DNA of 64,000 nucleotides from Rhodococcus sp. HM1 (lineage in GTDB: Bacteria > Actinomycetota > Actinomycetes > Mycobacteriales > Mycobacteriaceae), in contig NZ_JALPTB010000001.1 of assembly GCF_023218075.1 (NCBI RefSeq), positions 1 through 64,000 on the forward strand. Direction: 5' to 3'. Each line of letters starts with the position of its first letter. The first letter of the stretch is position 1. The notes beneath the pieces were generated by a model. The model did no database searches and had not been told where the DNA came from. It saw only the letters and a list, made by a program, of their open reading frames with translations. Below, one piece after another: positions 1 to 64,000 of this stretch. The position numbers and the translations under genes were made by a program.

Positions 1-1415
1 GTTGCGGGCCGGACCTGCACGGTCGAGCCGGGCGTTGCCGGGGTCGCGGCGGTCGCGGCGGGGTGGGTTCTTTCCGCGGGTGCGCTCACCGGCGTGGTGG
101 TCGGCTGGTCCGGCGTGGTGGGCGCGCCGGTCGCGACCTCGGTCGGCGCGGACTCGGCGCCGGCCTCGCCGGTGCTTGCCGTCAGCGTGCCGACCGCGAG
201 TCCGCCGCCGGTGATGACCACGATTGCGGCGGCGGCGGCGCCGATCAGCGCGAACCTGCGGGCCTTGGATCGCAGCGGTTGGACGGGCTCCCGCGGTGCG
301 ACCGCCGGGCGGGTGAACGCGGCGGGCGGGACCACCACGGACAGTTCTGTCGTGGACGCATCGTCGGCCGGGCGGATCGGCTCCGGTGTGGCGGCAGCCG
401 GGTCCGCCAGCCTGTGCGCCGCGTCGAGCGCCGCACCGGTCGCCGCGGTGTCGGCGGGCTGGGGCGCGACCGTGACCGGCAGGCCGAGTTCGAACGAAAT
501 CGATTCGGCGACAAGGGGTATGGAGGATCCGCCACCGACGAGCAGAACGCGGCTCACATCGGACGGGTCGATGTCGGCGCCGCGCAGCGCCTCGGAGATC
601 AGCGGCAGCGAATCTCGCACCGGACCCCGCGCGAGTTCCTCGACCTCGTCACGTACCAGCCGCACATCGCGTCGGACACCCGGCAGATCGACCGCGACGA
701 CGGCGTCGGTATCCGCCGACAACTCCTCCTTCGCCGCGCGGCACCGGGCCCGCAGCTCGGTGAGCGCCTCCACGGTGGCCGGCTCGAACAGGTCGAGGTC
801 GACGTCGCCGACGGCGTCGAGCACATGGGTGGTCACGAGGTGATCGAGCACGTCGCCGCTCACCTCGTCGGTCGACAGCGGGCGGCCCAGCACCTCGGGT
901 TCGGCGCCGGTGCGGAGCACCGCGACGTCGAGGGTGTGCGCACCCAGGTCGTAGACCACGACGACCTCGTCGCCGAGCGGACCGTGCGCCGACCGGAGCC
1001 AGTGCACCGCAGCCACCGGTTCGGGCATCAGCGTCGCCCAGTGCAGACCCGCGCGGTCGAGTGCCCCGCGCAGCGCGTCGACGGTGTGCTCGGGCCACGT
1101 GGCCGGGTAGGTCACCGTCGCAGCCCCGTGCGGCGGAGACGCGTGGAGCAGGCAGGACACCGCGGTCGCGGTGAGGTCCTCGCCGGTGACCGAGGTGCCG
1201 TCCTCGGACAGGATGCCGACAGGGTCTCCGACTCTGTGCACGAAGTCGGTGAAGACCCGCGTGCCCGTCTCGTGGCCCAGTTCGGCGGTGCCGTCGTCGT
1301 GCAAGCGCACGACGGTGGGCCGCCGCAGGACCGTCGGATCGTCCGGTCGTTCGGGCACGATGGCGGCAGCCACCGCGTTCGCCCATCCGATCGTGACGCC
1401 CAGTCCTGCTGTCAT
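1..1415 (-). CDS. Membrane-anchored Hsp70-like ATPase, C-terminus beyond window
   Basis: An actin-fold Hsp70-type protein; about 471 residues are visible and the 3' end runs off the window. It starts at an ATG (MTAGLGVTIGW). A DLGAHTLDVAVL stretch matches the second phosphate loop of Hsp70 (normally [10 protein letters not shown]), and VLLVGGGSSIPLV matches the adenosine loop. The first phosphate loop is degenerate compared with the GIDLGTTNS of DnaK. After the nucleotide-binding domain (about 1-345) there is a Pro/Ala linker, one hydrophobic helix near 386-410, and a Thr/Pro/Ala-rich tail; no peptide-binding domain is seen. It is divergent from iniB and 230 bp away, so a link with envelope stress is plausible but inferred. 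Role unknown. Confidence 0.8.
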   Translation of the reverse strand, partial: MTAGLGVTIGWANAVAAAIVPERPDDPTVLRRPTVVRLHDDGTAELGHETGTRVFTDFVHRVGDPVGILSEDGTSVTGEDLTATAVSCLLHASPPHGAATVTYPATWPEHTVDALRGALDRAGLHWATLMPEPVAAVHWLRSAHGPLGDEVVVVYDLGAHTLDVAVLRTGAEPEVLGRPLSTDEVSGDVLDHLVTTHVLDAVGDVDLDLFEPATVEALTELRARCRAAKEELSADTDAVVAVDLPGVRRDVRLVRDEVEELARGPVRDSLPLISEALRGADIDPSDVSRVLLVGGGSSIPLVAESISFELGLPVTVAPQPADTAATGAALDAAHRLADPAAATPEPIRPADDASTTELSVVVPPAAFTRPAVAPREPVQPLRSKARRFALIGAAAAAIVVITGGGLAVGTLTASTGEAGAESAPTEVATGAPTTPDQPTTTPVSAPAERTHPAATAATPATPGSTVQVRPA

Positions 1416-1645
1416 CGGTCGCTCCTGACGAAATTCGTGGCGGGACGGCTCCGCCGGGTCGACCGGATATGTCGTTTCGCGGCTGCCTTTCGTTAGCGGG
1501 GCGTCCGAATGGTGGGGCCCGGCCCCTATTGCCGCTCGAGCCCCTAATGTACCGACGCAGGCAGGTGGGGGTGCCGACCCCCTTGGGTGCGGGGGCCGGG
1601 GGTTCCTACGTTCGAAATCAGCCCCGAACGCTCAAGGAGATCGCG
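1416..1645. promoter_or_regulatory. Divergent promoter region between Hsp70-like gene and iniB
   Basis: A 230-bp gap that must carry promoters for both genes. A perfect inverted repeat, GGGGGT-GCCG-ACCCCC, lies at 1567-1582, with further G/C-run hairpins nearby. It could be an operator or a leader hairpin. I see no convincing -35/-10 pair. The iniB ribosome site AAGGAG lies just upstream of its ATG. Confidence 0.4.
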
Positions 1646-3250
1646 ATGTCCAACGCTGTGCTCGACTTCATCCTCGCCCTGTTCCGCGACGAGGACGCCC
1701 TGGCCCGTTACTGCGAGAACCCCGACCTGGTGCTCGCCGAGGCCGGGCTGACCGACGTGTGCCACGCCGACATCGTCGCGGTCGCGCCGCTGGTCGCCGA
1801 CACCGGTCTGTTCGTGGGATCGGCCGCCGACCTGACCGCCGCCCTGAGCGGAGCCGGCACGATCGCCGGCACTGCCGCCGCCGGTCTCGTGGGTGGCGCC
1901 GGGCTGGGCGCCGCTGCCGGTGCCGGGCTCGGTCTGGGTGCCGGTCTCGGTGGCGGCCTGGGTGGTGGTCTCGGCCTCGGTCTCGGGGCGGAGGCCGAAT
2001 CCGAGGCGGACGGCGATCTGCACCTCGACACCGGTCTCGACATCGGTGCGGTGAGTGAGCTGGCTACCGCTCTGGGAGCGGTCCTGCAGGTGGGTGGGCA
2101 GGCCGGCGTCGAGCTGGGTGCGGCCGTCGGATCCGTCCTCGACGCCACGCTGGGCCTCGGCGGAGGAGCTGCCACCGACCTCGGCGGCGCGGTCTCGGGC
2201 GCACTCGCCGGTGGTCTCGGACTCGACGGAAGCGTCGCCGCGGACCTGGGTGCCGCGCTGGACGCCGCTCTCGGTGCGGCCGGGGGCGTGGCTGCCGGTG
2301 CCGATCTCGGCGCCACCCTCGAGGCGGCCTTCGGGGTCGGTGGCGACCTCGGCGGCCAGGTGGGCCTTGCCCTCGGGGGCCTGCTCGACACGGCACTGTC
2401 CGCCGGTGGCGACTTCTCCACCGCGGTCGACGCCGCGGTGGGCGGCGGCGCGGACCTCGGCGTCGCGGTCGGTACCGCGCTGGCAGGCGCGCTCGGGGCC
2501 GGAGCGGAACTGGGTGGCTCGCTCGGCGGTGCCGTCGGCTCCGCCCTCGACCTCGGCGCCGATCTGTCCGGCGGTGTGGACGTGTCCGCCGATGTGGGGG
2601 CAGCTGCCGACCTGTCGGCTGCGGTTGACTCGGTGCTGCAGGTCGGTGGCGAGGCCGGGGCCGGGCTGGGCGGTGACCTGGCGACCGGTGTGTCCGTCGG
2701 TGCCGACGTGGCCGCCGATCTCGGCGCGCAGCTCTCCACCACCCTCGGCGGCGGCCTGGCGGCCGGTGCGGATGTGACGGGCGGGCTCGTCGCCGACAGC
2801 CTGGTTGCGGTCGACACCGCGGCAGAGGCCGGTGGTCAGCTCACCGGTGCGGTGTCCGGTGCGGTCGACGGTGCCGTGTCCGGGGCGGCCGACGCCGCGG
2901 CCGGTCTGGCCGGTGGAGTGTCCGGAGCCGTCGACGGCGCAGTGACGGGTGCCGCGGACCTCGGTGCCGGAGTTTCGGGTGCCGTCGGGGGAGCAGCGGA
3001 CCTCGGCGTCGATCTCGGCGCCGGCCTGGGAGCGGGACTGCAGGGTGCCGCGGACCTCGGGACTTCGCTGTCCGGCGGGGTCCAGGGCGCGGCGGACGTG
3101 TGGTCGTCGCTCGACCCGGGCGACGTGTTCGGCAACGCCGCAGGCACCGGCGGTCTATTCGACTCCTCGCTCGGCGGCAACGGCCTGATCGTCGGCGGAT
3201 CGAGCCAGGTCGGCCCGGATTCCGTCGACATCGACGACCTCCTGAACTGA
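1646..3250 (+). CDS. iniB: IniB-type Gly/Ala-rich cell-envelope stress protein
   Basis: A 534-aa protein. The first ~55 residues (MSNAVLDFILALFRDEDALA...) match the IniB N-terminal domain, with the pattern F-L-x-D-x-x-A-L-x-x-Y-x-x-xP. The rest is a long low-complexity array of Gly, Ala, Leu, Val and Asp with repeated blocks of the type GGAADLG/GAVSGAVDGAV, ending DSVDIDDLLN. The ATG at 1646 is chosen because it follows AAGGAG and begins the conserved domain; the reading frame opens further upstream. In mycobacteria iniB is the first gene of the isoniazid-inducible iniBAC operon, and here it is followed by two dynamin-like genes in the same order. Biochemical function is not established. Confidence 0.85.
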   Translation: MSNAVLDFILALFRDEDALARYCENPDLVLAEAGLTDVCHADIVAVAPLVADTGLFVGSAADLTAALSGAGTIAGTAAAGLVGGAGLGAAAGAGLGLGAGLGGGLGGGLGLGLGAEAESEADGDLHLDTGLDIGAVSELATALGAVLQVGGQAGVELGAAVGSVLDATLGLGGGAATDLGGAVSGALAGGLGLDGSVAADLGAALDAALGAAGGVAAGADLGATLEAAFGVGGDLGGQVGLALGGLLDTALSAGGDFSTAVDAAVGGGADLGVAVGTALAGALGAGAELGGSLGGAVGSALDLGADLSGGVDVSADVGAAADLSAAVDSVLQVGGEAGAGLGGDLATGVSVGADVAADLGAQLSTTLGGGLAAGADVTGGLVADSLVAVDTAAEAGGQLTGAVSGAVDGAVSGAADAAAGLAGGVSGAVDGAVTGAADLGAGVSGAVGGAADLGVDLGAGLGAGLQGAADLGTSLSGGVQGAADVWSSLDPGDVFGNAAGTGGLFDSSLGGNGLIVGGSSQVGPDSVDIDDLLN

Positions 3251-3306
3251 GCCGGGCCGTCATAATCACCCTCGATCGACAACAGAAGGCGAGCCGACGC
3301 AGCATC

Positions 3307-5118
3307 ATGCAGAACACACCGGTCGACCCCGCGAGCCGTCGCGCCACACTCGCCAAACTCGTCGACGAGGCAACCGAACACACCTGCGCCGCGGGCCGCG
3401 CCGACCTCGCCGCCAGGCTCGCCGCGACCCGCACGCGGGTGGTCGATCCGCGGCTGCGGGTCGTCGTGGTGGGGTCGCTCGGCCAGGGCAAGAGCCGCTT
3501 CGTGAACGCGCTGCTCGGGCTCGACGTGTGCGCGGTGGGTGACGACGAGACGACCGCGGTCCCGACCCTCGTCCAGCACGCGGCCGAGGCATCGGCCGCA
3601 CTGGTGGTCGCCGAACCGGGCGCGGACCCGGAGCGGGTTCCGATCCCGCTCACCGAACTGCACAGCGCCCACGCGGACGGACGCGAGATCCGGCGGCTCG
3701 AGGTGAACGTGCCGAGCCCGCTGCTCGCCGACGGACTCGTCTTCGTCGACACCCCGGGCGTCGGCGGGCACACCAACCCGCACACGTCGGCGACCCTCAC
3801 GCTGCTCTCGTCCGCCGACGCGGTGTTCGTGGTCTCGGACGCGAGCCAGGAGTTCACCGCTCCGGAAGTGAGCTTCCTGCGGCAGGTCCGGACGCTGTGC
3901 CCCGCGGTCGCGGTGCTCGTCACCAAGACAGACCTGTATCCGCACTGGCGGGCGATCGTCGACGCCGACCGCACCCACCTGCAGCGCGCCGACCTCGACG
4001 TCCCACTGCTGCCGGTGTCGTCGCTGCTGCGCGAGCACGCGCTACGCCTCGACGACGAATCGCTGCACAGGGAGTCGGGGTTCGCGGCCGTCTACGACCA
4101 CCTGCGCGACCGGGTCCTCGCCCGCGGTGCCGACGCCGACCGGCGCGCGGTCGCGCAGGACGTCGCGGGCGTCGTCGACCACGTCGCACTGGGGGTAGCC
4201 GGGGAACTCGCGGCGCTGCGCGACCCGGACGCCGGGGCCGCCGCCGTCGAGGACCTCGTCCGCGCGAAAACGGCGGCCGAGGCCCTGCGCGCCCGCGCGG
4301 CCCGTTGGCAGCAGACCCTCGCCGACGGCATCACCGATCTGGCCGCCGACATCGACCACGATCTGCGGGACCGGTTGCGGCACGTCACCCGCCTCGCCGA
4401 GGCCGCGGTCGACGAATGCGACCCCGGAAAGGAGTGGCCGCGGCTCGGGCAATGGCTCGCCGAACAGGTCGCGGAATCCGTCGGAGACAACTTCGTGTGG
4501 GCGCACGAACGGTCGACCGCCCTCGCCGCGACGGTCGCCGACCTGTTCGCCGCCGACGGGGCGACCCGGTTGCCGAACCTGCATCTCGCCGACCTGGATT
4601 CGTTGTTCGAGCCGGTCGATCCTCTCGAGGATCTCGACCCCGGACGGATCGGACCGGGCCAGAAGATGCTGGTCGGAATGAAGGGCTCCTACGGCGGCGT
4701 CCTCATGTTCGGCCTCGTCACCACGTTCATGGGTATGGCACTGATCAATCCGGTGTCGATCGGCGCCGGAGTCGTGCTCGGCACCAAGGCATATCGCGAC
4801 GACAAGCAGGCCCGCATCGCGAAACGACGCCTCGACGCGAAGACCGCGATCCGGCGATTCACCGACGACGTCGGCTTCCAGGTCGGCAAGGAATCGAAGG
4901 ATCGGTTGCGGTCGATCCAGCGGCAACTGCGCGACCACTTCACCGAACTCGCTGACCAGACACTGCGATCGGTGTCGGAGTCGCTGCGGGCGGCGCAGGA
5001 GGCCGCGACGGTGGAACAACAACAGCGGCAGCAACGCATCACCGAACTCGAGGAAACCCTGAAGACACTTGTCGCCCTGAGGGATCGGGCACGCGAACTG
5101 GCGGGAGCGCAAGCATGA
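3307..5118 (+). CDS. iniA: Dynamin-like GTPase IniA
   Basis: A 603-aa bacterial dynamin-like protein. GTPase motifs are visible: P-loop GSLGQGKS (about 56-63), G3 DTPG (about 148), G4 TKTD (about 206). A hydrophobic stretch near 463-495 (GGVLMFGLVTTFMGMALINP) is the likely membrane-insertion paddle, followed by a charged helical region with a Gln-rich coiled-coil end. The family remodels membranes; mycobacterial IniA mediates membrane fission and is linked to drug and envelope stress tolerance. The start at 3307 gives MQNTPVDPASRR and lies 56 nt after iniB. The stop overlaps the start of iniC by 4 nt (ATGA), so the two are probably translationally coupled. Confidence 0.88.
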   Translation: MQNTPVDPASRRATLAKLVDEATEHTCAAGRADLAARLAATRTRVVDPRLRVVVVGSLGQGKSRFVNALLGLDVCAVGDDETTAVPTLVQHAAEASAALVVAEPGADPERVPIPLTELHSAHADGREIRRLEVNVPSPLLADGLVFVDTPGVGGHTNPHTSATLTLLSSADAVFVVSDASQEFTAPEVSFLRQVRTLCPAVAVLVTKTDLYPHWRAIVDADRTHLQRADLDVPLLPVSSLLREHALRLDDESLHRESGFAAVYDHLRDRVLARGADADRRAVAQDVAGVVDHVALGVAGELAALRDPDAGAAAVEDLVRAKTAAEALRARAARWQQTLADGITDLAADIDHDLRDRLRHVTRLAEAAVDECDPGKEWPRLGQWLAEQVAESVGDNFVWAHERSTALAATVADLFAADGATRLPNLHLADLDSLFEPVDPLEDLDPGRIGPGQKMLVGMKGSYGGVLMFGLVTTFMGMALINPVSIGAGVVLGTKAYRDDKQARIAKRRLDAKTAIRRFTDDVGFQVGKESKDRLRSIQRQLRDHFTELADQTLRSVSESLRAAQEAATVEQQQRQQRITELEETLKTLVALRDRARELAGAQA

Positions 5119-6566
5119 GTGCAGTACCGGGCGCAGCCGCGTATTTGATCGCCGAGGCACGGGCGGTCTACGGCCGGGACCCGCGGGTCGCATCGCAACT
5201 GGCAGAATGCGAAGCGCGGCTGGCGCAACCGCTGCGGGTGGCACTGGCAGGCTCCCTCAAGGCGGGAAAGTCCACTCTCCTCAACGCCCTGGTCGGCCAG
5301 GACATCGCCCCCACCGACGCGACCGAGTGCACCCGCGTGGTCACCTGGTACCGCAACGGGGCCACGCCCTCGGTGACCGCCCGCTACGACGGAGACCGGT
5401 CGCGGCCCGTGCCGCTCCAGCGCCGGGACGGCCGGCTCACGTTCGACCTGGGGGATCTGACCGCCGACCGCATCGACGGAATCGACGTCGAGTGGCCCGC
5501 GCGGGCGCTGCAGCAGACCACCATCATCGACACACCCGGCACCTCGTCGCTCTCGCAGGACGTCTCGGCCCGCACGCTGGACCTGCTCACCCCGGACGAC
5601 GCGGCGTCCGGCGCCGACGCCGTCGTCTACCTGATGCGCACCCTCGGTGCCGCCGACGTGCAGTTCCTCGACCGCATCGGCCGCCACGTCGGTGGGGAGT
5701 CCGGGCCGCTCGGGGTGATCGGCGTCGTCTCCCGGGCCGACGAGATCGGTGCCGGCCGTGCCGACGCGATGATGTCGGCGAAGGACGTCGCGTCCCGCTT
5801 CGCCGGGGAACTCGAACGCACCGGGCTGTGTCAGGCGGTTGTTCCGGTCGTGGGCCTGCTCGCGCTCGGTGCGCGAACCCTGCGCCAACGCGAATTCGCC
5901 GCATTCGAGGCGCTCGCCGGCGTCCCGGCCGCCGATCTGCAGGCGGCGATGCTGTCCGTCGACCGCTTCTCGCGTCCGGACATGCCACTGCCCGTCGACC
6001 CCGAGTTGCGCGCGCAGCTCGCGGACCGGTTCGGGCTCTTCGGTATCCGGATGGCCGTCGCGCTCGTGCAGCTGGGGGTCCGTGACTCCCCGACGCTCGC
6101 CGCGGAACTGCTCGCGCGCAGCGGGCTCGACGAGCTGCGGCAGGTGATCGACGTCCAGTTCGGGCAGCGCGCCGATCAGCTCAAGACCCATTCGGCGCTG
6201 CTGTCGCTCGGGCGGGTGCTGCGTGCGTGCGGCGACCGGCACCTGCTCGCGTCGGTGCAACGTGAACTCGCCGACGGACACGGGTTCGTCGAACTTCGCC
6301 TGCTCGGCCGGTTGCGCTCGCGTCCCGTCGCGCTCGACGACGAGGATCTGTTCGAGCTGCAGCGCCTCGTCGGGGGTTTCGGGATCGGGCCGCGGCAACG
6401 GCTGGGATTGCCCGACGACGCCCCCGCCCCACAGGTCCGTGCCGCGGGCGTCGCGGCGGTTCGTGCGTGGCGTGCGCGGGCCGAACACCCGCTTCTGGAC
6501 CCGTTCACCGCACGGGCCGCATCGGTCGCGGTGCGCAGTGCGGAAGGTGTGCTCGCCGGCGTCTGA
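5115..6566 (+). CDS. iniC: Dynamin-like GTPase IniC
   Basis: A 483-aa protein paralogous to IniA. P-loop GSLKAGKS occurs near residues 46-53, DTPGTSS near 138, and a switch-like threonine lies in DATECTRVVTW. It is shorter than IniA, with no strong hydrophobic hairpin, as is usual for IniC (mycobacterial homologue about 493 aa). It is last in the iniBAC operon, overlapping iniA by ATGA. By family knowledge IniA and IniC act together at the membrane; that they form a heteromer here is an inference. It converges on the next gene with a 25-nt gap and no obvious terminator. Confidence 0.87.
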   Translation: MSAVPGAAAYLIAEARAVYGRDPRVASQLAECEARLAQPLRVALAGSLKAGKSTLLNALVGQDIAPTDATECTRVVTWYRNGATPSVTARYDGDRSRPVPLQRRDGRLTFDLGDLTADRIDGIDVEWPARALQQTTIIDTPGTSSLSQDVSARTLDLLTPDDAASGADAVVYLMRTLGAADVQFLDRIGRHVGGESGPLGVIGVVSRADEIGAGRADAMMSAKDVASRFAGELERTGLCQAVVPVVGLLALGARTLRQREFAAFEALAGVPAADLQAAMLSVDRFSRPDMPLPVDPELRAQLADRFGLFGIRMAVALVQLGVRDSPTLAAELLARSGLDELRQVIDVQFGQRADQLKTHSALLSLGRVLRACGDRHLLASVQRELADGHGFVELRLLGRLRSRPVALDDEDLFELQRLVGGFGIGPRQRLGLPDDAPAPQVRAAGVAAVRAWRARAEHPLLDPFTARAASVAVRSAEGVLAGV

Positions 6567-6591
6567 TGCACCCGCGCGCCTGGTTCCGGTT

Positions 6592-7575
6592 TCAGCCGCG
6601 CGCCGGGTAGACGGTGGCGCGCGGCATGCACCGCGCCGGTGTCTTCGCCGTCGGCGGGAGTGAGTGGCGGGCGCGTTCGGCGGCTCGCGCGAAGCGATCC
6701 GCGACGACGTCGAAGCGGAACAACTCCGCCCACGTCCACCGCACGACCTCGAATCCCAGGCCGCGAATTGCGTCCTCGCGCAGCTTCTCCCGGTGGACGG
6801 ACTCTGCCGTCGACTCGGGATCCCCGGCGCCGTACTTACCCATACCGTCGAATTCGCCGACGATGCCGAGTTCTTCCCAGAAGAAGTCGACGCGGGCGAC
6901 GAAGGTGCCGTCGGGTGTGAACAACTCGCGTTGCAGGCTCGGTTCGGGGATCCCGGCCGAACGGAGCCGGAGGCGGCCGAGGGATTCGCCGGCGCTTTCG
7001 CTGCGTCCGTCGAGAAAGTCGACGACGCGTCGCGCCGACGCGACCCCGGCGCGCAGGGCAGCACCGTCGAGCGCGGCCGGAATTCCCACGAGAGCGGACG
7101 GATACCGCCGCAGCAGCGAATCCCCGGCGATCACCGCCTCGTCGACGGGCAGTGACCGGGCGAGGTCGACGATCGTGCGCGCGGGTGAGGTGACCGCCGC
7201 CGCGCCGACGACGAATATCTCCTCGCGCGCGATCGGCGCCGGATGGACGTGGAGGTTGTCCGTCCGTCGTCCACCCGACCTCCGGTCACGGGTGATGTGT
7301 ATGCGGGACAGGTCGGGGTTCCACAGGTCGGCTCCGTGGAACAGTGCGGCGGTGACGTGGCTGAGCACCGCGTCCCAGCCGAGCGTGTGCTGCACGCATC
7401 GCCCTCGGACACGGTGCCTGGCGTCGTCGTCGAGTGCGTCGGCCTCGGCGCGGCGAAGGTACGCACCGGGCGCGACCGGAGTGAGAGCGCCACTGCGCAA
7501 TGCCTGCCGCAGTTCGTCGGGGGTGATGCCGGAGGCGAGAAGGTCGGATCGGTATATCGGTGTCGGATCGGTCAT
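6592..7575 (-). CDS. AbiEi antitoxin-domain / DUF559-like protein
   Basis: A 327-aa protein starting MTDPTPIYRSDLLASGIT. The N-terminal ~60 residues (Y-R-S-D-L-L-A-S-G-I-T-P-D-E-L-R-Q-A-L-R-S-G, then L-x-x-V-x-x-GAYL) resemble the winged-helix domain of AbiEi-type antitoxins. The C-terminal part (VDFFWEELGIVGEFDGMGKY...REDAIRGLGFEVVRWTW) resembles the endonuclease-like DUF559/Vsr fold, with D and E residues placed like a nuclease core. Such proteins are common and often multicopy in actinobacteria; function is unknown and no toxin partner is adjacent. The frame stays open upstream, but the ATG at 7575 begins the conserved domain. Its last ~20 codons lie inside a dispersed hairpin repeat, so the C-terminus may have been altered by repeat insertion. 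Confidence 0.75.
   Translation of the reverse strand: MTDPTPIYRSDLLASGITPDELRQALRSGALTPVAPGAYLRRAEADALDDDARHRVRGRCVQHTLGWDAVLSHVTAALFHGADLWNPDLSRIHITRDRRSGGRRTDNLHVHPAPIAREEIFVVGAAAVTSPARTIVDLARSLPVDEAVIAGDSLLRRYPSALVGIPAALDGAALRAGVASARRVVDFLDGRSESAGESLGRLRLRSAGIPEPSLQRELFTPDGTFVARVDFFWEELGIVGEFDGMGKYGAGDPESTAESVHREKLREDAIRGLGFEVVRWTWAELFRFDVVADRFARAAERARHSLPPTAKTPARCMPRATVYPARG
6599..6657 (-). repeat. Dispersed hairpin repeat, copy 1 (inside CDS end)
   Basis: A ~60-bp element matching the two copies at 7681 and 7761 in inverted orientation. The shared core is GACAxCGGCGCGGTGCATGCC, and the central GCGCGG-TGCATG-CCGCGC is a hairpin. This copy encodes the C-terminus of the AbiEi-like protein. 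Confidence 0.75.
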
Positions 7576-7680
7576 GGCGGTCAGCGTGGCCGTGATTTCG
7601 GTGAATCGGGACGCTCCGATGGCGAATTGCCCAAATCTGTGGATCGAATAGGCGCCTGTGGATAACCCCGTCGCCGCAGC

Positions 7681-7740
7681 CGCCGACGGGGGAGACAGCG
7701 GCGCGGTGCATGCCGGGCGCGGGTGTCTGCCGGGCGCGGG
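7681..7740 (+). repeat. Dispersed hairpin repeat, copy 2
   Basis: Same element as at 6599-6657, here in the noncoding region upstream of the AbiEi-like gene. The homology runs from CGCCGACGGG through the GGTGCATGCC core to a GTGTCTGCCGGGCGCGG tail. Confidence 0.75.
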
Positions 7741-7760
7741 GGGTAGCCCAGCGTCCACAG

Positions 7761-7821
7761 CGGCCGACGGGAAAGACAGCGGCGCGGTGCATGCCGCGCG
7801 CTGCTGTCTGGCGGTTGCGCG
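7761..7821 (+). repeat. Dispersed hairpin repeat, copy 3
   Basis: Third copy, a direct repeat of copy 2 with an 80-bp period. It contains the GCGCGG-TGCATG-CCGCGC hairpin. It lies just before the dnaK promoter region. Confidence 0.75.
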
Positions 7822-7856
7822 GCTGGCGGGGCTAGGGGTGATCCGCGTCACGCACT

Positions 7857-7882
7857 GGAACAAATACGTGACGGTTGCGGTT
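7857..7882 (+). promoter_or_regulatory. SigH/SigR-type promoter for dnaK operon (predicted)
   Basis: GGAAC (7857-7861), an 18-nt spacer, then GTT (7880-7882) fits the GGAAY-N16-20-GTT consensus used by the heat and oxidative stress ECF sigma factor of actinobacteria. It lies about 170 nt upstream of dnaK, leaving room for a leader with the HspR-type sites. Confidence 0.5.
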
Positions 7883-7911
7883 AAACCCCTCGACAAACCT
7901 GAGCGTGCCAG

Positions 7912-7978
7912 ACTCAACTTGGGCTTGACTCCAGTCTCGGTGCGGGTGCAAGCTTGAGTCGGCTTCGCTCACTTGAGT
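7912..7978 (+). promoter_or_regulatory. HspR (HAIR-like) operator cluster
   Basis: Half-sites of the HspR inverted repeat (CTTGAGT-N7-ACTCAAG) are clustered here: ACTCAAC...GCTTGACT at 7912-7930, and CTTGAGT at 7953 and 7972 with a partial opposite half-site (CTCA) between. No single copy is perfect. The position just before dnaK and the presence of hspR at the end of the operon support autoregulation. Confidence 0.6.
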
Positions 7979-8052
7979 CGAACAGGCTCAGGGTTAGGGC
8001 ATGAAGGTCCGCGATGCAACGAGGTGTCGCGGCGAGACATTGGAGGAGAATT

Positions 8053-9890
<1,838 letters not shown>

Positions 9891-9894
<4 letters not shown>

Positions 9895-10529
9895 GTGCCG
9901 ACAAGCGCGAGCAGGAACCGGTGACCGTCACCGACAAGCGACGGATCGACCCGGAAACCTTCGAGGTGCGCGAAGCGGATGCCGAAGCGCAGGTCGTCGA
10001 AGTGGAATCCGAGTCGCCGGCTCCTGCCGCAGGAGACGAAGCCGCACTGACCGCCGAGCCGTCGCCGGAAACGGCCGAACTCGCCGAGCGCACTGCGGAT
10101 CTGCAGCGCGTCACGGCCGAGTACGCCAACTACCGGCGTCGGATCGAGCGGGAGAAGGTAGCTGCGATCGAAGGCGCCAAGGCGTCGGTGGTCGGCCAGT
10201 TCCTCGACCTGGTCGACGACCTGGATCGGGCCCGCGCGCACGGCGACCTCGAGACCGGACCGATGAAGGCCCTGAGCGACAAGCTCGTCGGCATTCTCAC
10301 AGGCCTCGGCCTCGAGTCGTTCGGTGCGGAGGGTGATCCGTTCGAGCCGGATCTGCACGAAGCGGTTCAGATGGAAGGCGACGGGAACAATCCCGTCCTC
10401 GGGGCGGTCCTCCGCAAGGGGTACCGGCTCGGCGACCGTGTGCTGCGGCACGCGATGGTGACCGTGGCCGACGGCGAGCCGACCGACACTCCGGCGCAAA
10501 CGCCGCCGGAGGAGTCGGGCACCGAGTAA
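9891..10529 (+). CDS. grpE: Nucleotide exchange factor GrpE
   Basis: A 212-aa cochaperone that releases ADP from DnaK. The start is a GTG whose last two bases overlap the dnaK stop (GTGA). The first ~60 residues are acidic and low-complexity. They are followed by the coiled-coil helix with [14 protein letters not shown] and then the beta-wing domain ending in [24 protein letters not shown], the GrpE signature. Coupled translation with dnaK keeps the ratio fixed. The C-terminal tail is Thr/Pro/Glu-rich. Confidence 0.97.
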
Positions 10530-10564
10530 GAAACAACAAGTACTGCGAGAGGAGGAGGCGCCCG

Positions 10565-11728
10565 GTGAGCCAGCGGGAGTGGATCGAGAAGGACTTCTAC
10601 AAGGACCTGGGCGTCTCCCCCGACGCGTCGCAGGACGACATCAAGAAGGCGTACCGGAAGCTGGCGCGGGATCTGCATCCCGACGCCAACCCGGGCGACG
10701 CTGCCGCCGAGGAACGTTTCAAGGCGGTCAGCGAAGCGAACGCCGTGCTGTCCGACCCCGCCAAGCGCAAGGAGTACGACGAGACGCGGCGGCTGTTCGC
10801 GTCCGGCGGCGGTGGGTTCGGCGGCTTCCATCCCGGTGCCGGTGGCGGCTTCACCAGCACCAACTTCGACATCGGCGACTTGTTCGGCGGTGGCGCGGCC
10901 GACAGCGGACTGGGCGACCTGTTCGGTGGCCTGTTCAACCGTGGCGGTGCCGGCGGCACGACCCGCACGCGTCCCCGCCGCGGCGGCGACGTCGAAACCG
11001 AGACGACTCTCGACTTCCGCGACGCGGTGCAGGGCGTCACCGTGCCGTTGCGCATGACCAGCCCCGCACCGTGCACCACCTGCCACGGCAGCGGCGCCGA
11101 GCCGGGCACGAGCCCGCGGGTGTGCCCGTACTGCAACGGCAGCGGGATCGTCTCGCGCAACCAGGGTGCGTTCGGCTTCTCGGAGCCGTGCGACGACTGC
11201 CGCGGCACCGGGTCGATCATCGACAGCCCGTGCAAGGACTGCCGTGGCACGGGCATCCAGAACCGGACCCGCACCATCACCGTGCGAGTGCCCCCGGGCA
11301 TCAAGGACGGTTCCCGGATCCGGCTCGCCGGGCAGGGCGAGGCGGGACTGCGCGGCGCGCCGTCGGGCGACCTGTTCGTCACCGTGCACGTGCGTCCCGA
11401 CAAGGTGTTCGGCCGTGACGGCGACGACCTGACCCTCGTATTGCCGGTCAGCTACGGCGAACTCGTTCTCGGGGCGACCGTGTCGGTGCCGACCCTCGAC
11501 GGTCGCGTGGGTCTGAAGATCCCCCCGGGCACGGCCGACGGACGCGTGCTGCGCGTGCGCGGCCGCGGCGTACCCAAGCGCAGCGGTGGCGCCGGCGACC
11601 TGCTGGTCACCGTCAAGGTCGCGATCCCGCAGCATCTGGACGACCAGGCCATCGACGCCCTGCGTGTCTATCTGCATGCCGAAAAGAACAGCGGCTTCGA
11701 TCCGCGTGAGGGATGGGCAGGTGCATGA
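10565..11728 (+). CDS. dnaJ: Chaperone DnaJ (Hsp40, type I)
   Basis: A 387-aa cochaperone stimulating DnaK ATPase. The J-domain has the HPD tripeptide (DLHPDANPG), followed by a Gly/Phe-rich linker ([16 protein letters not shown]). Four zinc-binding repeats of the C-x-x-C-x-G-x-G type lie at about 170-240 ([32 protein letters not shown]), then the two substrate-binding C-terminal domains. The GTG start at 10565 follows AGGAGGAGG. The start [17 protein letters not shown] is typical of actinobacterial DnaJ1. The end overlaps hspR. Confidence 0.97.
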
Positions 11729-12135
11729 TGTCGGAACCGAGGCAGCCGCGTGGTCATTCCGGCGACCCGGACGCCCGCGTGTACGTGATCTCCGTGGCGG
11801 CGGAACTGGCCGGGATGCACGCGCAGACGTTGCGCAACTACGACCGGCTCGGCCTGGTCACGCCGCACCGCACCAGCGGTGGCGGTCGCCGGTACTCGCC
11901 GCGCGACGTCGAACTGCTGCGTGAGGTCCAGCGCCTGTCGCAGGACGAGGGCGTGAACCTGGCGGGCATCAAGCGCGTCATCGAACTGACCAACCAGGTC
12001 GAGGCTCTACAGCAGCGCGTCGCGGAACTGACCGCCGAGGTCGAGCAGCTGCGCAGCGCGCGCCGCGACCTCGTCCCGATTCCGCGCAGCAACGCCCTCG
12101 TGGTGTGGAAGCCGCGCCACCAGCGCGACTCCTGA
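11725..12135 (+). CDS. hspR: Heat-shock repressor HspR (MerR family)
   Basis: A 136-aa MerR-type repressor of the dnaK operon. The winged-helix motif [20 protein letters not shown] followed by [20 protein letters not shown] is characteristic, with a leucine-zipper-like dimer helix ([18 protein letters not shown]) at the C-terminus. Start choice: the ATG at 11725 overlaps the dnaJ stop (ATGA); in-frame ATGs at 11713 and 11728 are alternatives. HspR is expected to bind the HAIR-like sites upstream of dnaK with DnaK as corepressor, as known from Streptomyces and Mycobacterium. Confidence 0.96.
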
Positions 12136-12163
12136 CCTCCGGGACACTACCGAATCCGATTGA

Positions 12164-12202
12164 CGGGAACCGACACTCGGCTCGACCGGGGGACGGTTCC
12201 CG
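12164..12202. terminator. Bidirectional terminator hspR / gabT
   Basis: Arms CGGGAACCG (12164-12172) and CGGTTCCCG (12194-12202) form a 9-bp GC-rich stem between two convergent genes. Confidence 0.6.
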
Positions 12203-12218
12203 TCTGCGTCGGAGAGGG

Positions 12219-13568
12219 TTACACCGCCCGGACTGCGTCCTCGAGCACATCGAGCGCCTCGACGAGCAGTTCGTCGGGGATCACCAGCGGCGGCAGCAGT
12301 CGGATCACGTTGCTGTAGGTGCCGCACGTGAGCAGCACGACGCCCTGGGCGAGCGCGGCCGCGGCGACCGCAGCGGTCGCGACCGGGTTGGGTTCGCGAC
12401 TTCCGGGCATCACGAACTCGATCGCGAGCATCGCCCCGCGCCCGCGCACCTCCCCGACGATGTCGCATTCGTCGGCCAGCGCCTGCAATCGCGGCACCGC
12501 GATGTCGGCGATGTGCCGGGCGCGGGCAGGCAGGTCGAGATCACGCATCCGGGCCAGTGTCGCGAGCGCCGCCGCGCACGCGATCGGATTGCCGCCGTAG
12601 GTACCGCCGAGTCCGCCGGGGTGCACGGCGTCGAGCAGGTCGGCGCGCCCGGTGACCGCCGCGAGCGGCAGGCCGCCCGCGATGCCCTTGGCGAGGGTCA
12701 TCAGGTCGGGCACCACCTGTTCGTGCTCGCAGGCGAACCAGCTACCGGTGCGGGCGAAGCCGGTCTGCACCTCGTCGGCCACGAACACGACACCGTGGTC
12801 GCGTGCCCAATCGGCCAGTGCCGGAAGGAAACCGGGTGCGGGCACGATGAATCCGCCCTCTCCTTGGATCGGTTCGATCACGATCGCCGCGACGTTCTCC
12901 GCGCCCACCTGCTTCTCGATCAGCGTGACGGCGCGGCGCGCGGCCTGCTCACCTGTGACCGGGGTGCCGTCGTATCCGAGGCCTTCCCGGAAGGGATAGG
13001 ACATCGGCACCCGGTACACCTCGGGCGCGAACGGACCGAAACCGTGCTTGTACGGCATGTTCTTCGCAGTCATCGCCATCGTCAGGTTCGTGCGGCCGTG
13101 GTAGGCGTGATCGAACACCACGACGGCGTCGCGCCCGGTGGCGATGCGGGCGATCTTCACCGCGTTCTCGACCGCTTCGGCGCCGCTGTTGAACAGCACC
13201 GTGCGCTTGGGATGGTCACCGGGGGTCAGTTCCGCGAGCCGCTCGGCGACCTCGATGTACCCCTCGTACGGGGTGACCATGAAACAGGTGTGGGTGAATC
13301 GCCCGGCCTGTTCCCGAACTGCCTCCACGACAGCCGGATCGGACGCACCGACGCTGGTGACGGCGATTCCGGCACCGAGGTCGATCAGGGAGTTCCCGTC
13401 GACGTCGACGATGACGCCGCCGTCCGCGTCGGCGACGTAGACCGGGACGGACGATCCCACCCCGGCACCGACCGCCTGCCGGCGCCGTTCGGTCAGTTCC
13501 GTCGAGCGGGGCCCCGGAAGGGGAGTGCGGAGGCTTCGCCGCTGGGGAAGTCGGTATGCGAGGTTCAT
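12219..13568 (-). CDS. gabT: 4-aminobutyrate aminotransferase (class III, PLP)
   Basis: A 449-aa class-III aminotransferase that moves the amino group of GABA (or a related omega-amino acid) to 2-oxoglutarate. Visible motifs: NSGAEAVENAVKIAR (cofactor phosphate site), YHGRTNLTMAMT, FVADEVQTGFARTG with the cofactor-binding Asp, and the Schiff-base Lys in LAKGIAGGLPL near residue 293. Length fits GabT. The start at 13568 gives MNLAYRLPQRRSLRTPLPGP. It stands alone; a succinate-semialdehyde dehydrogenase is not adjacent, so the substrate could also be another omega-amino acid. Confidence 0.88.
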   Translation of the reverse strand: MNLAYRLPQRRSLRTPLPGPRSTELTERRRQAVGAGVGSSVPVYVADADGGVIVDVDGNSLIDLGAGIAVTSVGASDPAVVEAVREQAGRFTHTCFMVTPYEGYIEVAERLAELTPGDHPKRTVLFNSGAEAVENAVKIARIATGRDAVVVFDHAYHGRTNLTMAMTAKNMPYKHGFGPFAPEVYRVPMSYPFREGLGYDGTPVTGEQAARRAVTLIEKQVGAENVAAIVIEPIQGEGGFIVPAPGFLPALADWARDHGVVFVADEVQTGFARTGSWFACEHEQVVPDLMTLAKGIAGGLPLAAVTGRADLLDAVHPGGLGGTYGGNPIACAAALATLARMRDLDLPARARHIADIAVPRLQALADECDIVGEVRGRGAMLAIEFVMPGSREPNPVATAAVAAAALAQGVVLLTCGTYSNVIRLLPPLVIPDELLVEALDVLEDAVRAV

Positions 13569-13884
13569 GACGGGCGTTCCTCGGTCGGTGCTGCGGGTGT
13601 GTCGTGCGTGTTCGGGTTGGGGCCGCTGTGCCGCGGCTACCGCCGGCGACAGTTCGTAGCCGGCGTGGGCCGCAGCGATACCGGTGACCTCGACGATATC
13701 GGCGCCGGCCGGGTTGAGCCGGAGAATGCGCAACATGCGACGTCGACCGGATCGGCGCCTCCGCCAGGGCGACCGCTGGCCGGGAGGATCGGTTTCGGCC
13801 CCGATACAGGCGCTCCTAGTGTCTCGGCACGAGCACGGTCCCCTACCGGCGTGTATCGGCCGGATTCGAAAGAGGTGTCCCATC
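13569..13884. other. Intergenic region gabT / Baeyer-Villiger monooxygenase
   Basis: A 316-bp divergent gap. I see several short GC-rich inverted repeats but no palindrome shared with the other operons and no confident promoter. A TAGTGT hexamer near 13820 could be a -10 for the monooxygenase gene. Confidence 0.3.
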
Positions 13885-15507
13885 GTGAACAGCAAGAGCG
13901 CCGCGGTCGACGTGGTGATTGTCGGTGCAGGTGTCGCCGGAATGTATGCCGCGCACACGTTGTGCCGGCACGGATTGACCGTCCAGGGGTTCGAGTCGGC
14001 GGGAGGAGTCGGGGGCACGTGGTACCACAACCGGTATCCGGGCGCGCGCTGCGACGTGGAGAGCGTCGACTACTCGTTCTCGTTCGACGACGACCTCCAG
14101 CAGGAGTGGACGTGGTCGGAACGGTTTGCGACGCAGCCGGAAATCCTCGCCTATCTCGAGCACGTCGCCGACAGGTTCGATCTGCGGCGTCACTTCCGGT
14201 TCTCGACGCGGGTGGTCTCGGCGGAATTCGACGAGGCCGACTCGGTGTGGCGGATCCGTACCGACGACGGTGAGGTCACCACCGGCCGGTACTGCATCTT
14301 CGCCACCGGATGTCTTTCTGCCACCAACCTTCCCGACATTCCGGGACGTGACGACTTCCGGGGCGAGGCGTACCACACCGGTAGCTGGCCGCACGACGCG
14401 GTCGACTTCGCCGGTAAGCGTGTCGGGGTCATCGGGACGGGATCATCCGGGATGCAGTCGATTCCGCTCATCGCGGAGGAAGCCGATCATCTGTACGTCT
14501 TCCAGCGCACAGCCAACTATTCGATCCCGGCGGGCAACCGTCCCTTCGATGCCGAGACCATGCGCGAAATCAAGGCGACCTACGCGGAGCGACGCCGCCT
14601 GTCCAGACTCAGCGGAGGCGGGTCACCGTTCACCCCGTACCCCCACAGCGCGCTCGATGTCACCGACGAGGAACGCACCAGGATCTACGACGAGTGGTGG
14701 AACCGTGGCGGAGTCCTGTTCAGCAAGGCGTTCCCCGATCAGCTGACCGATCTCGAGGCCAACGACACCGCCCGTGTGTACTGGGAGAACAAGATTAGGC
14801 AGATCGTGACCGATCCGGAGCTGGCCGCGACGCTGATTCCCGACGATCATCCGATCGGGACGAAGAGGATCGTCACGGATTCCGGCTATTTCGCAACCTT
14901 CAACCGCGACAACGTGACCCTCGTCGATCTCGAGCGCACCCCGATCGACCACATCACCGAATCCGGCATCGCGACCACCGAGGGCCAGTACGATCTCGAC
15001 ATCATCGTCTACGCAACCGGTTTCGATGCCATGACCGGCGCGTTGAGCCGCATCGACATCCGCGGTCGCGACGACCGGCGTCTGGTCGACGAATGGGCGG
15101 CCGGCCCTCGTACCTACCTCGGGCTGGGGGTGAACGGATTCCCGAACATGTTCCTGGTCAACGGTCCCGGTAGCCCGGGACCGCTGGCGAACATGGTGCT
15201 CACCTCGGAGCAGCACCTCGACTGGATCGTCGATTGCATCGAGTACATCGACGAGCGGGGAGCCGCGACCATCGAAGCCGACTCGGATGCGGTCGACGCG
15301 TGGGTCGCCGAATTGAACGAGCGGGCATCGACAACGCTGTTCCCTTCGGCGAACTCGTGGTACCTGGGGGCCAACATCCCCGGCAAGCCGAGGGTGTTCA
15401 TGCCGTTCATCGGCGGATTCGCAGCGTACGGCCAGATCCTCGACGAGGTTGCCGAGGCGGGCTACAAGGGATTCGCCCTCGGCGGTCCGGCCCGAAAGGT
15501 GTTGTAG
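13885..15507 (+). CDS. Flavin-binding Baeyer-Villiger monooxygenase
   Basis: A 540-aa FAD/NADPH enzyme that inserts oxygen next to a ketone, giving an ester or lactone. It has an N-terminal dinucleotide fold GAGVAGMY, then GGVGGTWYHNRYPGARCD typical of the cyclohexanone/steroid monooxygenase group. The Baeyer-Villiger fingerprint F-x-G-x-x-x-H-T-x-x-W is present at about 158-168 (FRGEAYHTGSW), and a second nucleotide fold GTGSSGMQ at about 183-190. The GTG start at 13885 follows AAAGAGG. The next two genes are SDRs, so an alcohol-to-ketone-to-lactone sequence is a reasonable inference. The natural ketone is unknown. Confidence 0.88.
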   Translation: MNSKSAAVDVVIVGAGVAGMYAAHTLCRHGLTVQGFESAGGVGGTWYHNRYPGARCDVESVDYSFSFDDDLQQEWTWSERFATQPEILAYLEHVADRFDLRRHFRFSTRVVSAEFDEADSVWRIRTDDGEVTTGRYCIFATGCLSATNLPDIPGRDDFRGEAYHTGSWPHDAVDFAGKRVGVIGTGSSGMQSIPLIAEEADHLYVFQRTANYSIPAGNRPFDAETMREIKATYAERRRLSRLSGGGSPFTPYPHSALDVTDEERTRIYDEWWNRGGVLFSKAFPDQLTDLEANDTARVYWENKIRQIVTDPELAATLIPDDHPIGTKRIVTDSGYFATFNRDNVTLVDLERTPIDHITESGIATTEGQYDLDIIVYATGFDAMTGALSRIDIRGRDDRRLVDEWAAGPRTYLGLGVNGFPNMFLVNGPGSPGPLANMVLTSEQHLDWIVDCIEYIDERGAATIEADSDAVDAWVAELNERASTTLFPSANSWYLGANIPGKPRVFMPFIGGFAAYGQILDEVAEAGYKGFALGGPARKVL

Positions 15508-16304
15508 TGCGGAAGATGACAGGATCGCGTGTTCTGGTCACCGGCGCGGCAGGGGGCATGGGCAGAAGTCATTGCGTGACCCTGGCGCAGGCGGGGGCCG
15601 ACGTGCTCGCGCTCGACCTCGAGGACACGCGCCACGAACTCGACGCCACCGCAGACGCGGTCCGTGCTACCGGACGAACCTGCGTCGCGGAGACCGCCGA
15701 CATCCGGGACACGGCGGCGTTGCGGGCGGCCGTCGACCGGGGAGCGAGCGTGCTCGGGGGTCTCGACGTGGTGGTCGCGAACGCGGGTGTGTACGACGTC
15801 CCCGGCCCGTCGTGGACGATCGATCCGCAGACGTGGCGTCGGTCGCTGGACGTGAACCTCACCGGCACGTGGAACACGGTCCGGGCGGGAGTCGCGCATT
15901 TCGCGGGTGGCGGGTCGGTGATTCTCGTCAGTTCCACGGCGGGTATCAAGGCGATTCCGTCCGCGGCGCACTATTCGGCGGCCAAGCATGCCGTGATCGG
16001 CCTTGCGCGCACGCTGGCGAACGAGCTCGGTTCCCGGTCGATCCGGGTCAACACGGTGCACCCCGGGTCGGTGCGCACTCCGATGATCATCAACAGCCGG
16101 GTGTTCGCGAGATTGTGCCCGGACGTGGACAACCCGACCGAGGCCGATGCGGCCGCTGTGCTCGCGTCCCGCAATCTGCTGCCGGTTCCGTGGGTGGACC
16201 CGGTGGACGTGAGCAATGCGGTGCTCTTCCTGGCGAGCGAGGACTCCCGTTACATCACCGGCACGCAACTCGTCGTCGATGCCGGTCTGACCCAGAAGGT
16301 TTGA
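15507..16304 (+). CDS. Short-chain dehydrogenase (mycofactocin/carveol-type SDR)
   Basis: A 265-aa classical SDR oxidising an alcohol or reducing a ketone with NAD(P). Cofactor motif TGAAGGMGRSH, NAG motif VVANAGVY, catalytic Ser in LVSSTAGIK and Y-x-x-x-K in HYSAAKHAV are intact. The sequence style (RSHCVTLAQAGADVLALD) is near the carveol-dehydrogenase-like, mycofactocin-coupled SDRs. The start is taken as GTG 15507, overlapping the last base of the monooxygenase stop, because AAAGG lies about 7 nt upstream; ATG 15516 is the alternative. It is probably in one transcript with its neighbours. Confidence 0.85.
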   Translation: MRKMTGSRVLVTGAAGGMGRSHCVTLAQAGADVLALDLEDTRHELDATADAVRATGRTCVAETADIRDTAALRAAVDRGASVLGGLDVVVANAGVYDVPGPSWTIDPQTWRRSLDVNLTGTWNTVRAGVAHFAGGGSVILVSSTAGIKAIPSAAHYSAAKHAVIGLARTLANELGSRSIRVNTVHPGSVRTPMIINSRVFARLCPDVDNPTEADAAAVLASRNLLPVPWVDPVDVSNAVLFLASEDSRYITGTQLVVDAGLTQKV

Positions 16305-16305
16305 G

Positions 16306-17136
16306 ATGAGTGGACGTTTGGACGGAAAGGTCGCGCTGATCACGGGCGCGGCCCGGGGCATCGGACGTGCACAGGCCGTGCGCTTCGCACAGGAAGGCGC
16401 CGACATCGTTGCCGTCGATCTGTGTGGACCGACCGAGACGGTGTCGACTCCACCGTCGACGCGGGAAGATCTCGAGGAAACCGTGTCGCAGGTGCGGGCT
16501 CTCGGTCGCAAGGCCGATCCGTACATCGCGGACGTGCGCGACCTCGAGGCGCTGCGGGAGGTGGCAGATCGCGGCGTGGAGGCGTTCGGGGGAATCGATA
16601 TCGTCTGTGCGACAGCGGGAATCACGTCGTCGGCACCCTCCCTCGAGCTCGACGACACGGCATGGCAGACGATGCTCGACGTGAACCTGACCGGGGTGTG
16701 GCACACCTGCACCGCGACGGTGGAGCACCTGATCGCACGTGGGGGAGGATCGATCGTCATCACCAGTTCCATTGCGGGACTGAGGGGTTTGGTCGGAGTG
16801 TCCCACTACACCGCGGCCAAGCACGGCGTGGTCGGCCTGATGCGGGCCCTGTCGGGGGAGGTCGCGCAGTACGGGATCCGTGTGAACACGGTGCATCCGA
16901 CCAACGTGAACACGACGATGATCCAGAATCCCTCGGTGCGCAAGGTGTTCCGGCCCGACAGGGACGAGCCCACGCTCGACGAGTTCGCCGAGGCCGCCAG
17001 GACGATGAACATGCTGCCGATCCCGTGGGTCGAACCCGTGGACGTCGCCAACGCGTCGCTGTTCCTGGCCTCGGACGAAGCCCGGTACATCACGTCGGTG
17101 GCGCTTCCGGTGGATGCGGGCAGCACGCAGCGCTGA
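16306..17136 (+). CDS. Mycofactocin-coupled SDR oxidoreductase
   Basis: A 276-aa SDR with TGAARGIGRAQ, CATAGIT, ITSSIAG and catalytic Y-x-x-x-K (HYTAAKHGV). After the second beta strand there is an insertion rich in Pro, Thr and Ser (about residues 40-56, VDLCGPTETVSTPPST). This inserted loop marks the family thought to hold NAD tightly and recycle it with the peptide cofactor mycofactocin. It starts 1 nt after the previous SDR stop, so the two are cotranscribed with the monooxygenase. Probable role: oxidation of a cyclic secondary alcohol; the substrate is not deducible. Confidence 0.85.
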   Translation: MSGRLDGKVALITGAARGIGRAQAVRFAQEGADIVAVDLCGPTETVSTPPSTREDLEETVSQVRALGRKADPYIADVRDLEALREVADRGVEAFGGIDIVCATAGITSSAPSLELDDTAWQTMLDVNLTGVWHTCTATVEHLIARGGGSIVITSSIAGLRGLVGVSHYTAAKHGVVGLMRALSGEVAQYGIRVNTVHPTNVNTTMIQNPSVRKVFRPDRDEPTLDEFAEAARTMNMLPIPWVEPVDVANASLFLASDEARYITSVALPVDAGSTQR

Positions 17137-17165
17137 CCCGACGAATCGTCTGCAGGGGTGAACCG

Positions 17166-17774
17166 TCAGACGCGGCGGGGACGCCACCCTTCGATCAGCG
17201 GTGTCAAGGCATGGATGTGGAGGGCGCGCAGGTCCTCGATGCGAGGCTGCTCGGCACCGAAGAGCCACTCCATGTATGCCGCGCGGGAGGCGGTGAAGAT
17301 CATCTGGGCGACGAGGCGGCGAAGGAAGCGGTCGTCGGCGTAGATCGAGGAGCGGGCGAGCAGGTCGGCGAGACTGTCGATGAGCCGGTCCTCGGTGTAT
17401 TCCCAGCGGAGGCGGTACTCGGGTGAGGCCATGAGGAGCTGGAGCAGTTGACGCCAGCCGCCGGCGTCGTCGGCGAGTTCGGCGGTGAGCGCACCCACGA
17501 TCACGGCGACGACGTCGTTGCCGCCGGGGCGGGCATCGAACTGCTCGACCAGGCTCTCGGCGGACCGTTCGAACAAGGGGGACACGACGTCTTCCTTCGC
17601 TGCGAAGTGGCGGTGGAAGGTCCGTACCGACACCCCCGCCTGCTGTGCGATGGCGTCGACGGTCACGGAGGTCGAGTTGTTCTCGAGGAACAAGTCCCGA
17701 GCAGCCGTCGCTATCGCAAACCGCACGTCGGCATACCGGCGCTCGGCCAGAGTGCTCGCTCGTCTCTTCGGCAT
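17166..17774 (-). CDS. TetR-family transcriptional regulator
   Basis: A 202-aa TetR-type repressor. The N-terminal helix-turn-helix is VTVDAIAQQAGVSVRTFHRHF followed by AAKEDVV. The C-terminal ligand domain is helical and Trp-containing. It is convergent with the SDR gene (29-nt gap) and divergent from the IclR gene, and could control the monooxygenase-SDR operon or the IclR gene. No perfect operator was found at its own start. Confidence 0.85.
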   Translation of the reverse strand: MPKRRASTLAERRYADVRFAIATAARDLFLENNSTSVTVDAIAQQAGVSVRTFHRHFAAKEDVVSPLFERSAESLVEQFDARPGGNDVVAVIVGALTAELADDAGGWRQLLQLLMASPEYRLRWEYTEDRLIDSLADLLARSSIYADDRFLRRLVAQMIFTASRAAYMEWLFGAEQPRIEDLRALHIHALTPLIEGWRPRRV

Positions 17775-17901
17775 GGCGCGCCTTTCTCGTGATCGTCGAC
17801 GACAGGATCGGGGTGATCGATGTGAATTCTCCCGTGTCCTCGCCGGCGGTAGGCGGTCCGGGCTTCGCGACGGGTGCGCCGGAGTGATCTCGACTGCACT
17901 G

Positions 17902-17930
17902 TTGTGAGTGTAGTCACATGGTGGCATAAT
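17902..17930 (+). promoter_or_regulatory. Promoter with CRP/GlxR-type operator for IclR gene
   Basis: -35 TTGTGA (17902-17907), exactly 17 nt, -10 CATAAT (17925-17930). The -35 overlaps a perfect TGTGA-N6-TCACA palindrome (17903-17918), the CRP/GlxR consensus. Binding here would block the promoter, so cAMP-type control of the IclR gene is predicted. Confidence 0.65.
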
Positions 17931-17969
17931 CTGCCAATCAAGGCAGTTTGTGCCACGTTGGAGGTTGTC

Positions 17970-18809
17970 TTGCAGTCGTCGAATCGTGCCGAGTCACCCA
18001 TTGCCATGGTCGATCGCATCATGTCCGTACTCGAGGCCTTCTCGGGTGGTGAATCCTTGACGCTGGCGCAGGTCTCGCGTCGAACCGGTGTGCCGCGATC
18101 GTCCGTGCATCGGTTGCTCACGCGTCTGTCGGAGTTGGGCGCGCTCGACCGAACCGGCTTCGAGTACCGCGTCGGAATGCGGCTGTTCGACATCGGCAGT
18201 CATGCGCTCGACAAGGACGCCGTGCACCGGGTCGCGTTGCCGTACATGAACCGGCTCGGCAGAGCCACCGGTGCCAGCGTGTACCTCGCGACGCTTTCCG
18301 GCTCCGACATCGTCTACACCGAGGGAATCTGGACGGATTGGGCGGCGCCTCGCCGTCCCGGCATCACCCAGCCCGCCCACCTGACGGCGGCGGGCAGGAT
18401 GCTCCTCGCGTGCCTTCCCGAGGACGAGCTCCTCGATCACCTTCCCGGCAACCCGGGTTCGCCGCGGCCGAACTCCGGTTCGGCGGCGGACCTGCGCAGG
18501 GAACTGCGTGAGATCCGTGAACGCGGAGTGTGTGTCAGCCGCGGCAGCATCGTGCGGGATTCCGTCGCCTACGCGGTCCAGATCGGTCCGCCCGGCTACG
18601 CGACGACCGCGCTGAGCGTATGGGGCCCCACCGAACAGATGCGCTCGACCGAGATCGTCTCCCTGCTCCGGCAGACCGGACGCGCGATCTGGGATGCGGC
18701 GCAGCGCGGAGCCGGGCGTCCGCCGCAAGAGTGGCGGGGCGGCGCGCACCCGACGGGCGAGAAAGGCGATCGCCGGGTTTCCCCGGCCTACGCTGCCGTC
18801 GGGCTCTGA
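17970..18809 (+). CDS. IclR-family transcriptional regulator
   Basis: A 279-aa IclR protein. The N-terminal winged helix (SLTLAQVSRRTGVPRSSVHRLL) is followed by the ligand-binding domain with HLTAAGRMLLACLP, typical of the family. Start: TTG at 17970 with GGAGG 5 nt upstream; ATG 18006 is an in-frame alternative. The extra C-terminal ~30 residues are Arg/Gly-rich. It lies alone behind the strong CRP-overlapped promoter. Target unknown. Confidence 0.85.
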   Translation: MQSSNRAESPIAMVDRIMSVLEAFSGGESLTLAQVSRRTGVPRSSVHRLLTRLSELGALDRTGFEYRVGMRLFDIGSHALDKDAVHRVALPYMNRLGRATGASVYLATLSGSDIVYTEGIWTDWAAPRRPGITQPAHLTAAGRMLLACLPEDELLDHLPGNPGSPRPNSGSAADLRRELREIRERGVCVSRGSIVRDSVAYAVQIGPPGYATTALSVWGPTEQMRSTEIVSLLRQTGRAIWDAAQRGAGRPPQEWRGGAHPTGEKGDRRVSPAYAAVGL

Positions 18810-18861
18810 CCGGCGGCCCGACGGTGAGGAGCAGGTTTGTCCGACCGAGCGACGGAGACCT

Positions 18862-19560
18862 TCACTCCGGCCGGTCGTCGCCCGGGGATGGGGCGGCGTG
18901 GCGATGGGCGGCCACCAGTTCGGTGCCGGCCTCCCGGAGTGTGTCGGTCGGTTCGATGCCCAGGATGCGCAGCGCGCTGTCGGCGACGAGTCCCGCCGAC
19001 GCCGGCAGCGGGCCGTCGGCGGGGGCCGCGATCGTCGGGTCGTCCGCGCGGATCGCGATCACCGATTCGGTGACCCGCACCGGCAGGGCGCACCGCGGAT
19101 CCTTCGGGTCCGCGACGACCTGCGCTGCGAGAGTCCGGTAGATGCCGTGCAATTCGCGGCGTTTGGCGTGGAATGCGGACAGTCCCGGCGCATCCGCCTC
19201 CGGAATCAGGTACAGCCGGCCCAGATTGGACCGGTCCGTCAGTAGATTCCACGAGTCGCCCGCCGTCAGGGCCCACAGCAGCAGCGCGGGATCGCCGCCC
19301 AGCTCGGCGAGGGTGCGCGCGTACCGCAGCGACGGCTCGACCGTCGAATCGAGCAGCGCCGCGAGAATCGATTCCTTGGTGGGGAAGTGGTGGTAGAGCG
19401 ACGCCTGCCGAATTCCCACCGAGTCGGCGATCGCGCGGGTCGAGGTCGCGGCGAAACCCCGCGTGACGAACAATTCGCCTGCGGCATCGAGGATTTCCTC
19501 GCGGCCCGACGCGCCGGGGCGTCGGCTCTCCACGAGGCGCGGTCGTCCGGGTCCGGTCAC
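18862..19560 (-). CDS. TetR-family regulator at end of Fic operon
   Basis: A 232-aa TetR-type protein with helix-turn-helix TSTRAIADSVGIRQASLYHHF followed by PTKESIL. The GTG start at 19560 overlaps the stop of the upstream Fic gene (GTGA), so it is cotranscribed with the Fic and nucleotidyltransferase genes. The ligand domain has several Trp and Leu residues; the ligand is unknown. Autoregulation of the trio is an inference. Confidence 0.84.
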   Translation of the reverse strand: MTGPGRPRLVESRRPGASGREEILDAAGELFVTRGFAATSTRAIADSVGIRQASLYHHFPTKESILAALLDSTVEPSLRYARTLAELGGDPALLLWALTAGDSWNLLTDRSNLGRLYLIPEADAPGLSAFHAKRRELHGIYRTLAAQVVADPKDPRCALPVRVTESVIAIRADDPTIAAPADGPLPASAGLVADSALRILGIEPTDTLREAGTELVAAHRHAAPSPGDDRPE

Positions 19561-20336
19561 GCTGACTCACTCTGCCACATCCCGACCACTCGTTCGACGA
19601 TCGGCACGAACGGTGCGGCGGGGACCCGGTGATCGCTGTCCGCGGCGGCCATTGCCGCCCGCGAGGCATCCATCCACGCGGTGCGGTCGATGCGGCGCAG
19701 GTCGAACGGCAGCCCGGCGCGGCGGGCGAGGACGGCGAGCAGCGTCGTCGCGGTGCGGCCGTTCCCCTCCCGGAACGGATGCACCGCAACGAGATCCGCA
19801 ACGATGGCGGCTGCGGCCGAGGTGAATTCGGTGGGGCAGAGGGTGGCGGCGCCGGCCTCGAGTGCCGCCGTGCGCGCTGCGAGATGCGGAACCGGCAGGA
19901 ACCTCGCGTCGGCCTTGCGCAGGTCGACGATGCGCTGCTGCCCGGCCCACGGATAGACGTCGCCGAACAGGTGCTGGTGGATCGACGCGACGAGCGGAAC
20001 GTCCGGCACGATCGCCCCCAGGTGGATCTCGGCGATCCGCGCCGCGCACACGCGATGCTCGGCCTCCGCCAGCGCGGCCGGATTGGCGAGTCCGATTCCG
20101 TTGCGCAGCACGGATGTTCCGCGCACGTAGTAGGGGCGGTAGCGGCGCAGCAGTCGGGGTCGCTGCTCGCTCGGGTCGAGCGCGCGTGCCGCCGCGACCG
20201 CGGCGGCGATGTACTCGCCGCGCCCCAGCATCCCGGTCGCGAACGCGGTGAGGGCGGCGCGGGCGTCGTCGTCGGGTCGCCACCCTTCGAGTTCCTGCGC
20301 GTGTATCGCCTGCGCGACGGCGTACTCGGCGTTCAC
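19557..20336 (-). CDS. Fic/DOC-family AMPylase-like protein
   Basis: A 259-aa Fic-fold protein. The active-site motif HPFREGNGRT (about 183-192) matches H-x-F-x-(D/E)-G-N-G-R with catalytic His and phosphate-binding Arg, so AMP (or another NMP) transfer to a target hydroxyl is expected. LFGDVYPWAGQQR upstream of the motif is the usual Fic substrate flap. I do not see a clear inhibitory (S/T)xxxE(G/N) helix in the protein or its neighbours. The GTG start at 20336 overlaps the stop of the nucleotidyltransferase gene; its own stop overlaps the TetR gene. The tight overlap suggests one functional unit. Confidence 0.82.
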   Translation of the reverse strand: MNAEYAVAQAIHAQELEGWRPDDDARAALTAFATGMLGRGEYIAAAVAAARALDPSEQRPRLLRRYRPYYVRGTSVLRNGIGLANPAALAEAEHRVCAARIAEIHLGAIVPDVPLVASIHQHLFGDVYPWAGQQRIVDLRKADARFLPVPHLAARTAALEAGAATLCPTEFTSAAAAIVADLVAVHPFREGNGRTATTLLAVLARRAGLPFDLRRIDRTAWMDASRAAMAAADSDHRVPAAPFVPIVERVVGMWQSESA

Positions 20337-21241
20337 GGCCCGTCCGGGCGGGTGAACGACGACGCGGACAGTCGATAGTCGAGGACGCGCTGGATGCCGG
20401 CGACCGTGCGCGAGACCCACCGGATGGTGGCGCGCTCGGAGGGACGGAACCCGGTCAGGGGCTCGGGGCCGTCGATGCCGGGGCCGGAGAGGGCGCGGCG
20501 CGTGACGATGTCGAGGATCTCGTGGTGGCAGCGCTGCAGGTCGGCGATCTCGTCGACCTCGAGGTATTCGCCGGGCCGGGCCGCGGCCAGGCGCTCCCCG
20601 GTGGCGTGCCCGCCGGTCCCGCCGGCGAGTGCCGCCCAACGCGCGATCTTGCGCACGGGGGTCAGCAGATCCTGCTTGAGGTCGACGTTCGGGGCGGAGA
20701 CCAGCGGAAACGCCGGCCGCACGTGCGGCCGGTGGGCGAGCGCGTCGGACAGGACGGCGTTCAGGCAACGCGGATGGGCGCGGATCGCAGCGGCGAGCAC
20801 CTCGCTCAGATCGGGGTCGGGACGGTCACCGACCGGGCGTGCGTCGGCGAGCAGTCCGATCATGACGATGCCACGGTCCTCGAGCGGGTCCGCGGCCCAA
20901 CGGGTGATCGCGGCGCGCCATTCGTCCGGGGTGCGGCGCAGTCGTCGCTGCAGCGGGGTGGCTCCGTTCGGGTCGACGATGACCCCGGGTACGCGCAGGG
21001 CGGCGGCGTCGAAGCCGTCGTGGGGGGTCCCTGTGACGGCCAGGGCATCGAGGTCGGATCCCGGCAGTGCCTCGCCGCGGCCGAGACTGCCGGTGACCCA
21101 CACCTGGGTGTCGGTGCGCCCGTCGAGGGCGGTGCGCAGTTCGTCGACGCACAGCCGCGACCATTCGGCCGCGATGTGCTCAGACGTTGCCCCGCGGGCG
21201 AATTCGGAGCGCAGGCGCGCGTGGTCGGTGGTGGTCGGCAT
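20333..21241 (-). CDS. Nucleotidyltransferase of the DUF294/GlnD-like group
   Basis: A 302-aa protein. The motif GSLGRGEALPGSDLDALAV (about 49-67) carries the G-S-x-x-R-x-E-x-x-x-x-S-D-x-D pattern of the pol-beta-type fold in GlnD and DUF294 proteins; both metal-binding Asp residues are present. The C-terminal half (NVDLKQDLLTPVRKIARWAAL) resembles the helical substrate-binding domain of that group. The start at 21241 gives MPTTTDHARLRSEF. It is first in the Fic-TetR trio. Target and nucleotide are unknown. Confidence 0.75.
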   Translation of the reverse strand: MPTTTDHARLRSEFARGATSEHIAAEWSRLCVDELRTALDGRTDTQVWVTGSLGRGEALPGSDLDALAVTGTPHDGFDAAALRVPGVIVDPNGATPLQRRLRRTPDEWRAAITRWAADPLEDRGIVMIGLLADARPVGDRPDPDLSEVLAAAIRAHPRCLNAVLSDALAHRPHVRPAFPLVSAPNVDLKQDLLTPVRKIARWAALAGGTGGHATGERLAAARPGEYLEVDEIADLQRCHHEILDIVTRRALSGPGIDGPEPLTGFRPSERATIRWVSRTVAGIQRVLDYRLSASSFTRPDGP

Positions 21242-21336
21242 GCAGCGATAGTGACACACCGACGCCGTGTCACACGTTCGCAACACAGGTAGCCCATTCG
21301 AAACATTGCCGTCACCGCGCAGGAATGAGCGCACCT

Positions 21337-21359
21337 AAAACTGTCACCCGACAGGTTTT
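21337..21359. promoter_or_regulatory. Palindromic operator before permease-allophanate operon
   Basis: CTGTC-ACCC-GACAG is a perfect palindrome, extended by AAAA on the left and GTTTT on the right. It lies 26-48 nt before the permease start. It looks like a TetR- or GntR-type operator, or a leader hairpin. Confidence 0.5.
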
Positions 21360-21384
21360 GACGGTTGCGCGAATCGAGGACACC

Positions 21385-22920
21385 ATGGCATTGACGACGC
21401 CCGCCGCGGCGCCCCCCGAAAAAGGCGGCGACGCAGTAGATCTCGCCGAATTCGGCTACGAACAGCAGCTCCACCGCTCCCTCGGGAAGTTCGCCTCGTT
21501 CGCGGCGGGATTCTCGTTCGTCTCGATCCTCACCACGATCTTCCAGCTGTTCGGCCTGGGCTTCGGGTTCGCCGGACCGGCCTTCTTCTGGACCTGGCCC
21601 GTCGTGTTCGCCGGCCAGTTCCTCGTCGCCCTGTGCTTCGCCGAACTCGCCGCCCGCTACCCGCTCTCCGGTGCGATCTACCAGTGGTCCCGCCGCCTCG
21701 GCGGCGAGGTGCTCGGCTGGTTCGGCGGCTGGTTCATGATCCTCGCGCAGATCGTCACCGCCTCCGCCGCCGCGATCGCCCTGCAGGTCGTGCTGCCGAC
21801 CGTGTGGTCCGGCTTCCAGATCATCGGCGACGACACCTCGCTCACCTCGCCCAGCGGCGCCGCCAACGCCGTCCTGCTCGGCACCGTCCTGCTCGTCGTC
21901 ACCACCACGATCAACTGCGTCGGGGTGCGCTGGATGGCGCGGGTCAACACCATCGGCGTCATCTGCGAGATCGTCGGTGTCATCGCAGTCATCGGCGTCT
22001 TCTTCACCCACGCACAGCGCGGCCCCCAGGTCGTCTTCGACACGGGCATCCACGCAGGTCAGAGCGGCTACGGATGGGCGTGGATCGCCTCCGGCCTGAT
22101 GGCCGCCTACGTCATGGTCGGGTTCGGCTCCGCCGGCGAGCTCGCCGAGGAGACCCGCGACCCCCGCCGCGTCGCCCCGCGCACCATCCGCATGGCGCTG
22201 AGCGTGTCCGCACTCGGCGGCGGCCTCATGATCCTCGGCGCGCTCATGGCCGCACCCAGCCTCACCGACGGCCGCCTCGCCGCCGAAGGCCTGCCGTACG
22301 TGCTCGACACCGTGCTGTCCTCGCCGTGGGGCACCGTGCTGCTCGTCGACGTCGCCATCGCGATCCTCATCTGCACCCTCGCGATCCAGACCGCCGCCTC
22401 CCGCCTGATGTTCTCGATGGCCCGCGACGAACGCCTCCCGTTCTCCAAGACCCTCGCGACCGTCAACCGCCGCACCGGCACCCCCATCGCCCCGTCCATC
22501 GTCGTCGGCCTCGCCTGCGTCGCGGTGCTGCTGCTCAACGTCGGTAACTCGGCGATCTTCTCGACCCTGGCCAGCGTGTGCATCATCGCGATCTACCTCG
22601 CCTACCTGCTGGTGACCGCCCCGATGCTGTACCGGCGGCTGACCGGCGGCTGGGTCTCCGGCGACGGCGGCACCGACGCCGAGGGCCGCCCGCTGTTCTC
22701 CCTGGGCCGCTGGGGTGTGCTCGTCAACGCCCTGGCCGTGCTCTACGGGCTGGTGATGGTCGTGAACCTGTCGTGGCCGCGCGCCGAGATCTTCGACCCG
22801 GCGGGCGACACCCCGATCCTGCGCTGGGCCGGACCGATCTCCATCGTCGCGATCGTCGCCCTCGGCATCCTGTGCTTCCCCCGCGGCCGGACCCACCCGC
22901 GCCCCGTCCGCTCGCTCTGA
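21385..22920 (+). CDS. APC-family permease linked to urea/guanidine utilisation
   Basis: A 511-aa integral membrane transporter of the amino acid-polyamine-organocation superfamily. About 12 hydrophobic segments are visible, and the second helix area carries ELAARYPLSGAIYQWSRRLGG, typical of the GABA/choline permease branch. The ATG at 21385 follows GAGGA. It is first of five genes in one direction with the DUF1989 and allophanate genes, so the cargo is probably a small guanidino or urea-like compound; this is inferred from context. Confidence 0.85.
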   Translation: MALTTPAAAPPEKGGDAVDLAEFGYEQQLHRSLGKFASFAAGFSFVSILTTIFQLFGLGFGFAGPAFFWTWPVVFAGQFLVALCFAELAARYPLSGAIYQWSRRLGGEVLGWFGGWFMILAQIVTASAAAIALQVVLPTVWSGFQIIGDDTSLTSPSGAANAVLLGTVLLVVTTTINCVGVRWMARVNTIGVICEIVGVIAVIGVFFTHAQRGPQVVFDTGIHAGQSGYGWAWIASGLMAAYVMVGFGSAGELAEETRDPRRVAPRTIRMALSVSALGGGLMILGALMAAPSLTDGRLAAEGLPYVLDTVLSSPWGTVLLVDVAIAILICTLAIQTAASRLMFSMARDERLPFSKTLATVNRRTGTPIAPSIVVGLACVAVLLLNVGNSAIFSTLASVCIIAIYLAYLLVTAPMLYRRLTGGWVSGDGGTDAEGRPLFSLGRWGVLVNALAVLYGLVMVVNLSWPRAEIFDPAGDTPILRWAGPISIVAIVALGILCFPRGRTHPRPVRSL

Positions 22921-22945
22921 CCGCCCGCTTTCTCCAGGAGTCACC

Positions 22946-23794
22946 ATGACCGCCACCACCACCGCAGCCCGCGACCACGCCCGCTCCCAGGCCGGGCAGC
23001 ACGACGGCCCCATGCCCGTCGTCCCCGCCTCCGCCTGGCCGAACCCGCCCGCCGGAGTCGACGCCGACGCACTGGTGTGGGCCGAGACCGTGCCCGGCGG
23101 CCGCTACACCTCCAAGGTGCTCGCCCGCGGCACCCGGCTGCGACTGACCGACCTCGACGGCCGCGGCTGCGCCCACCTGATGCTCTGGCGCGCCGACGCC
23201 CCCTGGGAGCGGCTCAACGTCGCTGACACCGTCAAGGTGCCGTGGCAGGCGTACCTCGGCGTCGACCACCCCCTCCTCGACGACCAGGGCCGCGTCCTCG
23301 CGACGATCGTCGCCGACACCTCCGGCCGGCACGACGCGCTGTGCGGCACCACCACCGCCGCCGCCAACACCGCCCGCTACGGCGACGGCTCGGTGCACTC
23401 CGGCTCCCCGGCCGGACGGGAACTGCTCACCCTCGCCGCCCTCAAGCACGGCCTCGGTCCCCGCGACGTCGCCCCGACCGTCTCGTTCTTCCACGGGGTG
23501 CGGGCCGACGAGGACGGCACCCTGGTTCCCACCGGCAACGCCGGACCGGGTGCGAGTGTCGAACTGCTGCTGCACCTTCCGCTGATCGTCGCGGTCGCGA
23601 ACACCGCACACCCCCTCGACGAATCGCCCACCTTCGACACCACCACGATCGAACTGCTCGCCTGGCGCGCGCCCGCCGACCTCGCCGCGCTCGCCGCCCG
23701 CGCCGCCGAGATCGGGCCCGAATACGACCGCGCGCACCGCAACACCGAAGACGTCCACGCCGCCGCCCTGCCGACCGAAGGGAACCTCGCATGA
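22946..23794 (+). CDS. DUF1989 protein, urea-carboxylase-associated type 1
   Basis: A 282-aa DUF1989 protein, the UAAP1 type found next to urea/guanidine carboxylases. Family features: an N-terminal ~50-residue extension, ETVPGGRYTSKVLARGTRLRLTDLDGRGC, conserved Cys residues (GCAHL, LCGTTT), and SFFHGVR. In other bacteria a pair of DUF1989 proteins (CgdA/CgdB) is the carboxyguanidine deiminase that makes allophanate, so the same role is likely here. It lies 25 nt after the permease and overlaps the next gene by ATGA. Confidence 0.85.
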   Translation: MTATTTAARDHARSQAGQHDGPMPVVPASAWPNPPAGVDADALVWAETVPGGRYTSKVLARGTRLRLTDLDGRGCAHLMLWRADAPWERLNVADTVKVPWQAYLGVDHPLLDDQGRVLATIVADTSGRHDALCGTTTAAANTARYGDGSVHSGSPAGRELLTLAALKHGLGPRDVAPTVSFFHGVRADEDGTLVPTGNAGPGASVELLLHLPLIVAVANTAHPLDESPTFDTTTIELLAWRAPADLAALAARAAEIGPEYDRAHRNTEDVHAAALPTEGNLA

Positions 23795-24438
23795 CCGCCA
23801 CCACCGCCCTCGCCCCCCTCGTCCCCGGCACCGTGATCCTCGACGAGACGGTCGCGCCCCGCGGCCCGTGGTCGGCGATCGTCGCCGCCGGTGACGTGCT
23901 CACCATCGTCGACCTGTACGGCAACCAGGCCGTCGACACCCTGTTCTACGGCGCCGCGGACACCACGATCCGCTACAGCGCACAGGCCACCATCACCGCG
24001 CAGCGCTCGCTGTTCCTGACCACCGGATCGGTGATCCGCGACCAGGAGGGCAACCCGATGATGACGATCGTTGCCGACGAGGTCGGCAACCACGACACCA
24101 TCGGCGGGGCCTGCTCGCAGGAATCGAACACCCTGCGCTACGGCCACCACACCCGCCACCAGCACGCGTGCGTCGAGAACTTCCTCGCCGAGGGCGCGAA
24201 ATACGGCCTGGGCAAACGGGATCTGGTCGGCAACGTCAACTTCTTCATGAACGTGCCGGTCGACCCGGACGGCACCCTCGGCATCGTCGACGGACTGTCC
24301 GCACCCGGTCGCCGGCTCGCGCTGCGCGCCGAGATCGACACGCTCGTGCTCGTGTCCAACTGCCCGCAGATCAACAACCCCTGCAACGGATTCGACCCCA
24401 CCGCCGTGCAGATGATCGTCACCCGACCGGAGGCCTGA
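23791..24438 (+). CDS. DUF1989 protein, urea-carboxylase-associated type 2
   Basis: A 215-aa partner of the previous gene, UAAP2 type. DLYGNQAVDTLFYGA, GGACSQESNTLRYG, H-x-x-C (HQHACVENF), NVNFFMNVPV and NCPQINNPCNGFDPT are the family signatures, with conserved Cys and His suited to metal binding or catalysis. Shorter than type 1, as expected. The two overlapping genes probably encode the two subunits of one deiminase acting on carboxyguanidine; this assignment rests on family knowledge. Confidence 0.85.
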   Translation: MTATTALAPLVPGTVILDETVAPRGPWSAIVAAGDVLTIVDLYGNQAVDTLFYGAADTTIRYSAQATITAQRSLFLTTGSVIRDQEGNPMMTIVADEVGNHDTIGGACSQESNTLRYGHHTRHQHACVENFLAEGAKYGLGKRDLVGNVNFFMNVPVDPDGTLGIVDGLSAPGRRLALRAEIDTLVLVSNCPQINNPCNGFDPTAVQMIVTRPEA

Positions 24439-24441
24439 CCC

Positions 24442-26448
24442 ATGAGCGTGACCTGCACCGTCCTGCGTCCCGGACCGCTCACCACCGTCCAGGACTGGCC
24501 CGGACGCGTCGGCTACTGGAAGATCGGCGTCCCGCCGTCCGGCCCGATGGACGACCTGTCGTTCCGGCTAGCGAACCTCGCGGTCGGCAACGCCGAGGGC
24601 ACCGCCGGACTCGAGGCCACCATGGCCGGCCCGCGCCTGCGCTTCGACGCCGAGACCACGGTCGCGGTCACCGGCGCGGCCGCCACGGTCACCGTCGACG
24701 GCCGTCCCGTCCCGCAGTGGACACCGGTCACCGTCCCGGCGGGCGGGGTTCTCGACGTCGGCGCCGTCACCGGTGCAGGTCTGCGCATCTACATCGCCGT
24801 CGCCGGCGGCATCGACGTCGACCCCTACCTCGGGTCCGGGGCGACGTTCACCCTCGGCAAGTTCGGCGGCGTCTCCGGGCGGGTGCTCGCCGACGGCGAC
24901 GCGCTGCCGCTCGGCACGTCCACCGGAACGCCGCGGCGCCTCACCGCCGAGGAGATCCCCGCGATCGGCCACGACTGGACCATCGCGGTCACCGAGGGGC
25001 CGCACGGCGCGCCGGAGTTCTTCACCCGCAAGGACATCGACACCCTCTACGGCACCGCGTACACCGTGCACCACAACTCCGACCGCACCGGCGTCCGCCT
25101 CATCGGACCCAAGCCGACCTGGGCGCGACCCGACGGCGGGGAAGCGGGCCTGCACCCGTCGAACATCCACGACACCCCCTACACGGTCGGTGCCCTCGAC
25201 TTCACCGGCGACACCCCGATCCTGCTCGGCCCCGACGGACCGAGCCTCGGCGGCTTCGTCTGTCCGGTCACCGTCGTCACCGCCGACCGCTGGAAGATGG
25301 GGCAGCTCGCCCCCGGCGACCGGTTGCGCTTCGTCCCGGTGCGCGCCGCGAACGTCGCCTCGCCCAAGGTGTTCGGGCCCGCCCGCCGTGCGGCGGTGCC
25401 CGTCGTCGGCGGTATCGGCGACGGCGACGACGGTGTGCTGCACCGCGGCGCGACCGCGGACGGCACCACCTCGGTGACGGTGCGGCGCAGCGGCGACGAC
25501 AACATCCTCGTCGAGTACGGCACCATGTCGCTGGACCTGGTGCTGCGTGCCCGCGTGCACGCGCTGCAGACCGCCCTCGAGCAGGCCGGGCTGCGCGGCC
25601 TCGTCGATCTGACCCCCGGAATCCGTTCCCTGCAAGTGAAATTCGATCCGACGGTGACGAACACCCGCTCGGTGCTCGGTGCCGTGCTCGAGACGGAGGC
25701 GGCGCTGCCCGCCGCGGACCGGCTCGTCGTCCCCAGTCGCACCGTGCGGCTGCCGCTGAGCTGGGACGACCCGTCCACGCGACTGGCCACCGAACGCTAC
25801 ATGCACGGTGTGCGCGCCGATGCCCCGTGGTGCCCGTGGAACATCGAGTTCATCCGCCGCATGAACGGCCTGGATTCGGTCGACGACGTGTACAAGACCG
25901 TGTACGACGCGTCCTACCTCGTGCTCGGTCTCGGCGACGTGTATCTCGGTGCGCCCGTGGCGACCCCGCTCGATCCACGGCACCGGCTCGTCACCACCAA
26001 ATACAACCCGGCCCGCACCTGGACCCCGGAGAACGCGGTCGGCATCGGCGGCGCCTACCTGTGCATCTACGGGATGGAAGGCCCCGGCGGCTACCAGTTC
26101 GTGGGCCGCACCACCCAGGTGTGGAACCACCGCTTCCCGGAGGGCGCAGGCGGATTCGAACCCGAACACCCGTGGCTGCTGCGGTTCTTCGACCGCATCT
26201 CCTGGTACCCGGTCTCCGCCGAGGAACTGCTCGACCTGCGCGCCGACACCGCCGCCGGACGCGGTCACGTCGACATCACCGAGGGCGAATTCTCCCTCGC
26301 CGAGCACCTCGCGTTCCTCAAGCGCGAAGCCGATTCGATCGGTGCGGTTCGCGCGACAATGGAAGCGGCCCGCGACGAGGAACGCGCCCGCTGGGAAGCC
26401 GACGGCGAACTCTCCCGCGGCACCCGACTCGGAAAGGCGGCAGCATGA
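24442..26448 (+). CDS. Stand-alone carboxyltransferase part of urea/guanidine carboxylase
   Basis: A 668-aa protein equal to the middle of urea/guanidine carboxylase: an AHS2/KipA-like domain (about 1-305, starting VLRPGPLTTVQDWPGRVGYW and VPPSGPMDDLSFRLAN) then an AHS1/KipI-like domain (about 325-560, with VEYGTMSLDLVLRARVHAL and GLVDLTPGIRSLQVKFDP) and a charged helical tail. The biotin carboxylase domain (~450 aa) and the C-terminal biotin-carrier domain with its lysine motif are absent; the frame starts cleanly 3 nt after the previous stop. Carboxybiotin would have to come from another protein, or the enzyme has a different activity. Confidence 0.85.
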   Translation: MSVTCTVLRPGPLTTVQDWPGRVGYWKIGVPPSGPMDDLSFRLANLAVGNAEGTAGLEATMAGPRLRFDAETTVAVTGAAATVTVDGRPVPQWTPVTVPAGGVLDVGAVTGAGLRIYIAVAGGIDVDPYLGSGATFTLGKFGGVSGRVLADGDALPLGTSTGTPRRLTAEEIPAIGHDWTIAVTEGPHGAPEFFTRKDIDTLYGTAYTVHHNSDRTGVRLIGPKPTWARPDGGEAGLHPSNIHDTPYTVGALDFTGDTPILLGPDGPSLGGFVCPVTVVTADRWKMGQLAPGDRLRFVPVRAANVASPKVFGPARRAAVPVVGGIGDGDDGVLHRGATADGTTSVTVRRSGDDNILVEYGTMSLDLVLRARVHALQTALEQAGLRGLVDLTPGIRSLQVKFDPTVTNTRSVLGAVLETEAALPAADRLVVPSRTVRLPLSWDDPSTRLATERYMHGVRADAPWCPWNIEFIRRMNGLDSVDDVYKTVYDASYLVLGLGDVYLGAPVATPLDPRHRLVTTKYNPARTWTPENAVGIGGAYLCIYGMEGPGGYQFVGRTTQVWNHRFPEGAGGFEPEHPWLLRFFDRISWYPVSAEELLDLRADTAAGRGHVDITEGEFSLAEHLAFLKREADSIGAVRATMEAARDEERARWEADGELSRGTRLGKAAA

Positions 26449-28151
26449 CCGACCGTGTGACACAGGCCTACGCGCGACTGCGCGAGGCGGATCGCCCCGA
26501 GGTGTTCGTGCACCTGCGCGACGAAGCCGACGTCGCCGCCGAATACGCCGAATCGTTGCGTCGCGGTGGGGAACTCGCGGGCGTCCTGCTGGCCGTGAAG
26601 GACAACGTCGACGTCGCGGGGCTGCCCACGACCGCCGCCTGCCCCGGCTACAGCTACGTCCCCGACGCCGATGCCGCCGCGGTCGCGGCACTGCGGGCGG
26701 CAGGCGCCGTCGTGGTCGGCAAGACCAACCTGGACCAGTTCGCGACCGGGCTCGTGGGAACCCGCAGCCCGTACGGCGCGGTCCGTGACGCGCGGCGGCC
26801 CGAGTACGTGTCCGGCGGGTCGTCGTCCGGGTCCGCGGTCGCGGTGGCGCTCGGGATCGTGGACATCGCGATCGGCACCGACACCGCCGGTTCCGGCCGG
26901 GTCCCGGCCGCGTTCCAGGGGATCGTCGGGATCAAACCGACGGTCGGGACGGTCGCGACCACGGGGGTGGTGCCGGCCTGCGCCGAGTACGACTGCGTGA
27001 CGATCTTCGCCCGCGACCTTCCGTCCGCCGAACGCGCGGTCGCGATCATGGCGACTGCCCCCGGCGGCCGGTCGTGGCCGGCGGACGTGCCGCTGGCCGC
27101 GGCGCCCGGTGCCGCGCTCGCGGTGCCCCGCGATCTTCCGGAACTCGACGAACGGTGGCGCGCCGCGTTCGCCGCAGCCGTCGAGCAGGCACGAGCGGCC
27201 GGGTTCACGATCGTCGAGATCGACCTCGACGACTTCCTCGCCGCAGCCCGGCTGCTGTACGACGGGGCGCTCGTCGCGCAGCGGTGGGATGCGGTCGGTG
27301 AGTTCGTCGAGGCCGCCGATTACGGCGACCAGGAGACGGGGCTCGATCCGGTGGTCGCCGGGATCGTGCGGGGTGCGGCCCGGTTCTCCGCCGTCGACCT
27401 GCTGCGTGACCGCGCGAAACTCGCCGCGCTGCGAGACCGGGCGATGACCGTGTGGGGTGACTGCGCGGCGCTGCTGGTGCCGACCGCGCCGTTCCACCCG
27501 ACGATCGCCGAGGTTGCGGCGGACCCGGTCGGGGTCAACTCGCGGCTGGGGACCTACACGAACTTCTGCAATCTGTTCGACCTGTGCGGGGTCGCGGTCC
27601 CGGCCGGTGAGGTCGTCGAAAGCGACGGCAGCACAGCACAGTTCGGCGTGACGGTGCTCGCGCCGGCCGGGCACGACGCGGTCGCGGCCGACGTGGCGGC
27701 ACGCCTGACCGGGACGCCGCGCGACCCGTCATCGCCGTCGTGGCCGGAACAGGCCGGGGCGCAGGCGTTTCCGTTGATCGTGTTCGGTGCGCACCTGCAC
27801 GACCAGCCGCTCGCCGGTCAGCTCACCGCGCTCGGTGCCCGCTGGGCCGGACCGGTCTCGACGGCACCGGAGTACCGGATGACCGCGTTGCCCACGCAGC
27901 CGCCGAAGCCTGCGGTGGTGCGCTGCGCCGACGGCGGGGCGTCGCTGGAAGGGGAGCGGTGGGTGTGCTCACCCGCGGCGCTCGGCCGCTTCCTGGCGGC
28001 GCTGCCCGCCCCGATGGGGCTCGGGTCGGTGCAGCTGGCCGACGGCACGTGGGAGACCGGGTTCGTCTGCGGCGACGACGCCGCGTCCGCGGCTCCCGAC
28101 ATCACCGCCGCTGGGTCCTGGCGCACCCACCTCGCCGCGGCCCTCGTGTAG
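26445..28151 (+). CDS. atzF: Allophanate hydrolase
   Basis: A 568-aa amidase-signature enzyme that splits allophanate to ammonia and CO2. The catalytic Lys lies in VLLAVKDNVDVAG (about 52), the Ser pair in GGSSSGSAVAVALG and the nucleophile in TDTAGSGRVPA. The C-terminal domain (FPLIVFGAHLHDQPLAGQL onward) matches the second, decarboxylating domain of AtzF-type hydrolases. The ATG overlaps the upstream stop (ATGA). It completes the operon: transport, carboxylation, deimination, hydrolysis. Confidence 0.93.
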   Translation: MTDRVTQAYARLREADRPEVFVHLRDEADVAAEYAESLRRGGELAGVLLAVKDNVDVAGLPTTAACPGYSYVPDADAAAVAALRAAGAVVVGKTNLDQFATGLVGTRSPYGAVRDARRPEYVSGGSSSGSAVAVALGIVDIAIGTDTAGSGRVPAAFQGIVGIKPTVGTVATTGVVPACAEYDCVTIFARDLPSAERAVAIMATAPGGRSWPADVPLAAAPGAALAVPRDLPELDERWRAAFAAAVEQARAAGFTIVEIDLDDFLAAARLLYDGALVAQRWDAVGEFVEAADYGDQETGLDPVVAGIVRGAARFSAVDLLRDRAKLAALRDRAMTVWGDCAALLVPTAPFHPTIAEVAADPVGVNSRLGTYTNFCNLFDLCGVAVPAGEVVESDGSTAQFGVTVLAPAGHDAVAADVAARLTGTPRDPSSPSWPEQAGAQAFPLIVFGAHLHDQPLAGQLTALGARWAGPVSTAPEYRMTALPTQPPKPAVVRCADGGASLEGERWVCSPAALGRFLAALPAPMGLGSVQLADGTWETGFVCGDDAASAAPDITAAGSWRTHLAAALV

Positions 28152-28168
28152 CCGAAAAGAGACGAGGG

Positions 28169-29158
28169 TCAGGCGGGGACGAGCCCGCTGACCTCGGCGA
28201 GCAGCTCGAGGGAGCGCAGCCAGGCGGTGCGGCCCGGCGCCGACGACACCACGATCAGTTCGTCGGCCCGGGCGCGCTCGGTGAACGCGTCCAGGTATTC
28301 GCGGACCTCGGTGGGGTTGCCGACGGCGGTGTAGTGCAGCATCTGCGTCACCTGCCGGCCGGCGGGGGAGTCGAGTAGCAGCTCGATCTCCTCGTCGGTG
28401 AAGCTGCGACCCCGGCCGACCATCTGCACGACGCGGTTGCGTTTGGTGGCCTCGAACAGTTGCCGGGCCTCCTCGGTGGTGTCGGCGGCGATCACCCCGA
28501 CACCGGCGATGACATAGGGCTCGGCGAGCTGTTCGGACGGCTGGAACTCGCGCCGGTACAGCGCGACCGCGTCCTCGAGCGCCTGCGGCGCGAAGTGGGA
28601 CGCGAAGCCGTACGGAAGACCCAGCAGCGCGGCGAGTTTCGCGCCGAACAGGGACGACCCGAGAATGTAGAGCGGCACATCGGTGCCCTTGCCGGGGATC
28701 GCGTCGACACCCGGAATGCGGCTCTGCCCCCGCAGATAACCCTGCAGTTCGAGCACGTCCTGCGGGAAGCTGTCCGCCGACGACGGATCACGCCGCAGCG
28801 CGCGCATGGTGTTCTGATCGCTGCCCGGCGCGCGGCCCAGACCCAGATCGATGCGGCCGGGATGCAGCGACTCGAGGGTGCCGAACTGCTCGGCGATGGT
28901 CAGCGGCGAATGGTTCGGCAGCATGACGCCACCGGCGCCGAGCCGGATCGACGACGTGTGCGCCGCGATGTGCGCGATCAGCACGCTCGTCGCCGACGAC
29001 GCGATCGACGGCATGTTGTGATGCTCGGCGTACCAGATGCGCCGGTAGCCCCACTTCTCGGCGAGCTGCGCCATCCGCACGCTCGCGGCGAAGCTGTCCC
29101 GCGCGGTCTCGCCCTTGCCGATGTGCGCCAGGTCGAGGATGGAGAGGGGAACGGTCAC
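28169..29158 (-). CDS. LLM-class flavin-dependent oxidoreductase
   Basis: A 329-aa luciferase-like monooxygenase. [43 protein letters not shown] and [36 protein letters not shown] are the signature of the MsnO8-like group in this superfamily. GTG start with AAGGATC upstream. It is third in an operon with an HsaB-like flavin reductase and a small Cys-rich protein, so reduced flavin may be supplied by the neighbour. Substrate unknown. Confidence 0.87.
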
Positions 29159-29258
29159 CGGTGATCCTTCGCGTCAGGGCCCGGGATCGGCAGCCGGGCA
29201 CACCTTCAGCGACAACACGGCGGCGCCGGCGGCTATTCCTGCCGGGCCGCCGACCGGG

Positions 29259-29753
29259 TCACATCTCGTCGAAGTGACCGTAGGTGCCGCGGTAGAACAG
29301 CAGCGGTCCGCCGCTGTGGAGCGAGGTCAGGCCGGTTACGCGGGCCACGACGATCGTGTGGTCACCGGCGTCGTGCTCGGCCTCGATGGTCGCCTCCACC
29401 CGCGCGATCGCACCCTCGAGGGCGGGTGCGCCGTTGTCGCCCGGAGTCCACTCCACGCCGCGGAACTTGTTGCCGCCGCTGACGGCGAACGCCGCGCACA
29501 GGGTGCGCTGGCTGGCGGACAGGACGTTGATCGAGAACGTGCCGATCTCGCGGATCTTCGGCCATGTCGTCGACGTGCGGGCCGGGCAGAACGACACCAG
29601 CGGCGGGTCCAGCGACACGGACGTGAACGACTGGCACGCGAAGCCGAGCGGCTCGTCGCCGTCGAGGGCGGTGATGACGGTGACTCCCGTGCAGAAGTTG
29701 CCCATCACGTCGCGCATCCGGCGTGGATCCAGCACTGCGTGTTCTGCGGTCAT
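29259..29753 (-). CDS. HsaB-like flavin reductase
   Basis: A 164-aa FMN-binding split-barrel reductase. MRDVMGNFCTGVTVITALDG, FACQSFTSVSLDPPLVSFCP and FSINVLSASQ are typical of the HpaC/HsaB group, which supplies free reduced flavin to two-component monooxygenases. HsaB is the partner of HsaA in steroid ring A cleavage, and an hsaA lies 3 kb away. It could serve HsaA, the downstream LLM enzyme, or both. Confidence 0.85.
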   Translation of the reverse strand: MTAEHAVLDPRRMRDVMGNFCTGVTVITALDGDEPLGFACQSFTSVSLDPPLVSFCPARTSTTWPKIREIGTFSINVLSASQRTLCAAFAVSGGNKFRGVEWTPGDNGAPALEGAIARVEATIEAEHDAGDHTIVVARVTGLTSLHSGGPLLFYRGTYGHFDEM

Positions 29754-29792
29754 GTTGCTCCAATCGGGTGTCGGCTTCGGGACCAGTGTCCG

Positions 29793-30065
29793 CTATCGCG
29801 GATCCGGACGGCCAGGGTGCTCCCGGACAGCGGGCATGTGGGCGGGTCTCGGATCTGCACGCTCGGTGACCGGAAGGACCCCGGAAACGGCAAGGGCATC
29901 GACGGTGTCGTGCAGGTCGGGACAGGTGCGGCGCGGTGCGTCGGAGCCGATCCGGGCACACCGCCGCGACGTGTCGTCGGTGAGCCACTGGATGTTGGTG
30001 TGGAACGTGCCGTTCTTCTCGGCCAGGACACGATTGCCGCACGTGCGGCAGGTGACGGACTGCAT
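29793..30065 (-). CDS. Small Cys-containing protein of steroid-type clusters
   Basis: A 90-aa protein. Cys6-x-x-Cys9 (MQSVTCRTCGNRVLAEK) with Cys36 and Cys48 could bind zinc or iron. NGTFHTNIQWL resembles small conserved proteins that accompany Rieske/HsaA-type genes in actinobacteria. The C-terminal 30 residues are Pro/Arg-rich. No function is assigned. It is first in the operon behind the shared TCCC palindrome and TAGCGT -10. Confidence 0.65.
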   Translation of the reverse strand: MQSVTCRTCGNRVLAEKNGTFHTNIQWLTDDTSRRCARIGSDAPRRTCPDLHDTVDALAVSGVLPVTERADPRPAHMPAVREHPGRPDPR

Positions 30066-30108
30066 GGAGGCTGCTCCCGTTCAGGTCGGTGGTCGCAGTG
30101 TTCCTCGG

Positions 30109-30164
30109 ACGCTAGCCCGGGAACCGTTCCGTGGACACGGCGATGTCCCGCGTGGCGGGACATC
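30109..30164 (-). promoter_or_regulatory. TCCC-type operator and -10 for the flavin reductase operon
   Basis: Perfect 10-bp-arm palindrome GATGTCCCGC-GTG-GCGGGACATC (30142-30164). On the minus strand, 27 nt after the arm, lies TAGCGT (forward 30109-30114) as -10. No good -35 is visible, as expected for an activated promoter. Confidence 0.7.
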
Positions 30165-30231
30165 GGTGCAGGTGGGAGCAAGCCTTGGCAGCGGGATCAG
30201 GCCGTCACGAGGTGATGCTGGGTGCGCAGCC

Positions 30232-30744
30232 TCAGGCCGCGACCGAGGTGCGGTGCGGCGCCGCGTCCCCGTTCCGCGCGCGTGACAGCGCGTACAACAC
30301 CCATCCCACGACCGGGAGGATGATGTCGAACCACAGAGGCGGGCCGATGTTGCCGGGCTTGGTGTTGCCCTCGGCAATCCAGTAGTAGAAGTGACCGGCG
30401 GCGTCGCCGAGGTACTGGACGGACATGACGGTGAGGGTCGCCAGCCAGAAGTAGCCGCGGAACCAGATGCACATGATGCCTGCGATGCCGATCGCCAGAT
30501 CACCCATCGCGTTCTCGAACTGGAACCCGCCGTCACCGCGTGTGTATCCGATCAGTTCCGCAGTCGCAGGGCCGTCTAGCAGGTGGTATCCGGCGCCGAC
30601 GACCGAGCTGACGCCGACGGCGACGGCGAGCCACCATACGAGGAAGATGTCGATCGTCGTCGCCGGACCGGCATCGTGGCGGCGCCGTCGGGAATGGATG
30701 AACGCCCCGATCAGCGCGATGATCACCAGAACAATTGTCGGCAT
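30232..30744 (-). CDS. DUF6790-like integral membrane protein
   Basis: A 170-aa protein with four or five hydrophobic segments (about 1-17, 31-55, 80-97, 100-125, 138-155). It matches the small DUF6790 family by pattern (HLLDGPATAELIGYTRGDGGFQFENAMGDLAIG, then a helix with WFRGYFWLAT). ATG with GGGAGG upstream. Function unknown. It stands alone, divergent from the LapA-like gene. Confidence 0.75.
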   Translation of the reverse strand: MPTIVLVIIALIGAFIHSRRRRHDAGPATTIDIFLVWWLAVAVGVSSVVGAGYHLLDGPATAELIGYTRGDGGFQFENAMGDLAIGIAGIMCIWFRGYFWLATLTVMSVQYLGDAAGHFYYWIAEGNTKPGNIGPPLWFDIILPVVGWVLYALSRARNGDAAPHRTSVAA

Positions 30745-30856
30745 CAGGTCCTCCCCGCGTCCGCCGGCTCATTTTACGGAGGGTTCCGGTCGTCGAAGGG
30801 GGAAAGCACCTGAACAGATCATCGTGTATGTCGAGCGGTCGCGGGTATCCGAGAGC

Positions 30857-31255
30857 ATGAGCACCGCCATGAACGGGCCGTCCAACGACGGATACGGATC
30901 CGAATCGCGTCGATCCCCGGATCCCGAGCTGCCTGCGACGCCCGCGCCCGTCGAACCCGATCCGGGATTGATCGAGGACGTCGCCCGCCGCAAAGGCATC
31001 AAAGGCACCCGTACCGGCACGATCTGGACCGGGTTGGTCGTCGGCATCGTCGTTCTGCTGTTGCTGCTGGTGTTCATCCTGCAGAACCTCGACGAGGCCA
31101 CCCTCGAGCTGTTCGCATGGGACTTCACCCTCCCCCTCGGCGTGGCACTACTCTTCGCCGCGCTCGCCGGAGCCGCGATCATCGCCCTCGCCGGTGCCGT
31201 GCGCATCCTTCAGATCCGGCGAGCCGCCAACCGGCAACGTCAGCTCATCGAATAG
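30857..31255 (+). CDS. LapA-domain (DUF1049) membrane protein
   Basis: A 132-aa protein: a hydrophilic Pro/Glu-rich N-terminus (about 50 aa), then two transmembrane helices (about 54-76 and 89-114) with QNLDEATLELFAWDFTLPLGVALLFAALAGA between, the LapA-domain pattern. A short basic tail RRAANRQRQLIE follows. ATG 30857 is chosen; ATG 30869 is possible. Envelope role inferred from the family. Confidence 0.8.
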   Translation: MSTAMNGPSNDGYGSESRRSPDPELPATPAPVEPDPGLIEDVARRKGIKGTRTGTIWTGLVVGIVVLLLLLVFILQNLDEATLELFAWDFTLPLGVALLFAALAGAAIIALAGAVRILQIRRAANRQRQLIE

Positions 31256-31285
31256 AACCCTGCCCTGTATAGAACCCGGCCCTGT
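31252..31285 (+). repeat. Tandem 17-bp duplication at gene end
   Basis: ATAGAACCC-TGCCCTGT at 31252-31268 is followed directly by ATAGAACCC-GGCCCTGT at 31269-31285, differing by one base. The first copy contains the TAG stop of the LapA-like gene. Confidence 0.8.
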
Positions 31286-31293
31286 TTGGGTTC
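31272..31293 (+). terminator. Weak terminator after LapA-like gene
   Basis: GAACCC (31272-31277) pairs with GGGTTC (31288-31293) across a 10-nt loop. It is made partly from the tandem duplication. Confidence 0.4.
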
Positions 31294-31339
31294 GCCCGCA
31301 CCGGGCATCTCTGTCATGGGGTCGAGGTGAGGAGGAATC

Positions 31340-31792
31340 ATGGGCACCGAACCGGGACAGCACTTGCAGGAAGAACCGCAATCCGAGCGCGGCCCGAAGG
31401 GGTCGCGTGACACCGGAGCGGACGCAGCAGGCGGTGGACCGGCCGATCGGCCTGCCGGGTCGTTCGACCAGGAGGAAATGCAGACCGGCGGAGCCGACGA
31501 CGCGTCCGCAGGCACGGGCGGTGGGGAATCGGTCCCTCCCGGCGACGCCGAACCGGCCGTCCCGCCGTACGAAGGGCGCACCGCCTCGACCGCGGAAGGC
31601 CGGCCGGAACACGACGAACATGTCGACACGTCGCAACCGTTGGCCCCGAATCCGGAAGAGACTCCCCGCGGCGCGACCGCGTCGCCTGCCGACGAGCAAC
31701 CGGCCGATACGGCCCCGCAGACGGAGGAATCCGCTCGGGGCACGGGTCCGGCGCACCAGAGCGGTGTGACCAGAGCCGAAGATCAGCAATAG
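31340..31792 (+). CDS. Disordered acidic hypothetical protein
   Basis: A 150-aa protein rich in Gly, Ala, Glu, Pro, Asp and Thr, with no hydrophobic core or signal peptide and no recognised family. The coding assignment rests on a strong ribosome site (GAGGAGGAATC then ATG), a consistent frame and flanking hairpins. Composition suggests an intrinsically disordered, possibly stress-related hydrophilic protein; that is only a suggestion. Confidence 0.6.
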   Translation: MGTEPGQHLQEEPQSERGPKGSRDTGADAAGGGPADRPAGSFDQEEMQTGGADDASAGTGGGESVPPGDAEPAVPPYEGRTASTAEGRPEHDEHVDTSQPLAPNPEETPRGATASPADEQPADTAPQTEESARGTGPAHQSGVTRAEDQQ

Positions 31793-31805
31793 GCCATTCA
31801 CCGGG

Positions 31806-31827
31806 CCGGCGAGTGCCCGCACTCCGG
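31806..31827 (+). terminator. Terminator after disordered protein gene
   Basis: CCGGCGAGTGC and GCACTCCGG pair with one bulged base and a 2-nt loop, 14 nt after the stop. Confidence 0.5.
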
Positions 31828-31932
31828 TCGGACGGACTGCAGTCGTCGCTGTGCCGGACCGCTCAGGCGGTCCGCTGGACGCGGCTGCCCAGGGACATAC
31901 CCACTCCGTTCCGGGAAGCCGATCATGAAGAC

Positions 31933-31968
31933 GGCGCCGCTCCGCACGAGGTCGTGCGGAGCGGCGCC
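31933..31968 (-). terminator. Strong terminator after hsaC
   Basis: A 17-bp perfect stem (GGCGCCGCTCCGCACGA with its complement) and a 2-nt loop, 10 nt beyond the hsaC stop. Confidence 0.75.
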
Positions 31969-31978
31969 GGATCGAGTG

Positions 31979-32887
31979 TCAGGACATCACGCCGAGCGGT
32001 TCGCTCCCGGACCAGTCGTGACCCCAGTAACTGTCGGCGGTGATCTCCTCGGCGGTGTAGAACCGCTCGTCGACACGCATCCCGTCGGTGCCGAACTCGA
32101 TGTCCCAGCCGCCGGGGGCCCGCACGTAGAACGAGACCATCTTGTCGTTGGTGTGCCGGCCCAGCGTCGACGACACCGAGTAGCCGTCACGCATCACCCG
32201 GTCGAGAGCCTGGCCGACCGCGTCGAGGGTGTCCACCTCCACCATGATGTGGATGAGACCGGGATCCTTGCCGGCGGGCACGGGCATGAGCGCGAGGCTG
32301 TGGTGCCGTTCGTTCACGCCGAGGAACCGGATGCGCATCGGGCCGAACTCCGGGGGCGCCGGCAGCCGGAACGCGCCACGCGGCAGGAACCCGAGCACCT
32401 CGGTGTAGAACTCGAACGTCGCGTCCGGTGCCGTCACGGGAAGCACCACGTGACCGAGACCCATTGCGCCGGTGACGAATCGGGCACCGTGCGGGGTGAC
32501 CACCGGGCTGTGGTCGAGCACCGCGCCGTGGAACACCTCGACGGACACACCCGACGGATCCTGGAACGCGATGACCTCCTCCACGCTGCGGGCGTCCGCC
32601 TCCTCCACCGACAGCGGCTTCACCGCGATACCGGCGGCCTCGACAGCGCTCTGCACCCGCAGCAGCGCCGCGTGATCGCGGACCTCCCAGCCGATGTCGA
32701 CGATCCGATCGGTCTCACCCGGCACCACGACGAGCCGCGCCCGGCGTTCGTCGGTGCGCAGATACAGCGCCTCCGGGTCGGGGCCGCTGCCCTCGGCGAA
32801 CCCCAGGACGTCGAAGGCGAACGTGCGCCAGCGGTCCATGTCGTTCGTCCGGATCTTGACGTAGCCCAGCGCTCTGATATCGCTCAT
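31979..32887 (-). CDS. hsaC: 3,4-DHSA extradiol dioxygenase HsaC
   Basis: A 302-aa two-domain type I extradiol dioxygenase cleaving a catechol meta to the hydroxyls; in steroid catabolism it opens ring A of 3,4-DHSA. The iron ligands are the His in GLGHVVLP, the His in LIHIMVEV and the Glu in DIEFGTDG. Length and the MSDIRALGYVKIRTNDMDRWRTFAFDVLGF start match HsaC (about 300 aa). It follows hsaA by 26 nt and is third after kshA and hsaA. An intact hsaD is missing from this operon. Confidence 0.92.
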   Translation of the reverse strand: MSDIRALGYVKIRTNDMDRWRTFAFDVLGFAEGSGPDPEALYLRTDERRARLVVVPGETDRIVDIGWEVRDHAALLRVQSAVEAAGIAVKPLSVEEADARSVEEVIAFQDPSGVSVEVFHGAVLDHSPVVTPHGARFVTGAMGLGHVVLPVTAPDATFEFYTEVLGFLPRGAFRLPAPPEFGPMRIRFLGVNERHHSLALMPVPAGKDPGLIHIMVEVDTLDAVGQALDRVMRDGYSVSSTLGRHTNDKMVSFYVRAPGGWDIEFGTDGMRVDERFYTAEEITADSYWGHDWSGSEPLGVMS

Positions 32888-32913
32888 GTTCTCTCCGAAT
32901 GCTTCTCGTGTGG

Positions 32914-34095
32914 TCAGATCATCGCCCGCAGCGGGCCCTCGGGCTCGACCCCGAGACGGCTCAGCGAGGCGGCGTGGAACACGGTGCCGGGCACGTGAAT
33001 CGCGTGGTGCAGGCCGGCGTGTGCGTCGCGCCAGAACCGCTGCATCGGCTTGTCCATGCGCAACGCATTGCCGCCGCACCGCGGGTAGATGCGGTCGATC
33101 GCGTTCACGGCCCGCCATGCCGCCTGCACCTGCGTCTGCCGTCCCGCGGCACGCTGCTCGAACGTCGGGGTCTTCCCCGAGTCGACGAGATCCCACATGC
33201 GATCGACGTTGGCCAGCAAGGTGTCCCGTGCGGCGCGCAGGTCGGCGACGGCCTCGCCGATCGCGAACAGTGTGTACGGGTCGTCCTTGACGGCCGTGCC
33301 CTGCGGGTTGATCCGGGCCGACTGGTATTCGTCGGCGTGCAGCACCAGGCCCTCGCAGATGCCGATGGTGGCGGACGTGATGCCGAGCGGGAACATGTTC
33401 GACCACGGCATCAGGTACAGCGTCTCGGTGCGGCCGTAGTTGCGGGCCGCGGTGCCGTCGATGACCTCGTCGCAGTCCATCACCCGGTAGTCGGGGACGA
33501 ACGCGTCCTGCACCACCACGTCCTTCGAGCCGGTTCCGCGCAGGCCCACCACGTCCCACGAGTCCTCGACGATCTCGTAGTCGCTGCGGGGGATGATCAC
33601 GTGCAGCATGCGGGGCGGCATCTCCACGCTGCCGTCCGCGTTGCATGCCATCGCGCCGAGGAACGCCCAGTCGCAGTGGTCGGTGCCGGAGGAGAACTGC
33701 CAGCGGCCGGAGAACTTGTACCCTCCGTCGACCGGGATGCACATGCCGGCCGGCATGTACGGCGAGGCCATCCACGTGTCCTGGTCCTCGCCCCAGACCT
33801 CCTGCTGCACGCGGGGATCCGCGAACGCCAGCTGCCACGGATGCACACCGACGATGCCGTGGATCCATCCCGCGGACGGATTGAGCGCCGCGGTGCGCAT
33901 GACGGTCTCGGCGAACTCGCGCGGGTGGGATTCGAAGCCGCCGTGCTCCTTCGGTTGCAGCATGCGAATCGAGCCGGCCTCCTTCATCCGCTTCGCGGTG
34001 CCGTCGGCCAGACGCCCGATACGATCGGCTTCGATGCCCTCGGTGAACAGCTCGTCCGCCATCGCGTCGATCTGCTTGCGTACTTCGTAACTCAT
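32914..34095 (-). CDS. hsaA: Flavin-dependent 3-HSA hydroxylase HsaA
   Basis: A 393-aa acyl-CoA-dehydrogenase-fold monooxygenase that uses reduced flavin from HsaB to ortho-hydroxylate a phenolic secosteroid. LQPKEHGGFESHPREFAETVM, NPSAGWIHGIVGVHPWQLA, GRWQFSSGTDHCDWAFLGA and DSWDVVGLRGTGSKDVVV are characteristic. Length equals HsaA of mycobacteria (394). It starts MSYEVRKQIDAMADELFTEG. It lies 38 nt after kshA in the same operon. Confidence 0.92.
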   Translation of the reverse strand: MSYEVRKQIDAMADELFTEGIEADRIGRLADGTAKRMKEAGSIRMLQPKEHGGFESHPREFAETVMRTAALNPSAGWIHGIVGVHPWQLAFADPRVQQEVWGEDQDTWMASPYMPAGMCIPVDGGYKFSGRWQFSSGTDHCDWAFLGAMACNADGSVEMPPRMLHVIIPRSDYEIVEDSWDVVGLRGTGSKDVVVQDAFVPDYRVMDCDEVIDGTAARNYGRTETLYLMPWSNMFPLGITSATIGICEGLVLHADEYQSARINPQGTAVKDDPYTLFAIGEAVADLRAARDTLLANVDRMWDLVDSGKTPTFEQRAAGRQTQVQAAWRAVNAIDRIYPRCGGNALRMDKPMQRFWRDAHAGLHHAIHVPGTVFHAASLSRLGVEPEGPLRAMI

Positions 34096-34133
34096 GGTCG
34101 TATTCCTCGGGTTCGGGTATCGGGGCCGGCCGT

Positions 34134-35297
34134 TCAGGCGACCGGCTCGTTGAGGGAATCGGATCGGGCAGAGATGTTCTCGGCCATCTCCTTCTCCCAG
34201 TGGACTGCCGACCTGGTGGTGTCGATGACGAATTCGAACCGGTTGGTCATGTCCTCGGTGACATCGGCGACGTCGACGTAGAACTGCTGGTACCAGCGGC
34301 GCAGCTGGTAGACCGGGCCGTCCTCGTCGCACAGCAGCGGGTTGTCGATCTTGGCCTTGTTCTTCCAGATCTCGACGTCCTGCTCGAACGTCTTCTCCGT
34401 GCCGCTGCCGAAGTACGCGGCCATGCCGTTCGCCTCCTCGGCGGACATGCCGGGCAGGCGCTTGACCATGACGCCGTACTGCAGCACGAACGAGTTCGGG
34501 GTGACCGGGTAGTGGCAGTTGATCAGCACCGTCTCGACGGTTCCTGCCTCGGTCTCGCTCCACAGCTTGTCGATCATGTAGGACGGGCCGTAGTACGACG
34601 CCTCCGACCGCGACACATTGTCGGAAGCACCGAAGTCGAGGTCGAGCTCGACGTCGTGGCGCTGCGTGAACGACATGTTCTGCGTGGCGATGTGGCCTTC
34701 GAAGATGTTCTCGAACGAGCGCGGCACACTCAGGTGGACGTAGAAGAAGTGCGCCATGTCCACGACGTTGTCGATGATCTCGCGGCAGTGCGAGCCCTCG
34801 ATGAGTACCGAGTTCCACGACCAGTCCGACCATTCGTCGGTGCCGGCGCCCTCGATCTCGGGGATGGTGACGTGCTCCGGCGGCGGGTTGCCCTCGGGGT
34901 CGTGCCACACGAACAGCTGCTGATTGCGCTCGAGCGTGATCCACGCGCGGGTCTTGGCGAGCGGCGGGACGCGGCGCGCGTACGGAATCCCGGTACAGCG
35001 ACCGTTCCCGCCCCAGCGCCAGTCGTGGAACGGACACGCGATGGAATCGCCCTTGATCTCGCCCTGTGCGAGATTGCCGCCCATGTGCCGGCAGTAGGCG
35101 TCGAGGACCTTCAATTCGCCCGCGCTGTCGGCGAACACGACGAGGCTGGTACCGAACGCGTCGACCTGGTGCGGCTTGCCGTCGCGGTAGGTGCGTGCCA
35201 GGCCGAGGCAGTGCCAGCCGCGGGCGTAGCGGTCGGGCGCGGCGTCGGCCTCGATCGAGCGGATCTCGTCGTCGGGGGTGGTGCTGGTCTGCGTCAT
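34134..35297 (-). CDS. kshA: 3-ketosteroid 9-alpha-hydroxylase oxygenase KshA
   Basis: A 387-aa Rieske oxygenase. 2Fe-2S ligands are Cys69, His71 (CRH) and Cys88, His91 (CPFH); mononuclear iron His183 and His188 lie in DNVVDMAHFFYVH. The long match RYARGWHCLGLARTYRDGKP and YGPSYMIDKLW is typical of KshA, which hydroxylates C9 of a 3-ketosteroid and triggers ring B opening. No kshB reductase lies beside it. First gene of kshA-hsaA-hsaC, with two TCCC palindromes upstream. Confidence 0.92.
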   Translation of the reverse strand: MTQTSTTPDDEIRSIEADAAPDRYARGWHCLGLARTYRDGKPHQVDAFGTSLVVFADSAGELKVLDAYCRHMGGNLAQGEIKGDSIACPFHDWRWGGNGRCTGIPYARRVPPLAKTRAWITLERNQQLFVWHDPEGNPPPEHVTIPEIEGAGTDEWSDWSWNSVLIEGSHCREIIDNVVDMAHFFYVHLSVPRSFENIFEGHIATQNMSFTQRHDVELDLDFGASDNVSRSEASYYGPSYMIDKLWSETEAGTVETVLINCHYPVTPNSFVLQYGVMVKRLPGMSAEEANGMAAYFGSGTEKTFEQDVEIWKNKAKIDNPLLCDEDGPVYQLRRWYQQFYVDVADVTEDMTNRFEFVIDTTRSAVHWEKEMAENISARSDSLNEPVA

Positions 35298-35369
35298 GGT
35301 GACCTCCGGACCGGATGGGAGTGATGCCGGTCATGGTGGGTGACCGCGGGAACGGCGAAACAGGGATCG

Positions 35370-35384
35370 TCCCGCCACGCGGAA
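35370..35384 (-). promoter_or_regulatory. TCCC-type operator, proximal, kshA
   Basis: TCCCGC-CAC-GCGGAA, one mismatch from the palindrome, 73 nt upstream of the kshA start. A weak -10, CACCAT on the minus strand (forward 35333-35338), lies 27 nt from the arm. Confidence 0.55.
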
Positions 35385-35409
35385 CACTTTCTGCCGGACC
35401 GGTCTCGCG

Positions 35410-35424
35410 TCCCGCTACGCGGGA
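35410..35424 (-). promoter_or_regulatory. TCCC-type operator, distal, kshA
   Basis: TCCCGC-TAC-GCGGGA, a perfect palindrome exactly 40 bp from the proximal site, on about the same DNA face (four turns). It has no -10 of its own and looks auxiliary. Confidence 0.65.
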
Positions 35425-35499
35425 GGTCGCCTTCACCGGCGGTGGAGCGCTGTGCCACCGTCGGCTTGCGCAGCACTTCCGCACCCACATCCTCGTATT

Positions 35500-35688
35500 C
35501 CCGAACGCCTCATCACCTGCCTGCACTCGATGGTCTACGACCGTTCGCTCATCACCGACGAACTCGTCGAGGAACGGTGGCGGCAGGCCACCGACCCGGC
35601 GATGCTGGAGAGCGCTCGGCGGATGTACAGCCGAGCCGCATTCGTGGCCCCCATGAAACGGCACGGGGGTCACGACAGCACCCCGTGA
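35500..35688 (+). pseudogene. Relic of hsaD-type meta-cleavage hydrolase
   Basis: A ~62-codon fragment, PERLITCLHS-MVYDRSLITDELVEERW-RQATDPAMLESARRMYS, ending at a TGA. It matches the lid region of HsaD/BphD hydrolases (for HsaD the pattern is L-x-x-F-L-x-x-MVYDxxLITxELVxxRF). The alpha/beta-hydrolase core with the nucleophile elbow upstream and the catalytic Asp and His downstream are missing. It sits on the opposite strand from kshA. A functional hydrolase for the HsaC product must be elsewhere. Confidence 0.72.
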
Positions 35689-35775
35689 CGCAGTTCGGTC
35701 TTCCTCACCCGCGACGAACAGGGCTCTCGGTGACCGAGAGGTGTCATTGCATTGCGGGCGGCTGTGAAGCCGTCC

Positions 35776-35804
35776 GGGGCCGGAGATTCGAATTCTCCGG
35801 CCCC
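35776..35804 (-). terminator. Terminator of the old-yellow-enzyme operon
   Basis: GGGGCCGGAGA and TCTCCGGCCCC form an 11-bp stem around TTCGAAT, 13 nt after the stop of the minus-strand gene. Confidence 0.65.
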
Positions 35805-35817
35805 GAACGGGCTCGGG

Positions 35818-37008
35818 TCAGTGCACGGGTACGGACCCGTCCAGGACACACCGGGTACCGGTGAAGATGGTGGGCATGCACTTGTTGCAGTGGATGCAGA
35901 GTGATCGATGCTCCGGTTCGGCGGCGATCCGATTGACCAGGTCCGGTTCGCGGAGCAACGCCCGTGCCATCGCGACGAACTCGAAGCCTTCGGCCATGGC
36001 CGTGTCCATTCCGGCCCGGTCGGTGACCCCGCCGAGCAACACGAGCGGCAGTTTCACCGCTGCGCGGACCTGCCGTGCCTGTTCCAGCATGAACAGGTCC
36101 CGGTAGGGATAGGACTTGAGGAAGTGTTTGCCGACCAGCTTCATGCCGGTACGCACAGGCTCGCGCATCGCCGCCGCGAATTCGCGCAGGGGAACGTCAC
36201 CCTTGAACAGATACATCGAGTTCAACAAGGAGCTGCCCACGGTGAGCTCGATGGCATCGAGCGAGCCGTCCTCCTCGAGCCACTGCGCCACCTGGACGGC
36301 TTCATCGAGCCAGAACCCGCCCGGAACACCGTCGTCCATGTTCAGCTTCGCCAGGATGGCGATCTTCCCGCCGACTGCGTCCCGCACAGTACGGGCCGTC
36401 TCCCGCACCAGGCGGGCGCGGTTCGCCAGCGACCCGCCGTACGCGTCGTCTCTCCGGTTGATCTTCGGACTCAGGAACGAACTTGCGAAATAGTTGTGGC
36501 CGAAGTGGATTTCGACTGCGTCGAAGCCGGATTCGACGGCGAGGCGGGCGGCATTCCCGTGGGCCAGACGGATCCGTTCGATGTCGCCGAGTGTCGCCGC
36601 GTGGACGGTGCGCATCCCGAGCGGATTGAACTGTCTCGACGGCCCGAGCGCGGGCAGTCCGTTGCTGGCCTCGTTGGCCACGGGACCGGCGTGGCCGATC
36701 TGGGCCGAGGCGGCAGCGCCCTCGGCATGGATTGCAGCGGTCAGGCGCCGCAGTCCGGGCACCGCGTCCGGACGCATCCAGATCTGGTTCGCCTCCGTTC
36801 GGCCTTCCGGTGCCACGGCGCAGTACGCAACCGTGGTCATACCGACGCCGCCCGCTGCGGGTCGGCGGTGGTACTCGATGAGATCGTCGGAGACGAGCGC
36901 ACCGGGCGTGGCGGCTTCGAACGTGGCTGCCTTGATGATGCGATTGCGCAGCGTGATCGGACCCAACGTCGCGGGCGCGAGCACATCGGGGATGTCACGG
37001 GTGGTCAT
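35818..37008 (-). CDS. NADH:flavin oxidoreductase (old yellow enzyme type)
   Basis: A 396-aa TIM-barrel flavoprotein. LRNRIIKAATFEAATPGALVS, GGVGMTTVAYCAV, HFGHNYFASSFLSPKINRRDDAYGGS and the late barrel loop LLGGVTDRAGMD are typical. The C-terminus adds a Cys-rich C-x-x-C-N-x-C (about 372-378, CIHCNKC) with another Cys near 388, resembling the cluster segment of 2,4-dienoyl-CoA reductases, but the protein ends soon after and lacks their NADPH domain. It follows the ketosteroid isomerase by 55 nt. A role in reducing an unsaturated ring ketone is an inference. Confidence 0.87.
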   Translation of the reverse strand: MTTRDIPDVLAPATLGPITLRNRIIKAATFEAATPGALVSDDLIEYHRRPAAGGVGMTTVAYCAVAPEGRTEANQIWMRPDAVPGLRRLTAAIHAEGAAASAQIGHAGPVANEASNGLPALGPSRQFNPLGMRTVHAATLGDIERIRLAHGNAARLAVESGFDAVEIHFGHNYFASSFLSPKINRRDDAYGGSLANRARLVRETARTVRDAVGGKIAILAKLNMDDGVPGGFWLDEAVQVAQWLEEDGSLDAIELTVGSSLLNSMYLFKGDVPLREFAAAMREPVRTGMKLVGKHFLKSYPYRDLFMLEQARQVRAAVKLPLVLLGGVTDRAGMDTAMAEGFEFVAMARALLREPDLVNRIAAEPEHRSLCIHCNKCMPTIFTGTRCVLDGSVPVH

Positions 37009-37063
37009 GGGGACTCCTGGTCGAGCGGTCGGCGGCGGGACAACTGCGCTGGCTCGTTGCAGA

Positions 37064-37453
37064 TCAGCGCTGAACCATGTCGGTCGGCGCCCAGAAGGCG
37101 CGCATGCTGGTGATCCGACCGCGATCGTCGAATGTCATCACGTCGATCGGCTCGATTTCGTACGTCCGGGCGCTGGCCTTCGTGGTGACGCGGAAATGGA
37201 ACGCGGCATTCGGTCCGCTGATCCGGAGGGTGAGCAGTTCGGTCGTGTTCTCGGTGCTCTCGAGGCCCTTGTAGAAGTCGGTGATCGCTGCACGTCCGAC
37301 GCGCGGCTCGCTGCCTACCGGGTCCTCGAGGACGGCGTCGTCGGCGTACAGCGCGGCGACCTCGGCGGCGCGGCCGGAAGCCACCGCTGCGAGATAGGCA
37401 TTCACGGTCGCACGAATGCGCTCCGTCAGGTCGGCTGCCTCGGAAGTTGTCAT
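37064..37453 (-). CDS. Steroid delta-isomerase (ketosteroid isomerase fold)
   Basis: A 129-aa SnoaL/KSI-fold protein. Aligning by eye with Comamonas KSI, catalytic Tyr14, Asp38 and Asp99 correspond to Tyr20 (VNAYLAAV), Asp44 (LEDPVGSEPR) and Asp104 (EPIDVMTF). All three are present, supporting true isomerisation of a delta-5 to a delta-4 3-ketosteroid or a similar enone. AGGAG precedes the ATG. First gene of a two-gene operon with the old-yellow-enzyme-like gene. Confidence 0.87.
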   Translation of the reverse strand: MTTSEAADLTERIRATVNAYLAAVASGRAAEVAALYADDAVLEDPVGSEPRVGRAAITDFYKGLESTENTTELLTLRISGPNAAFHFRVTTKASARTYEIEPIDVMTFDDRGRITSMRAFWAPTDMVQR

Positions 37454-37494
37454 GATTGCTCCTGTGACGTCGCGAGGATGGGATGGATTTGCCG

Positions 37495-37583
37495 ACGCTA
37501 TCCGGGGCGGTCCTGGATGAACGGTCCCCTTCCCACGCAGCGGGAGATTGCGGCCCGACGTCGTCCATCGTCGTTGTTACGCT
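37495..37583. promoter_or_regulatory. Shared divergent promoter, KSI and PadR genes
   Basis: The palindrome TCCCAC-GCA-GCGGGA (37531-37545) has a -10 on each side: TAGCGT on the minus strand (forward 37495-37500, 26 nt from the arm) for the KSI gene, and TACGCT on the plus strand (37578-37583, 28 nt) for PadR. One site can serve both directions. Confidence 0.7.
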
Positions 37584-37589
37584 TTCGTG

Positions 37590-38285
37590 GTGTCCGATAC
37601 CGATGCCGAGCGATATCCCGCATTACCCGCGACGAGCTGGGCGGTGCTCGGGATGCTCTCGTTCGGGGAGGAACTGACCGGCAATGATCTGAAGAAGTGG
37701 GCGGATTGGAGTATCGGCTTCTACTACTGGAGCCCTTCGGTCAGTCAGGTCTATGCGGAACTCAAGAAGCTCGAAACGCTCGGATTCGTGCAATCCCGTG
37801 TGGTGAGCGAACCCGGAACCCGAGGCCGGCGTGTCTACTCGATCACCGAGGCCGGCATCGGAGCGGTGCGGACGTGGTCGCGTGAGGCGCCGGTGGAGAT
37901 TCCCGTGCTCAAGCACGGCGTCATGCTCCGGATGTACATGGGACATCTGAACGATCCGGAGCAGCTGAAGGCCATCGTGCGCGACCATATCGTGAATCTC
38001 GAAGACAAGTTGCGCCGAGCCGGTGAGCACGCGGATCACTCCGATCGTGAACCGGGCTGGGCATTCTCGCAGATGAGCCTGCGGTGGGCAGAGCGCTACT
38101 TCCGGGCCGAGATCGATCTGTCCCGACAGCTACTCGACGACATCGACGCCGCGGCAGCACGTTTCGCGAGCAGCGACGTCGACGGGTTCGGGATACCTCG
38201 CCCGCGGACTCCCGGTAGCTGGAGAGGGATGTCGGACGGCCTCGCCGCGGTCGAGCGCGGCGAGGCCGTCTCCGACGAAGAATAG
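37590..38285 (+). CDS. PadR-family transcriptional regulator
   Basis: A 231-aa PadR protein. The winged helix (TSWAVLGMLSFGEELTGNDL, then SPSVSQVYAELKKLETLGFV and TRGRRVYSITEAG) is followed by a C-terminal helical dimer domain (about 100-195). Start: GTG 37590, 6 nt after a TACGCT -10 with no ribosome site, so the mRNA is probably leaderless; GTG 37587 is the alternative. It lies in the middle of the catabolic region and is a candidate regulator of it. Confidence 0.85.
   Translation: MSDTDAERYPALPATSWAVLGMLSFGEELTGNDLKKWADWSIGFYYWSPSVSQVYAELKKLETLGFVQSRVVSEPGTRGRRVYSITEAGIGAVRTWSREAPVEIPVLKHGVMLRMYMGHLNDPEQLKAIVRDHIVNLEDKLRRAGEHADHSDREPGWAFSQMSLRWAERYFRAEIDLSRQLLDDIDAAAARFASSDVDGFGIPRPRTPGSWRGMSDGLAAVERGEAVSDEE
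38236..38270 (+). terminator. Terminator hairpin inside the PadR 3' end
   Basis: GACGGCCTCGCCGCG (38236-38250) pairs with CGCGGCGAGGCCGTC (38256-38270), a 15-bp stem with a 5-nt loop lying wholly within the last codons of padR. GTCGG and CCGAC outside extend it with a bulge. It could end transcripts from both convergent genes. Confidence 0.6.
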
Positions 38286-38291
38286 GCGCGG

Positions 38292-39053
38292 TCAGGCGTA
38301 CTGCGGTTGGCGCGCATCGGCAGTCGGATGCAGATGCCGGCGACGCTGAAGCGTCGGAGTGACGTGATTCCGGTCGAGCGTGCGCCAGATGGCGGTGGCC
38401 GTCATCCGGACGGGGGAGGTCAGCCGATGGTCGAAGCGCAGATGAGGCAACGGGCCACACACCGACACCGCGGCAACCGCGGAGCCGATCGGGCCGATCG
38501 GAACCGCGATGCACCCGAATCCCGTGAGGGATTCCTCTTTTTCGAAGGCGACCCCGTTCTCGCGAATGTCGTCGTAGTCGTGACCGGGGGTGCCTGTGTA
38601 GGCGAGTAGTGCCTTGCCGAGCGCTGTGCTGTGCGCCGGTCGTCGACCGCCGATGCGCGTGGGAACGGCGGACACCAGCCGTCCACCGAGCTTTTCGATG
38701 TAGACGACATCGTCGCCGTCGAGGACGGCGAGGTGTACGACGAAACCGGTGAGGCGTTGCAGTTCCTGCAGATGAGGTAGAGCGATGGCGTGCAGCCGGT
38801 CCTGGTGGACGGCCAGCGAGCCGAGTTCCATCAACCGCAATCCCAGGGTGTAGTCGCGTCCCTCGCGGTGGAGCCATCGCATCGAAACCAGCCGTTCGAG
38901 CATGCGATGGGCCGACGAGCGGGGTAGGCCCGTTCGATGCACGATCTGGGTGAGTGTGAGACGACCGGCACCGTCGAACGCGTCGAGCAAGAGGCCGACG
39001 CGGTCGAGTACTGCGCTGGGGGTCGTATGGTCGGCTCCGACCTGGATCGCCAT
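38292..39053 (-). CDS. IclR-family transcriptional regulator
   Basis: A 253-aa IclR protein. The winged helix RLTLTQIVHRTGLPRSSAHRML and the effector domain with HSTALGKALLAYTGTP and GFGCIAVPIGP are typical. The C-terminus is Arg/His/Pro-rich. It is monocistronic with a CRP-type palindrome upstream, and is one of the candidates to bind the TCCC palindromes of nearby operons. Confidence 0.86.
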   Translation of the reverse strand: MAIQVGADHTTPSAVLDRVGLLLDAFDGAGRLTLTQIVHRTGLPRSSAHRMLERLVSMRWLHREGRDYTLGLRLMELGSLAVHQDRLHAIALPHLQELQRLTGFVVHLAVLDGDDVVYIEKLGGRLVSAVPTRIGGRRPAHSTALGKALLAYTGTPGHDYDDIRENGVAFEKEESLTGFGCIAVPIGPIGSAVAAVSVCGPLPHLRFDHRLTSPVRMTATAIWRTLDRNHVTPTLQRRRHLHPTADARQPQYA

Positions 39054-39133
39054 GGATACTCCTACAGCCGAGGCGCTGCTGACGCTTCTACGTGGGTGTT
39101 TCGATTAGGAATAGTGCCACACGAAATCGGCGT

Positions 39134-39149
39134 TGTGAAGCAGGTCACT
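39134..39149 (-). promoter_or_regulatory. CRP/GlxR-type site before IclR gene
   Basis: TGTGA-AGCAGG-TCACT, 81 nt upstream of the IclR start. On the minus strand TTCACA (overlapping the site) and CACTAT 17 nt on could be the -35 and -10, the same overlap as at 17902. Confidence 0.55.
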
Positions 39150-39189
39150 GATCTGGGTCGGGTGGAGTATCCGACGGCGGCCGCCACCT

Positions 39190-39858
39190 CTAGTCGCTCG
39201 GGCCGCCGTCGCTTCCCGGATCGAGGACGGCGCCGTCGAGGGCGCAGAACGTGTGACACACGCGATCGCGTACCACGACCTCCGTGCACTCGGGGTCGAA
39301 CCAGCGGTCCACCACGCCCCAATGGATCGGATGGTCGAGATATTGGCCCATGAGAGAGGCGTGGTCGGAGAACTCCTGCTCCCATACATGGGTCCAGGCG
39401 GTGGGACCCACCGAATCCTCCACACGGCTGAGGCGCCAGGAGACTATCGACTCGATGTACCCGGGCATCTTCAGCAGGTCGCGCTCGAATCGCTCGATGG
39501 TCGCTTCCGGTGTGCCGGGAGCGACGCGCAGCAGTAGCGCGCGGTAGACGGTCCGAGATGCGTCCGGACGCGACTGGGCCCGACCCGGGTGGTACTGCAC
39601 GCCGTCCAGTCGCGCGACGACGGGTGAGCCGAGGGTCGCGTCCAGGGTCTCGATCGCACCGGCCGCCTCGTCCGCCGACGCAAACCGGAGATGAACGAGC
39701 AGATCTCCGCCGTTGATCACACCCGGCAGGGTCGGGGACACAAGCCGGCGCAGTGCCCCGAGTTCCTTCACTGCGAGCCGGACGTTCTCGGTGTACTCGG
39801 CGCGATCCGAGAAATCGGCGGTGGCGTCGAAGTGGACGACGCGAGTCACGTTATACAT
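39190..39858 (-). CDS. Two-domain Dabb/dimeric alpha-beta barrel protein
   Basis: A 222-aa protein with two ferredoxin-like halves: the first from MYNVTRVVHFDATADF to about 95, the second from about 105 (TVYRALLLRVAPGTPEATIERFERDLLKMPGYIESIVSWRL). The second half matches the stress-responsive A/B barrel (Dabb) pattern with WTHVWEQEFSDHASLMGQYLDHPIHWG. Members include small cyclases, isomerases and decarboxylases. It overlaps the upstream gene by 8 nt. Function unknown. Confidence 0.75.
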   Translation of the reverse strand: MYNVTRVVHFDATADFSDRAEYTENVRLAVKELGALRRLVSPTLPGVINGGDLLVHLRFASADEAAGAIETLDATLGSPVVARLDGVQYHPGRAQSRPDASRTVYRALLLRVAPGTPEATIERFERDLLKMPGYIESIVSWRLSRVEDSVGPTAWTHVWEQEFSDHASLMGQYLDHPIHWGVVDRWFDPECTEVVVRDRVCHTFCALDGAVLDPGSDGGPSD

Positions 39859-40198
39859 CGTTCAATCCCTCGACGTCGTCGGCGTGGGCAGCCATGGTTC
39901 GGGAGCGCTCCACGATCAGTTCGTCCATGCCCGACCACCACTCGCCGAGGCCGGGGTCGCGGCGGCTCTGACGGGTCATCTCCCACCACGAGTGGACACC
40001 GTCGACGGTCCAGGTGATGGTGACGGTATTGGAATCGTCGTCGAACCACACCGGCGGGCTGACGAGAATCCGGTCGAGTGTCATACCGCGTCGGCGGCCA
40101 CCCGGAACGTACTCTGCGACATACGCCTCCACAAATCGTCGCGCACATCCTGGTTTCGTGACCACTCGGTCGATCACGTATATCGTCTCGTCTGCCAT
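39851..40198 (-). CDS. Small hypothetical protein of the catabolic regulon
   Basis: A 115-aa protein, MADETIYVIDRVVTKPGCARRFVEAYVAEYVPGGRRRGM, followed by a strand-rich middle and WWEMTRQSRRDPGLGEWW. The pattern suggests a single dimeric alpha-beta barrel (NIPSNAP- or monooxygenase-like), but I do not recognise the family. It overlaps the Dabb gene, so the two products may act together. It is behind a TCCC palindrome and TAGCGT -10. Confidence 0.7.
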   Translation of the reverse strand: MADETIYVIDRVVTKPGCARRFVEAYVAEYVPGGRRRGMTLDRILVSPPVWFDDDSNTVTITWTVDGVHSWWEMTRQSRRDPGLGEWWSGMDELIVERSRTMAAHADDVEGLNDV

Positions 40199-40205
40199 AC
40201 CGCGG

Positions 40206-40260
40206 ACGCTACGGCCGTCGAAAGCGCCGGGGAGGGCCTTCTCCCACTTCGCGGGAGAAG
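40206..40260 (-). promoter_or_regulatory. TCCC-type operator and -10, Dabb operon
   Basis: CTTCTCCCAC-TTC-GCGGGAGAAG (40238-40260; one mismatch in 10-bp arms), then 26 nt to TAGCGT on the minus strand (forward 40206-40211), 7 nt before the ATG at 40198. The transcript is therefore probably leaderless. Confidence 0.7.
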
Positions 40261-40269
40261 TTCCGTAGG

Positions 40270-40315
40270 CGGAGGGCGGGGCACGCATCGAATTCCGTGC
40301 GTGCCCCGCCCTCCG
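40270..40315. terminator. Long hairpin terminator downstream of MFS gene
   Basis: An 18-bp perfect stem (CGGAGGGCGGGGCACGCA with its complement) and a 10-nt loop, about 110 nt beyond the MFS stop and just upstream of the Dabb operon operator. It would insulate the two operons. Confidence 0.6.
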
Positions 40316-40425
40316 CGTGGAAGCCGCGTCCCCTTGTGACTTCGACTGCTGTGCAACATATTTACTCGAGCATCGAGATCCTCGGCCGTACGATCGTCAA
40401 GGTTCGGGGACGTGGGGGAGGTGCA

Positions 40426-41910
40426 TCAAGCGGAAGTGGCCGAGGGCTCGGCGTTTTCGGGTGCAGTTTCCTCGGCACCACCCGTCTGCTCCGGCCGAGC
40501 GATGAACAGGCAGACGACGGCCACGACGAGCGAGCACGCGATGAACCACCCCACAGCCAGATCGAACGCCGACAGGGCGGGCGCGGTCGTTCCCGGCACG
40601 GTCCACAGGGAGAGCATGACCGACACGATGGCCACCCCCACGGCGGAGAACGCTTGCCGCGCAGTGGACAAGACTCCTGTCGTGACGCTCGTGACCTCCT
40701 CGGGGACGGATTCGATGACGATCTTCGGGTATCCGGTGTAGGCGAATGCCGTTGCGACGGCGGCGACGGCGAAAACACCCATCATCACCGGCAACGACTT
40801 GTGGCCGAAGTAGATCATCAGGTTGGCGACGGCGAACAGGACGGCGCCGATGAAGAAGGCGGTCCTACCGCCCCATCGACCGGCGACCACCCCGGCTATC
40901 GGAGAGGCACCGAATCCCACAATCGCGCCGATGCCGGCCACGAGCCCCGTCACGGTTGCCGACATGCCGAGTCCGACGGGCAGCGACGTCGGAGACTGCA
41001 GGATCATCGGCGTGACGATCTGCACCGCCCCGACGGGACCGAGAGCCAGCACCGAGAGTCCGATCAGGTTCAGCGACATCTGCCTGTTCGTCAGCACCCG
41101 CAGATCGACGAGGGGTTCGCGCCGACGCATCTCCCAGACGGTCCACACCGCGAGAACACCGATGCCGATGACGATCAGTCCGACGACCCCGATACTCGTC
41201 CAGCCCCACTTCGGTCCTTGCGTGATGCCGAAAAGGAGAGCGGTGAGACCCGGCGTCAGCAGAGCAGCGCCGATGTAGTCGAAGCGTGGTAGCTCGGCAG
41301 GAGTGTGGGAGCCCGGAAGCGCGAACGCAGCGACGATGGAGGCCACAACGGCGAGAACCGCCGCGAAGACGAAGATCATGTGCCAATCCGCCACGTCGAG
41401 CAGGAGCCCTGCGATCAGCGAACCCCCCGATCCCGCGAGAAGCGCGGCACCGCTGATGAATCCGACCGCGAGAGAGACCTTGCCGGCCGGCAGCGCTTCA
41501 CGGGCGATGCCGTAGCAGAGCGGAAGAATCGCGCCGGCGGCACCCTGCACACCGCGGCCGACGATGATCGCTCCCATCGAGTCACCGAAGACGCTGATCA
41601 CCGAACCGAGGGTGGACACCAGCATCACGAGGATGAGAACCTTCTTCCGCCCGTACATGTCTCCGAGCCGGCCACCGACGAGAGCGGCCGTTGCCGCCAC
41701 GAGCATGTAGGCGGTCACGGCCCACCCGGTCGTGGACGCAGGCGCCTCGAAGATCTCGCTGAACCGTGGCAGTGCGATGAAGATCATGCCGGCCTCGAAG
41801 GCACTCAAGCATTCCGCGAGGACGAGCGCGGTGATGATCAGGGCCGTCGATCTCGATACTGCGGAACCGTCGATCGGACCGGTCGGCAACCGGAGTGAGG
41901 GATCTGACAT
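40426..41910 (-). CDS. MFS drug/solute exporter (DHA2, 14-TM type)
   Basis: A 494-aa major facilitator with about 14 hydrophobic segments. GGRLGDMYGRKKVLI is the motif between TM2 and TM3, and GRGVQGAAGAILPLCYGIAREAL is the DHA2-type motif. AGGAGAACA precedes the ATG at 41910. It shares an intergenic region with the KstD-like gene. It could export or import an intermediate; direction is inferred from the family. Confidence 0.88.
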   Translation of the reverse strand: MSDPSLRLPTGPIDGSAVSRSTALIITALVLAECLSAFEAGMIFIALPRFSEIFEAPASTTGWAVTAYMLVAATAALVGGRLGDMYGRKKVLILVMLVSTLGSVISVFGDSMGAIIVGRGVQGAAGAILPLCYGIAREALPAGKVSLAVGFISGAALLAGSGGSLIAGLLLDVADWHMIFVFAAVLAVVASIVAAFALPGSHTPAELPRFDYIGAALLTPGLTALLFGITQGPKWGWTSIGVVGLIVIGIGVLAVWTVWEMRRREPLVDLRVLTNRQMSLNLIGLSVLALGPVGAVQIVTPMILQSPTSLPVGLGMSATVTGLVAGIGAIVGFGASPIAGVVAGRWGGRTAFFIGAVLFAVANLMIYFGHKSLPVMMGVFAVAAVATAFAYTGYPKIVIESVPEEVTSVTTGVLSTARQAFSAVGVAIVSVMLSLWTVPGTTAPALSAFDLAVGWFIACSLVVAVVCLFIARPEQTGGAEETAPENAEPSATSA

Positions 41911-41940
41911 CGATTGTTCTCCTGGGATGAGGTGAATACG

Positions 41941-41982
41941 GCTTCGCCGCCCGACACGGCGAAGCTGTTGTGATCGGTCACA
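41941..41982. promoter_or_regulatory. Hairpin and TGTGA-N4-TCACA palindrome, MFS leader
   Basis: GCTTCGCCG and CGGCGAAGC (41941-41965) form a 9-bp hairpin. Next to it, TGTGA-TCGG-TCACA (41969-41982) is a perfect palindrome with N4 spacing rather than the N6 of CRP sites. It is either a variant CRP site or another operator. Confidence 0.4.
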
Positions 41983-42049
41983 CACACGAGGTGCGAATCA
42001 TGTGCCGGGGCGAGTGTCTGCGGTCGTTGCCTCGATCGCTGCCGGTTTG

Positions 42050-42101
42050 GACCACTCAGTGGGAGGAATGCTCCCGTCGGGTGTCGGGGCGGTGAGACCG
42101 T
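42050..42101 (+). promoter_or_regulatory. TCCC-type operator, KstD-like gene
   Basis: GACCAC-TCA-GTGGGA (42050-42064): the inner CCAC/GTGG pairs and the outer bases are off-consensus on the left. A weak GACCGT (42096-42101) lies 27 nt from the arm. It shares the TCA spacer with the sites at 43879 and 48873. Confidence 0.45.
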
Positions 42102-42137
42102 GCGGCCGCAGTGTCCGCGAGACCCGAGGAGATTCAG

Positions 42138-43604
42138 ATGCTTGCCGAAACGGTTCGTCCCGTCCTCGAATCCGAGATCGCAGAGTGGGATCTCGAGGCC
42201 GACGTCGTCGTCGCAGGATACGGAATCGCGGGTGCCGCAGCCGCGATCGAGGCCGCCCGTGCGGGAGCCGAGGTGCTCGTGCTCGAACGGTCGGGAGGCT
42301 GGGGCGGTGCCGCCTCGATGGCAGGCGGATTCATCTATCTCGGTGGTGGGACACCGCTTCAGAAGGCGTGCGGGTTCGACGACACGGTCGAGAACATGAA
42401 GGCGTTCATGAAGGCCGCACTCGGTCCGGCCACCGATGACGAGAAGATCGATGCCTACTGCGAAGGCAGCGTCGAACACTACAACTGGCTGGTCGACGCG
42501 GGCGTTCCGTTCAAGGAGGAGTTCTGGGGCGAGCCCGGATGGGAGCCTGCGCACGACGAAGGGCTGATGTACTCCGGGGGAGAGAACGCGGCACCGTTCA
42601 GGGACCTGATTCCTCCGGCACCGCGCGGGCATCTTCCCCGGATGGACAACAAGAAGACCGGGGAACGTGGCGGTGGGTACATGCTGATGAAGCCGCTGGT
42701 CGAGACGGCCGAGAAGCTGGGTGTGAAAGCCGAATACGACGTCCGGGTCCAGACCGTGGTCGTGGACGAGGGTGGGGCGGTCACAGGTGTGGTCGCGCGA
42801 CGGTACGGCCGGACGATCACCGTTCGTGCCCGTCGCGGCGTCGTCCTGGCCATGGGAAGTTTCGCTTTCGACGAGGCGATGGTGCGCGATCACGCACCTG
42901 TCCTCGTGGGGCGGCCGGGCTCTGCGATCGAGGCCCACGACGGTCGGGCCATCCGGATAGGGCAGGCATTGGGCGCCGCCACGGCACACATGGACGCTGC
43001 GGAGGTTGCTGTTCACGCCGCACCGCAGTTGATGGTCCGGGGGATCCTCGTCAACGCACACGGGCAGAGATTCATCGCGGAGGACACCTACCCGGGCAGG
43101 ATCGGGCAGGCGATGCTGTTCCATCAGAACAACGAGGCCTTCCTGATCATCGATCAGCAGGCGTACGACGAAGTGCTGGGGCCGGACGCAACAGGTACTG
43201 CGAGGCGGCCGGAACCGACCTGGGTATGCGAATCCGCCGATGAGCTCGAGGAGGAAATGGGACTGCCGGCTGGTGCCTTGACCTCGACAGTGAACGTCTA
43301 CAACGCCCATGCGGCGGACGGGTCCGATCCGTTGTTCTCCAAGGATGCGAAGTGGGTACGGCCCATCCGAACGCCGATTGCGGCATTCGATCTGCGTGGA
43401 ATGACGTCGGGATTTCCCTTGGGAGGTTTGAAGACCGGTGTCGACTCGGAAGTACTCCATGTTTCGGGGGAGCCCATTCCCGGGCTCTTCGCCGCCGGAC
43501 GATGCACCGCCGGCGTATGTGCCGGTGGTTACGCCAGTGGCGCCAGTCTGGGTGACGGTAGCTTCTTCGGGCGTCGCGCCGGGATGAGCGCTGCACGGAG
43601 ATAG
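42138..43604 (+). CDS. FAD-dependent dehydrogenase, 3-ketosteroid dehydrogenase-like
   Basis: A 488-aa flavoprotein of the fumarate reductase/3-ketosteroid-1-dehydrogenase family. The FAD fold is VVVAGYGIAGAAAAIEAARAGAEVLVLER, with GGWGGAASMAGGFIYLGG after it. The C-terminal FAD segment is GLFAAGRCTAGVCAGGYASGASLGDG. Length fits KstD-like enzymes (about 490-510) but some catalytic tyrosines cannot be placed by eye, so delta-1-dehydrogenation is only likely. The ATG at 42138 follows GAGGAG; an upstream GTG at 42111 is less good. Confidence 0.78.
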   Translation: MLAETVRPVLESEIAEWDLEADVVVAGYGIAGAAAAIEAARAGAEVLVLERSGGWGGAASMAGGFIYLGGGTPLQKACGFDDTVENMKAFMKAALGPATDDEKIDAYCEGSVEHYNWLVDAGVPFKEEFWGEPGWEPAHDEGLMYSGGENAAPFRDLIPPAPRGHLPRMDNKKTGERGGGYMLMKPLVETAEKLGVKAEYDVRVQTVVVDEGGAVTGVVARRYGRTITVRARRGVVLAMGSFAFDEAMVRDHAPVLVGRPGSAIEAHDGRAIRIGQALGAATAHMDAAEVAVHAAPQLMVRGILVNAHGQRFIAEDTYPGRIGQAMLFHQNNEAFLIIDQQAYDEVLGPDATGTARRPEPTWVCESADELEEEMGLPAGALTSTVNVYNAHAADGSDPLFSKDAKWVRPIRTPIAAFDLRGMTSGFPLGGLKTGVDSEVLHVSGEPIPGLFAAGRCTAGVCAGGYASGASLGDGSFFGRRAGMSAARR

Positions 43605-43627
43605 GAGAGCCGATCCAACGCGACTCC

Positions 43628-43680
43628 ACCGAATCGCGGAGTTCTGCAACGTACGTCGTTGTGAGGCTCCGCGATTCGGT
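43628..43680 (+). terminator. Terminator after KstD-like gene
   Basis: ACCGAATCGCGGAG (43628-43641) pairs with CTCCGCGATTCGGT (43667-43680), 14 bp, and an inner CAACG/CGTTG adds a second stem in the loop. Confidence 0.65.
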
Positions 43681-43848
43681 GCTGTCCACGGCAGTGGATT
43701 TCGCACACTCCCGGTGATGACAGCGATGGTCACCGCGAGATTCTTTATAAGGAAACATCTTTCGTGGTGCGATGGTGCTGGGGTCTCGAAAGGGTGCCCT
43801 CCGGGGTGTCCGCGAATATCGCGGTGTGCCTATCTCTCTCGGTCATCG

Positions 43849-43919
43849 GCGAAGCTCTCGGTCCCCTCTGATCGAGTATCCCGTTCAATGGGAGACCCCC
43901 CTCCGCCGGAGAGCTTCGC
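43849..43919 (+). repeat. 11-bp inverted repeat around the ABC operon operator
   Basis: GCGAAGCTCTC (43849-43859) and GAGAGCTTCGC (43909-43919) flank the TCCC palindrome at 43879-43893 almost symmetrically, 49 bp apart. The -10 follows directly after the right arm. Confidence 0.6.
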
Positions 43920-43930
43920 ACTCACATAAT
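43879..43930 (+). promoter_or_regulatory. TCCC-type operator and -10, ABC importer operon
   Basis: TCCCGT-TCA-ATGGGA (43879-43893), then 27 nt from the extended arm to CATAAT (43925-43930). No -35 is visible. Confidence 0.65.
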
Positions 43931-43948
43931 TCAGCACCCGGATGCGAC

Positions 43949-43962
43949 GTGATGTACCTCAC
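43949..43962 (+). promoter_or_regulatory. CRP/GlxR-type site downstream of ABC promoter
   Basis: GTGA-TGTACC-TCAC begins 18 nt after the -10, so it covers the predicted early transcribed region. Position suggests blocking of transcription rather than activation. Confidence 0.5.
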
Positions 43963-44029
43963 TTTCAGCACTCGATATGCCCGGTACCACGCTCGCCTCC
44001 ATAGTCATCCTCGGTGAAGGAGTCACATT

Positions 44030-45271
44030 ATGAATCCACGCGGTCGGAATCGGCGGTTGCGGACCGTTGCCGGTGCGAGTGCTCTACTGCTTGCCGGAAT
44101 GCTGGGCACTGCTGCATGTGCCGGCGACGAATCGGACGGAGGGAGCGCAGCGGCCGGTTCGACGTCCGCGCTGCCGAGCAATCCGGCGACCGGAGAGCCG
44201 GTGAAGATCGGGTTCGTCTCCACCGAGGGTGGTGCGGCGGTGTCGCTGCCGGAGATGCGCGAAGGTGCGGAGGCCGCGGTCGAATATCTCAACAACAACG
44301 GCGGTGGGCTCGCGGGTCGTCCGATCGAGCTCGTGGTGTGCAAGCAGCAGGAAGAGCCGACGTCGGCGACCGCTTGCGCGAACCAGTTCGTCGAGCAGAA
44401 GGTTGCCGCGGTCCTTTCTCCCGGAACCTCCCAGGGGCCGGCGATCGTTCCGATCGTCATCGGTGCGGGGATCCCGTACGTGACTCTCAACGGCGTCTCG
44501 GCCGTCGAACTTATGTCGCCGGAGGTCGCGGCACTGTCCGCAGGTCTGCCCGGAACGTTGACGGCGGCCGCGACCGCGGCGCAGCAGGAGGGCATGTCGA
44601 AGTTCACGATGTTCGCCAGTGACGGCGGTGGCATCGCAGGCATGATCGACCAGATGGGCAAGCCGATCTTCCAGGGGTTCGGGGTCGAACTCGAGGTGGT
44701 ACCGGTACCGCTCGGTACACCGGATCCCACGCCTGTCGTCGCGGCCGGACTGACGAGCAACCCCGACGGCGTGAGCTTCATCGGCGATGCAGCCACCTGT
44801 ACCTCGGTGCTCAAGGCAGTTCAGACGACCGCGCCGACGGTGAAGAAGGTGCTGATCCCGACCTGCCTCGACGAAAATGTCGTCAAGGCGATCGGTATCG
44901 ACACGGTCGAAGGCAACATCGGCATCACCGCCACGGATGCGCTGTCCGACCGGCCCGATACGGTGCTGTTCCGGTCGATCTTCGCCGAGTACGCTCCCGA
45001 CCTGTCGCCGACCGGCTACGGCTCGACCGGCTACCAGACGGTGATGGCCCTCGCCGGCGCAGCATCCAGCATCTCGGGTGAGGTGAACGCTGCGTCGATC
45101 CAGGAGGCTCTGCGTACCGCTGCGAACGTCGAGATGCCTGCCGGTGGCGGAATCACCTTCACGTGCAACGGAACTGCGTTCCCGATGATGCCGTCGATCT
45201 GCTCCGGACAGATGCTGATCGGTGAGATCAACGATCAGGGCATCCCCGTGAACCTCACGGTCACCGGCTGA
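44030..45271 (+). CDS. Liv-type ABC substrate-binding lipoprotein
   Basis: A 413-aa extracellular solute-binding protein of the branched-chain amino acid (Peripla_BP_6) fold. The signal peptide ends in a lipobox LGTAAC, with lipidated Cys30 and a Ser/Gly/Asp-rich linker. VKIGFVSTEGGAAVSLPEMREGAEAAVEYLNNNGGGLAGRPIELVVC is the domain start; GTSQGPAIVPIVIGAGIPYVTLNG matches the ligand region. GGAGT precedes the ATG. In a catabolic setting this family often binds aromatic, terpenoid or steroid-derived acids rather than amino acids; the true ligand is unknown. Confidence 0.88.
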   Translation: MNPRGRNRRLRTVAGASALLLAGMLGTAACAGDESDGGSAAAGSTSALPSNPATGEPVKIGFVSTEGGAAVSLPEMREGAEAAVEYLNNNGGGLAGRPIELVVCKQQEEPTSATACANQFVEQKVAAVLSPGTSQGPAIVPIVIGAGIPYVTLNGVSAVELMSPEVAALSAGLPGTLTAAATAAQQEGMSKFTMFASDGGGIAGMIDQMGKPIFQGFGVELEVVPVPLGTPDPTPVVAAGLTSNPDGVSFIGDAATCTSVLKAVQTTAPTVKKVLIPTCLDENVVKAIGIDTVEGNIGITATDALSDRPDTVLFRSIFAEYAPDLSPTGYGSTGYQTVMALAGAASSISGEVNAASIQEALRTAANVEMPAGGGITFTCNGTAFPMMPSICSGQMLIGEINDQGIPVNLTVTG

Positions 45272-45299
45272 CGGATCCGTATCCCCAGAAGGAAATTTC

Positions 45300-48089
45300 A
45301 TGACCGACCATCTCGCCTATCTCGTGCTGGGTCTCGGCAACGGAGCCGTGTACGCCGCAATCGGACTGGCACTCGTGATGACGTTCAAGAGTTCCGGCGT
45401 CGTCAACTTCGCCACCGGAGCCGTGGCCCTCTACACCGCCTATACGTACGCGCTGCTGCGCACGGGTGAGCTGATGGTCCCGATCCCGGGGCTGCCCCGA
45501 ACGATCGACCTCGGTCGACCGCTCGGGGTGGCACCGGCCATGGCCGTGTCGTTGGCAGTCGCGGCTCTGCTGGGGGTTCTGTTCTACGCATTGATCTTCC
45601 GGCCGATGCGCACGGCACCGGTGATCGCCAAAGCGGTGGCATCCATCGGACTGATGATCGTGCTCCAGGCTGTGATCGCGCTTCGGGTGGGCACCGAGAT
45701 CGTTGCCGTCGAACCGATATTCGCGCTCGACAGCATTACGATCGGTTCTCGTCAAGCTCCGACGGACCGGATCTGGCTTGCCGTCGCAGTCGTCGCGATC
45801 GCGGTTCTGGCTGCGCTGGTGTTCCGCTTCACCCGCTTCGGAATCGCGACGGAGGCGGCGGCCGAGTCGGAGAAGGGTGCCTACCTGACGGGGTTGTCGC
45901 CGGATCGGATCGCGTTCAGCAACTGGGCGCTGTCGTCGGTCGTCGCCGGCCTCGGCGGAATTCTCATAGCTCCGATCGTTGCACTGAATCCCGTTGCCTA
46001 CTCGATGTTCATCGTCCCCGCACTCGCGGCGACGCTCGTCGGGAACTTCAGCTCGATCTGGCTGACCGTCGCAGCGGGCATCGCGATCGGCTCGTTGCAG
46101 GCGGAAATGACGAACCTGCAGGTCACCTTCGACTGGTTTCCGCATGCGGGTATGGCCGAGGCCATCCCGCTGCTGTTGATTCTCGTGTTCCTGGTCGTCA
46201 AGGGGCGGCCCCTACCCGACCGCGGCAGCGTCGTCCGGCAGCGACTCGGCCACGCCCCACGCCCCGATCGGATTCTCGCGCCGGCGATTCCGGCCGTCGC
46301 GGTCGCTGTGGTCGCGATGCTGGTCACCGGCGGCAGCTATCGCGCCGCGATCGTCAGCAGCATCATCTTCGCGGTGATCGCTCTGTCCCAGGTCGTCGTC
46401 ACCGGGTACACGGGACAGGTTTCCCTGGCGCAATTGACACTCGCGGGCGTCGGCGCCTACTCGATCAGTGTTCTGAACACCCACCTCGGAATACCGTTCC
46501 CCTTCGCGCCGCTGATCGGCGCACTGTTCGCGACGGTGATCGGCATTGTGATCGGTCTGCCGGCCCTGCGGGTGCGGGGACTGCCGCTGACCGTCGTCAC
46601 CCTGGCGCTGGCAGTGTTCCTCGAAGCATTCTGGTTCCGGAACCCGCAACTCAACGGCGGTGTCGCGGGTGCTCCGGTCGACACCCCCCGATTGTTCGGA
46701 TTCGACCTCGGAATCGGTGCGGGAGAAGACTATCCGCGTCTCGCATTCGGTCTGATGTGCCTGTCCGTGCTCGTTGCGGCCGCCCTCGGCGTCGCGTGGG
46801 TTCGGCGCAGCAGGCTCGGGACCGACATGCTGGCGGTCCGGGCGAACGAGCGTTCCGCGGCGGCGTCGGGGATCAACGTTCCGCGCACCAAACTGGCGGC
46901 CTTCGCGATCGGTGCGTTCCTCGCCGGCCTCGCCGGTTCCCTCATGGCGTACCAGCAGACGTTGGCGACACCGGAACCGTTCACCGTCTTCCTCGGTATC
47001 ACCTTGTTCGCCGTCATGTACATCGCGGGGATCACCTCCGTCACCGGTGCCGTCCTCGCCGGACTCATTGCGCCGGGCGGCGTTCTGTACCTTTTCGTCG
47101 ACCGGTTCCTGAACCTCGGCGAGTACTACGCGGTGATCAGCGGCATCCTGCTCATCGTCACCATCATGTTCAATCCGGACGGGATCGCAGGCAAATTGCC
47201 CCGGCTCCCGCTGCCCACCCTGAGGAAGTCGTCCTCGGGCCCGGTCGCCGTAGAGGGAACAGCCACCGCAGCGGTGCGGTCGTCCTCGCCCGTCGTGGGC
47301 GAACCGATTCTCTCGGTACAGGGTCTGAGCGTGCACTACGGGGCGGTGCAAGCGGCATCGGATGTGACCTTCGACGTTCGTGCAGGGGAGATCGTCGGTC
47401 TCATAGGTCCGAACGGCGCGGGGAAAACCACCGTCGTCGACGCGATCACCGGTTTCGCGCCTGCGAGCGGCACGGTCGTCTTGGACGGCACGGACATCGG
47501 GGGCCTGCGGCCGCATCGGCGCAGCAGGCTGGGACTCGGCCGCAGTTTCCAGGACGTGGAACTGTACGACGACCTGTCCGTCGCCGAGAACGTGACGGTG
47601 GGCGCGGCCAGATCGGGATCCGAGCACGATACAGCGGACCGAGTACGGGCAGTCCTGGACACGGTCGGACTCGGAGACGTCGCAGACGCCGAGGTATCGA
47701 CCCTCTCTCAGGGACAGCGTCAGCTCGTCTCGGTCGCGCGTGTCCTCGTCTCGTCGCCGAAGATCGCGTTGCTCGACGAACCGGCAGCGGGGCTCGACGG
47801 CGCGGAGAGCCGTCGGCTCGGTGAACGGCTTGTCGATGCCCGCAGTGCCGGAACGTCGATCCTGCTCGTCGAACACGACATGGAATTGGTGCTCACCATC
47901 TGTGACCGCGTCGTCGTCCTCGACCTGGGGAGGGTCGTGGCATGTGGGCCACCGGACGAGGTCCGGTCCGACGAGCGCGTGATCAGCGCATACCTCGGCG
48001 CCCCTGTCCGCGACGTGGATCCCGCTCTCGAAGCTGTCCCCGAGCTCGCTGTCGCACGCATCGACGAAACGCAGGAGGCGAACTCGTGA
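45300..48089 (+). CDS. Fused LivH-LivM-LivG ABC transporter protein
   Basis: A 929-aa single polypeptide holding three normally separate subunits. Residues ~1-300 are a LivH-like permease ([35 protein letters not shown]); ~315-630 are a LivM-like permease ([45 protein letters not shown]); after a Ser/Ala linker, ~665-905 are a LivG-like ATPase with Walker [10 protein letters not shown] (~703), signature LSQGQRQ (~802) and Walker [13 protein letters not shown] (~822). The frame is continuous with no internal stop. It starts 28 nt after the binding protein gene and overlaps livF by GTGA. Confidence 0.9.
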
Positions 48090-48820
48090 ACGGATTGACG
48101 ATCAGGAATCTGTCGACCGGTTACGTTTCCGGCCGTCCCTGCGTCCGGGACGTGAGCCTGGAGGTGGATCGTGGGCAGATCCTGAGCCTGCTCGGCCCGA
48201 ACGGCGCAGGCAAGACCACGCTGTTGCTGTCCCTGGCCGGTCTGTTGCCCCGATTCGATGGCGAGGTCGTCGTCGACGACCTGACCGTCGGCGGCGGTCG
48301 CCCACGCGAGGCGGTGTTGTCGGGGCTGGTTCTGGTCTCCGACGACCGTGCGCTGTTCCGGGGATTGACGACAACCGACAACCTGCGTCTGGCGGTCCGC
48401 GATCGGCGACGTCGACGCCGAGCACTCGACGAGGTGCTCGAGTACTTCCCGGCCCTGGAGAAGCGGCTCGGAGTCGCTGCCGGCCGGCTGTCGGGCGGCG
48501 AGCAGCAGATGCTCGCAATCGGACGCGCGATCCTGCAGCGTCCGAAGGTGCTGCTCATCGACGAGCTGAGCATGGGGTTGGCGCCCGTCGTCGTCGACGA
48601 AATCCTGGTGGTGCTTCGCAGGCTGGCCACCGAGGAGGGGATGTCGGTGGTACTCGTCGAGCAGCACGTCCACCTTGCTCTCGGTGTCGCCGACCGTGCC
48701 GCTGTGCTGGTGCACGGCACCGTGGCACTGACCGATTCGGCGGAGGTGCTCCGAACCGAACCCGACCGGATCGAACGTGCCTATCTCGGGTCGTCGTCCC
48801 GCCCGCACGCCGGGATCTGA
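48086..48820 (+). CDS. LivF-like ABC transporter ATPase
   Basis: A 244-aa ATPase, the second nucleotide-binding subunit of the importer. Walker [10 protein letters not shown], signature LSGGEQQML and Walker B VLLIDELSMGLAP (E-L-S-M-G-L-A-P is LivF-like) are intact. GTG start overlaps the fused gene's stop, with GGAGG upstream. It pairs with the LivG part of the fused protein. Last gene of the importer operon. Confidence 0.92.
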   Translation: MNGLTIRNLSTGYVSGRPCVRDVSLEVDRGQILSLLGPNGAGKTTLLLSLAGLLPRFDGEVVVDDLTVGGGRPREAVLSGLVLVSDDRALFRGLTTTDNLRLAVRDRRRRRRALDEVLEYFPALEKRLGVAAGRLSGGEQQMLAIGRAILQRPKVLLIDELSMGLAPVVVDEILVVLRRLATEEGMSVVLVEQHVHLALGVADRAAVLVHGTVALTDSAEVLRTEPDRIERAYLGSSSRPHAGI

Positions 48821-48872
48821 AAACACCGATCCCGTGGTTCGGCCTCGACCCGGAGTCGGTATCGAGGATGGT

Positions 48873-48923
48873 GACCATTCAGCGGGAGACCCTCATCCGC
48901 CGCACATTTCCAGACCCTATCGT
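48873..48923 (+). promoter_or_regulatory. TCCC-type operator and -10, lactonase-P450 operon
   Basis: GACCAT-TCA-GCGGGA (48873-48887): good right arm, degenerate left arm, then 26 nt from the arm to TATCGT (48918-48923). It resembles the KstD-like operator in its TCA spacer and left arm. Confidence 0.5.
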
Positions 48924-48939
48924 CCGTGATGAAAGTTGA

Positions 48940-48955
48940 TGTGACGCAGTTCACG
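48940..48955 (+). promoter_or_regulatory. CRP/GlxR-type site downstream of P450 promoter
   Basis: TGTGA-CGCAGT-TCACG begins 16 nt after the -10, the same placement as in the ABC operon. Confidence 0.55.
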
Positions 48956-49032
48956 GTCCGGGCCCGTATTCATCGGGCCGGCGTTACTGCTCGTGGACCC
49001 TGCGCCCGCACGCCCTTACCGGAAGGCCCGAC

Positions 49033-49980
49033 ATGACCGACGTAGTTGCCGATACCGCCGCCGCCGTCGCCGCGGCTGGTGCGCGTGTCATCGAACCCCG
49101 CAAGATCGCGGGCGGCTTCTCATGGCCGGAGTGCCCGCGCTGGCACGACGGCATCCTCTGGTTCTCCGACATGTACACCGCGACCCTGAAAACCGTTGAT
49201 GCCGAGGGCAATGTGGCGGTGGTCGTGGATGCGACCGGTCGCCGCGCCGGAACCGAGGTGCCAATCGTCCTGGGCGGATTCGGTTGGCTCCCGGACGGCC
49301 GGCTGATCGTCACCTCGATGCACGAAAAGCTCGTCCTCGTCCACGGCGGGAACGGACCCGACGACCTCGAAGTCCTCGCCGACCTGTCCGCCTTCTCGCA
49401 GGCGGCGATCAACGACATGGTCGTCGACGCCGAGGGACGCGCATACGTGACGCAGCTCGGATTCGACCTGTTCGCCGGCGAGGAGCCGGTGCCCTCTCCG
49501 ATCATCGTCGTCGAACCCGACGGTTCCGCGCACACCGCCGATGAAGTCGGACCGCTGCTGTGCGCCAACGGGATCGCAATCAGCTCGGACGGCACGAAGG
49601 TCTACACGGCCGAGGTGATGGCACAGAAGCTCACCGTGATCGATCGTGCCGCCGACGGATCGCTGTCGAATCCGCGGCTGTTCGCATCCTGCCCGTTCCT
49701 GCCGGACGGCATCGGGCTCGACGAGGAGGGCGGCGTGTGGGCGGCGATGCCCGGCAGCGGTTACGTGGCTCGTTTCACCGAGGAGGGGATGACGGATGCC
49801 ATTCCCGTGCCGCTCGAGAACGGCGTCGCCTCGGCCTGCCTGCTCGGCGGTCCCGACCGCACGACCCTCTACATGACCGTCGGTGTCGAGGTTTTCGATT
49901 TCGACAAGTCTGCACGCGAGGCGCTGGGCACCATCTGGGTTGCCGACGTTTCGTCCCACGGCGGCGACACCCGCCCCTGA
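49033..49980 (+). CDS. SMP-30/gluconolactonase-family lactonase
   Basis: A 315-aa beta-propeller hydrolase. GFSWPECPRWHDGILWFSDMYT contains the metal Glu; INDMVVDAEGRAYVTQLG and ANGIAISSDGTKVYTAE hold the Asn residues, and LPDGIGLDEEGGVWAAMPGSG the catalytic Asp. It probably hydrolyses a lactone, metal-dependent. It is first of SMP30-SDR-P450-ferredoxin-reductase. A lactone fits the product of a Baeyer-Villiger step, and such an enzyme is encoded at 13.9 kb, but the link is only inferred. Confidence 0.85.
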   Translation: MTDVVADTAAAVAAAGARVIEPRKIAGGFSWPECPRWHDGILWFSDMYTATLKTVDAEGNVAVVVDATGRRAGTEVPIVLGGFGWLPDGRLIVTSMHEKLVLVHGGNGPDDLEVLADLSAFSQAAINDMVVDAEGRAYVTQLGFDLFAGEEPVPSPIIVVEPDGSAHTADEVGPLLCANGIAISSDGTKVYTAEVMAQKLTVIDRAADGSLSNPRLFASCPFLPDGIGLDEEGGVWAAMPGSGYVARFTEEGMTDAIPVPLENGVASACLLGGPDRTTLYMTVGVEVFDFDKSAREALGTIWVADVSSHGGDTRP

Positions 49981-50014
49981 CACCCACCGGCACGACACGA
50001 TTCGAGGAACATTC

Positions 50015-50923
50015 ATGACAGCACTGGATTTCACCGACCGCGTGGTCGTCGTCACCGGCGCGGGCCGCGGAATAGGCCGGGCACACGCCGAACTGCTCGC
50101 GTCACGTGGTGCCGCGGTCGTGGTCGGCGACCTCGGGTCTGCCATCGACGGTTCCGGAGTCGACGGCGACGATCCTGCCCGCGAGGTCGTGGACGCGATC
50201 ACCGCTGCCGGCGGCAAAGCCGTCGCCTGCTCGGCCGACATCTCCACCGAGGACGGTGCCGTCGAACTCGTCGACACCGCACTGTCTGCGTTCGGGCAGC
50301 TCGATGCTGTGATCAACAACGCGGGCATCGTGCGCACCGCGCCGTTCGACGAGGTTCCGTACGAGGAGTACCAGCGACATCTGGACGTGCACTACTTCGG
50401 TGCACTCCGCGTCTGCCGGGCCGCCTGGCCGCACCTGCTGAAGTCGCCGGCCGGGCGGGTGGTGAACACCATTTCCCAAGCGATGCTGGGTAATCCGGAC
50501 ATGTCGCACTACGGAGGGTCGAAGGGCGCACTGTTCGGTCTGACCCGCAATCTGGCGCTGGAAGGCCTGAAGTCGGGCGTGAAGGTCAACGCCATCGCCC
50601 CGGGTGCGGGCACCCGTATGGCAGAGGCGGCCGCGGACACCCTGTCCCCCGAGGTGATGGAGTACATGCGTACCCAGCTGCGGCCCGAGCACGTCGCCCC
50701 CGTCGCTGCGTACCTCGTGCATCCGACGTGCACCGTTTCCGGTGAGGTCTTCAACGTCGCCGGCGGTATCGTCAACCGCCTCGCCATCCTCAACACCGTG
50801 GGGATCCACGATCCCGCTCTGACGATCGAGACCGTCGCCGAGCGGTTCGACGACATCATGGCGATCACCCCCGATGCCATCCCCCAGATCGTGGCGCCGG
50901 CACAGGTTCCGGCGACGTCCTGA
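50015..50923 (+). CDS. SDR oxidoreductase, hydroxysteroid/hydroxyacyl type
   Basis: A 302-aa SDR near the MFE-2/17-beta-HSD4-type dehydrogenases (RVVVVTGAGRGIGRAHAELLASRGAAVVVGDLG). NNAG (INNAGIVRTAP) and Y-x-x-x-K (HYGGSKGALFG: S-H-Y-G-G-S-K) are present, but the usual catalytic Ser region reads TISQAMLG. The C-terminus is longer than a standard SDR (extra ~45 residues, TVAERFDDIMAITPDA). Second in the P450 operon. Likely oxidises the alcohol made by the P450. Confidence 0.85.
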   Translation: MTALDFTDRVVVVTGAGRGIGRAHAELLASRGAAVVVGDLGSAIDGSGVDGDDPAREVVDAITAAGGKAVACSADISTEDGAVELVDTALSAFGQLDAVINNAGIVRTAPFDEVPYEEYQRHLDVHYFGALRVCRAAWPHLLKSPAGRVVNTISQAMLGNPDMSHYGGSKGALFGLTRNLALEGLKSGVKVNAIAPGAGTRMAEAAADTLSPEVMEYMRTQLRPEHVAPVAAYLVHPTCTVSGEVFNVAGGIVNRLAILNTVGIHDPALTIETVAERFDDIMAITPDAIPQIVAPAQVPATS

Positions 50924-50965
50924 CCGGAACTTCCACGACATCGGCTCAGCCCCAGGAGAAGCACA

Positions 50966-52213
50966 GTGAGCTCTACCGAAGCCCCCACGACCACCACCGA
51001 GACCGAGGATACGGCCTACCCCTTCGGTCCGGTGAGTGTGAACGAAGCATCGCGAAGGTACGCCGCCATCGCCGCCGATCGGCCGATGACCAAGATGACG
51101 ATGCCGTTCGGCGGTGACGTCTGGGTCATCCACCGAAACGCTGCCGCGCGACAGATGCTCGGCGATCCCCGCTTCGTACGCGAACCGTTCCGCACCGGCG
51201 AGCGGGTAGTGCCCTACTTCGTCGAGTTTCCCGAGTTCCTGAAGACCACACTGCAATTCGAGGATCCGCCGCAGCACACGAAGCTGCGCAAGCTCGTCCA
51301 GAAGTCCATCTCGCCGAAACGCGTACGCGCCATGCGGGAATCGGCAGTGGAGTTCGCGAACCACCTGATCGACGAGATGGTCGCCAAGGGGTCCCCGGCG
51401 AACCTGGTGCACGACTACGCTGTGGCTCTGCCGATCCAGATGCTGGCCAACCTTCTCGGGGTGCCGCCGGAGGACCGTCCGAAGTTCCAGAAGTGGAGCT
51501 CGGCGACCCTCGCGGTGGCGAACATGCCCGAGGAGGAGGTCGTCGCCAACATGACCGAACTCGTCGGTTACATGATGGCCCTGATCGACGAGCGGCGGAA
51601 GAATCCCCGGGAGGATCTGCTCAGCGACCTGACGAACGCCCAGCACAAGGACGACACCCTCACCGACGCCGAGATTCTGCCGATCGCCCTGGTGTTGATC
51701 ATCGGCGGCTTCGACAACACGGCGAACTTCATCTGCTTCGGTGTGCTCTCGTTGCTGAAGAACCCGGAACAGCTGAAGATCCTGCTCGAGGACGTCGAAG
51801 GCGTCGCCCCGACCGCGGTCGAGGAGATCCTGCGGCACGGGCGAATGGCGTTCGGTGACACCGTCACCGGAGGCGGCGGTCTGGTCCCGTTCGTCGCCAC
51901 CGAGGACGTCGAGATCGACGGGCACGTCATCGCCGCGGGTGAGGCCGTGCTGGTGGACCCGGCGTCGGCGAACCACGACGGGGTCGCGGTCACGGACGGT
52001 GAGAAGTTCGACGTGCGACGCGAGGGAAATCCGCACCTGACCCTGAGCTACGGGCTCCACCACTGCCTGGGTGCGCCGCTCGCACGGATGGAGATGCAGG
52101 TGGCCATCACGGAGCTGTTCAAGCGACTGCCGGGCCTCGCCTTGGTCGGCGAGCCGAAGGTGGACAAGAACAACCTCACCGAGCCGGTCGTCGACGTTCC
52201 GGTGTCGTGGTAG
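50966..52213 (+). CDS. Cytochrome P450 monooxygenase
   Basis: A 415-aa soluble bacterial P450. Heme Cys lies at ~367 in LSYGLHHCLGAPLARMEM; the usual Phe ten positions before is Leu. ExxR is EILR. The I-helix reads GGFDNTANF (~246), with Asn where most P450s have the proton-relay Thr, as in cineole hydroxylase P450cin. The GTG start at 50966 has an AGGAGA site. Ferredoxin and ferredoxin reductase genes follow directly, giving a complete three-component system. Substrate unknown; a hydrophobic isoprenoid is likely from context. Confidence 0.92.
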   Translation: MSSTEAPTTTTETEDTAYPFGPVSVNEASRRYAAIAADRPMTKMTMPFGGDVWVIHRNAAARQMLGDPRFVREPFRTGERVVPYFVEFPEFLKTTLQFEDPPQHTKLRKLVQKSISPKRVRAMRESAVEFANHLIDEMVAKGSPANLVHDYAVALPIQMLANLLGVPPEDRPKFQKWSSATLAVANMPEEEVVANMTELVGYMMALIDERRKNPREDLLSDLTNAQHKDDTLTDAEILPIALVLIIGGFDNTANFICFGVLSLLKNPEQLKILLEDVEGVAPTAVEEILRHGRMAFGDTVTGGGGLVPFVATEDVEIDGHVIAAGEAVLVDPASANHDGVAVTDGEKFDVRREGNPHLTLSYGLHHCLGAPLARMEMQVAITELFKRLPGLALVGEPKVDKNNLTEPVVDVPVSW

Positions 52214-52223
52214 GGACCTCGAC

Positions 52224-52544
52224 ATGCCGAAGGTCTTCTATACCCAACCCGACGGCTCGGAGCGTGTGATCGACGCAGCTGCAGGTGATTCCGTCATGTC
52301 GACGGCTGTGACCAACGGTGTGACGGGCATCGTGGGTCAGTGCGGTGGCACGCTCTCGTGCGCGACCTGCCACGTCTACCTCGCCGAGGACGACCTGAAG
52401 TACTTCGATCCTCCGACGGAGGACGAGGACGACATGCTGGACTGCACGGCGAGCGATCGCGAGGACACCTCGCGGTTGTCGTGTCAGCTGATCCTCCGCG
52501 AGGGTGTCGACGTCCACGTGACGGTGCCCGATGAGCAGGCGTGA
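52224..52544 (+). CDS. 2Fe-2S ferredoxin (adrenodoxin type)
   Basis: A 106-aa electron carrier. Cluster ligands Cys40, Cys46, Cys49 and Cys87 follow the C-x5-C-x2-C...C pattern (GQCGGTLSCATCH, RLSCQLI). DEDDMLDCTASDRE is the acidic helix that docks to partner proteins. It carries electrons from the next gene product to the P450. The reductase gene overlaps it by 14 nt. Confidence 0.95.
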   Translation: MPKVFYTQPDGSERVIDAAAGDSVMSTAVTNGVTGIVGQCGGTLSCATCHVYLAEDDLKYFDPPTEDEDDMLDCTASDREDTSRLSCQLILREGVDVHVTVPDEQA

Positions 52545-53814
52545 CGACAACGGTCGGGGCACCGGCGACCCGCCACTCGGCGTGGCGGTCGTCGGCGCCT
52601 CGCACGCGGCTGTGCACCTCGCCGACCGGTTGCGCGCCGGCGGTTACACGGGCCCGCTGACCCTGATCGGCGGCGAGCCTCACCTGCCGTATCAACGGCC
52701 ACCGTTGTCGAAGGCGTGGCTGAAGGGCGACGGATCGGCCACCTCGCTGGTGCTACGGGCCGAGAACCACTACGCGGACAACGGGATCGAGCTCCTGTCT
52801 GGCACCGTTGCGGAGAGGGCGGATCGGGACGGCGACGGCGTGACCCTGCAATTGCGCCGCGCCGACGGGTCCCGGGAGACACGCAGCTTCGACCGTCTGG
52901 TCCTCGCCACCGGCGCCCGCGCGCGCCGGTTGGAGATACCCGGTTCCGACCACCGTGACGTATTGGTCCTTCGCGAGCTCGACGACGCTCGGCGGCTGGC
53001 GGAGCGGATCGGCTGTGGACCGGTCGTGGTGATCGGCGGAGGCTTCATCGGTCTCGAGGTCGCGGCGACCCTCCGCGGCCTCGGCGCGGAGGTCACCGTG
53101 GTCGAGGCCGGACCTCGCCCGATGGGGCGGGCAGTCGGTTCGGGGACAGCCGAGTTCCTGCTCGCCGCTCACGCGGAGATGGGTGTCGACATCGTCCTCG
53201 CTGCGGAACCGACGGAGATCGTCGTCGCCGGCGACCGCATCCGGGGTGTGCGGCTCGCCGACGGTCGTGAAATTCCTGCTGCGACCGTGCTGGTCGGTGT
53301 CGGGGCGGAGCCGCGTACCGAGCTGGCGGAACAATTGGGGCTCGAGTGCGACCGCGGTGTCATCGTTGACGAACGGTGTCTGGCATCGGACGGTCGCACG
53401 CTCGCGATCGGTGACTGCACGGTCCAGGTGTCCCGCAGCGGTGGCAGGGTCAGGCTCGAATCGGTCGACAACGCGATCGAGCAGGCGAATGCGGCCGCGG
53501 CGACGATACTCGGCGACGACGTTCCCCAGCGGCCGGCACCGTGGTTCTGGTCCGATCAGGGATCGTGGAAGCTCCAGATCGTCGGGCTCGTCGACGAGAA
53601 CGCCGACGTCGTGATCCGCAGCGACATCGGCAAACCCCAGCGACGCGTCACACTGTATTTCGCGGAGGACGCGCTGATCGCCGCGGAATGTGTCAATGCA
53701 CCAGCAGATTTCGTGGCGGTGCGGTCGGCACTCGCGCGGGGGGTCCGCCCCTCACGGGACGAACTCGCGGACAACGGTGTTGCCCTGAAGAAGCTGCTTG
53801 CGGCTCTCGGCTAG
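52531..53814 (+). CDS. NAD(P)H-dependent ferredoxin reductase (FAD)
   Basis: A 427-aa reductase of the putidaredoxin-reductase type. FAD fold GVAVVGASHAAVHLADRLR, second nucleotide fold VVVIGGGFIGLEVAATLRGLGAEVTVVEA, FAD Asp in LAIGDCTV, and PWFWSDQGSWKLQIVGL near the C-terminus are characteristic. It hands electrons from NAD(P)H to the ferredoxin. Last gene of the P450 operon, followed by a strong terminator. Confidence 0.93.
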   Translation: MSRRDDNGRGTGDPPLGVAVVGASHAAVHLADRLRAGGYTGPLTLIGGEPHLPYQRPPLSKAWLKGDGSATSLVLRAENHYADNGIELLSGTVAERADRDGDGVTLQLRRADGSRETRSFDRLVLATGARARRLEIPGSDHRDVLVLRELDDARRLAERIGCGPVVVIGGGFIGLEVAATLRGLGAEVTVVEAGPRPMGRAVGSGTAEFLLAAHAEMGVDIVLAAEPTEIVVAGDRIRGVRLADGREIPAATVLVGVGAEPRTELAEQLGLECDRGVIVDERCLASDGRTLAIGDCTVQVSRSGGRVRLESVDNAIEQANAAAATILGDDVPQRPAPWFWSDQGSWKLQIVGLVDENADVVIRSDIGKPQRRVTLYFAEDALIAAECVNAPADFVAVRSALARGVRPSRDELADNGVALKKLLAALG

Positions 53815-53851
53815 GCAGGTGACACCGCGCAATCGGGGGAGGGGGGCAAAA

Positions 53852-53893
53852 GATGAGGCGGTGCGACCCGCAACCGGGTCGCACCGCCTCATC
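53852..53893. terminator. Strong bidirectional terminator
   Basis: A 19-bp perfect stem (GATGAGGCGGTGCGACCCG with its complement) and a CAAC loop between convergent genes. Confidence 0.8.
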
Positions 53894-53908
53894 CGTTTGC
53901 GTCGACCC

Positions 53909-54880
53909 TCAGCGGTGGACCGCGAATCGTGCAGCCACCAGGGCGCCCACCTCGGCCATGGCCGCCCGCGCCCGCGCGACCGTCGCGGTCTGCATCGCGA
54001 AACCGTGCCCCACGCCGGGATACCGCAGCTGCGCCGTCGGCACACCGGCGTCGCGGAGGCGGTTTCCGTAGTCTTCGACGCCGTCGCGCAGTGGGTCGGC
54101 GTGTCCGACCGCGATGATCGCCGGCGGTAGCCCGGCCAGCGACGAAGCGAGTGCGGGTGTCCCGTACTCGTCGTCGGTGGCCGGATCGTCGCCGAGATAG
54201 AGGTCCTTCATCCAATCGATGTCCGCCGCAGTCAGGAACGGGCTGTCTCCGAATTCCCGCATGGACGGCCGGTCGCAGCGGCGCTCCAGACCCGGGTAGA
54301 ACATGACCTGCTGGGCGATCGCCGGCCCGTCTTCGTTGCGCGCGCGCAGTGCTGTCGCCGCGGCCAGGCCACCTCCGGCGCTGTCCCCGCCGACGCCGAT
54401 GCGGCCGGCGTCGACCCCGAGGACGGACGCCTGTTCATGGAACCAACACAGCGCCGCGTACGCCTCGTCGTGGGCGACGGGGTACGTGTATTCGGGGGCA
54501 AGCCTGTAGTCGACGTTGGCGATCACCGCGCCGGTGGCTTCCGCGACGTCCCGGGCCAGGCGGTCGAAGGAATCCAGCGAGCCCATGATCATGCCACCGC
54601 CGTGGAACCACAGCAGCGCGGGTGCGTCGGCTGCGGGCGCGACCACGGGACGGTAGACGCGGACCGCCACCGTCCCGTGGGGGCCTTCGAATCCCGTGTC
54701 GGCGATCGAGCGCATTTCCGGACCTGCGGGACGGACGATCGACTCGAGGTTGCGTCTCGCACCCTCGACTCCGATCTCTCGCATGGGCCGTGCGCCGGAG
54801 GCGGCCATGCGCTGCACGATCACCTCCACATCGTCGTCCCAGACGGATTCGTGCCGGACGTCGGGTTCGGTGGCAGGCAA
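53909..54880 (-). CDS. Alpha/beta-hydrolase, HSL-family esterase
   Basis: A 323-aa esterase. Oxyanion motif HGGGM (LWFHGGGMIMGSLDSFDR), nucleophile GDSAGGG, Asp in GHADPLRDGVEDY and His in GVGHGFAMQ are all visible. TTG start at 54880 after GAGGAG, which is unusual. Distal gene of the beta-oxidation operon; it could release an acid from an ester or thioester, but the substrate is open. Confidence 0.88.
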   Translation of the reverse strand: MPATEPDVRHESVWDDDVEVIVQRMAASGARPMREIGVEGARRNLESIVRPAGPEMRSIADTGFEGPHGTVAVRVYRPVVAPAADAPALLWFHGGGMIMGSLDSFDRLARDVAEATGAVIANVDYRLAPEYTYPVAHDEAYAALCWFHEQASVLGVDAGRIGVGGDSAGGGLAAATALRARNEDGPAIAQQVMFYPGLERRCDRPSMREFGDSPFLTAADIDWMKDLYLGDDPATDDEYGTPALASSLAGLPPAIIAVGHADPLRDGVEDYGNRLRDAGVPTAQLRYPGVGHGFAMQTATVARARAAMAEVGALVAARFAVHR

Positions 54881-54940
54881 GTCGGGTTCTCCTCGGTCGG
54901 CCGGACCTCGGCCCGGGTGGGGGAACGTGACGGGGTCGTA

Positions 54941-55648
54941 TCAGGACTCGGTGCGGGTCGTGTTGCGCAACAACATCCCGGTGCCGGCCTCTCCGCCACG
55001 TCGGTGCTCGTTCATCAGTGCGATCAGGCGCTCGTTGTCGTGGTCGGCGAGCGCGTCGATCATGGCTTCGTGTTCGGTCACGACCCGTCGGCGCACTTCG
55101 GCGTCGAAGAGGTAGGCCGCGTGATACGGCATGGCCAGGCGCCACAGTCTGCGGATCTCGGTCACCACCAGACCCAACGGTGATCGGTCGAACATTGCGA
55201 AGTGGAAATCCTGGTTCGCCAGTCGCATTTCCAGGAGGTCGTTGCGGTCCGCCGCGGCGGCGACGCGGTCGCCGAGGCCACGGACCTCGGCGAGTGCCGA
55301 GTCGTCGAAGGCGGGGAGGGAAGCCAGCACCTCGCGCTCCAGGGCGTGCCGCATCAGGTAGATCTGGTCGAACTCCGACTGCTCGAGTCTCACGACGGCA
55401 TAGCCGACGTTCCTGCGGTGCTCGACGAGGCCCTGCGAGGCGAGTTCGCGCAGTCCCTCCCGGATCGGGAGGCGACTGACACCGAGCCGTTCGGCCATCA
55501 TTTCCTGCCGGATGGGCTGACCGGGGAGCAGGTCGCCGGTGATGATCATGCGTTCGATCTCGGTGGCCACCCAGTCGGCGCCGCGAACGGACGCGCCTCC
55601 GCGCGAGCCGGTGGCATCCCCATCGGCCGCTGTAGCGTGTCGGCTCAC
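54941..55648 (-). CDS. GntR-family regulator (FCD/VanR type)
   Basis: A 235-aa regulator. The winged helix is QPIRQEMMAERLGVSRLPIREGLRELASQGLVEHRR; the C-terminal FCD domain has metal-site His and Asp residues (NQDFHFAMF, TEHEAMIDAL). The start is put at GTG 55648 with GAGGAGG upstream; GTG 55669 extends it by 7 residues. It is in the ECH-ACAD-CoA-transferase operon and is the natural candidate to bind the 25-bp palindrome upstream of that operon. Confidence 0.85.
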   Translation of the reverse strand: MSRHATAADGDATGSRGGASVRGADWVATEIERMIITGDLLPGQPIRQEMMAERLGVSRLPIREGLRELASQGLVEHRRNVGYAVVRLEQSEFDQIYLMRHALEREVLASLPAFDDSALAEVRGLGDRVAAAADRNDLLEMRLANQDFHFAMFDRSPLGLVVTEIRRLWRLAMPYHAAYLFDAEVRRRVVTEHEAMIDALADHDNERLIALMNEHRRGGEAGTGMLLRNTTRTES

Positions 55649-55690
55649 CTCGGTCCCTCCTCGCGCCACTGTCGGACCGGTGGCTGTCGG

Positions 55691-56980
55691 TCATGCCCTG
55701 TCGAGCGCACCGTCGCTTCTCAGGGCGTCGACGTCGTCCACGCCGTACCCCATCGCACCGAGGATCGCCTCGGTGTCGGCTCCGCGCGGTACGGCTCGGC
55801 GCGGGGTTCGCGTCGAGCTGCGGCCGAGTTTGATCGGTACGCCCAGGCCACGATAGTCGACCGTGTCGAGGAACAATCCGCGGTGAACGGTTTGCGGGGC
55901 GGTGAGCGCCTGGTCCACCGTGTTGACCGGGCTGGCGGCGACACCGGCACGTTCGAGTTCGGCAGCGAGGTCGTCGCGGTTCCACCGGACGATCCGTTCG
56001 GCGAGCAGGGCGGAGAGTTCGTCGCGATGCCGGGAACGTGCGCCGTTGGAGAGGAAGCGCGGGTCGTCGGCGAGTTCCGGGACGCCGAGCACCGCGACCA
56101 ACGAGCGGAACTGCCGGTCGTTGGCGGCGCTGACGAAGAAGTCGCCGTCGCGGGCCGCGAACACCTGGTACGGCACGACCGTGGGGTGATAGTCGCCCGT
56201 GCGCTGCGGCACCTTCCCGCTGGAGACCCAGTTGGAGGCGTGCGGGTGCAGGAGAGAGATCACCGAGTCGAGAAGCGTGATGTCGACGAGTTGTCCGCGG
56301 CCGCTGCGTTCGCGTTCGGTCAGGGCGAGCAGGATGCCGCTGACGGCCATGTGCGAGGCGACGATGTCGACGACGGGGACGCCGACACGCAGCGGGTTAC
56401 CGTCCGGGTAGCCGTTGACGCTCATCAACCCGCCGAAGGACTGCAGCACCGCGTCGTATCCGGGCAGACCTGCCATCGGCCCGTCGACGCCGAACCCGGT
56501 GATCCGGCAGTACACCAGTCGCGGGTTGGTCTCGGTCAGCACGGTCTCGTAGTCGAAGCCCCACCGGGCCATGGTGCCGGCCTTGAAGTTCTCGATCACC
56601 ACGTCGGCACCGTCCAGCAGGTGGCGCAGCACGTCGCGACCGGCGGTGGTGCGCAGGTCGAGGCAGATGTTCTCCTTGCTGTGGTTGAGCCCGGCGTAGT
56701 ACGCGCTGCTCTGTCCGCCCTCGTCGAAAGGTGGTCCCCAGCCCCGTGTTTCGTCGCCGGTGGGTGCTTCCACCTTGATGACTTCCGCGCCGTGGTCGGC
56801 CAGTGTCTGGGCTGTGTACGGGCCGGCCAGGACCCGGCTGAGGTCGAGAACCCGCAGACCGGCCAGGACGCCGATCCCCGTGTTCTGCTCCGCTGCACGC
56901 CATGCAGCGCGGCCGTCGATGACGGGGCTGTCAGCAGCGGTCGGTTGTGCGGTTCCGCCCGCCGGTGGGGAAATGCTCAC
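55691..56980 (-). CDS. Class III CoA-transferase (CaiB/BaiF)
   Basis: A 429-aa family III CoA-transferase. GLRVLDLSRVLAGPYTAQTLADHGAEVIKVE is the family start; catalytic Asp lies in LPGYDAVLQSFGGLM. It moves CoA between carboxylic acids by covalent Asp intermediates and would activate the substrate for the neighbouring acyl-CoA dehydrogenases. GTG start overlaps the stop of the small ACAD (GTGA). Length is normal for the family. Confidence 0.9.
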   Translation of the reverse strand: MSISPPAGGTAQPTAADSPVIDGRAAWRAAEQNTGIGVLAGLRVLDLSRVLAGPYTAQTLADHGAEVIKVEAPTGDETRGWGPPFDEGGQSSAYYAGLNHSKENICLDLRTTAGRDVLRHLLDGADVVIENFKAGTMARWGFDYETVLTETNPRLVYCRITGFGVDGPMAGLPGYDAVLQSFGGLMSVNGYPDGNPLRVGVPVVDIVASHMAVSGILLALTERERSGRGQLVDITLLDSVISLLHPHASNWVSSGKVPQRTGDYHPTVVPYQVFAARDGDFFVSAANDRQFRSLVAVLGVPELADDPRFLSNGARSRHRDELSALLAERIVRWNRDDLAAELERAGVAASPVNTVDQALTAPQTVHRGLFLDTVDYRGLGVPIKLGRSSTRTPRRAVPRGADTEAILGAMGYGVDDVDALRSDGALDRA

Positions 56981-58077
56981 TGCCGGCTCCTGTTCGTGGT
57001 CGTCGGTGACTCGTCGTGCGCCGATCGGGTTCCGACGACGACATCCCAGACGTCCGCGCCGTCGTCGAGGATGCGGCGCGCCAGGGCATCGGCCCAGAAC
57101 CCTTCCGAGCCGTGGCGGTCGCGCCAGCTCCACAGAGACGTGGTGAACCGGCCGAGCGGGTGTTCGGACGTGGTTCCGATGGCGCCGTGGATCTGGTGGC
57201 CCGCGGAAGCGACAGGCTGGGCGGACATCGCCGTCACCACCTTCGCGGCGGCCGTCGCCACGTACGGGTCCTCGGGGGTGTCGTCGGCCGCGGTCGCCGT
57301 GTCCACCGCGATCTCCATCATGGTGGTCAGAGCAGCGAGCTGTGCCAGTCGTTGCTGAACCGCCTGGAACTTTGCGAGGGGCCTCCCGAACTGGATGCGT
57401 TCGGAGGCATAGCGCAGCGTGTGGTCGTGTACGGCGGCGGCCGCCGCGGCCGTGGCGGCCGCATAGGCGAGCGCGCCCCGCCGGACGAACTCGTCGAGCG
57501 AGACCGGGGCAGCACCGTGGAACAGGACGGGCGTGTCCTCGAAGGTGACGTCCCCGATCGAGACGCCGATCGGATCCACTTCGGCTGTGACGGTGACGCC
57601 GGGTCCGGACATCGCCACTATCGCGACGGCCGATCCTTCGGCGCCGGGTTCGGGCGGGAGCAGCACGACGAGCGTGTCCGCGTCCCCGGCGTAGGCGACG
57701 TCGGTGACCGTGCCGTTCAGAACGGTGGCGCCGTCGAGGGAACGGACCGAGCACGAATGTCCCACTGCGGCAGACGCGGTTGCCGCGGTCGGTGTGTGAC
57801 CCGCCGATGCGGCGAGCCAGTGGGCCAGGACCGTGTGTTCGATCAACGGGGTCAGCGCGCCGCGTCGCGCTGCGACCGCCACGATCGCGAGCACGTCGGC
57901 GAGTGTCGCCCCGTCGCCGCCCGCGGTTTCGGGGATACCGACGGTGGTGAAGCCGGCGGCACCGAGCTGTGCCCAGATCGCGCTGTCCATGCCCCGAGCG
58001 GGGGTCTGCAGATCGACGCCGATGCGATCGATCATCGACGTGGTGGCCGAGATCAGCTCGGCGGTGAACTCGCTCAT
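56977..58077 (-). CDS. Acyl-CoA dehydrogenase, second subunit
   Basis: A 366-aa ACAD-fold protein, more divergent than its neighbour. QFGRPLAKFQAVQQRLAQLA and QIHGAIGTTSEHPLGRF are recognisable; the catalytic Glu region is not clear. Two adjacent unequal ACAD genes are typical of alpha2-beta2 enzymes such as FadE28-FadE29 (ChsE-type) that act on steroid side chains. It overlaps both neighbours by 4 nt. Confidence 0.85.
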   Translation of the reverse strand: MSEFTAELISATTSMIDRIGVDLQTPARGMDSAIWAQLGAAGFTTVGIPETAGGDGATLADVLAIVAVAARRGALTPLIEHTVLAHWLAASAGHTPTAATASAAVGHSCSVRSLDGATVLNGTVTDVAYAGDADTLVVLLPPEPGAEGSAVAIVAMSGPGVTVTAEVDPIGVSIGDVTFEDTPVLFHGAAPVSLDEFVRRGALAYAAATAAAAAAVHDHTLRYASERIQFGRPLAKFQAVQQRLAQLAALTTMMEIAVDTATAADDTPEDPYVATAAAKVVTAMSAQPVASAGHQIHGAIGTTSEHPLGRFTTSLWSWRDRHGSEGFWADALARRILDDGADVWDVVVGTRSAHDESPTTTNRSRQ

Positions 58078-59231
58078 CGAACCCCCAGACCGCGGGCGAC
58101 GATCCCGCGCAGGATCTCGTTGGTGCCACCTCGAAGGGTGAACACCGGTGTGTGCAGGACACTTTGGGCCAGCATGCGGGCGAGTGGATCTGCACTGCCG
58201 CGGCGTGCTCCGACACGGCCGGACGATCGCACGGCCTCGACGAGGTCGCCTTCGAACGTCGAGCCGAGGTCCTTGACCATCGCTGCGAGTACGTCGGGCT
58301 TGCGTCCCGCGGTGAGTTCGGCGGCGACTCGCAGCGACATTCGCCGCAGGGCCCAAGCACGCGCCGTCAGTATGCCCAGGGTCTCCCTCTGGCCGGGCGT
58401 CGCGCCGGCCTCGGCGAGGTGCGCGGACCATGCGCGTAGGAGCGGCATCGTGCTGAGGTAGCGCTCGGGTCCCGAGCGTTCGAACGCGAGCTCGCTCATC
58501 ACCTGGGTCCAGCCGCTGCCACGGACCCCGAGCAGTGCGGACGCGGGCACGCGCGCGTCGTGGAAGACGACCTCGTTGAAATGCTGCTGCCCGTCGATGC
58601 TACGCAGCGGACGGATCTCGATGTCGGGATGGGGGAGATCGACGATGAACTGGGACAAGCCGTTCTGCCGGTCGGCGGGTTGTCCGTCGGTGCGGGCGAG
58701 CACCACCATCGCGTGCGCGAGATGCGCGCCGGTGGTCCACACCTTGGTTCCGCTGATCGTCCACGAATCACCGTTGTCGACAGCGCGCGTGCGGACCGCT
58801 GCCAGGTCCGAGCCCGCGTCCGGTTCGCTCATCCCGATCGCGAAGAAGGTCGTGCCGGCGGAGATTCCGGGAAGATAGCGCTGCTTCTGTTCCTCGGAAC
58901 CGTTCGCGAGGATGCTCGGGGCCATCTGCCGGTCGGCGATCCAGTGCGCCGCGACCGGGGCACCGTGAGCGAGCATCTCCTCGTTGACGACGAAGCGTTC
59001 GAGGGGGCTGCGTCCGCGTCCACCGTATCGGGTGGGCACCGTCAGGCCGAGCCAGCCTCGCTCGGCCACGCGGCCGCTGAAACCGGGGTCGAACCCGGTC
59101 ATCCAGCTGTCGACGTCCGGAACGTAACTGCCGCGGTCGAGTTCGTCGGCGAGGAAGCCGCGCACGTCGGCGCGCAGGTCCTCGAGTCGGGTATCCGTGG
59201 GAGCGGGATGTTCGGTACGCACAGCGGTCAT
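58074..59231 (-). CDS. Acyl-CoA dehydrogenase, first subunit
   Basis: A 385-aa ACAD. FFAIGMSEPDAGSDLAAVRTRA and WTISGTKVWTTGAHLAHAMVVLARTD are the FAD-binding signatures; TLRGGTNEILRGIVA carries the catalytic-type Glu. It introduces a double bond next to the thioester of an acyl-CoA. Probable heteromeric partner of the next gene. Its start overlaps the ECH stop. Confidence 0.9.
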   Translation of the reverse strand: MTAVRTEHPAPTDTRLEDLRADVRGFLADELDRGSYVPDVDSWMTGFDPGFSGRVAERGWLGLTVPTRYGGRGRSPLERFVVNEEMLAHGAPVAAHWIADRQMAPSILANGSEEQKQRYLPGISAGTTFFAIGMSEPDAGSDLAAVRTRAVDNGDSWTISGTKVWTTGAHLAHAMVVLARTDGQPADRQNGLSQFIVDLPHPDIEIRPLRSIDGQQHFNEVVFHDARVPASALLGVRGSGWTQVMSELAFERSGPERYLSTMPLLRAWSAHLAEAGATPGQRETLGILTARAWALRRMSLRVAAELTAGRKPDVLAAMVKDLGSTFEGDLVEAVRSSGRVGARRGSADPLARMLAQSVLHTPVFTLRGGTNEILRGIVARGLGVR

Positions 59232-60043
59232 GAGCGATTCGGTCCTCGGGACGACCACGCGGCGTTGCCTTTCCGCGACATCGACCACATCTGCACGCCG
59301 CGCTCGATTTCGAGTGCAGACGCCCAGCCGACGGCCGGGGGACCGAGTTCCAGACGTGCGCTGGTCATGATGCGGCGGGTCAATTCGGGATCAGCAGCGG
59401 CTGTTCTCACCAGCTCGTCGACCGTTCGGGGAATGTCCTCGACCGCGACCGCGGTGTAGGCCAAACCCCGGGCGACGGCTTCGGTCCCCGTCAACGTTCG
59501 GCCGCAGGCGGCAAGAGCGATGGCTCCCGACCAGCCGAGGGCCCGCCCGAGCAGGGAGATGTGCCCGCCACCGGGGTGGATCCCGCGGGCGGAGAAGCCG
59601 CTGTCGAGCAGGGTGTCCGGGGTGACCACCATGATGTCGGCGGCCATCGCGAGATTCAGTCCGGCACCGACTGCGCCGCCGACCACGACCGCGATGGTCG
59701 GCACAGGAAGCGAACCGACGCGCACGAATGCGCCGTAGACGGCGGAAGTGCGGCGAACCGACTCGGGGGCAGCAGGATCGGAGGACGACGACGCGAGGTC
59801 GCGGGTGTCGGCGCCGCTGCAGAAGTAGCTGCCGTTGGCCTCGATCACGGCGACGCCGATCGTCGGGTCGGATTCGACGCGGTCGCAGAAGGCGACGATC
59901 TCTGCGGCCATCTCGAGGGTGATCGCGTTCTTGCGACGTGGATTGTTGAGGGTGAGGCGGGCGACGCCGTCTGCGAAAGAAGTGAGAACGGGCGGTTCCG
60001 TCGGGCCTGCACCCAGGTCCGCATCGGGAGAGGTCTGGGTCAT
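59228..60043 (-). CDS. Enoyl-CoA hydratase/isomerase family protein
   Basis: A 271-aa crotonase-fold protein. SGADTRDLAS is the oxyanion region, PTIAVVVGGAVGAGLNLAMAADIMVV the second one, and ARGIHPGGGHISLLGRALG the catalytic region, where Glu is not obvious (GIHPGGG). It could be hydratase or isomerase. First gene of the operon. A TACCGT -10 lies 6 nt before the ATG, so the transcript may be leaderless. Confidence 0.87.
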   Translation of the reverse strand: MTQTSPDADLGAGPTEPPVLTSFADGVARLTLNNPRRKNAITLEMAAEIVAFCDRVESDPTIGVAVIEANGSYFCSGADTRDLASSSSDPAAPESVRRTSAVYGAFVRVGSLPVPTIAVVVGGAVGAGLNLAMAADIMVVTPDTLLDSGFSARGIHPGGGHISLLGRALGWSGAIALAACGRTLTGTEAVARGLAYTAVAVEDIPRTVDELVRTAAADPELTRRIMTSARLELGPPAVGWASALEIERGVQMWSMSRKGNAAWSSRGPNRS

Positions 60044-60059
60044 GCGGCGACGGTAGCAG

Positions 60060-60084
60060 ATTGGATCCACTTTTTGGATCCAAT
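60060..60084. promoter_or_regulatory. 25-bp perfect palindrome, beta-oxidation operon operator
   Basis: ATTGGATCCA-CTTTT-TGGATCCAAT: 10-bp perfect arms around a 5-nt spacer, between the divergent ECH operon and the SDR-VOC operon. It lies 17 nt from the ECH start, overlapping its predicted promoter. Confidence 0.7.
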
Positions 60085-60166
60085 TTTGATTGACAAAAAC
60101 TGCCGGGCTGCTGTGCACTGGCTGCACCACAAGTCGCCGCGCAGGCGGCGTCGGGAAGGAGTACCT

Positions 60167-60925
60167 GTGTTCAGCTTGGCGGGACGCATCGCGCTGGTCA
60201 GTGGAGGCGGACAGAGCGTCGGTGAAGGAATCTCGAAAGTGCTGGCGCGACAAGGCGCCGCGGTCATCGTCAACGATCTGCATGCGGAGCGCGCCGAAAA
60301 GGTCGCGGCTGCAATCGTGGAAGAGGGCAACGTCGCCGTCGCCTCGGCGTTCGACGTCACAGACTTCGACGCCACCCTGGAGCACGTGCGCGCCGCGGAA
60401 GCGGAACTGGGTGGGCACGTCGACATCGTCGTCAACAACGCTGGTGTCGCCGAAGGTCGCGTGATCAAACCGTTCCGGGAGCTGTCGCCCGAAGAATGGC
60501 GGGCGCCGATCGACCTGAACATCTTCGGGTCCATGAACTGCATCAAGGTCGCCCTCGACGGAATGTGCGACGCCGGCTGGGGGCGGGTCGTACAGATCTC
60601 GTCGGGATCCGCGCGGACGGGCCAGGACATAAACCAGACGATGTACGCGACCGGCAAGAGCGGCATCGAAGGCTTCATCCGTCATCTCGCCGCCGAGACC
60701 GGCAAGTACGGTGTGACCGCCAATATCGTGGCGCTCGGCCACCAGAAGAACCTCGAGGACAAGATGAGCCCCGAGATGATCGAGCAGATCCTGCGGACCA
60801 TCCCGATCCGCCGATTGGGCGACCCGATCGAGGTCGGGGCGTTCTGCGCCTATCTCGCATCCGACGAGGCCGGTGGTATCACCGGACAGACGTTGGACTT
60901 CAACGGAGGGTCGCAGACGCGGTGA
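60167..60925 (+). CDS. SDR oxidoreductase
   Basis: A 252-aa SDR. SGGGQSVGEGISKVLARQGAAVIVNDLH is an unusual glycine motif with Val-Gly-Glu; NNAGVAEGRVI, ISSGSAR and Y-x-x-x-K (MYATGKSGIEGF) are present. GTG at 60167 has AAGGAG 5 nt upstream. Divergent from the ECH operon and overlapping the VOC gene. A beta-hydroxyacyl-CoA or ring-alcohol dehydrogenase role fits the neighbours. Confidence 0.87.
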   Translation: MFSLAGRIALVSGGGQSVGEGISKVLARQGAAVIVNDLHAERAEKVAAAIVEEGNVAVASAFDVTDFDATLEHVRAAEAELGGHVDIVVNNAGVAEGRVIKPFRELSPEEWRAPIDLNIFGSMNCIKVALDGMCDAGWGRVVQISSGSARTGQDINQTMYATGKSGIEGFIRHLAAETGKYGVTANIVALGHQKNLEDKMSPEMIEQILRTIPIRRLGDPIEVGAFCAYLASDEAGGITGQTLDFNGGSQTR

Positions 60926-61341
60926 CGCCGGACGCGAGCCCACAGACGACGATGTCGCTCACCGCGCTGCGGGTGGCCGATCTCGATCGCGCCGTCGAAT
61001 TCTACATTCGGGGTTGCGGATTCGTGCACGACAAGGATCTCACCACCCCGGCGTTCCGTGCCGCGATCGTCCGGGCCGGTGTCGCCGGACTCGAACTGGT
61101 GCTTCCGACGGACGGGAGCGCGGACGCCGCGCCCGACCACGGCAACATGCTCGTCAAGATCGTCGTCAACACCACCGACACCGAAGCGCAGATGGCCGAC
61201 GCCTGTGCGCACGGCGGTACCGAGGTGACCCCGGCGACCGGACTCGAGGCGTACGGCATGGTGATCGGATCCGTCCGCGATCCGGACGGCTATCTCGTCG
61301 AGTTCGTACAACGCGCGGTCTCCGAGCCTTCCGACCGTTGA
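60922..61341 (+). CDS. VOC/glyoxalase-fold protein
   Basis: A 139-aa protein of the vicinal-oxygen-chelate fold. LTALRVADLDRAVEFYIRGCGF starts the family and VRDPDGYLVEFVQ has the C-terminal Glu metal ligand; His ligands are less clear. GTG start overlaps the SDR stop (GTGA). Could be a small isomerase, epimerase or dioxygenase. Cotranscribed with the SDR. Confidence 0.8.
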   Translation: MTPDASPQTTMSLTALRVADLDRAVEFYIRGCGFVHDKDLTTPAFRAAIVRAGVAGLELVLPTDGSADAAPDHGNMLVKIVVNTTDTEAQMADACAHGGTEVTPATGLEAYGMVIGSVRDPDGYLVEFVQRAVSEPSDR

Positions 61342-61356
61342 GCGGGCGACCCGCTC
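61340..61356 (+). terminator. Terminator after SDR-VOC operon
   Basis: GAGCGGG-CGA-CCCGCTC, a 7-bp stem right at the stop codon. Confidence 0.5.
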
Positions 61357-61549
61357 GCTCCGAGGCGTAGGCGCCGTCAGGGTCCGTGACGGAGTTCCAC
61401 GGACTCCGACGGAACGCGCGGTAAATACTGCTGCGAGGCAACACGTTCGACGTGGAAGTAGCCGGTTCGGGGTGACTGCTCTCTGTGGCGCCGTCGCCGC
61501 AACAGCCCGCGGCATGTCGGTGTCCGCCTGAGATCGGAGAACGTCCATC

Positions 61550-61580
61550 GGCCGCGGTGCCTGCAGGGGACACCGCGGCC
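61550..61580 (-). terminator. Terminator after IclR gene
   Basis: GGCCGCGGTG and CACCGCGGCC with an 11-nt loop, about 57 nt past the IclR stop. Nothing else is seen in the 295-bp gap before it. Confidence 0.55.
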
Positions 61581-61636
61581 GACGTGTTCGGTGACAGCGA
61601 GGTTCGACGAACCGGCTCGGTGTTCGACGAAGGGGC

Positions 61637-62416
61637 TCAGTGGGCCGCGAGGTCCGCGGCCACGCAGCGCTGCCAGATTTCTCCCGCGACCATACGCAGG
61701 GGAGCGACCATCTTCTGATGGTCGAACGTGCCCACGGGCGCGCAGACGGACAGCGCCGCCAGGTTGCCGTACATGTGATCCGGCGGGCCGATCGACACGC
61801 CGACGCACGCGATGCCGGGGAACGCCTCACCTCGATCGAACGCGGCGCCACGGTCTCGGACCAGGGCCATTTCCTCCTCGAAGCGGCTCGAGGCGGTAGG
61901 GGTGCCGTGCTTGCTCTCGGTGGCGCCGTGGAGCCCACGGGCCGAGGATGTCCCGGAGACCGCAGAGTGGGCCATGACGACCTTGCCGAGCGCGGTGAGG
62001 TGCGCCGGCACCCGCTGTCCGACAGCAGTCGGGGTGGAACCCGATGCGCGCCCGTTGATCTTGGTCAGGTAGACGGTGTCCCCGCGGTCGACGACGCCGA
62101 GCTGAATCGTGATCCCGGTGCGCTGCGCGAATGCGTGCATGACGGGACGCGCGTGCTGGAGGAGCCGGTTCTGATTGAGCGCGGCCTGCCCCATCTCGTA
62201 GGCCTTGACACCCAATTCGTAGGTCTGCTCGGGCGAGCGGGCAAGCCATCCGGCATTGGCGAGTTGTTCGAGCAGGCGGTGCGCCGACGACCTGGGTAAT
62301 CCGGTACGTGCCGTGACCTTGGCCAATGTCATCGGGCCCGCGCTGAGGGCATCGAGGACCAGTGACACCCGGTCCACCACGGAAACCGGAACTCCATCGG
62401 TGCGTGACGTACTCAA
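61637..62416 (-). CDS. IclR-family transcriptional regulator
   Basis: A 259-aa IclR protein. The winged helix MTLAKVTARTGLPRSSAHRLLEQL and effector domain (HLTALGKVVMAHSAVSGT, GIACVGVSIGPPD) are typical. TTG start at 62416 has AGGAGG 5 nt upstream; an ATG at 62485 would lack a ribosome site and include the CRP-type palindrome. It is divergent from the second kshA. Confidence 0.86.
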   Translation of the reverse strand: MSTSRTDGVPVSVVDRVSLVLDALSAGPMTLAKVTARTGLPRSSAHRLLEQLANAGWLARSPEQTYELGVKAYEMGQAALNQNRLLQHARPVMHAFAQRTGITIQLGVVDRGDTVYLTKINGRASGSTPTAVGQRVPAHLTALGKVVMAHSAVSGTSSARGLHGATESKHGTPTASSRFEEEMALVRDRGAAFDRGEAFPGIACVGVSIGPPDHMYGNLAALSVCAPVGTFDHQKMVAPLRMVAGEIWQRCVAADLAAH

Positions 62417-62442
62417 CCCATCCTCCTGACACCCGAACTCGG

Positions 62443-62458
62443 TGTGATGCCCATCACG
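62443..62458 (-). promoter_or_regulatory. CRP/GlxR-type site before third IclR gene
   Basis: TGTGA-TGCCCA-TCACG, 27 nt upstream of the TTG start. The core GTGATG-CC-CATCAC is perfectly palindromic. Confidence 0.55.
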
Positions 62459-62580
62459 GTACCTGCGGTGTGCTTCGGACATCAATGCACTCGAGACCGT
62501 TCTCCCGACGCGCGCCGCGTCGGGGGGCCGGCGTGTACGAATCCACGCCGTCGTCCCGGCGGAGACGCCGCCGGAACTGC

Positions 62581-62633
62581 TCTCCCGTTGTACGGGAGAC
62601 CCGCGTCACAGAGCAAGCCCCGCTTGCCAAGCT
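62581..62633 (+). promoter_or_regulatory. TCCC-type operator, second kshA
   Basis: TCTCCCGT-TGT-ACGGGAGA (62581-62599), a perfect 19-bp palindrome, then 26 nt from the arm to a weak CAAGCT (62628-62633). Confidence 0.65.
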
Positions 62634-62687
62634 GACCACATACCACGGGCGAGTTGTCGCGATCAGCCGATCAGGAGGCGAGGCACA

Positions 62688-63884
62688 GTGAGTTCCACCG
62701 ATTCCGAGGATCAGATTCGCATCATCGACACCGGCATGCCACCGGCACGGTATGCGCGCGGTTGGCACTGCCTTGGGCTGGTGCGCGACTTCGCCGACGG
62801 TGAACCGCATCAGGTGGACGCATTCGGGACCTCCCTCGTCGTGTTCGCCGGCGAGGACGGGCAGCTCAATGTCCTCGACGCGTACTGCCGGCACATGGGT
62901 GGCAACCTGGCTCAGGGCACCGTCAAGGGCAACTCGATCGCATGCCCGTTCCACGACTGGCGCTGGCGCGGTGACGGGAAATGTTCCGGAATCCCCTACG
63001 CGCGCAGGGTTCCTCCCCTCGCCCGGACGCGTGCGTGGACTACGACGGTGGTCAGCGGCCAGCTCTTCGTGTGGCACGACCCCGAAGGGGCCCGGCCGTC
63101 CGGCGAAGTGGCGATCCCCGCGATCCCCACCTACGGCGATCCCGGCTGGACGGACTGGGTGTGGAACTCGATCGAGGTCACCGGTTCGCACTGCCGCGAG
63201 ATCGTGGACAACATCGTCGACATGGCGCACTTCTTCTACGTGCACTACGGGATGCCCACCTACTTCCGCAACGTGTTCGAGGGACACACGGCGACACAGG
63301 TGATGCGCTCGCGGCCGCGGGCCGATGCCGTCGGAGTGAGTCAGTCCACCAACTACAGTGTCGAGAGCCGATCGGATGCAACGTATTACGGTCCGTCCTA
63401 CATGATCGACAAGCTGTGGAGCGGCGGCCGGGATCCCGAATCCGAGCCGAACATCTACTTGATCAACTGCCACTACCCGATAACGCCGACGTCGTTCCGC
63501 CTGCAATACGGGGTGATGGTGGAGAAGCCCGCCGGAGTCCCGGACGAGCAGGCCGAGCAGATCGCTCAGGCGGTCGCGAAGGGCGTCGCGATCGGTTTCG
63601 AGCAGGACGTGCACATCTGGAAGAACAAGTCCCGCATCGACAATCCGTTGCTGTGCGAGGAGGACGGTCCCGTCTACCAATTGCGCCGCTGGTACGAGCA
63701 GTTCTACGTCGATGCCGCCGATGTCCGACCGGAGATGGTCAACCGGTTCGAGTACGAGATCGACACGGAACGTGCCCTCGCGAGCTGGCAGGCCGAGGTG
63801 GACGAGAACCTCGCAGCCGGGCGCAGTGCCTTCGCGCCGAACCTGACGGCAACCCGTGCGGCATCCGGGACGACCGGATCCTAG
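62688..63884 (+). CDS. kshA: KshA-like Rieske oxygenase, second copy
   Basis: A 398-aa paralogue of the kshA at 34134. Rieske ligands Cys67, His69, Cys86, His89; mononuclear iron His181 and His186 in DNIVDMAHFFYVH. MPPARYARGWHCLGLVRDFADGEPHQVDAFGTSLVVFAG aligns directly with the first copy. GTG start with GGAGG upstream. Multiple KshA paralogues with different substrate preference are known in Rhodococcus. Followed 51 nt later by an HsaA-like gene, repeating the first operon's order. Confidence 0.9.
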   Translation: MSSTDSEDQIRIIDTGMPPARYARGWHCLGLVRDFADGEPHQVDAFGTSLVVFAGEDGQLNVLDAYCRHMGGNLAQGTVKGNSIACPFHDWRWRGDGKCSGIPYARRVPPLARTRAWTTTVVSGQLFVWHDPEGARPSGEVAIPAIPTYGDPGWTDWVWNSIEVTGSHCREIVDNIVDMAHFFYVHYGMPTYFRNVFEGHTATQVMRSRPRADAVGVSQSTNYSVESRSDATYYGPSYMIDKLWSGGRDPESEPNIYLINCHYPITPTSFRLQYGVMVEKPAGVPDEQAEQIAQAVAKGVAIGFEQDVHIWKNKSRIDNPLLCEEDGPVYQLRRWYEQFYVDAADVRPEMVNRFEYEIDTERALASWQAEVDENLAAGRSAFAPNLTATRAASGTTGS

Positions 63885-63935
63885 CGCGCGTCCCCCACTC
63901 GACGATTTCATCCGATTCCTCACAGGAGTACGACC

Positions 63936-64000
63936 ATGAGCTACGAAGTGCTCGACAACATCGTCGCGATCGCGGACGACCTGCGTGCCGCCGCAGACGA
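63936..64000 (+). CDS. HsaA-like monooxygenase, 5' end only
   Basis: An ATG after AGGAGT opens MSYEVLDNIVAIADDLRAAAD, cut by the window end. MSYEV and the following helix resemble HsaA at 34095 (MSYEVRKQIDAMADELFTEG), and the order kshA-then-hsaA is the same. Only 21 residues are visible, so the call is tentative. Confidence 0.6.
   Translation, partial: MSYEVLDNIVAIADDLRAAAD

Follow-up and report, generated by a model that had tools for sequence, protein, structure and literature searches.

Published work describes guanidine carboxylases as enzymes that contain biotin (PMC11410670), and a 2011 study asked whether carboxyltransferase (CT) domains of such a type are served by other biotin carboxylases (BCs) or have a different role (PMC3199775). 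The question is raised anew by a stretch of 64,000 nt from Rhodococcus sp. HM1 (NZ_JALPTB010000001.1, positions 1 to 64,000; hereafter the window), in which a predicted guanidine operon contains a CT gene that encodes neither a BC domain nor a biotin carrier (BCCP) domain. Is this a truncated gene, a biotin-free enzyme, or a guanidine carboxylase that receives its carboxybiotin from another protein?

A carboxyltransferase without biotin domains

The only Pfam matches in the 668-aa product of the CT gene are CT_A_B and CT_C_D, in that order (Table 1). There was no Pfam match to Carboxyl_trans (PF01039), the acyl-CoA carboxylase beta family; searches with Pfam and TIGR02712 detected no BC domain in the chain, and Pfam detected no BCCP domain with a biotinyl lysine. 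Against TIGR02712, the model of the full urea carboxylase (an enzyme of ~1200 aa), the protein covers positions 448-1113 of 1201 and scores 961.9 bits, under the cut-off of 1303.9. Both missing stretches, 1-447 (BC) and 1114-1201 (BCCP), therefore end at domain borders, and the C-terminus of the chain falls where the linker to BCCP starts in full-length relatives. The score against the PxpC equivalog model was 132.7 bits, compared with a cut-off of 500.

The neighboring genes lie very close to these borders: UAAP2 stops at 24438, 3 bases 5' of the CT gene, and allophanate hydrolase starts at 26445, overlapping the CT 3' end. Such tight flanking genes leave no space for hidden biotin domains and give no sign of a frameshift. 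A frameshift or assembly artefact as the cause of the CT-only state is ruled out by these borders together with 79 named loci of the same kind (see below). A preliminary description of this DNA had claimed that the gene encodes AHS2 and AHS1 domains only, with the biotin domains absent, and Pfam, TIGR02712 and the gene borders all confirm this. Judging from its sequence, the protein most likely acts like the last half of a guanidine carboxylase, although it lacks two defining features of that enzyme, BC and BCCP.

Table 1. Features of the predicted guanidine operon and its surroundings in the window
Feature	Position	Strand	Basis or remark
AmtR-type TetR repressor gene, probable operon regulator	18862..19560	-	TetR_N
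Candidate GlnR site GTCACACGTTCGCAAC	21269..21284	+	consensus match only
Palindrome CTGTCACCCGACAG, probable AmtR operator	21341..21354	+	motif CTRTCN4GAYAG
APC-type permease, urea carboxylase system	21379..22920	+	TIGR03428, 881.8 bits, cut-off 740
UAAP1, DUF1989, carboxyguanidine deiminase subunit	22946..23794	+	TIGR03425, 287 bits, cut-off 206
UAAP2, DUF1989, carboxyguanidine deiminase subunit	23791..24438	+	TIGR03424, 330 bits, cut-off 285
CT-only guanidine carboxylase subunit (predicted), 668 aa, without BC and BCCP	24442..26448	+	
CT_A_B (AHS2) domain	24523..25338	+	PF02626, residues 28-299, E 4e-94
Asp253, guanidine-type specificity residue (K. lactis Asn1330; TIGR02712 position 701)	25198..25200	+	alignment
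CT_C_D (AHS1) domain	25477..26130	+	PF02682, residues 346-563, E 1e-39
Asp499, required active-site residue (K. lactis Asp1584; TIGR02712 position 956)	25936..25938	+	alignment
Lys520, likely general base of carboxyl transfer (K. lactis Lys1605)	25999..26001	+	alignment
Allophanate hydrolase	26445..28151	+	TIGR02713, 633 bits, cut-off 511

The operon and its probable regulation

The CT gene belongs to an intact operon, permease-UAAP1-UAAP2-CT-allophanate hydrolase, located beside an AmtR-type repressor gene. Its four partners all score above the cut-offs of their TIGRFAM models, which bears out the earlier statement that two DUF1989 proteins, a permease and allophanate hydrolase share a tight operon with the CT gene. 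Between the AmtR-type gene and the operon sits a gene for a Fic-domain protein (19557-20768, minus strand) with a VbhA-antitoxin-like stretch before the Fic domain in the same reading frame; it is followed by a nucleotidyltransferase-like gene.

The TetR protein finds its best solved relatives in the AmtR structures 5mqq, 6gy3 and 5e57 (E 2e-46 to 3e-42), with further matches to the AmtR structures 5dy0, 5dy1 and 5dxz, and a TetR match was present in 68 of 80 related loci, mostly just upstream of the operon. The palindrome CTGTCACCCGACAG is the sole match to CTRTCN4GAYAG in the window, where 0.09 would be expected, and the 300 bp ahead of the first gene contain the motif in 73/80 related loci versus 0/80 control stretches. 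The operon thus has a conserved repressor site, a point absent from the preliminary description, and the AmtR-type gene and the conserved operator together make AmtR control of the Rhodococcus operon probable. The evidence for the candidate GlnR site GTCACACGTTCGCAAC is weak, since the three matches to the GlnR consensus in the window (1.3 expected) are not above chance alone. No Rfam match to a guanidine riboswitch was found in the window. In M. smegmatis, an operon with this gene order (msmeg_2184-2189) is AmtR-repressed, GlnR-bound and induced by nitrogen starvation (PMC4222082, PMC3662644, PMC4617892); the passages on it mention neither missing domains nor guanidine. Both binding of AmtR and derepression were demonstrated for the M. 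smegmatis operon, and neither urea nor amino acids acted as AmtR effectors there (PMC4222082). To judge from sequenced Mycolicibacterium relatives, msmeg_2187 would be CT-only.

Distribution and evolution of the CT-only state

The nearest named relatives of the window CT come from Rhodococcus zopfii (96%) and R. phenolicus (93%). When 151 genomes of the family were surveyed, 109 contained a relative at E below 1e-100. By hand count, ~86 of these 109 have CT-only frames at 65-100% identity and ~12 have full-length enzymes at 65-70% identity, while most of the remaining matches are full-length urea-type enzymes at 56-61% identity; ~65 of the 86 CT-only genomes, again by hand count, have no second match and no additional full-length enzyme. 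Among the named loci, 79 of 80 are CT-only, the exception being the full-length enzyme of Arthrobacter sp. M4. CT-only genera include Rhodococcus, Rhodococcoides, Prescottella, Gordonia, Mycobacterium/Mycolicibacterium, Tsukamurella, Williamsia, Nocardia, Dietzia, Antrihabitans and Jongsikchunia, and the CT is kept across more than 20 genera. Both UAAP1 and UAAP2 accompany it in all 80 named loci and allophanate hydrolase in most, and no BC or BCCP match occurred in the fetched flanks (up to 6 kb) of any of the 79 CT-only named loci. CT-only is the standard architecture of a large clade, which the preliminary description had not noted. One locus (L181), from a record titled Kitasatospora arboriphila NRRL B-24581, is Mycobacteriales-like in its operon and at 71% identity; the name of the record may be wrong or the record contaminated.

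In a tree of 48 CT regions, the CT-only proteins group in a single clade (support 100/99) that branches from within the full-length guanidine carboxylases, a pattern that we read as one loss of BC and BCCP. The full-length enzymes around this clade hold the same UAAP1-UAAP2 slot. Two more CT-only groups (b and c, discussed below) branch elsewhere in the CT tree, outside the main clade. Invariant columns number 273 in the CT-only clade versus 263 in the full-length enzymes, only two columns are specific to one or the other group, and the dN/dS of the window CT against its two nearest relatives is 0.09 and 0.16. These values point to a CT that, after the loss of BC and BCCP, is under purifying selection and as constrained as in the full-length enzymes.

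Active site and predicted structure

The residue rule for guanidine carboxylases calls for Asp at K. lactis position 1584, and Asp at position 1330 separates the guanidine from the urea type (PMC11410670); K. lactis Lys1605 probably acts as general base in carboxyl transfer (PMC5770610). The window protein has Asp at both positions of the rule (956 and 701 of TIGR02712). In our alignment, position 1330 is Asp in 16/16 clade members and 10/10 full-length relatives, compared with Asn in the urea-type enzyme, and the equivalents of Asp1584 and Lys1605 are invariant across the same clade and full-length rows.

The window CT aligns end to end with the CT of the K. lactis enzyme (3va7, 5i8i) at 38-39% identity. 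The K. lactis carboxyltransferase was also the best Foldseek match of the predicted structure (E 2e-58 to 2e-60), and comparison with 5i8i by VIA-align gave a Z of 39.5 and an rmsd of 3.7 over 588 residues. The prediction is of moderate confidence (mean pLDDT 71.8), with low pLDDT in the conserved loops of the active site, probably a result of the shallow alignment, and is used here for the fold only. Guanidine is likely to be the substrate of the CT-only enzyme.

Other CT-only lineages

Group b (L083, L096-L105), from genomes of the same order, is a second CT-only lineage in permease-UAAP1-UAAP2-CT-allophanate hydrolase operons. Of the 9 group b loci that have upstream sequence, 8 carry a guanidine-I riboswitch immediately upstream (L083, L096, L097, L098, L099, L100, L102 and L103); none was found upstream of L101, and L104 and L105, where the upstream sequence is cut, are outside this count. 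The group b CT has Met at position 1330 where the guanidine rule wants Asp, and its UAAP1 is only ~30% identical. The presence of Met in riboswitch-bearing loci indicates that the Asp rule is not absolute; in group b, either the residue rule or the substrate differs. Group c (L106 and L107, from distant Actinobacteria) is a third CT-only pair; its specificity residue is Ile, and no match to a guanidine riboswitch was found. The riboswitch operons of group b, taken with the main clade, indicate that BC-less guanidine operons occur more than once. A CT-like outlier (L108, 8404-10368) has Glu for Asp1584 and Arg for Lys1605; its genome (G517) yielded no BC with the BC profile and a partial BC-like frame with AccA3 as query.

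Possible sources of carboxybiotin

Our inventory of BCs rests on profile searches. A C-terminal profile detected seven BCs in the HM1 genome, all seven of which were also found, along with others, by CPSase_L_D2. The BCs of this genome include AccA3, an MCC-type enzyme, pyruvate carboxylase, a 1855-aa single-chain enzyme and a split BC/BCCP (C55). Compact CT-only genomes, by the same kind of search, have only 2-3 BCs: G018, G139 and G016 each have three, of which one is AccA3 and the other two come with a beta subunit of their own, and G037 has pyruvate carboxylase, AccA3 and one BC with its own beta. Since all of these are AccA3 or are paired with their own carboxyltransferase, none remains as an orphan that could be a dedicated partner. 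Likewise in group b, the searches of G177 and G370 yielded only an AccA3 orthologue plus a BC paired with its own beta. In the complete group b genome G197, the BC profile detected no AccA3-like enzyme, and the BCs found were a single-chain long-chain enzyme and an unassigned 526-aa BC. The gene at L165 2803-4167 of G197 encodes a BC without a BCCP match, a possible stand-alone BC.

AccA3 serves several carboxyltransferases (PMC4347857) and was found in 147/151 family genomes; in G145 it looked absent only because it is cut at contig ends. In the CT-only genome G007 (one contig, 99% complete) no AccA3 was found; the only BCs detected there were pyruvate carboxylase and an alpha subunit of C221 type that has its own beta. 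AccA3 therefore cannot be the donor everywhere, and the case for it as a universal donor is weakened.

A link between AccA3 and carboxyltransferases of this fold is suggested by PDB 9yx5, which the window CT matched in both sequence and fold searches. By its title, the entry is the M. smegmatis long-chain acyl-CoA carboxylase complex with MSMEG_0435-MSMEG_0436 bound, and it also contains AccA3, AccD5 and AccD4. MSMEG_0435-0436 are distant BC-less, 5-oxoprolinase-type homologues of the two CT halves. Together with the BCs of the compact genomes, these homologues support the earlier proposal that carboxybiotin could come from an acyl-CoA carboxylase alpha subunit; dedicated biotin domains elsewhere, named at the time as evidence that would speak against it, were searched for by profile and none was found. 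We consider it quite likely that carboxybiotin is supplied to the CT-only enzyme in trans, and would put the chance that AccA3 is its main donor slightly above even.

The HM1 genome contains two other biotin-related loci. At C55 (L027, 5562-10765), a kinase-like gene, a BCCP, a BC and a PYC_OADA-type carboxyltransferase lie in a row, a cluster that is like the Hpe acetovanillone pathway in components but different in gene order. At C181 (L034, 7501-7716), a lone 71-aa biotin carrier resembles mycobacterial TB7.3 and adjoins an ECF sigma factor and a small anti-sigma-like gene.

Proposed mechanism and alternatives

On balance, it is rather likely that the window encodes a CT-only guanidine carboxylase whose carboxybiotin is provided in trans by an alpha subunit, probably AccA3, that it shares with acyl-CoA carboxylases. 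Counting against this reading are the AccA3-less G007, the BCs of G197, the remoteness of MSMEG_0435-0436 from the window CT, the lack of a riboswitch match in the window and the Met of the riboswitch-bearing group b. The ancestral guanidine carboxylase would have been one BC-CT-BCCP chain, from which BC and BCCP would have been lost once, in the ancestor of the actinobacterial clade, with the CT active site kept. BC and BCCP would be supplied by a separate, shared alpha subunit, most likely AccA3 and in some species another alpha, which would bring carboxybiotin to the CT in trans. The CT would then pass the carboxyl group to guanidine, UAAP1/UAAP2 would deiminate carboxyguanidine to allophanate, and allophanate hydrolase would free ammonia and CO2. 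In the Rhodococcus strain, the operon would be switched on in nitrogen starvation via AmtR, and probably GlnR too. More tentatively, the CT may dock on the acyl-CoA carboxylase complex that contains AccA3, as MSMEG_0435-0436 appears to, and nitrogen starvation may divert carboxybiotin from the precursors of fatty and mycolic acids to guanidine breakdown; we regard this as possible, if somewhat doubtful.

The donor could instead be a C221-type alpha (AccA1/AccA2-like), or any alpha, rather than mainly AccA3. This type is present in 128/151 genomes, including the AccA3-less G007, but it is absent at threshold in CT-only G068, G084 and G117, all of which have AccA3, and it adjoins its own beta subunit in the compact genomes examined. 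We hold this version to be fairly unlikely. Far less probable is a dedicated but unlinked BC/BCCP pair. Although a profile search could overlook a BC gene, and the HM1 genome itself holds the split BC and BCCP of C55 and the lone carrier of C181, the first is ruled out as a dedicated partner by the Hpe-like company of its own PYC_OADA-type carboxyltransferase and kinase-like gene, and the second is ruled out as an obligate carrier by its absence from CT-only G007, G037, G030, G053 and G086; the BCs of the compact genomes, all AccA3 or paired, also argue against such a pair.

Alternatively, the CT might work without biotin, as a PxpBC-like enzyme (or a kinase) in which ATP activates guanidine or bicarbonate. 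A fold family shared with PxpB/PxpC and MSMEG_0435-0436 is consistent with this, as is the finding that neither the operon nor its flanks hold a biotin gene. However, Lys1605 and Asp1584 are kept in the CT-only enzyme, whereas in the PxpB-type MSMEG_0436 and PH0987 the Lys aligns with Arg (two relatives only, and so a lead rather than a family rule); the CT columns are barely altered since the domain loss; there is no PxpA (LamB/YcsF)-type gene among the genes of the window operon; and the sole Arg/Glu outlier, L108, comes from a genome without BC by profile. We regard biotin-free catalysis as distinctly improbable, and the earlier suggestion that the protein works like 5-oxoprolinase relatives is disfavored by the retained biotin-type residues and by the finding of only two group-specific columns. 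It is similarly improbable, by a slightly smaller margin of doubt, that the CT has another substrate or is a degenerate remnant. Its activity is predicted from sequence, and one residue can switch substrate in the CT family (PMC12186494, PMC11410670), but purifying selection, retention in more than 20 genera and the guanidine-type Asp argue for a working guanidine enzyme, as do the intact partners of CgdA/CgdB type, the presence of allophanate hydrolase at most loci and the nitrogen regulation of the M. smegmatis operon.

Implications and comparison with known systems

A well-studied bacterial clade thus appears to run a predicted guanidine pathway with only the last catalytic piece of the enzyme, encoded by a gene long annotated as urea amidolyase. 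Screens that require a full-length enzyme would overlook guanidine use in CT-only bacteria. Were AccA3 the donor, it would act in nitrogen scavenging as well as in fatty- and mycolic-acid synthesis, coupling the two, and would gain among its clients a carboxyltransferase fold unrelated to its usual partners; if docking on the AccA3 complex is true, a single BC would supply carboxyltransferases whose two folds are unrelated. Two or more separate guanidine lineages would then have evolved or retained this arrangement. The operon makes the 2011 question on CT domains and other BCs directly testable (PMC3199775).

Among known systems, guanidine/urea carboxylase (TIGR02712; 3va7, 5i8i) shares with the window enzyme the whole CT, the guanidine-type Asp, the catalytic Lys and Asp and the operon partners, but the window enzyme has no BC or BCCP, and its carboxybiotin must come from elsewhere. 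The 5-oxoprolinase proteins PxpB/PxpC and MSMEG_0435-0436 resemble it in having CT_A_B and CT_C_D folds without biotin domains of their own, and MSMEG_0435-0436 share one complex with AccA3 (9yx5). These proteins differ from it in being two separate chains with other gene partners, in having Arg for the catalytic Lys in the two relatives compared, and in their far lower similarity. AccA3 with AccD4, AccD5 and AccD6 provides a precedent for a carboxyltransferase without BC and BCCP that is served by a shared BC-BCCP alpha subunit (PMC4347857, PMC13118682). The acyl-CoA carboxylase beta subunits differ in their unrelated carboxyltransferase fold and acyl-CoA substrate, while the window CT would enter a similar partnership with the fold of a guanidine carboxylase.
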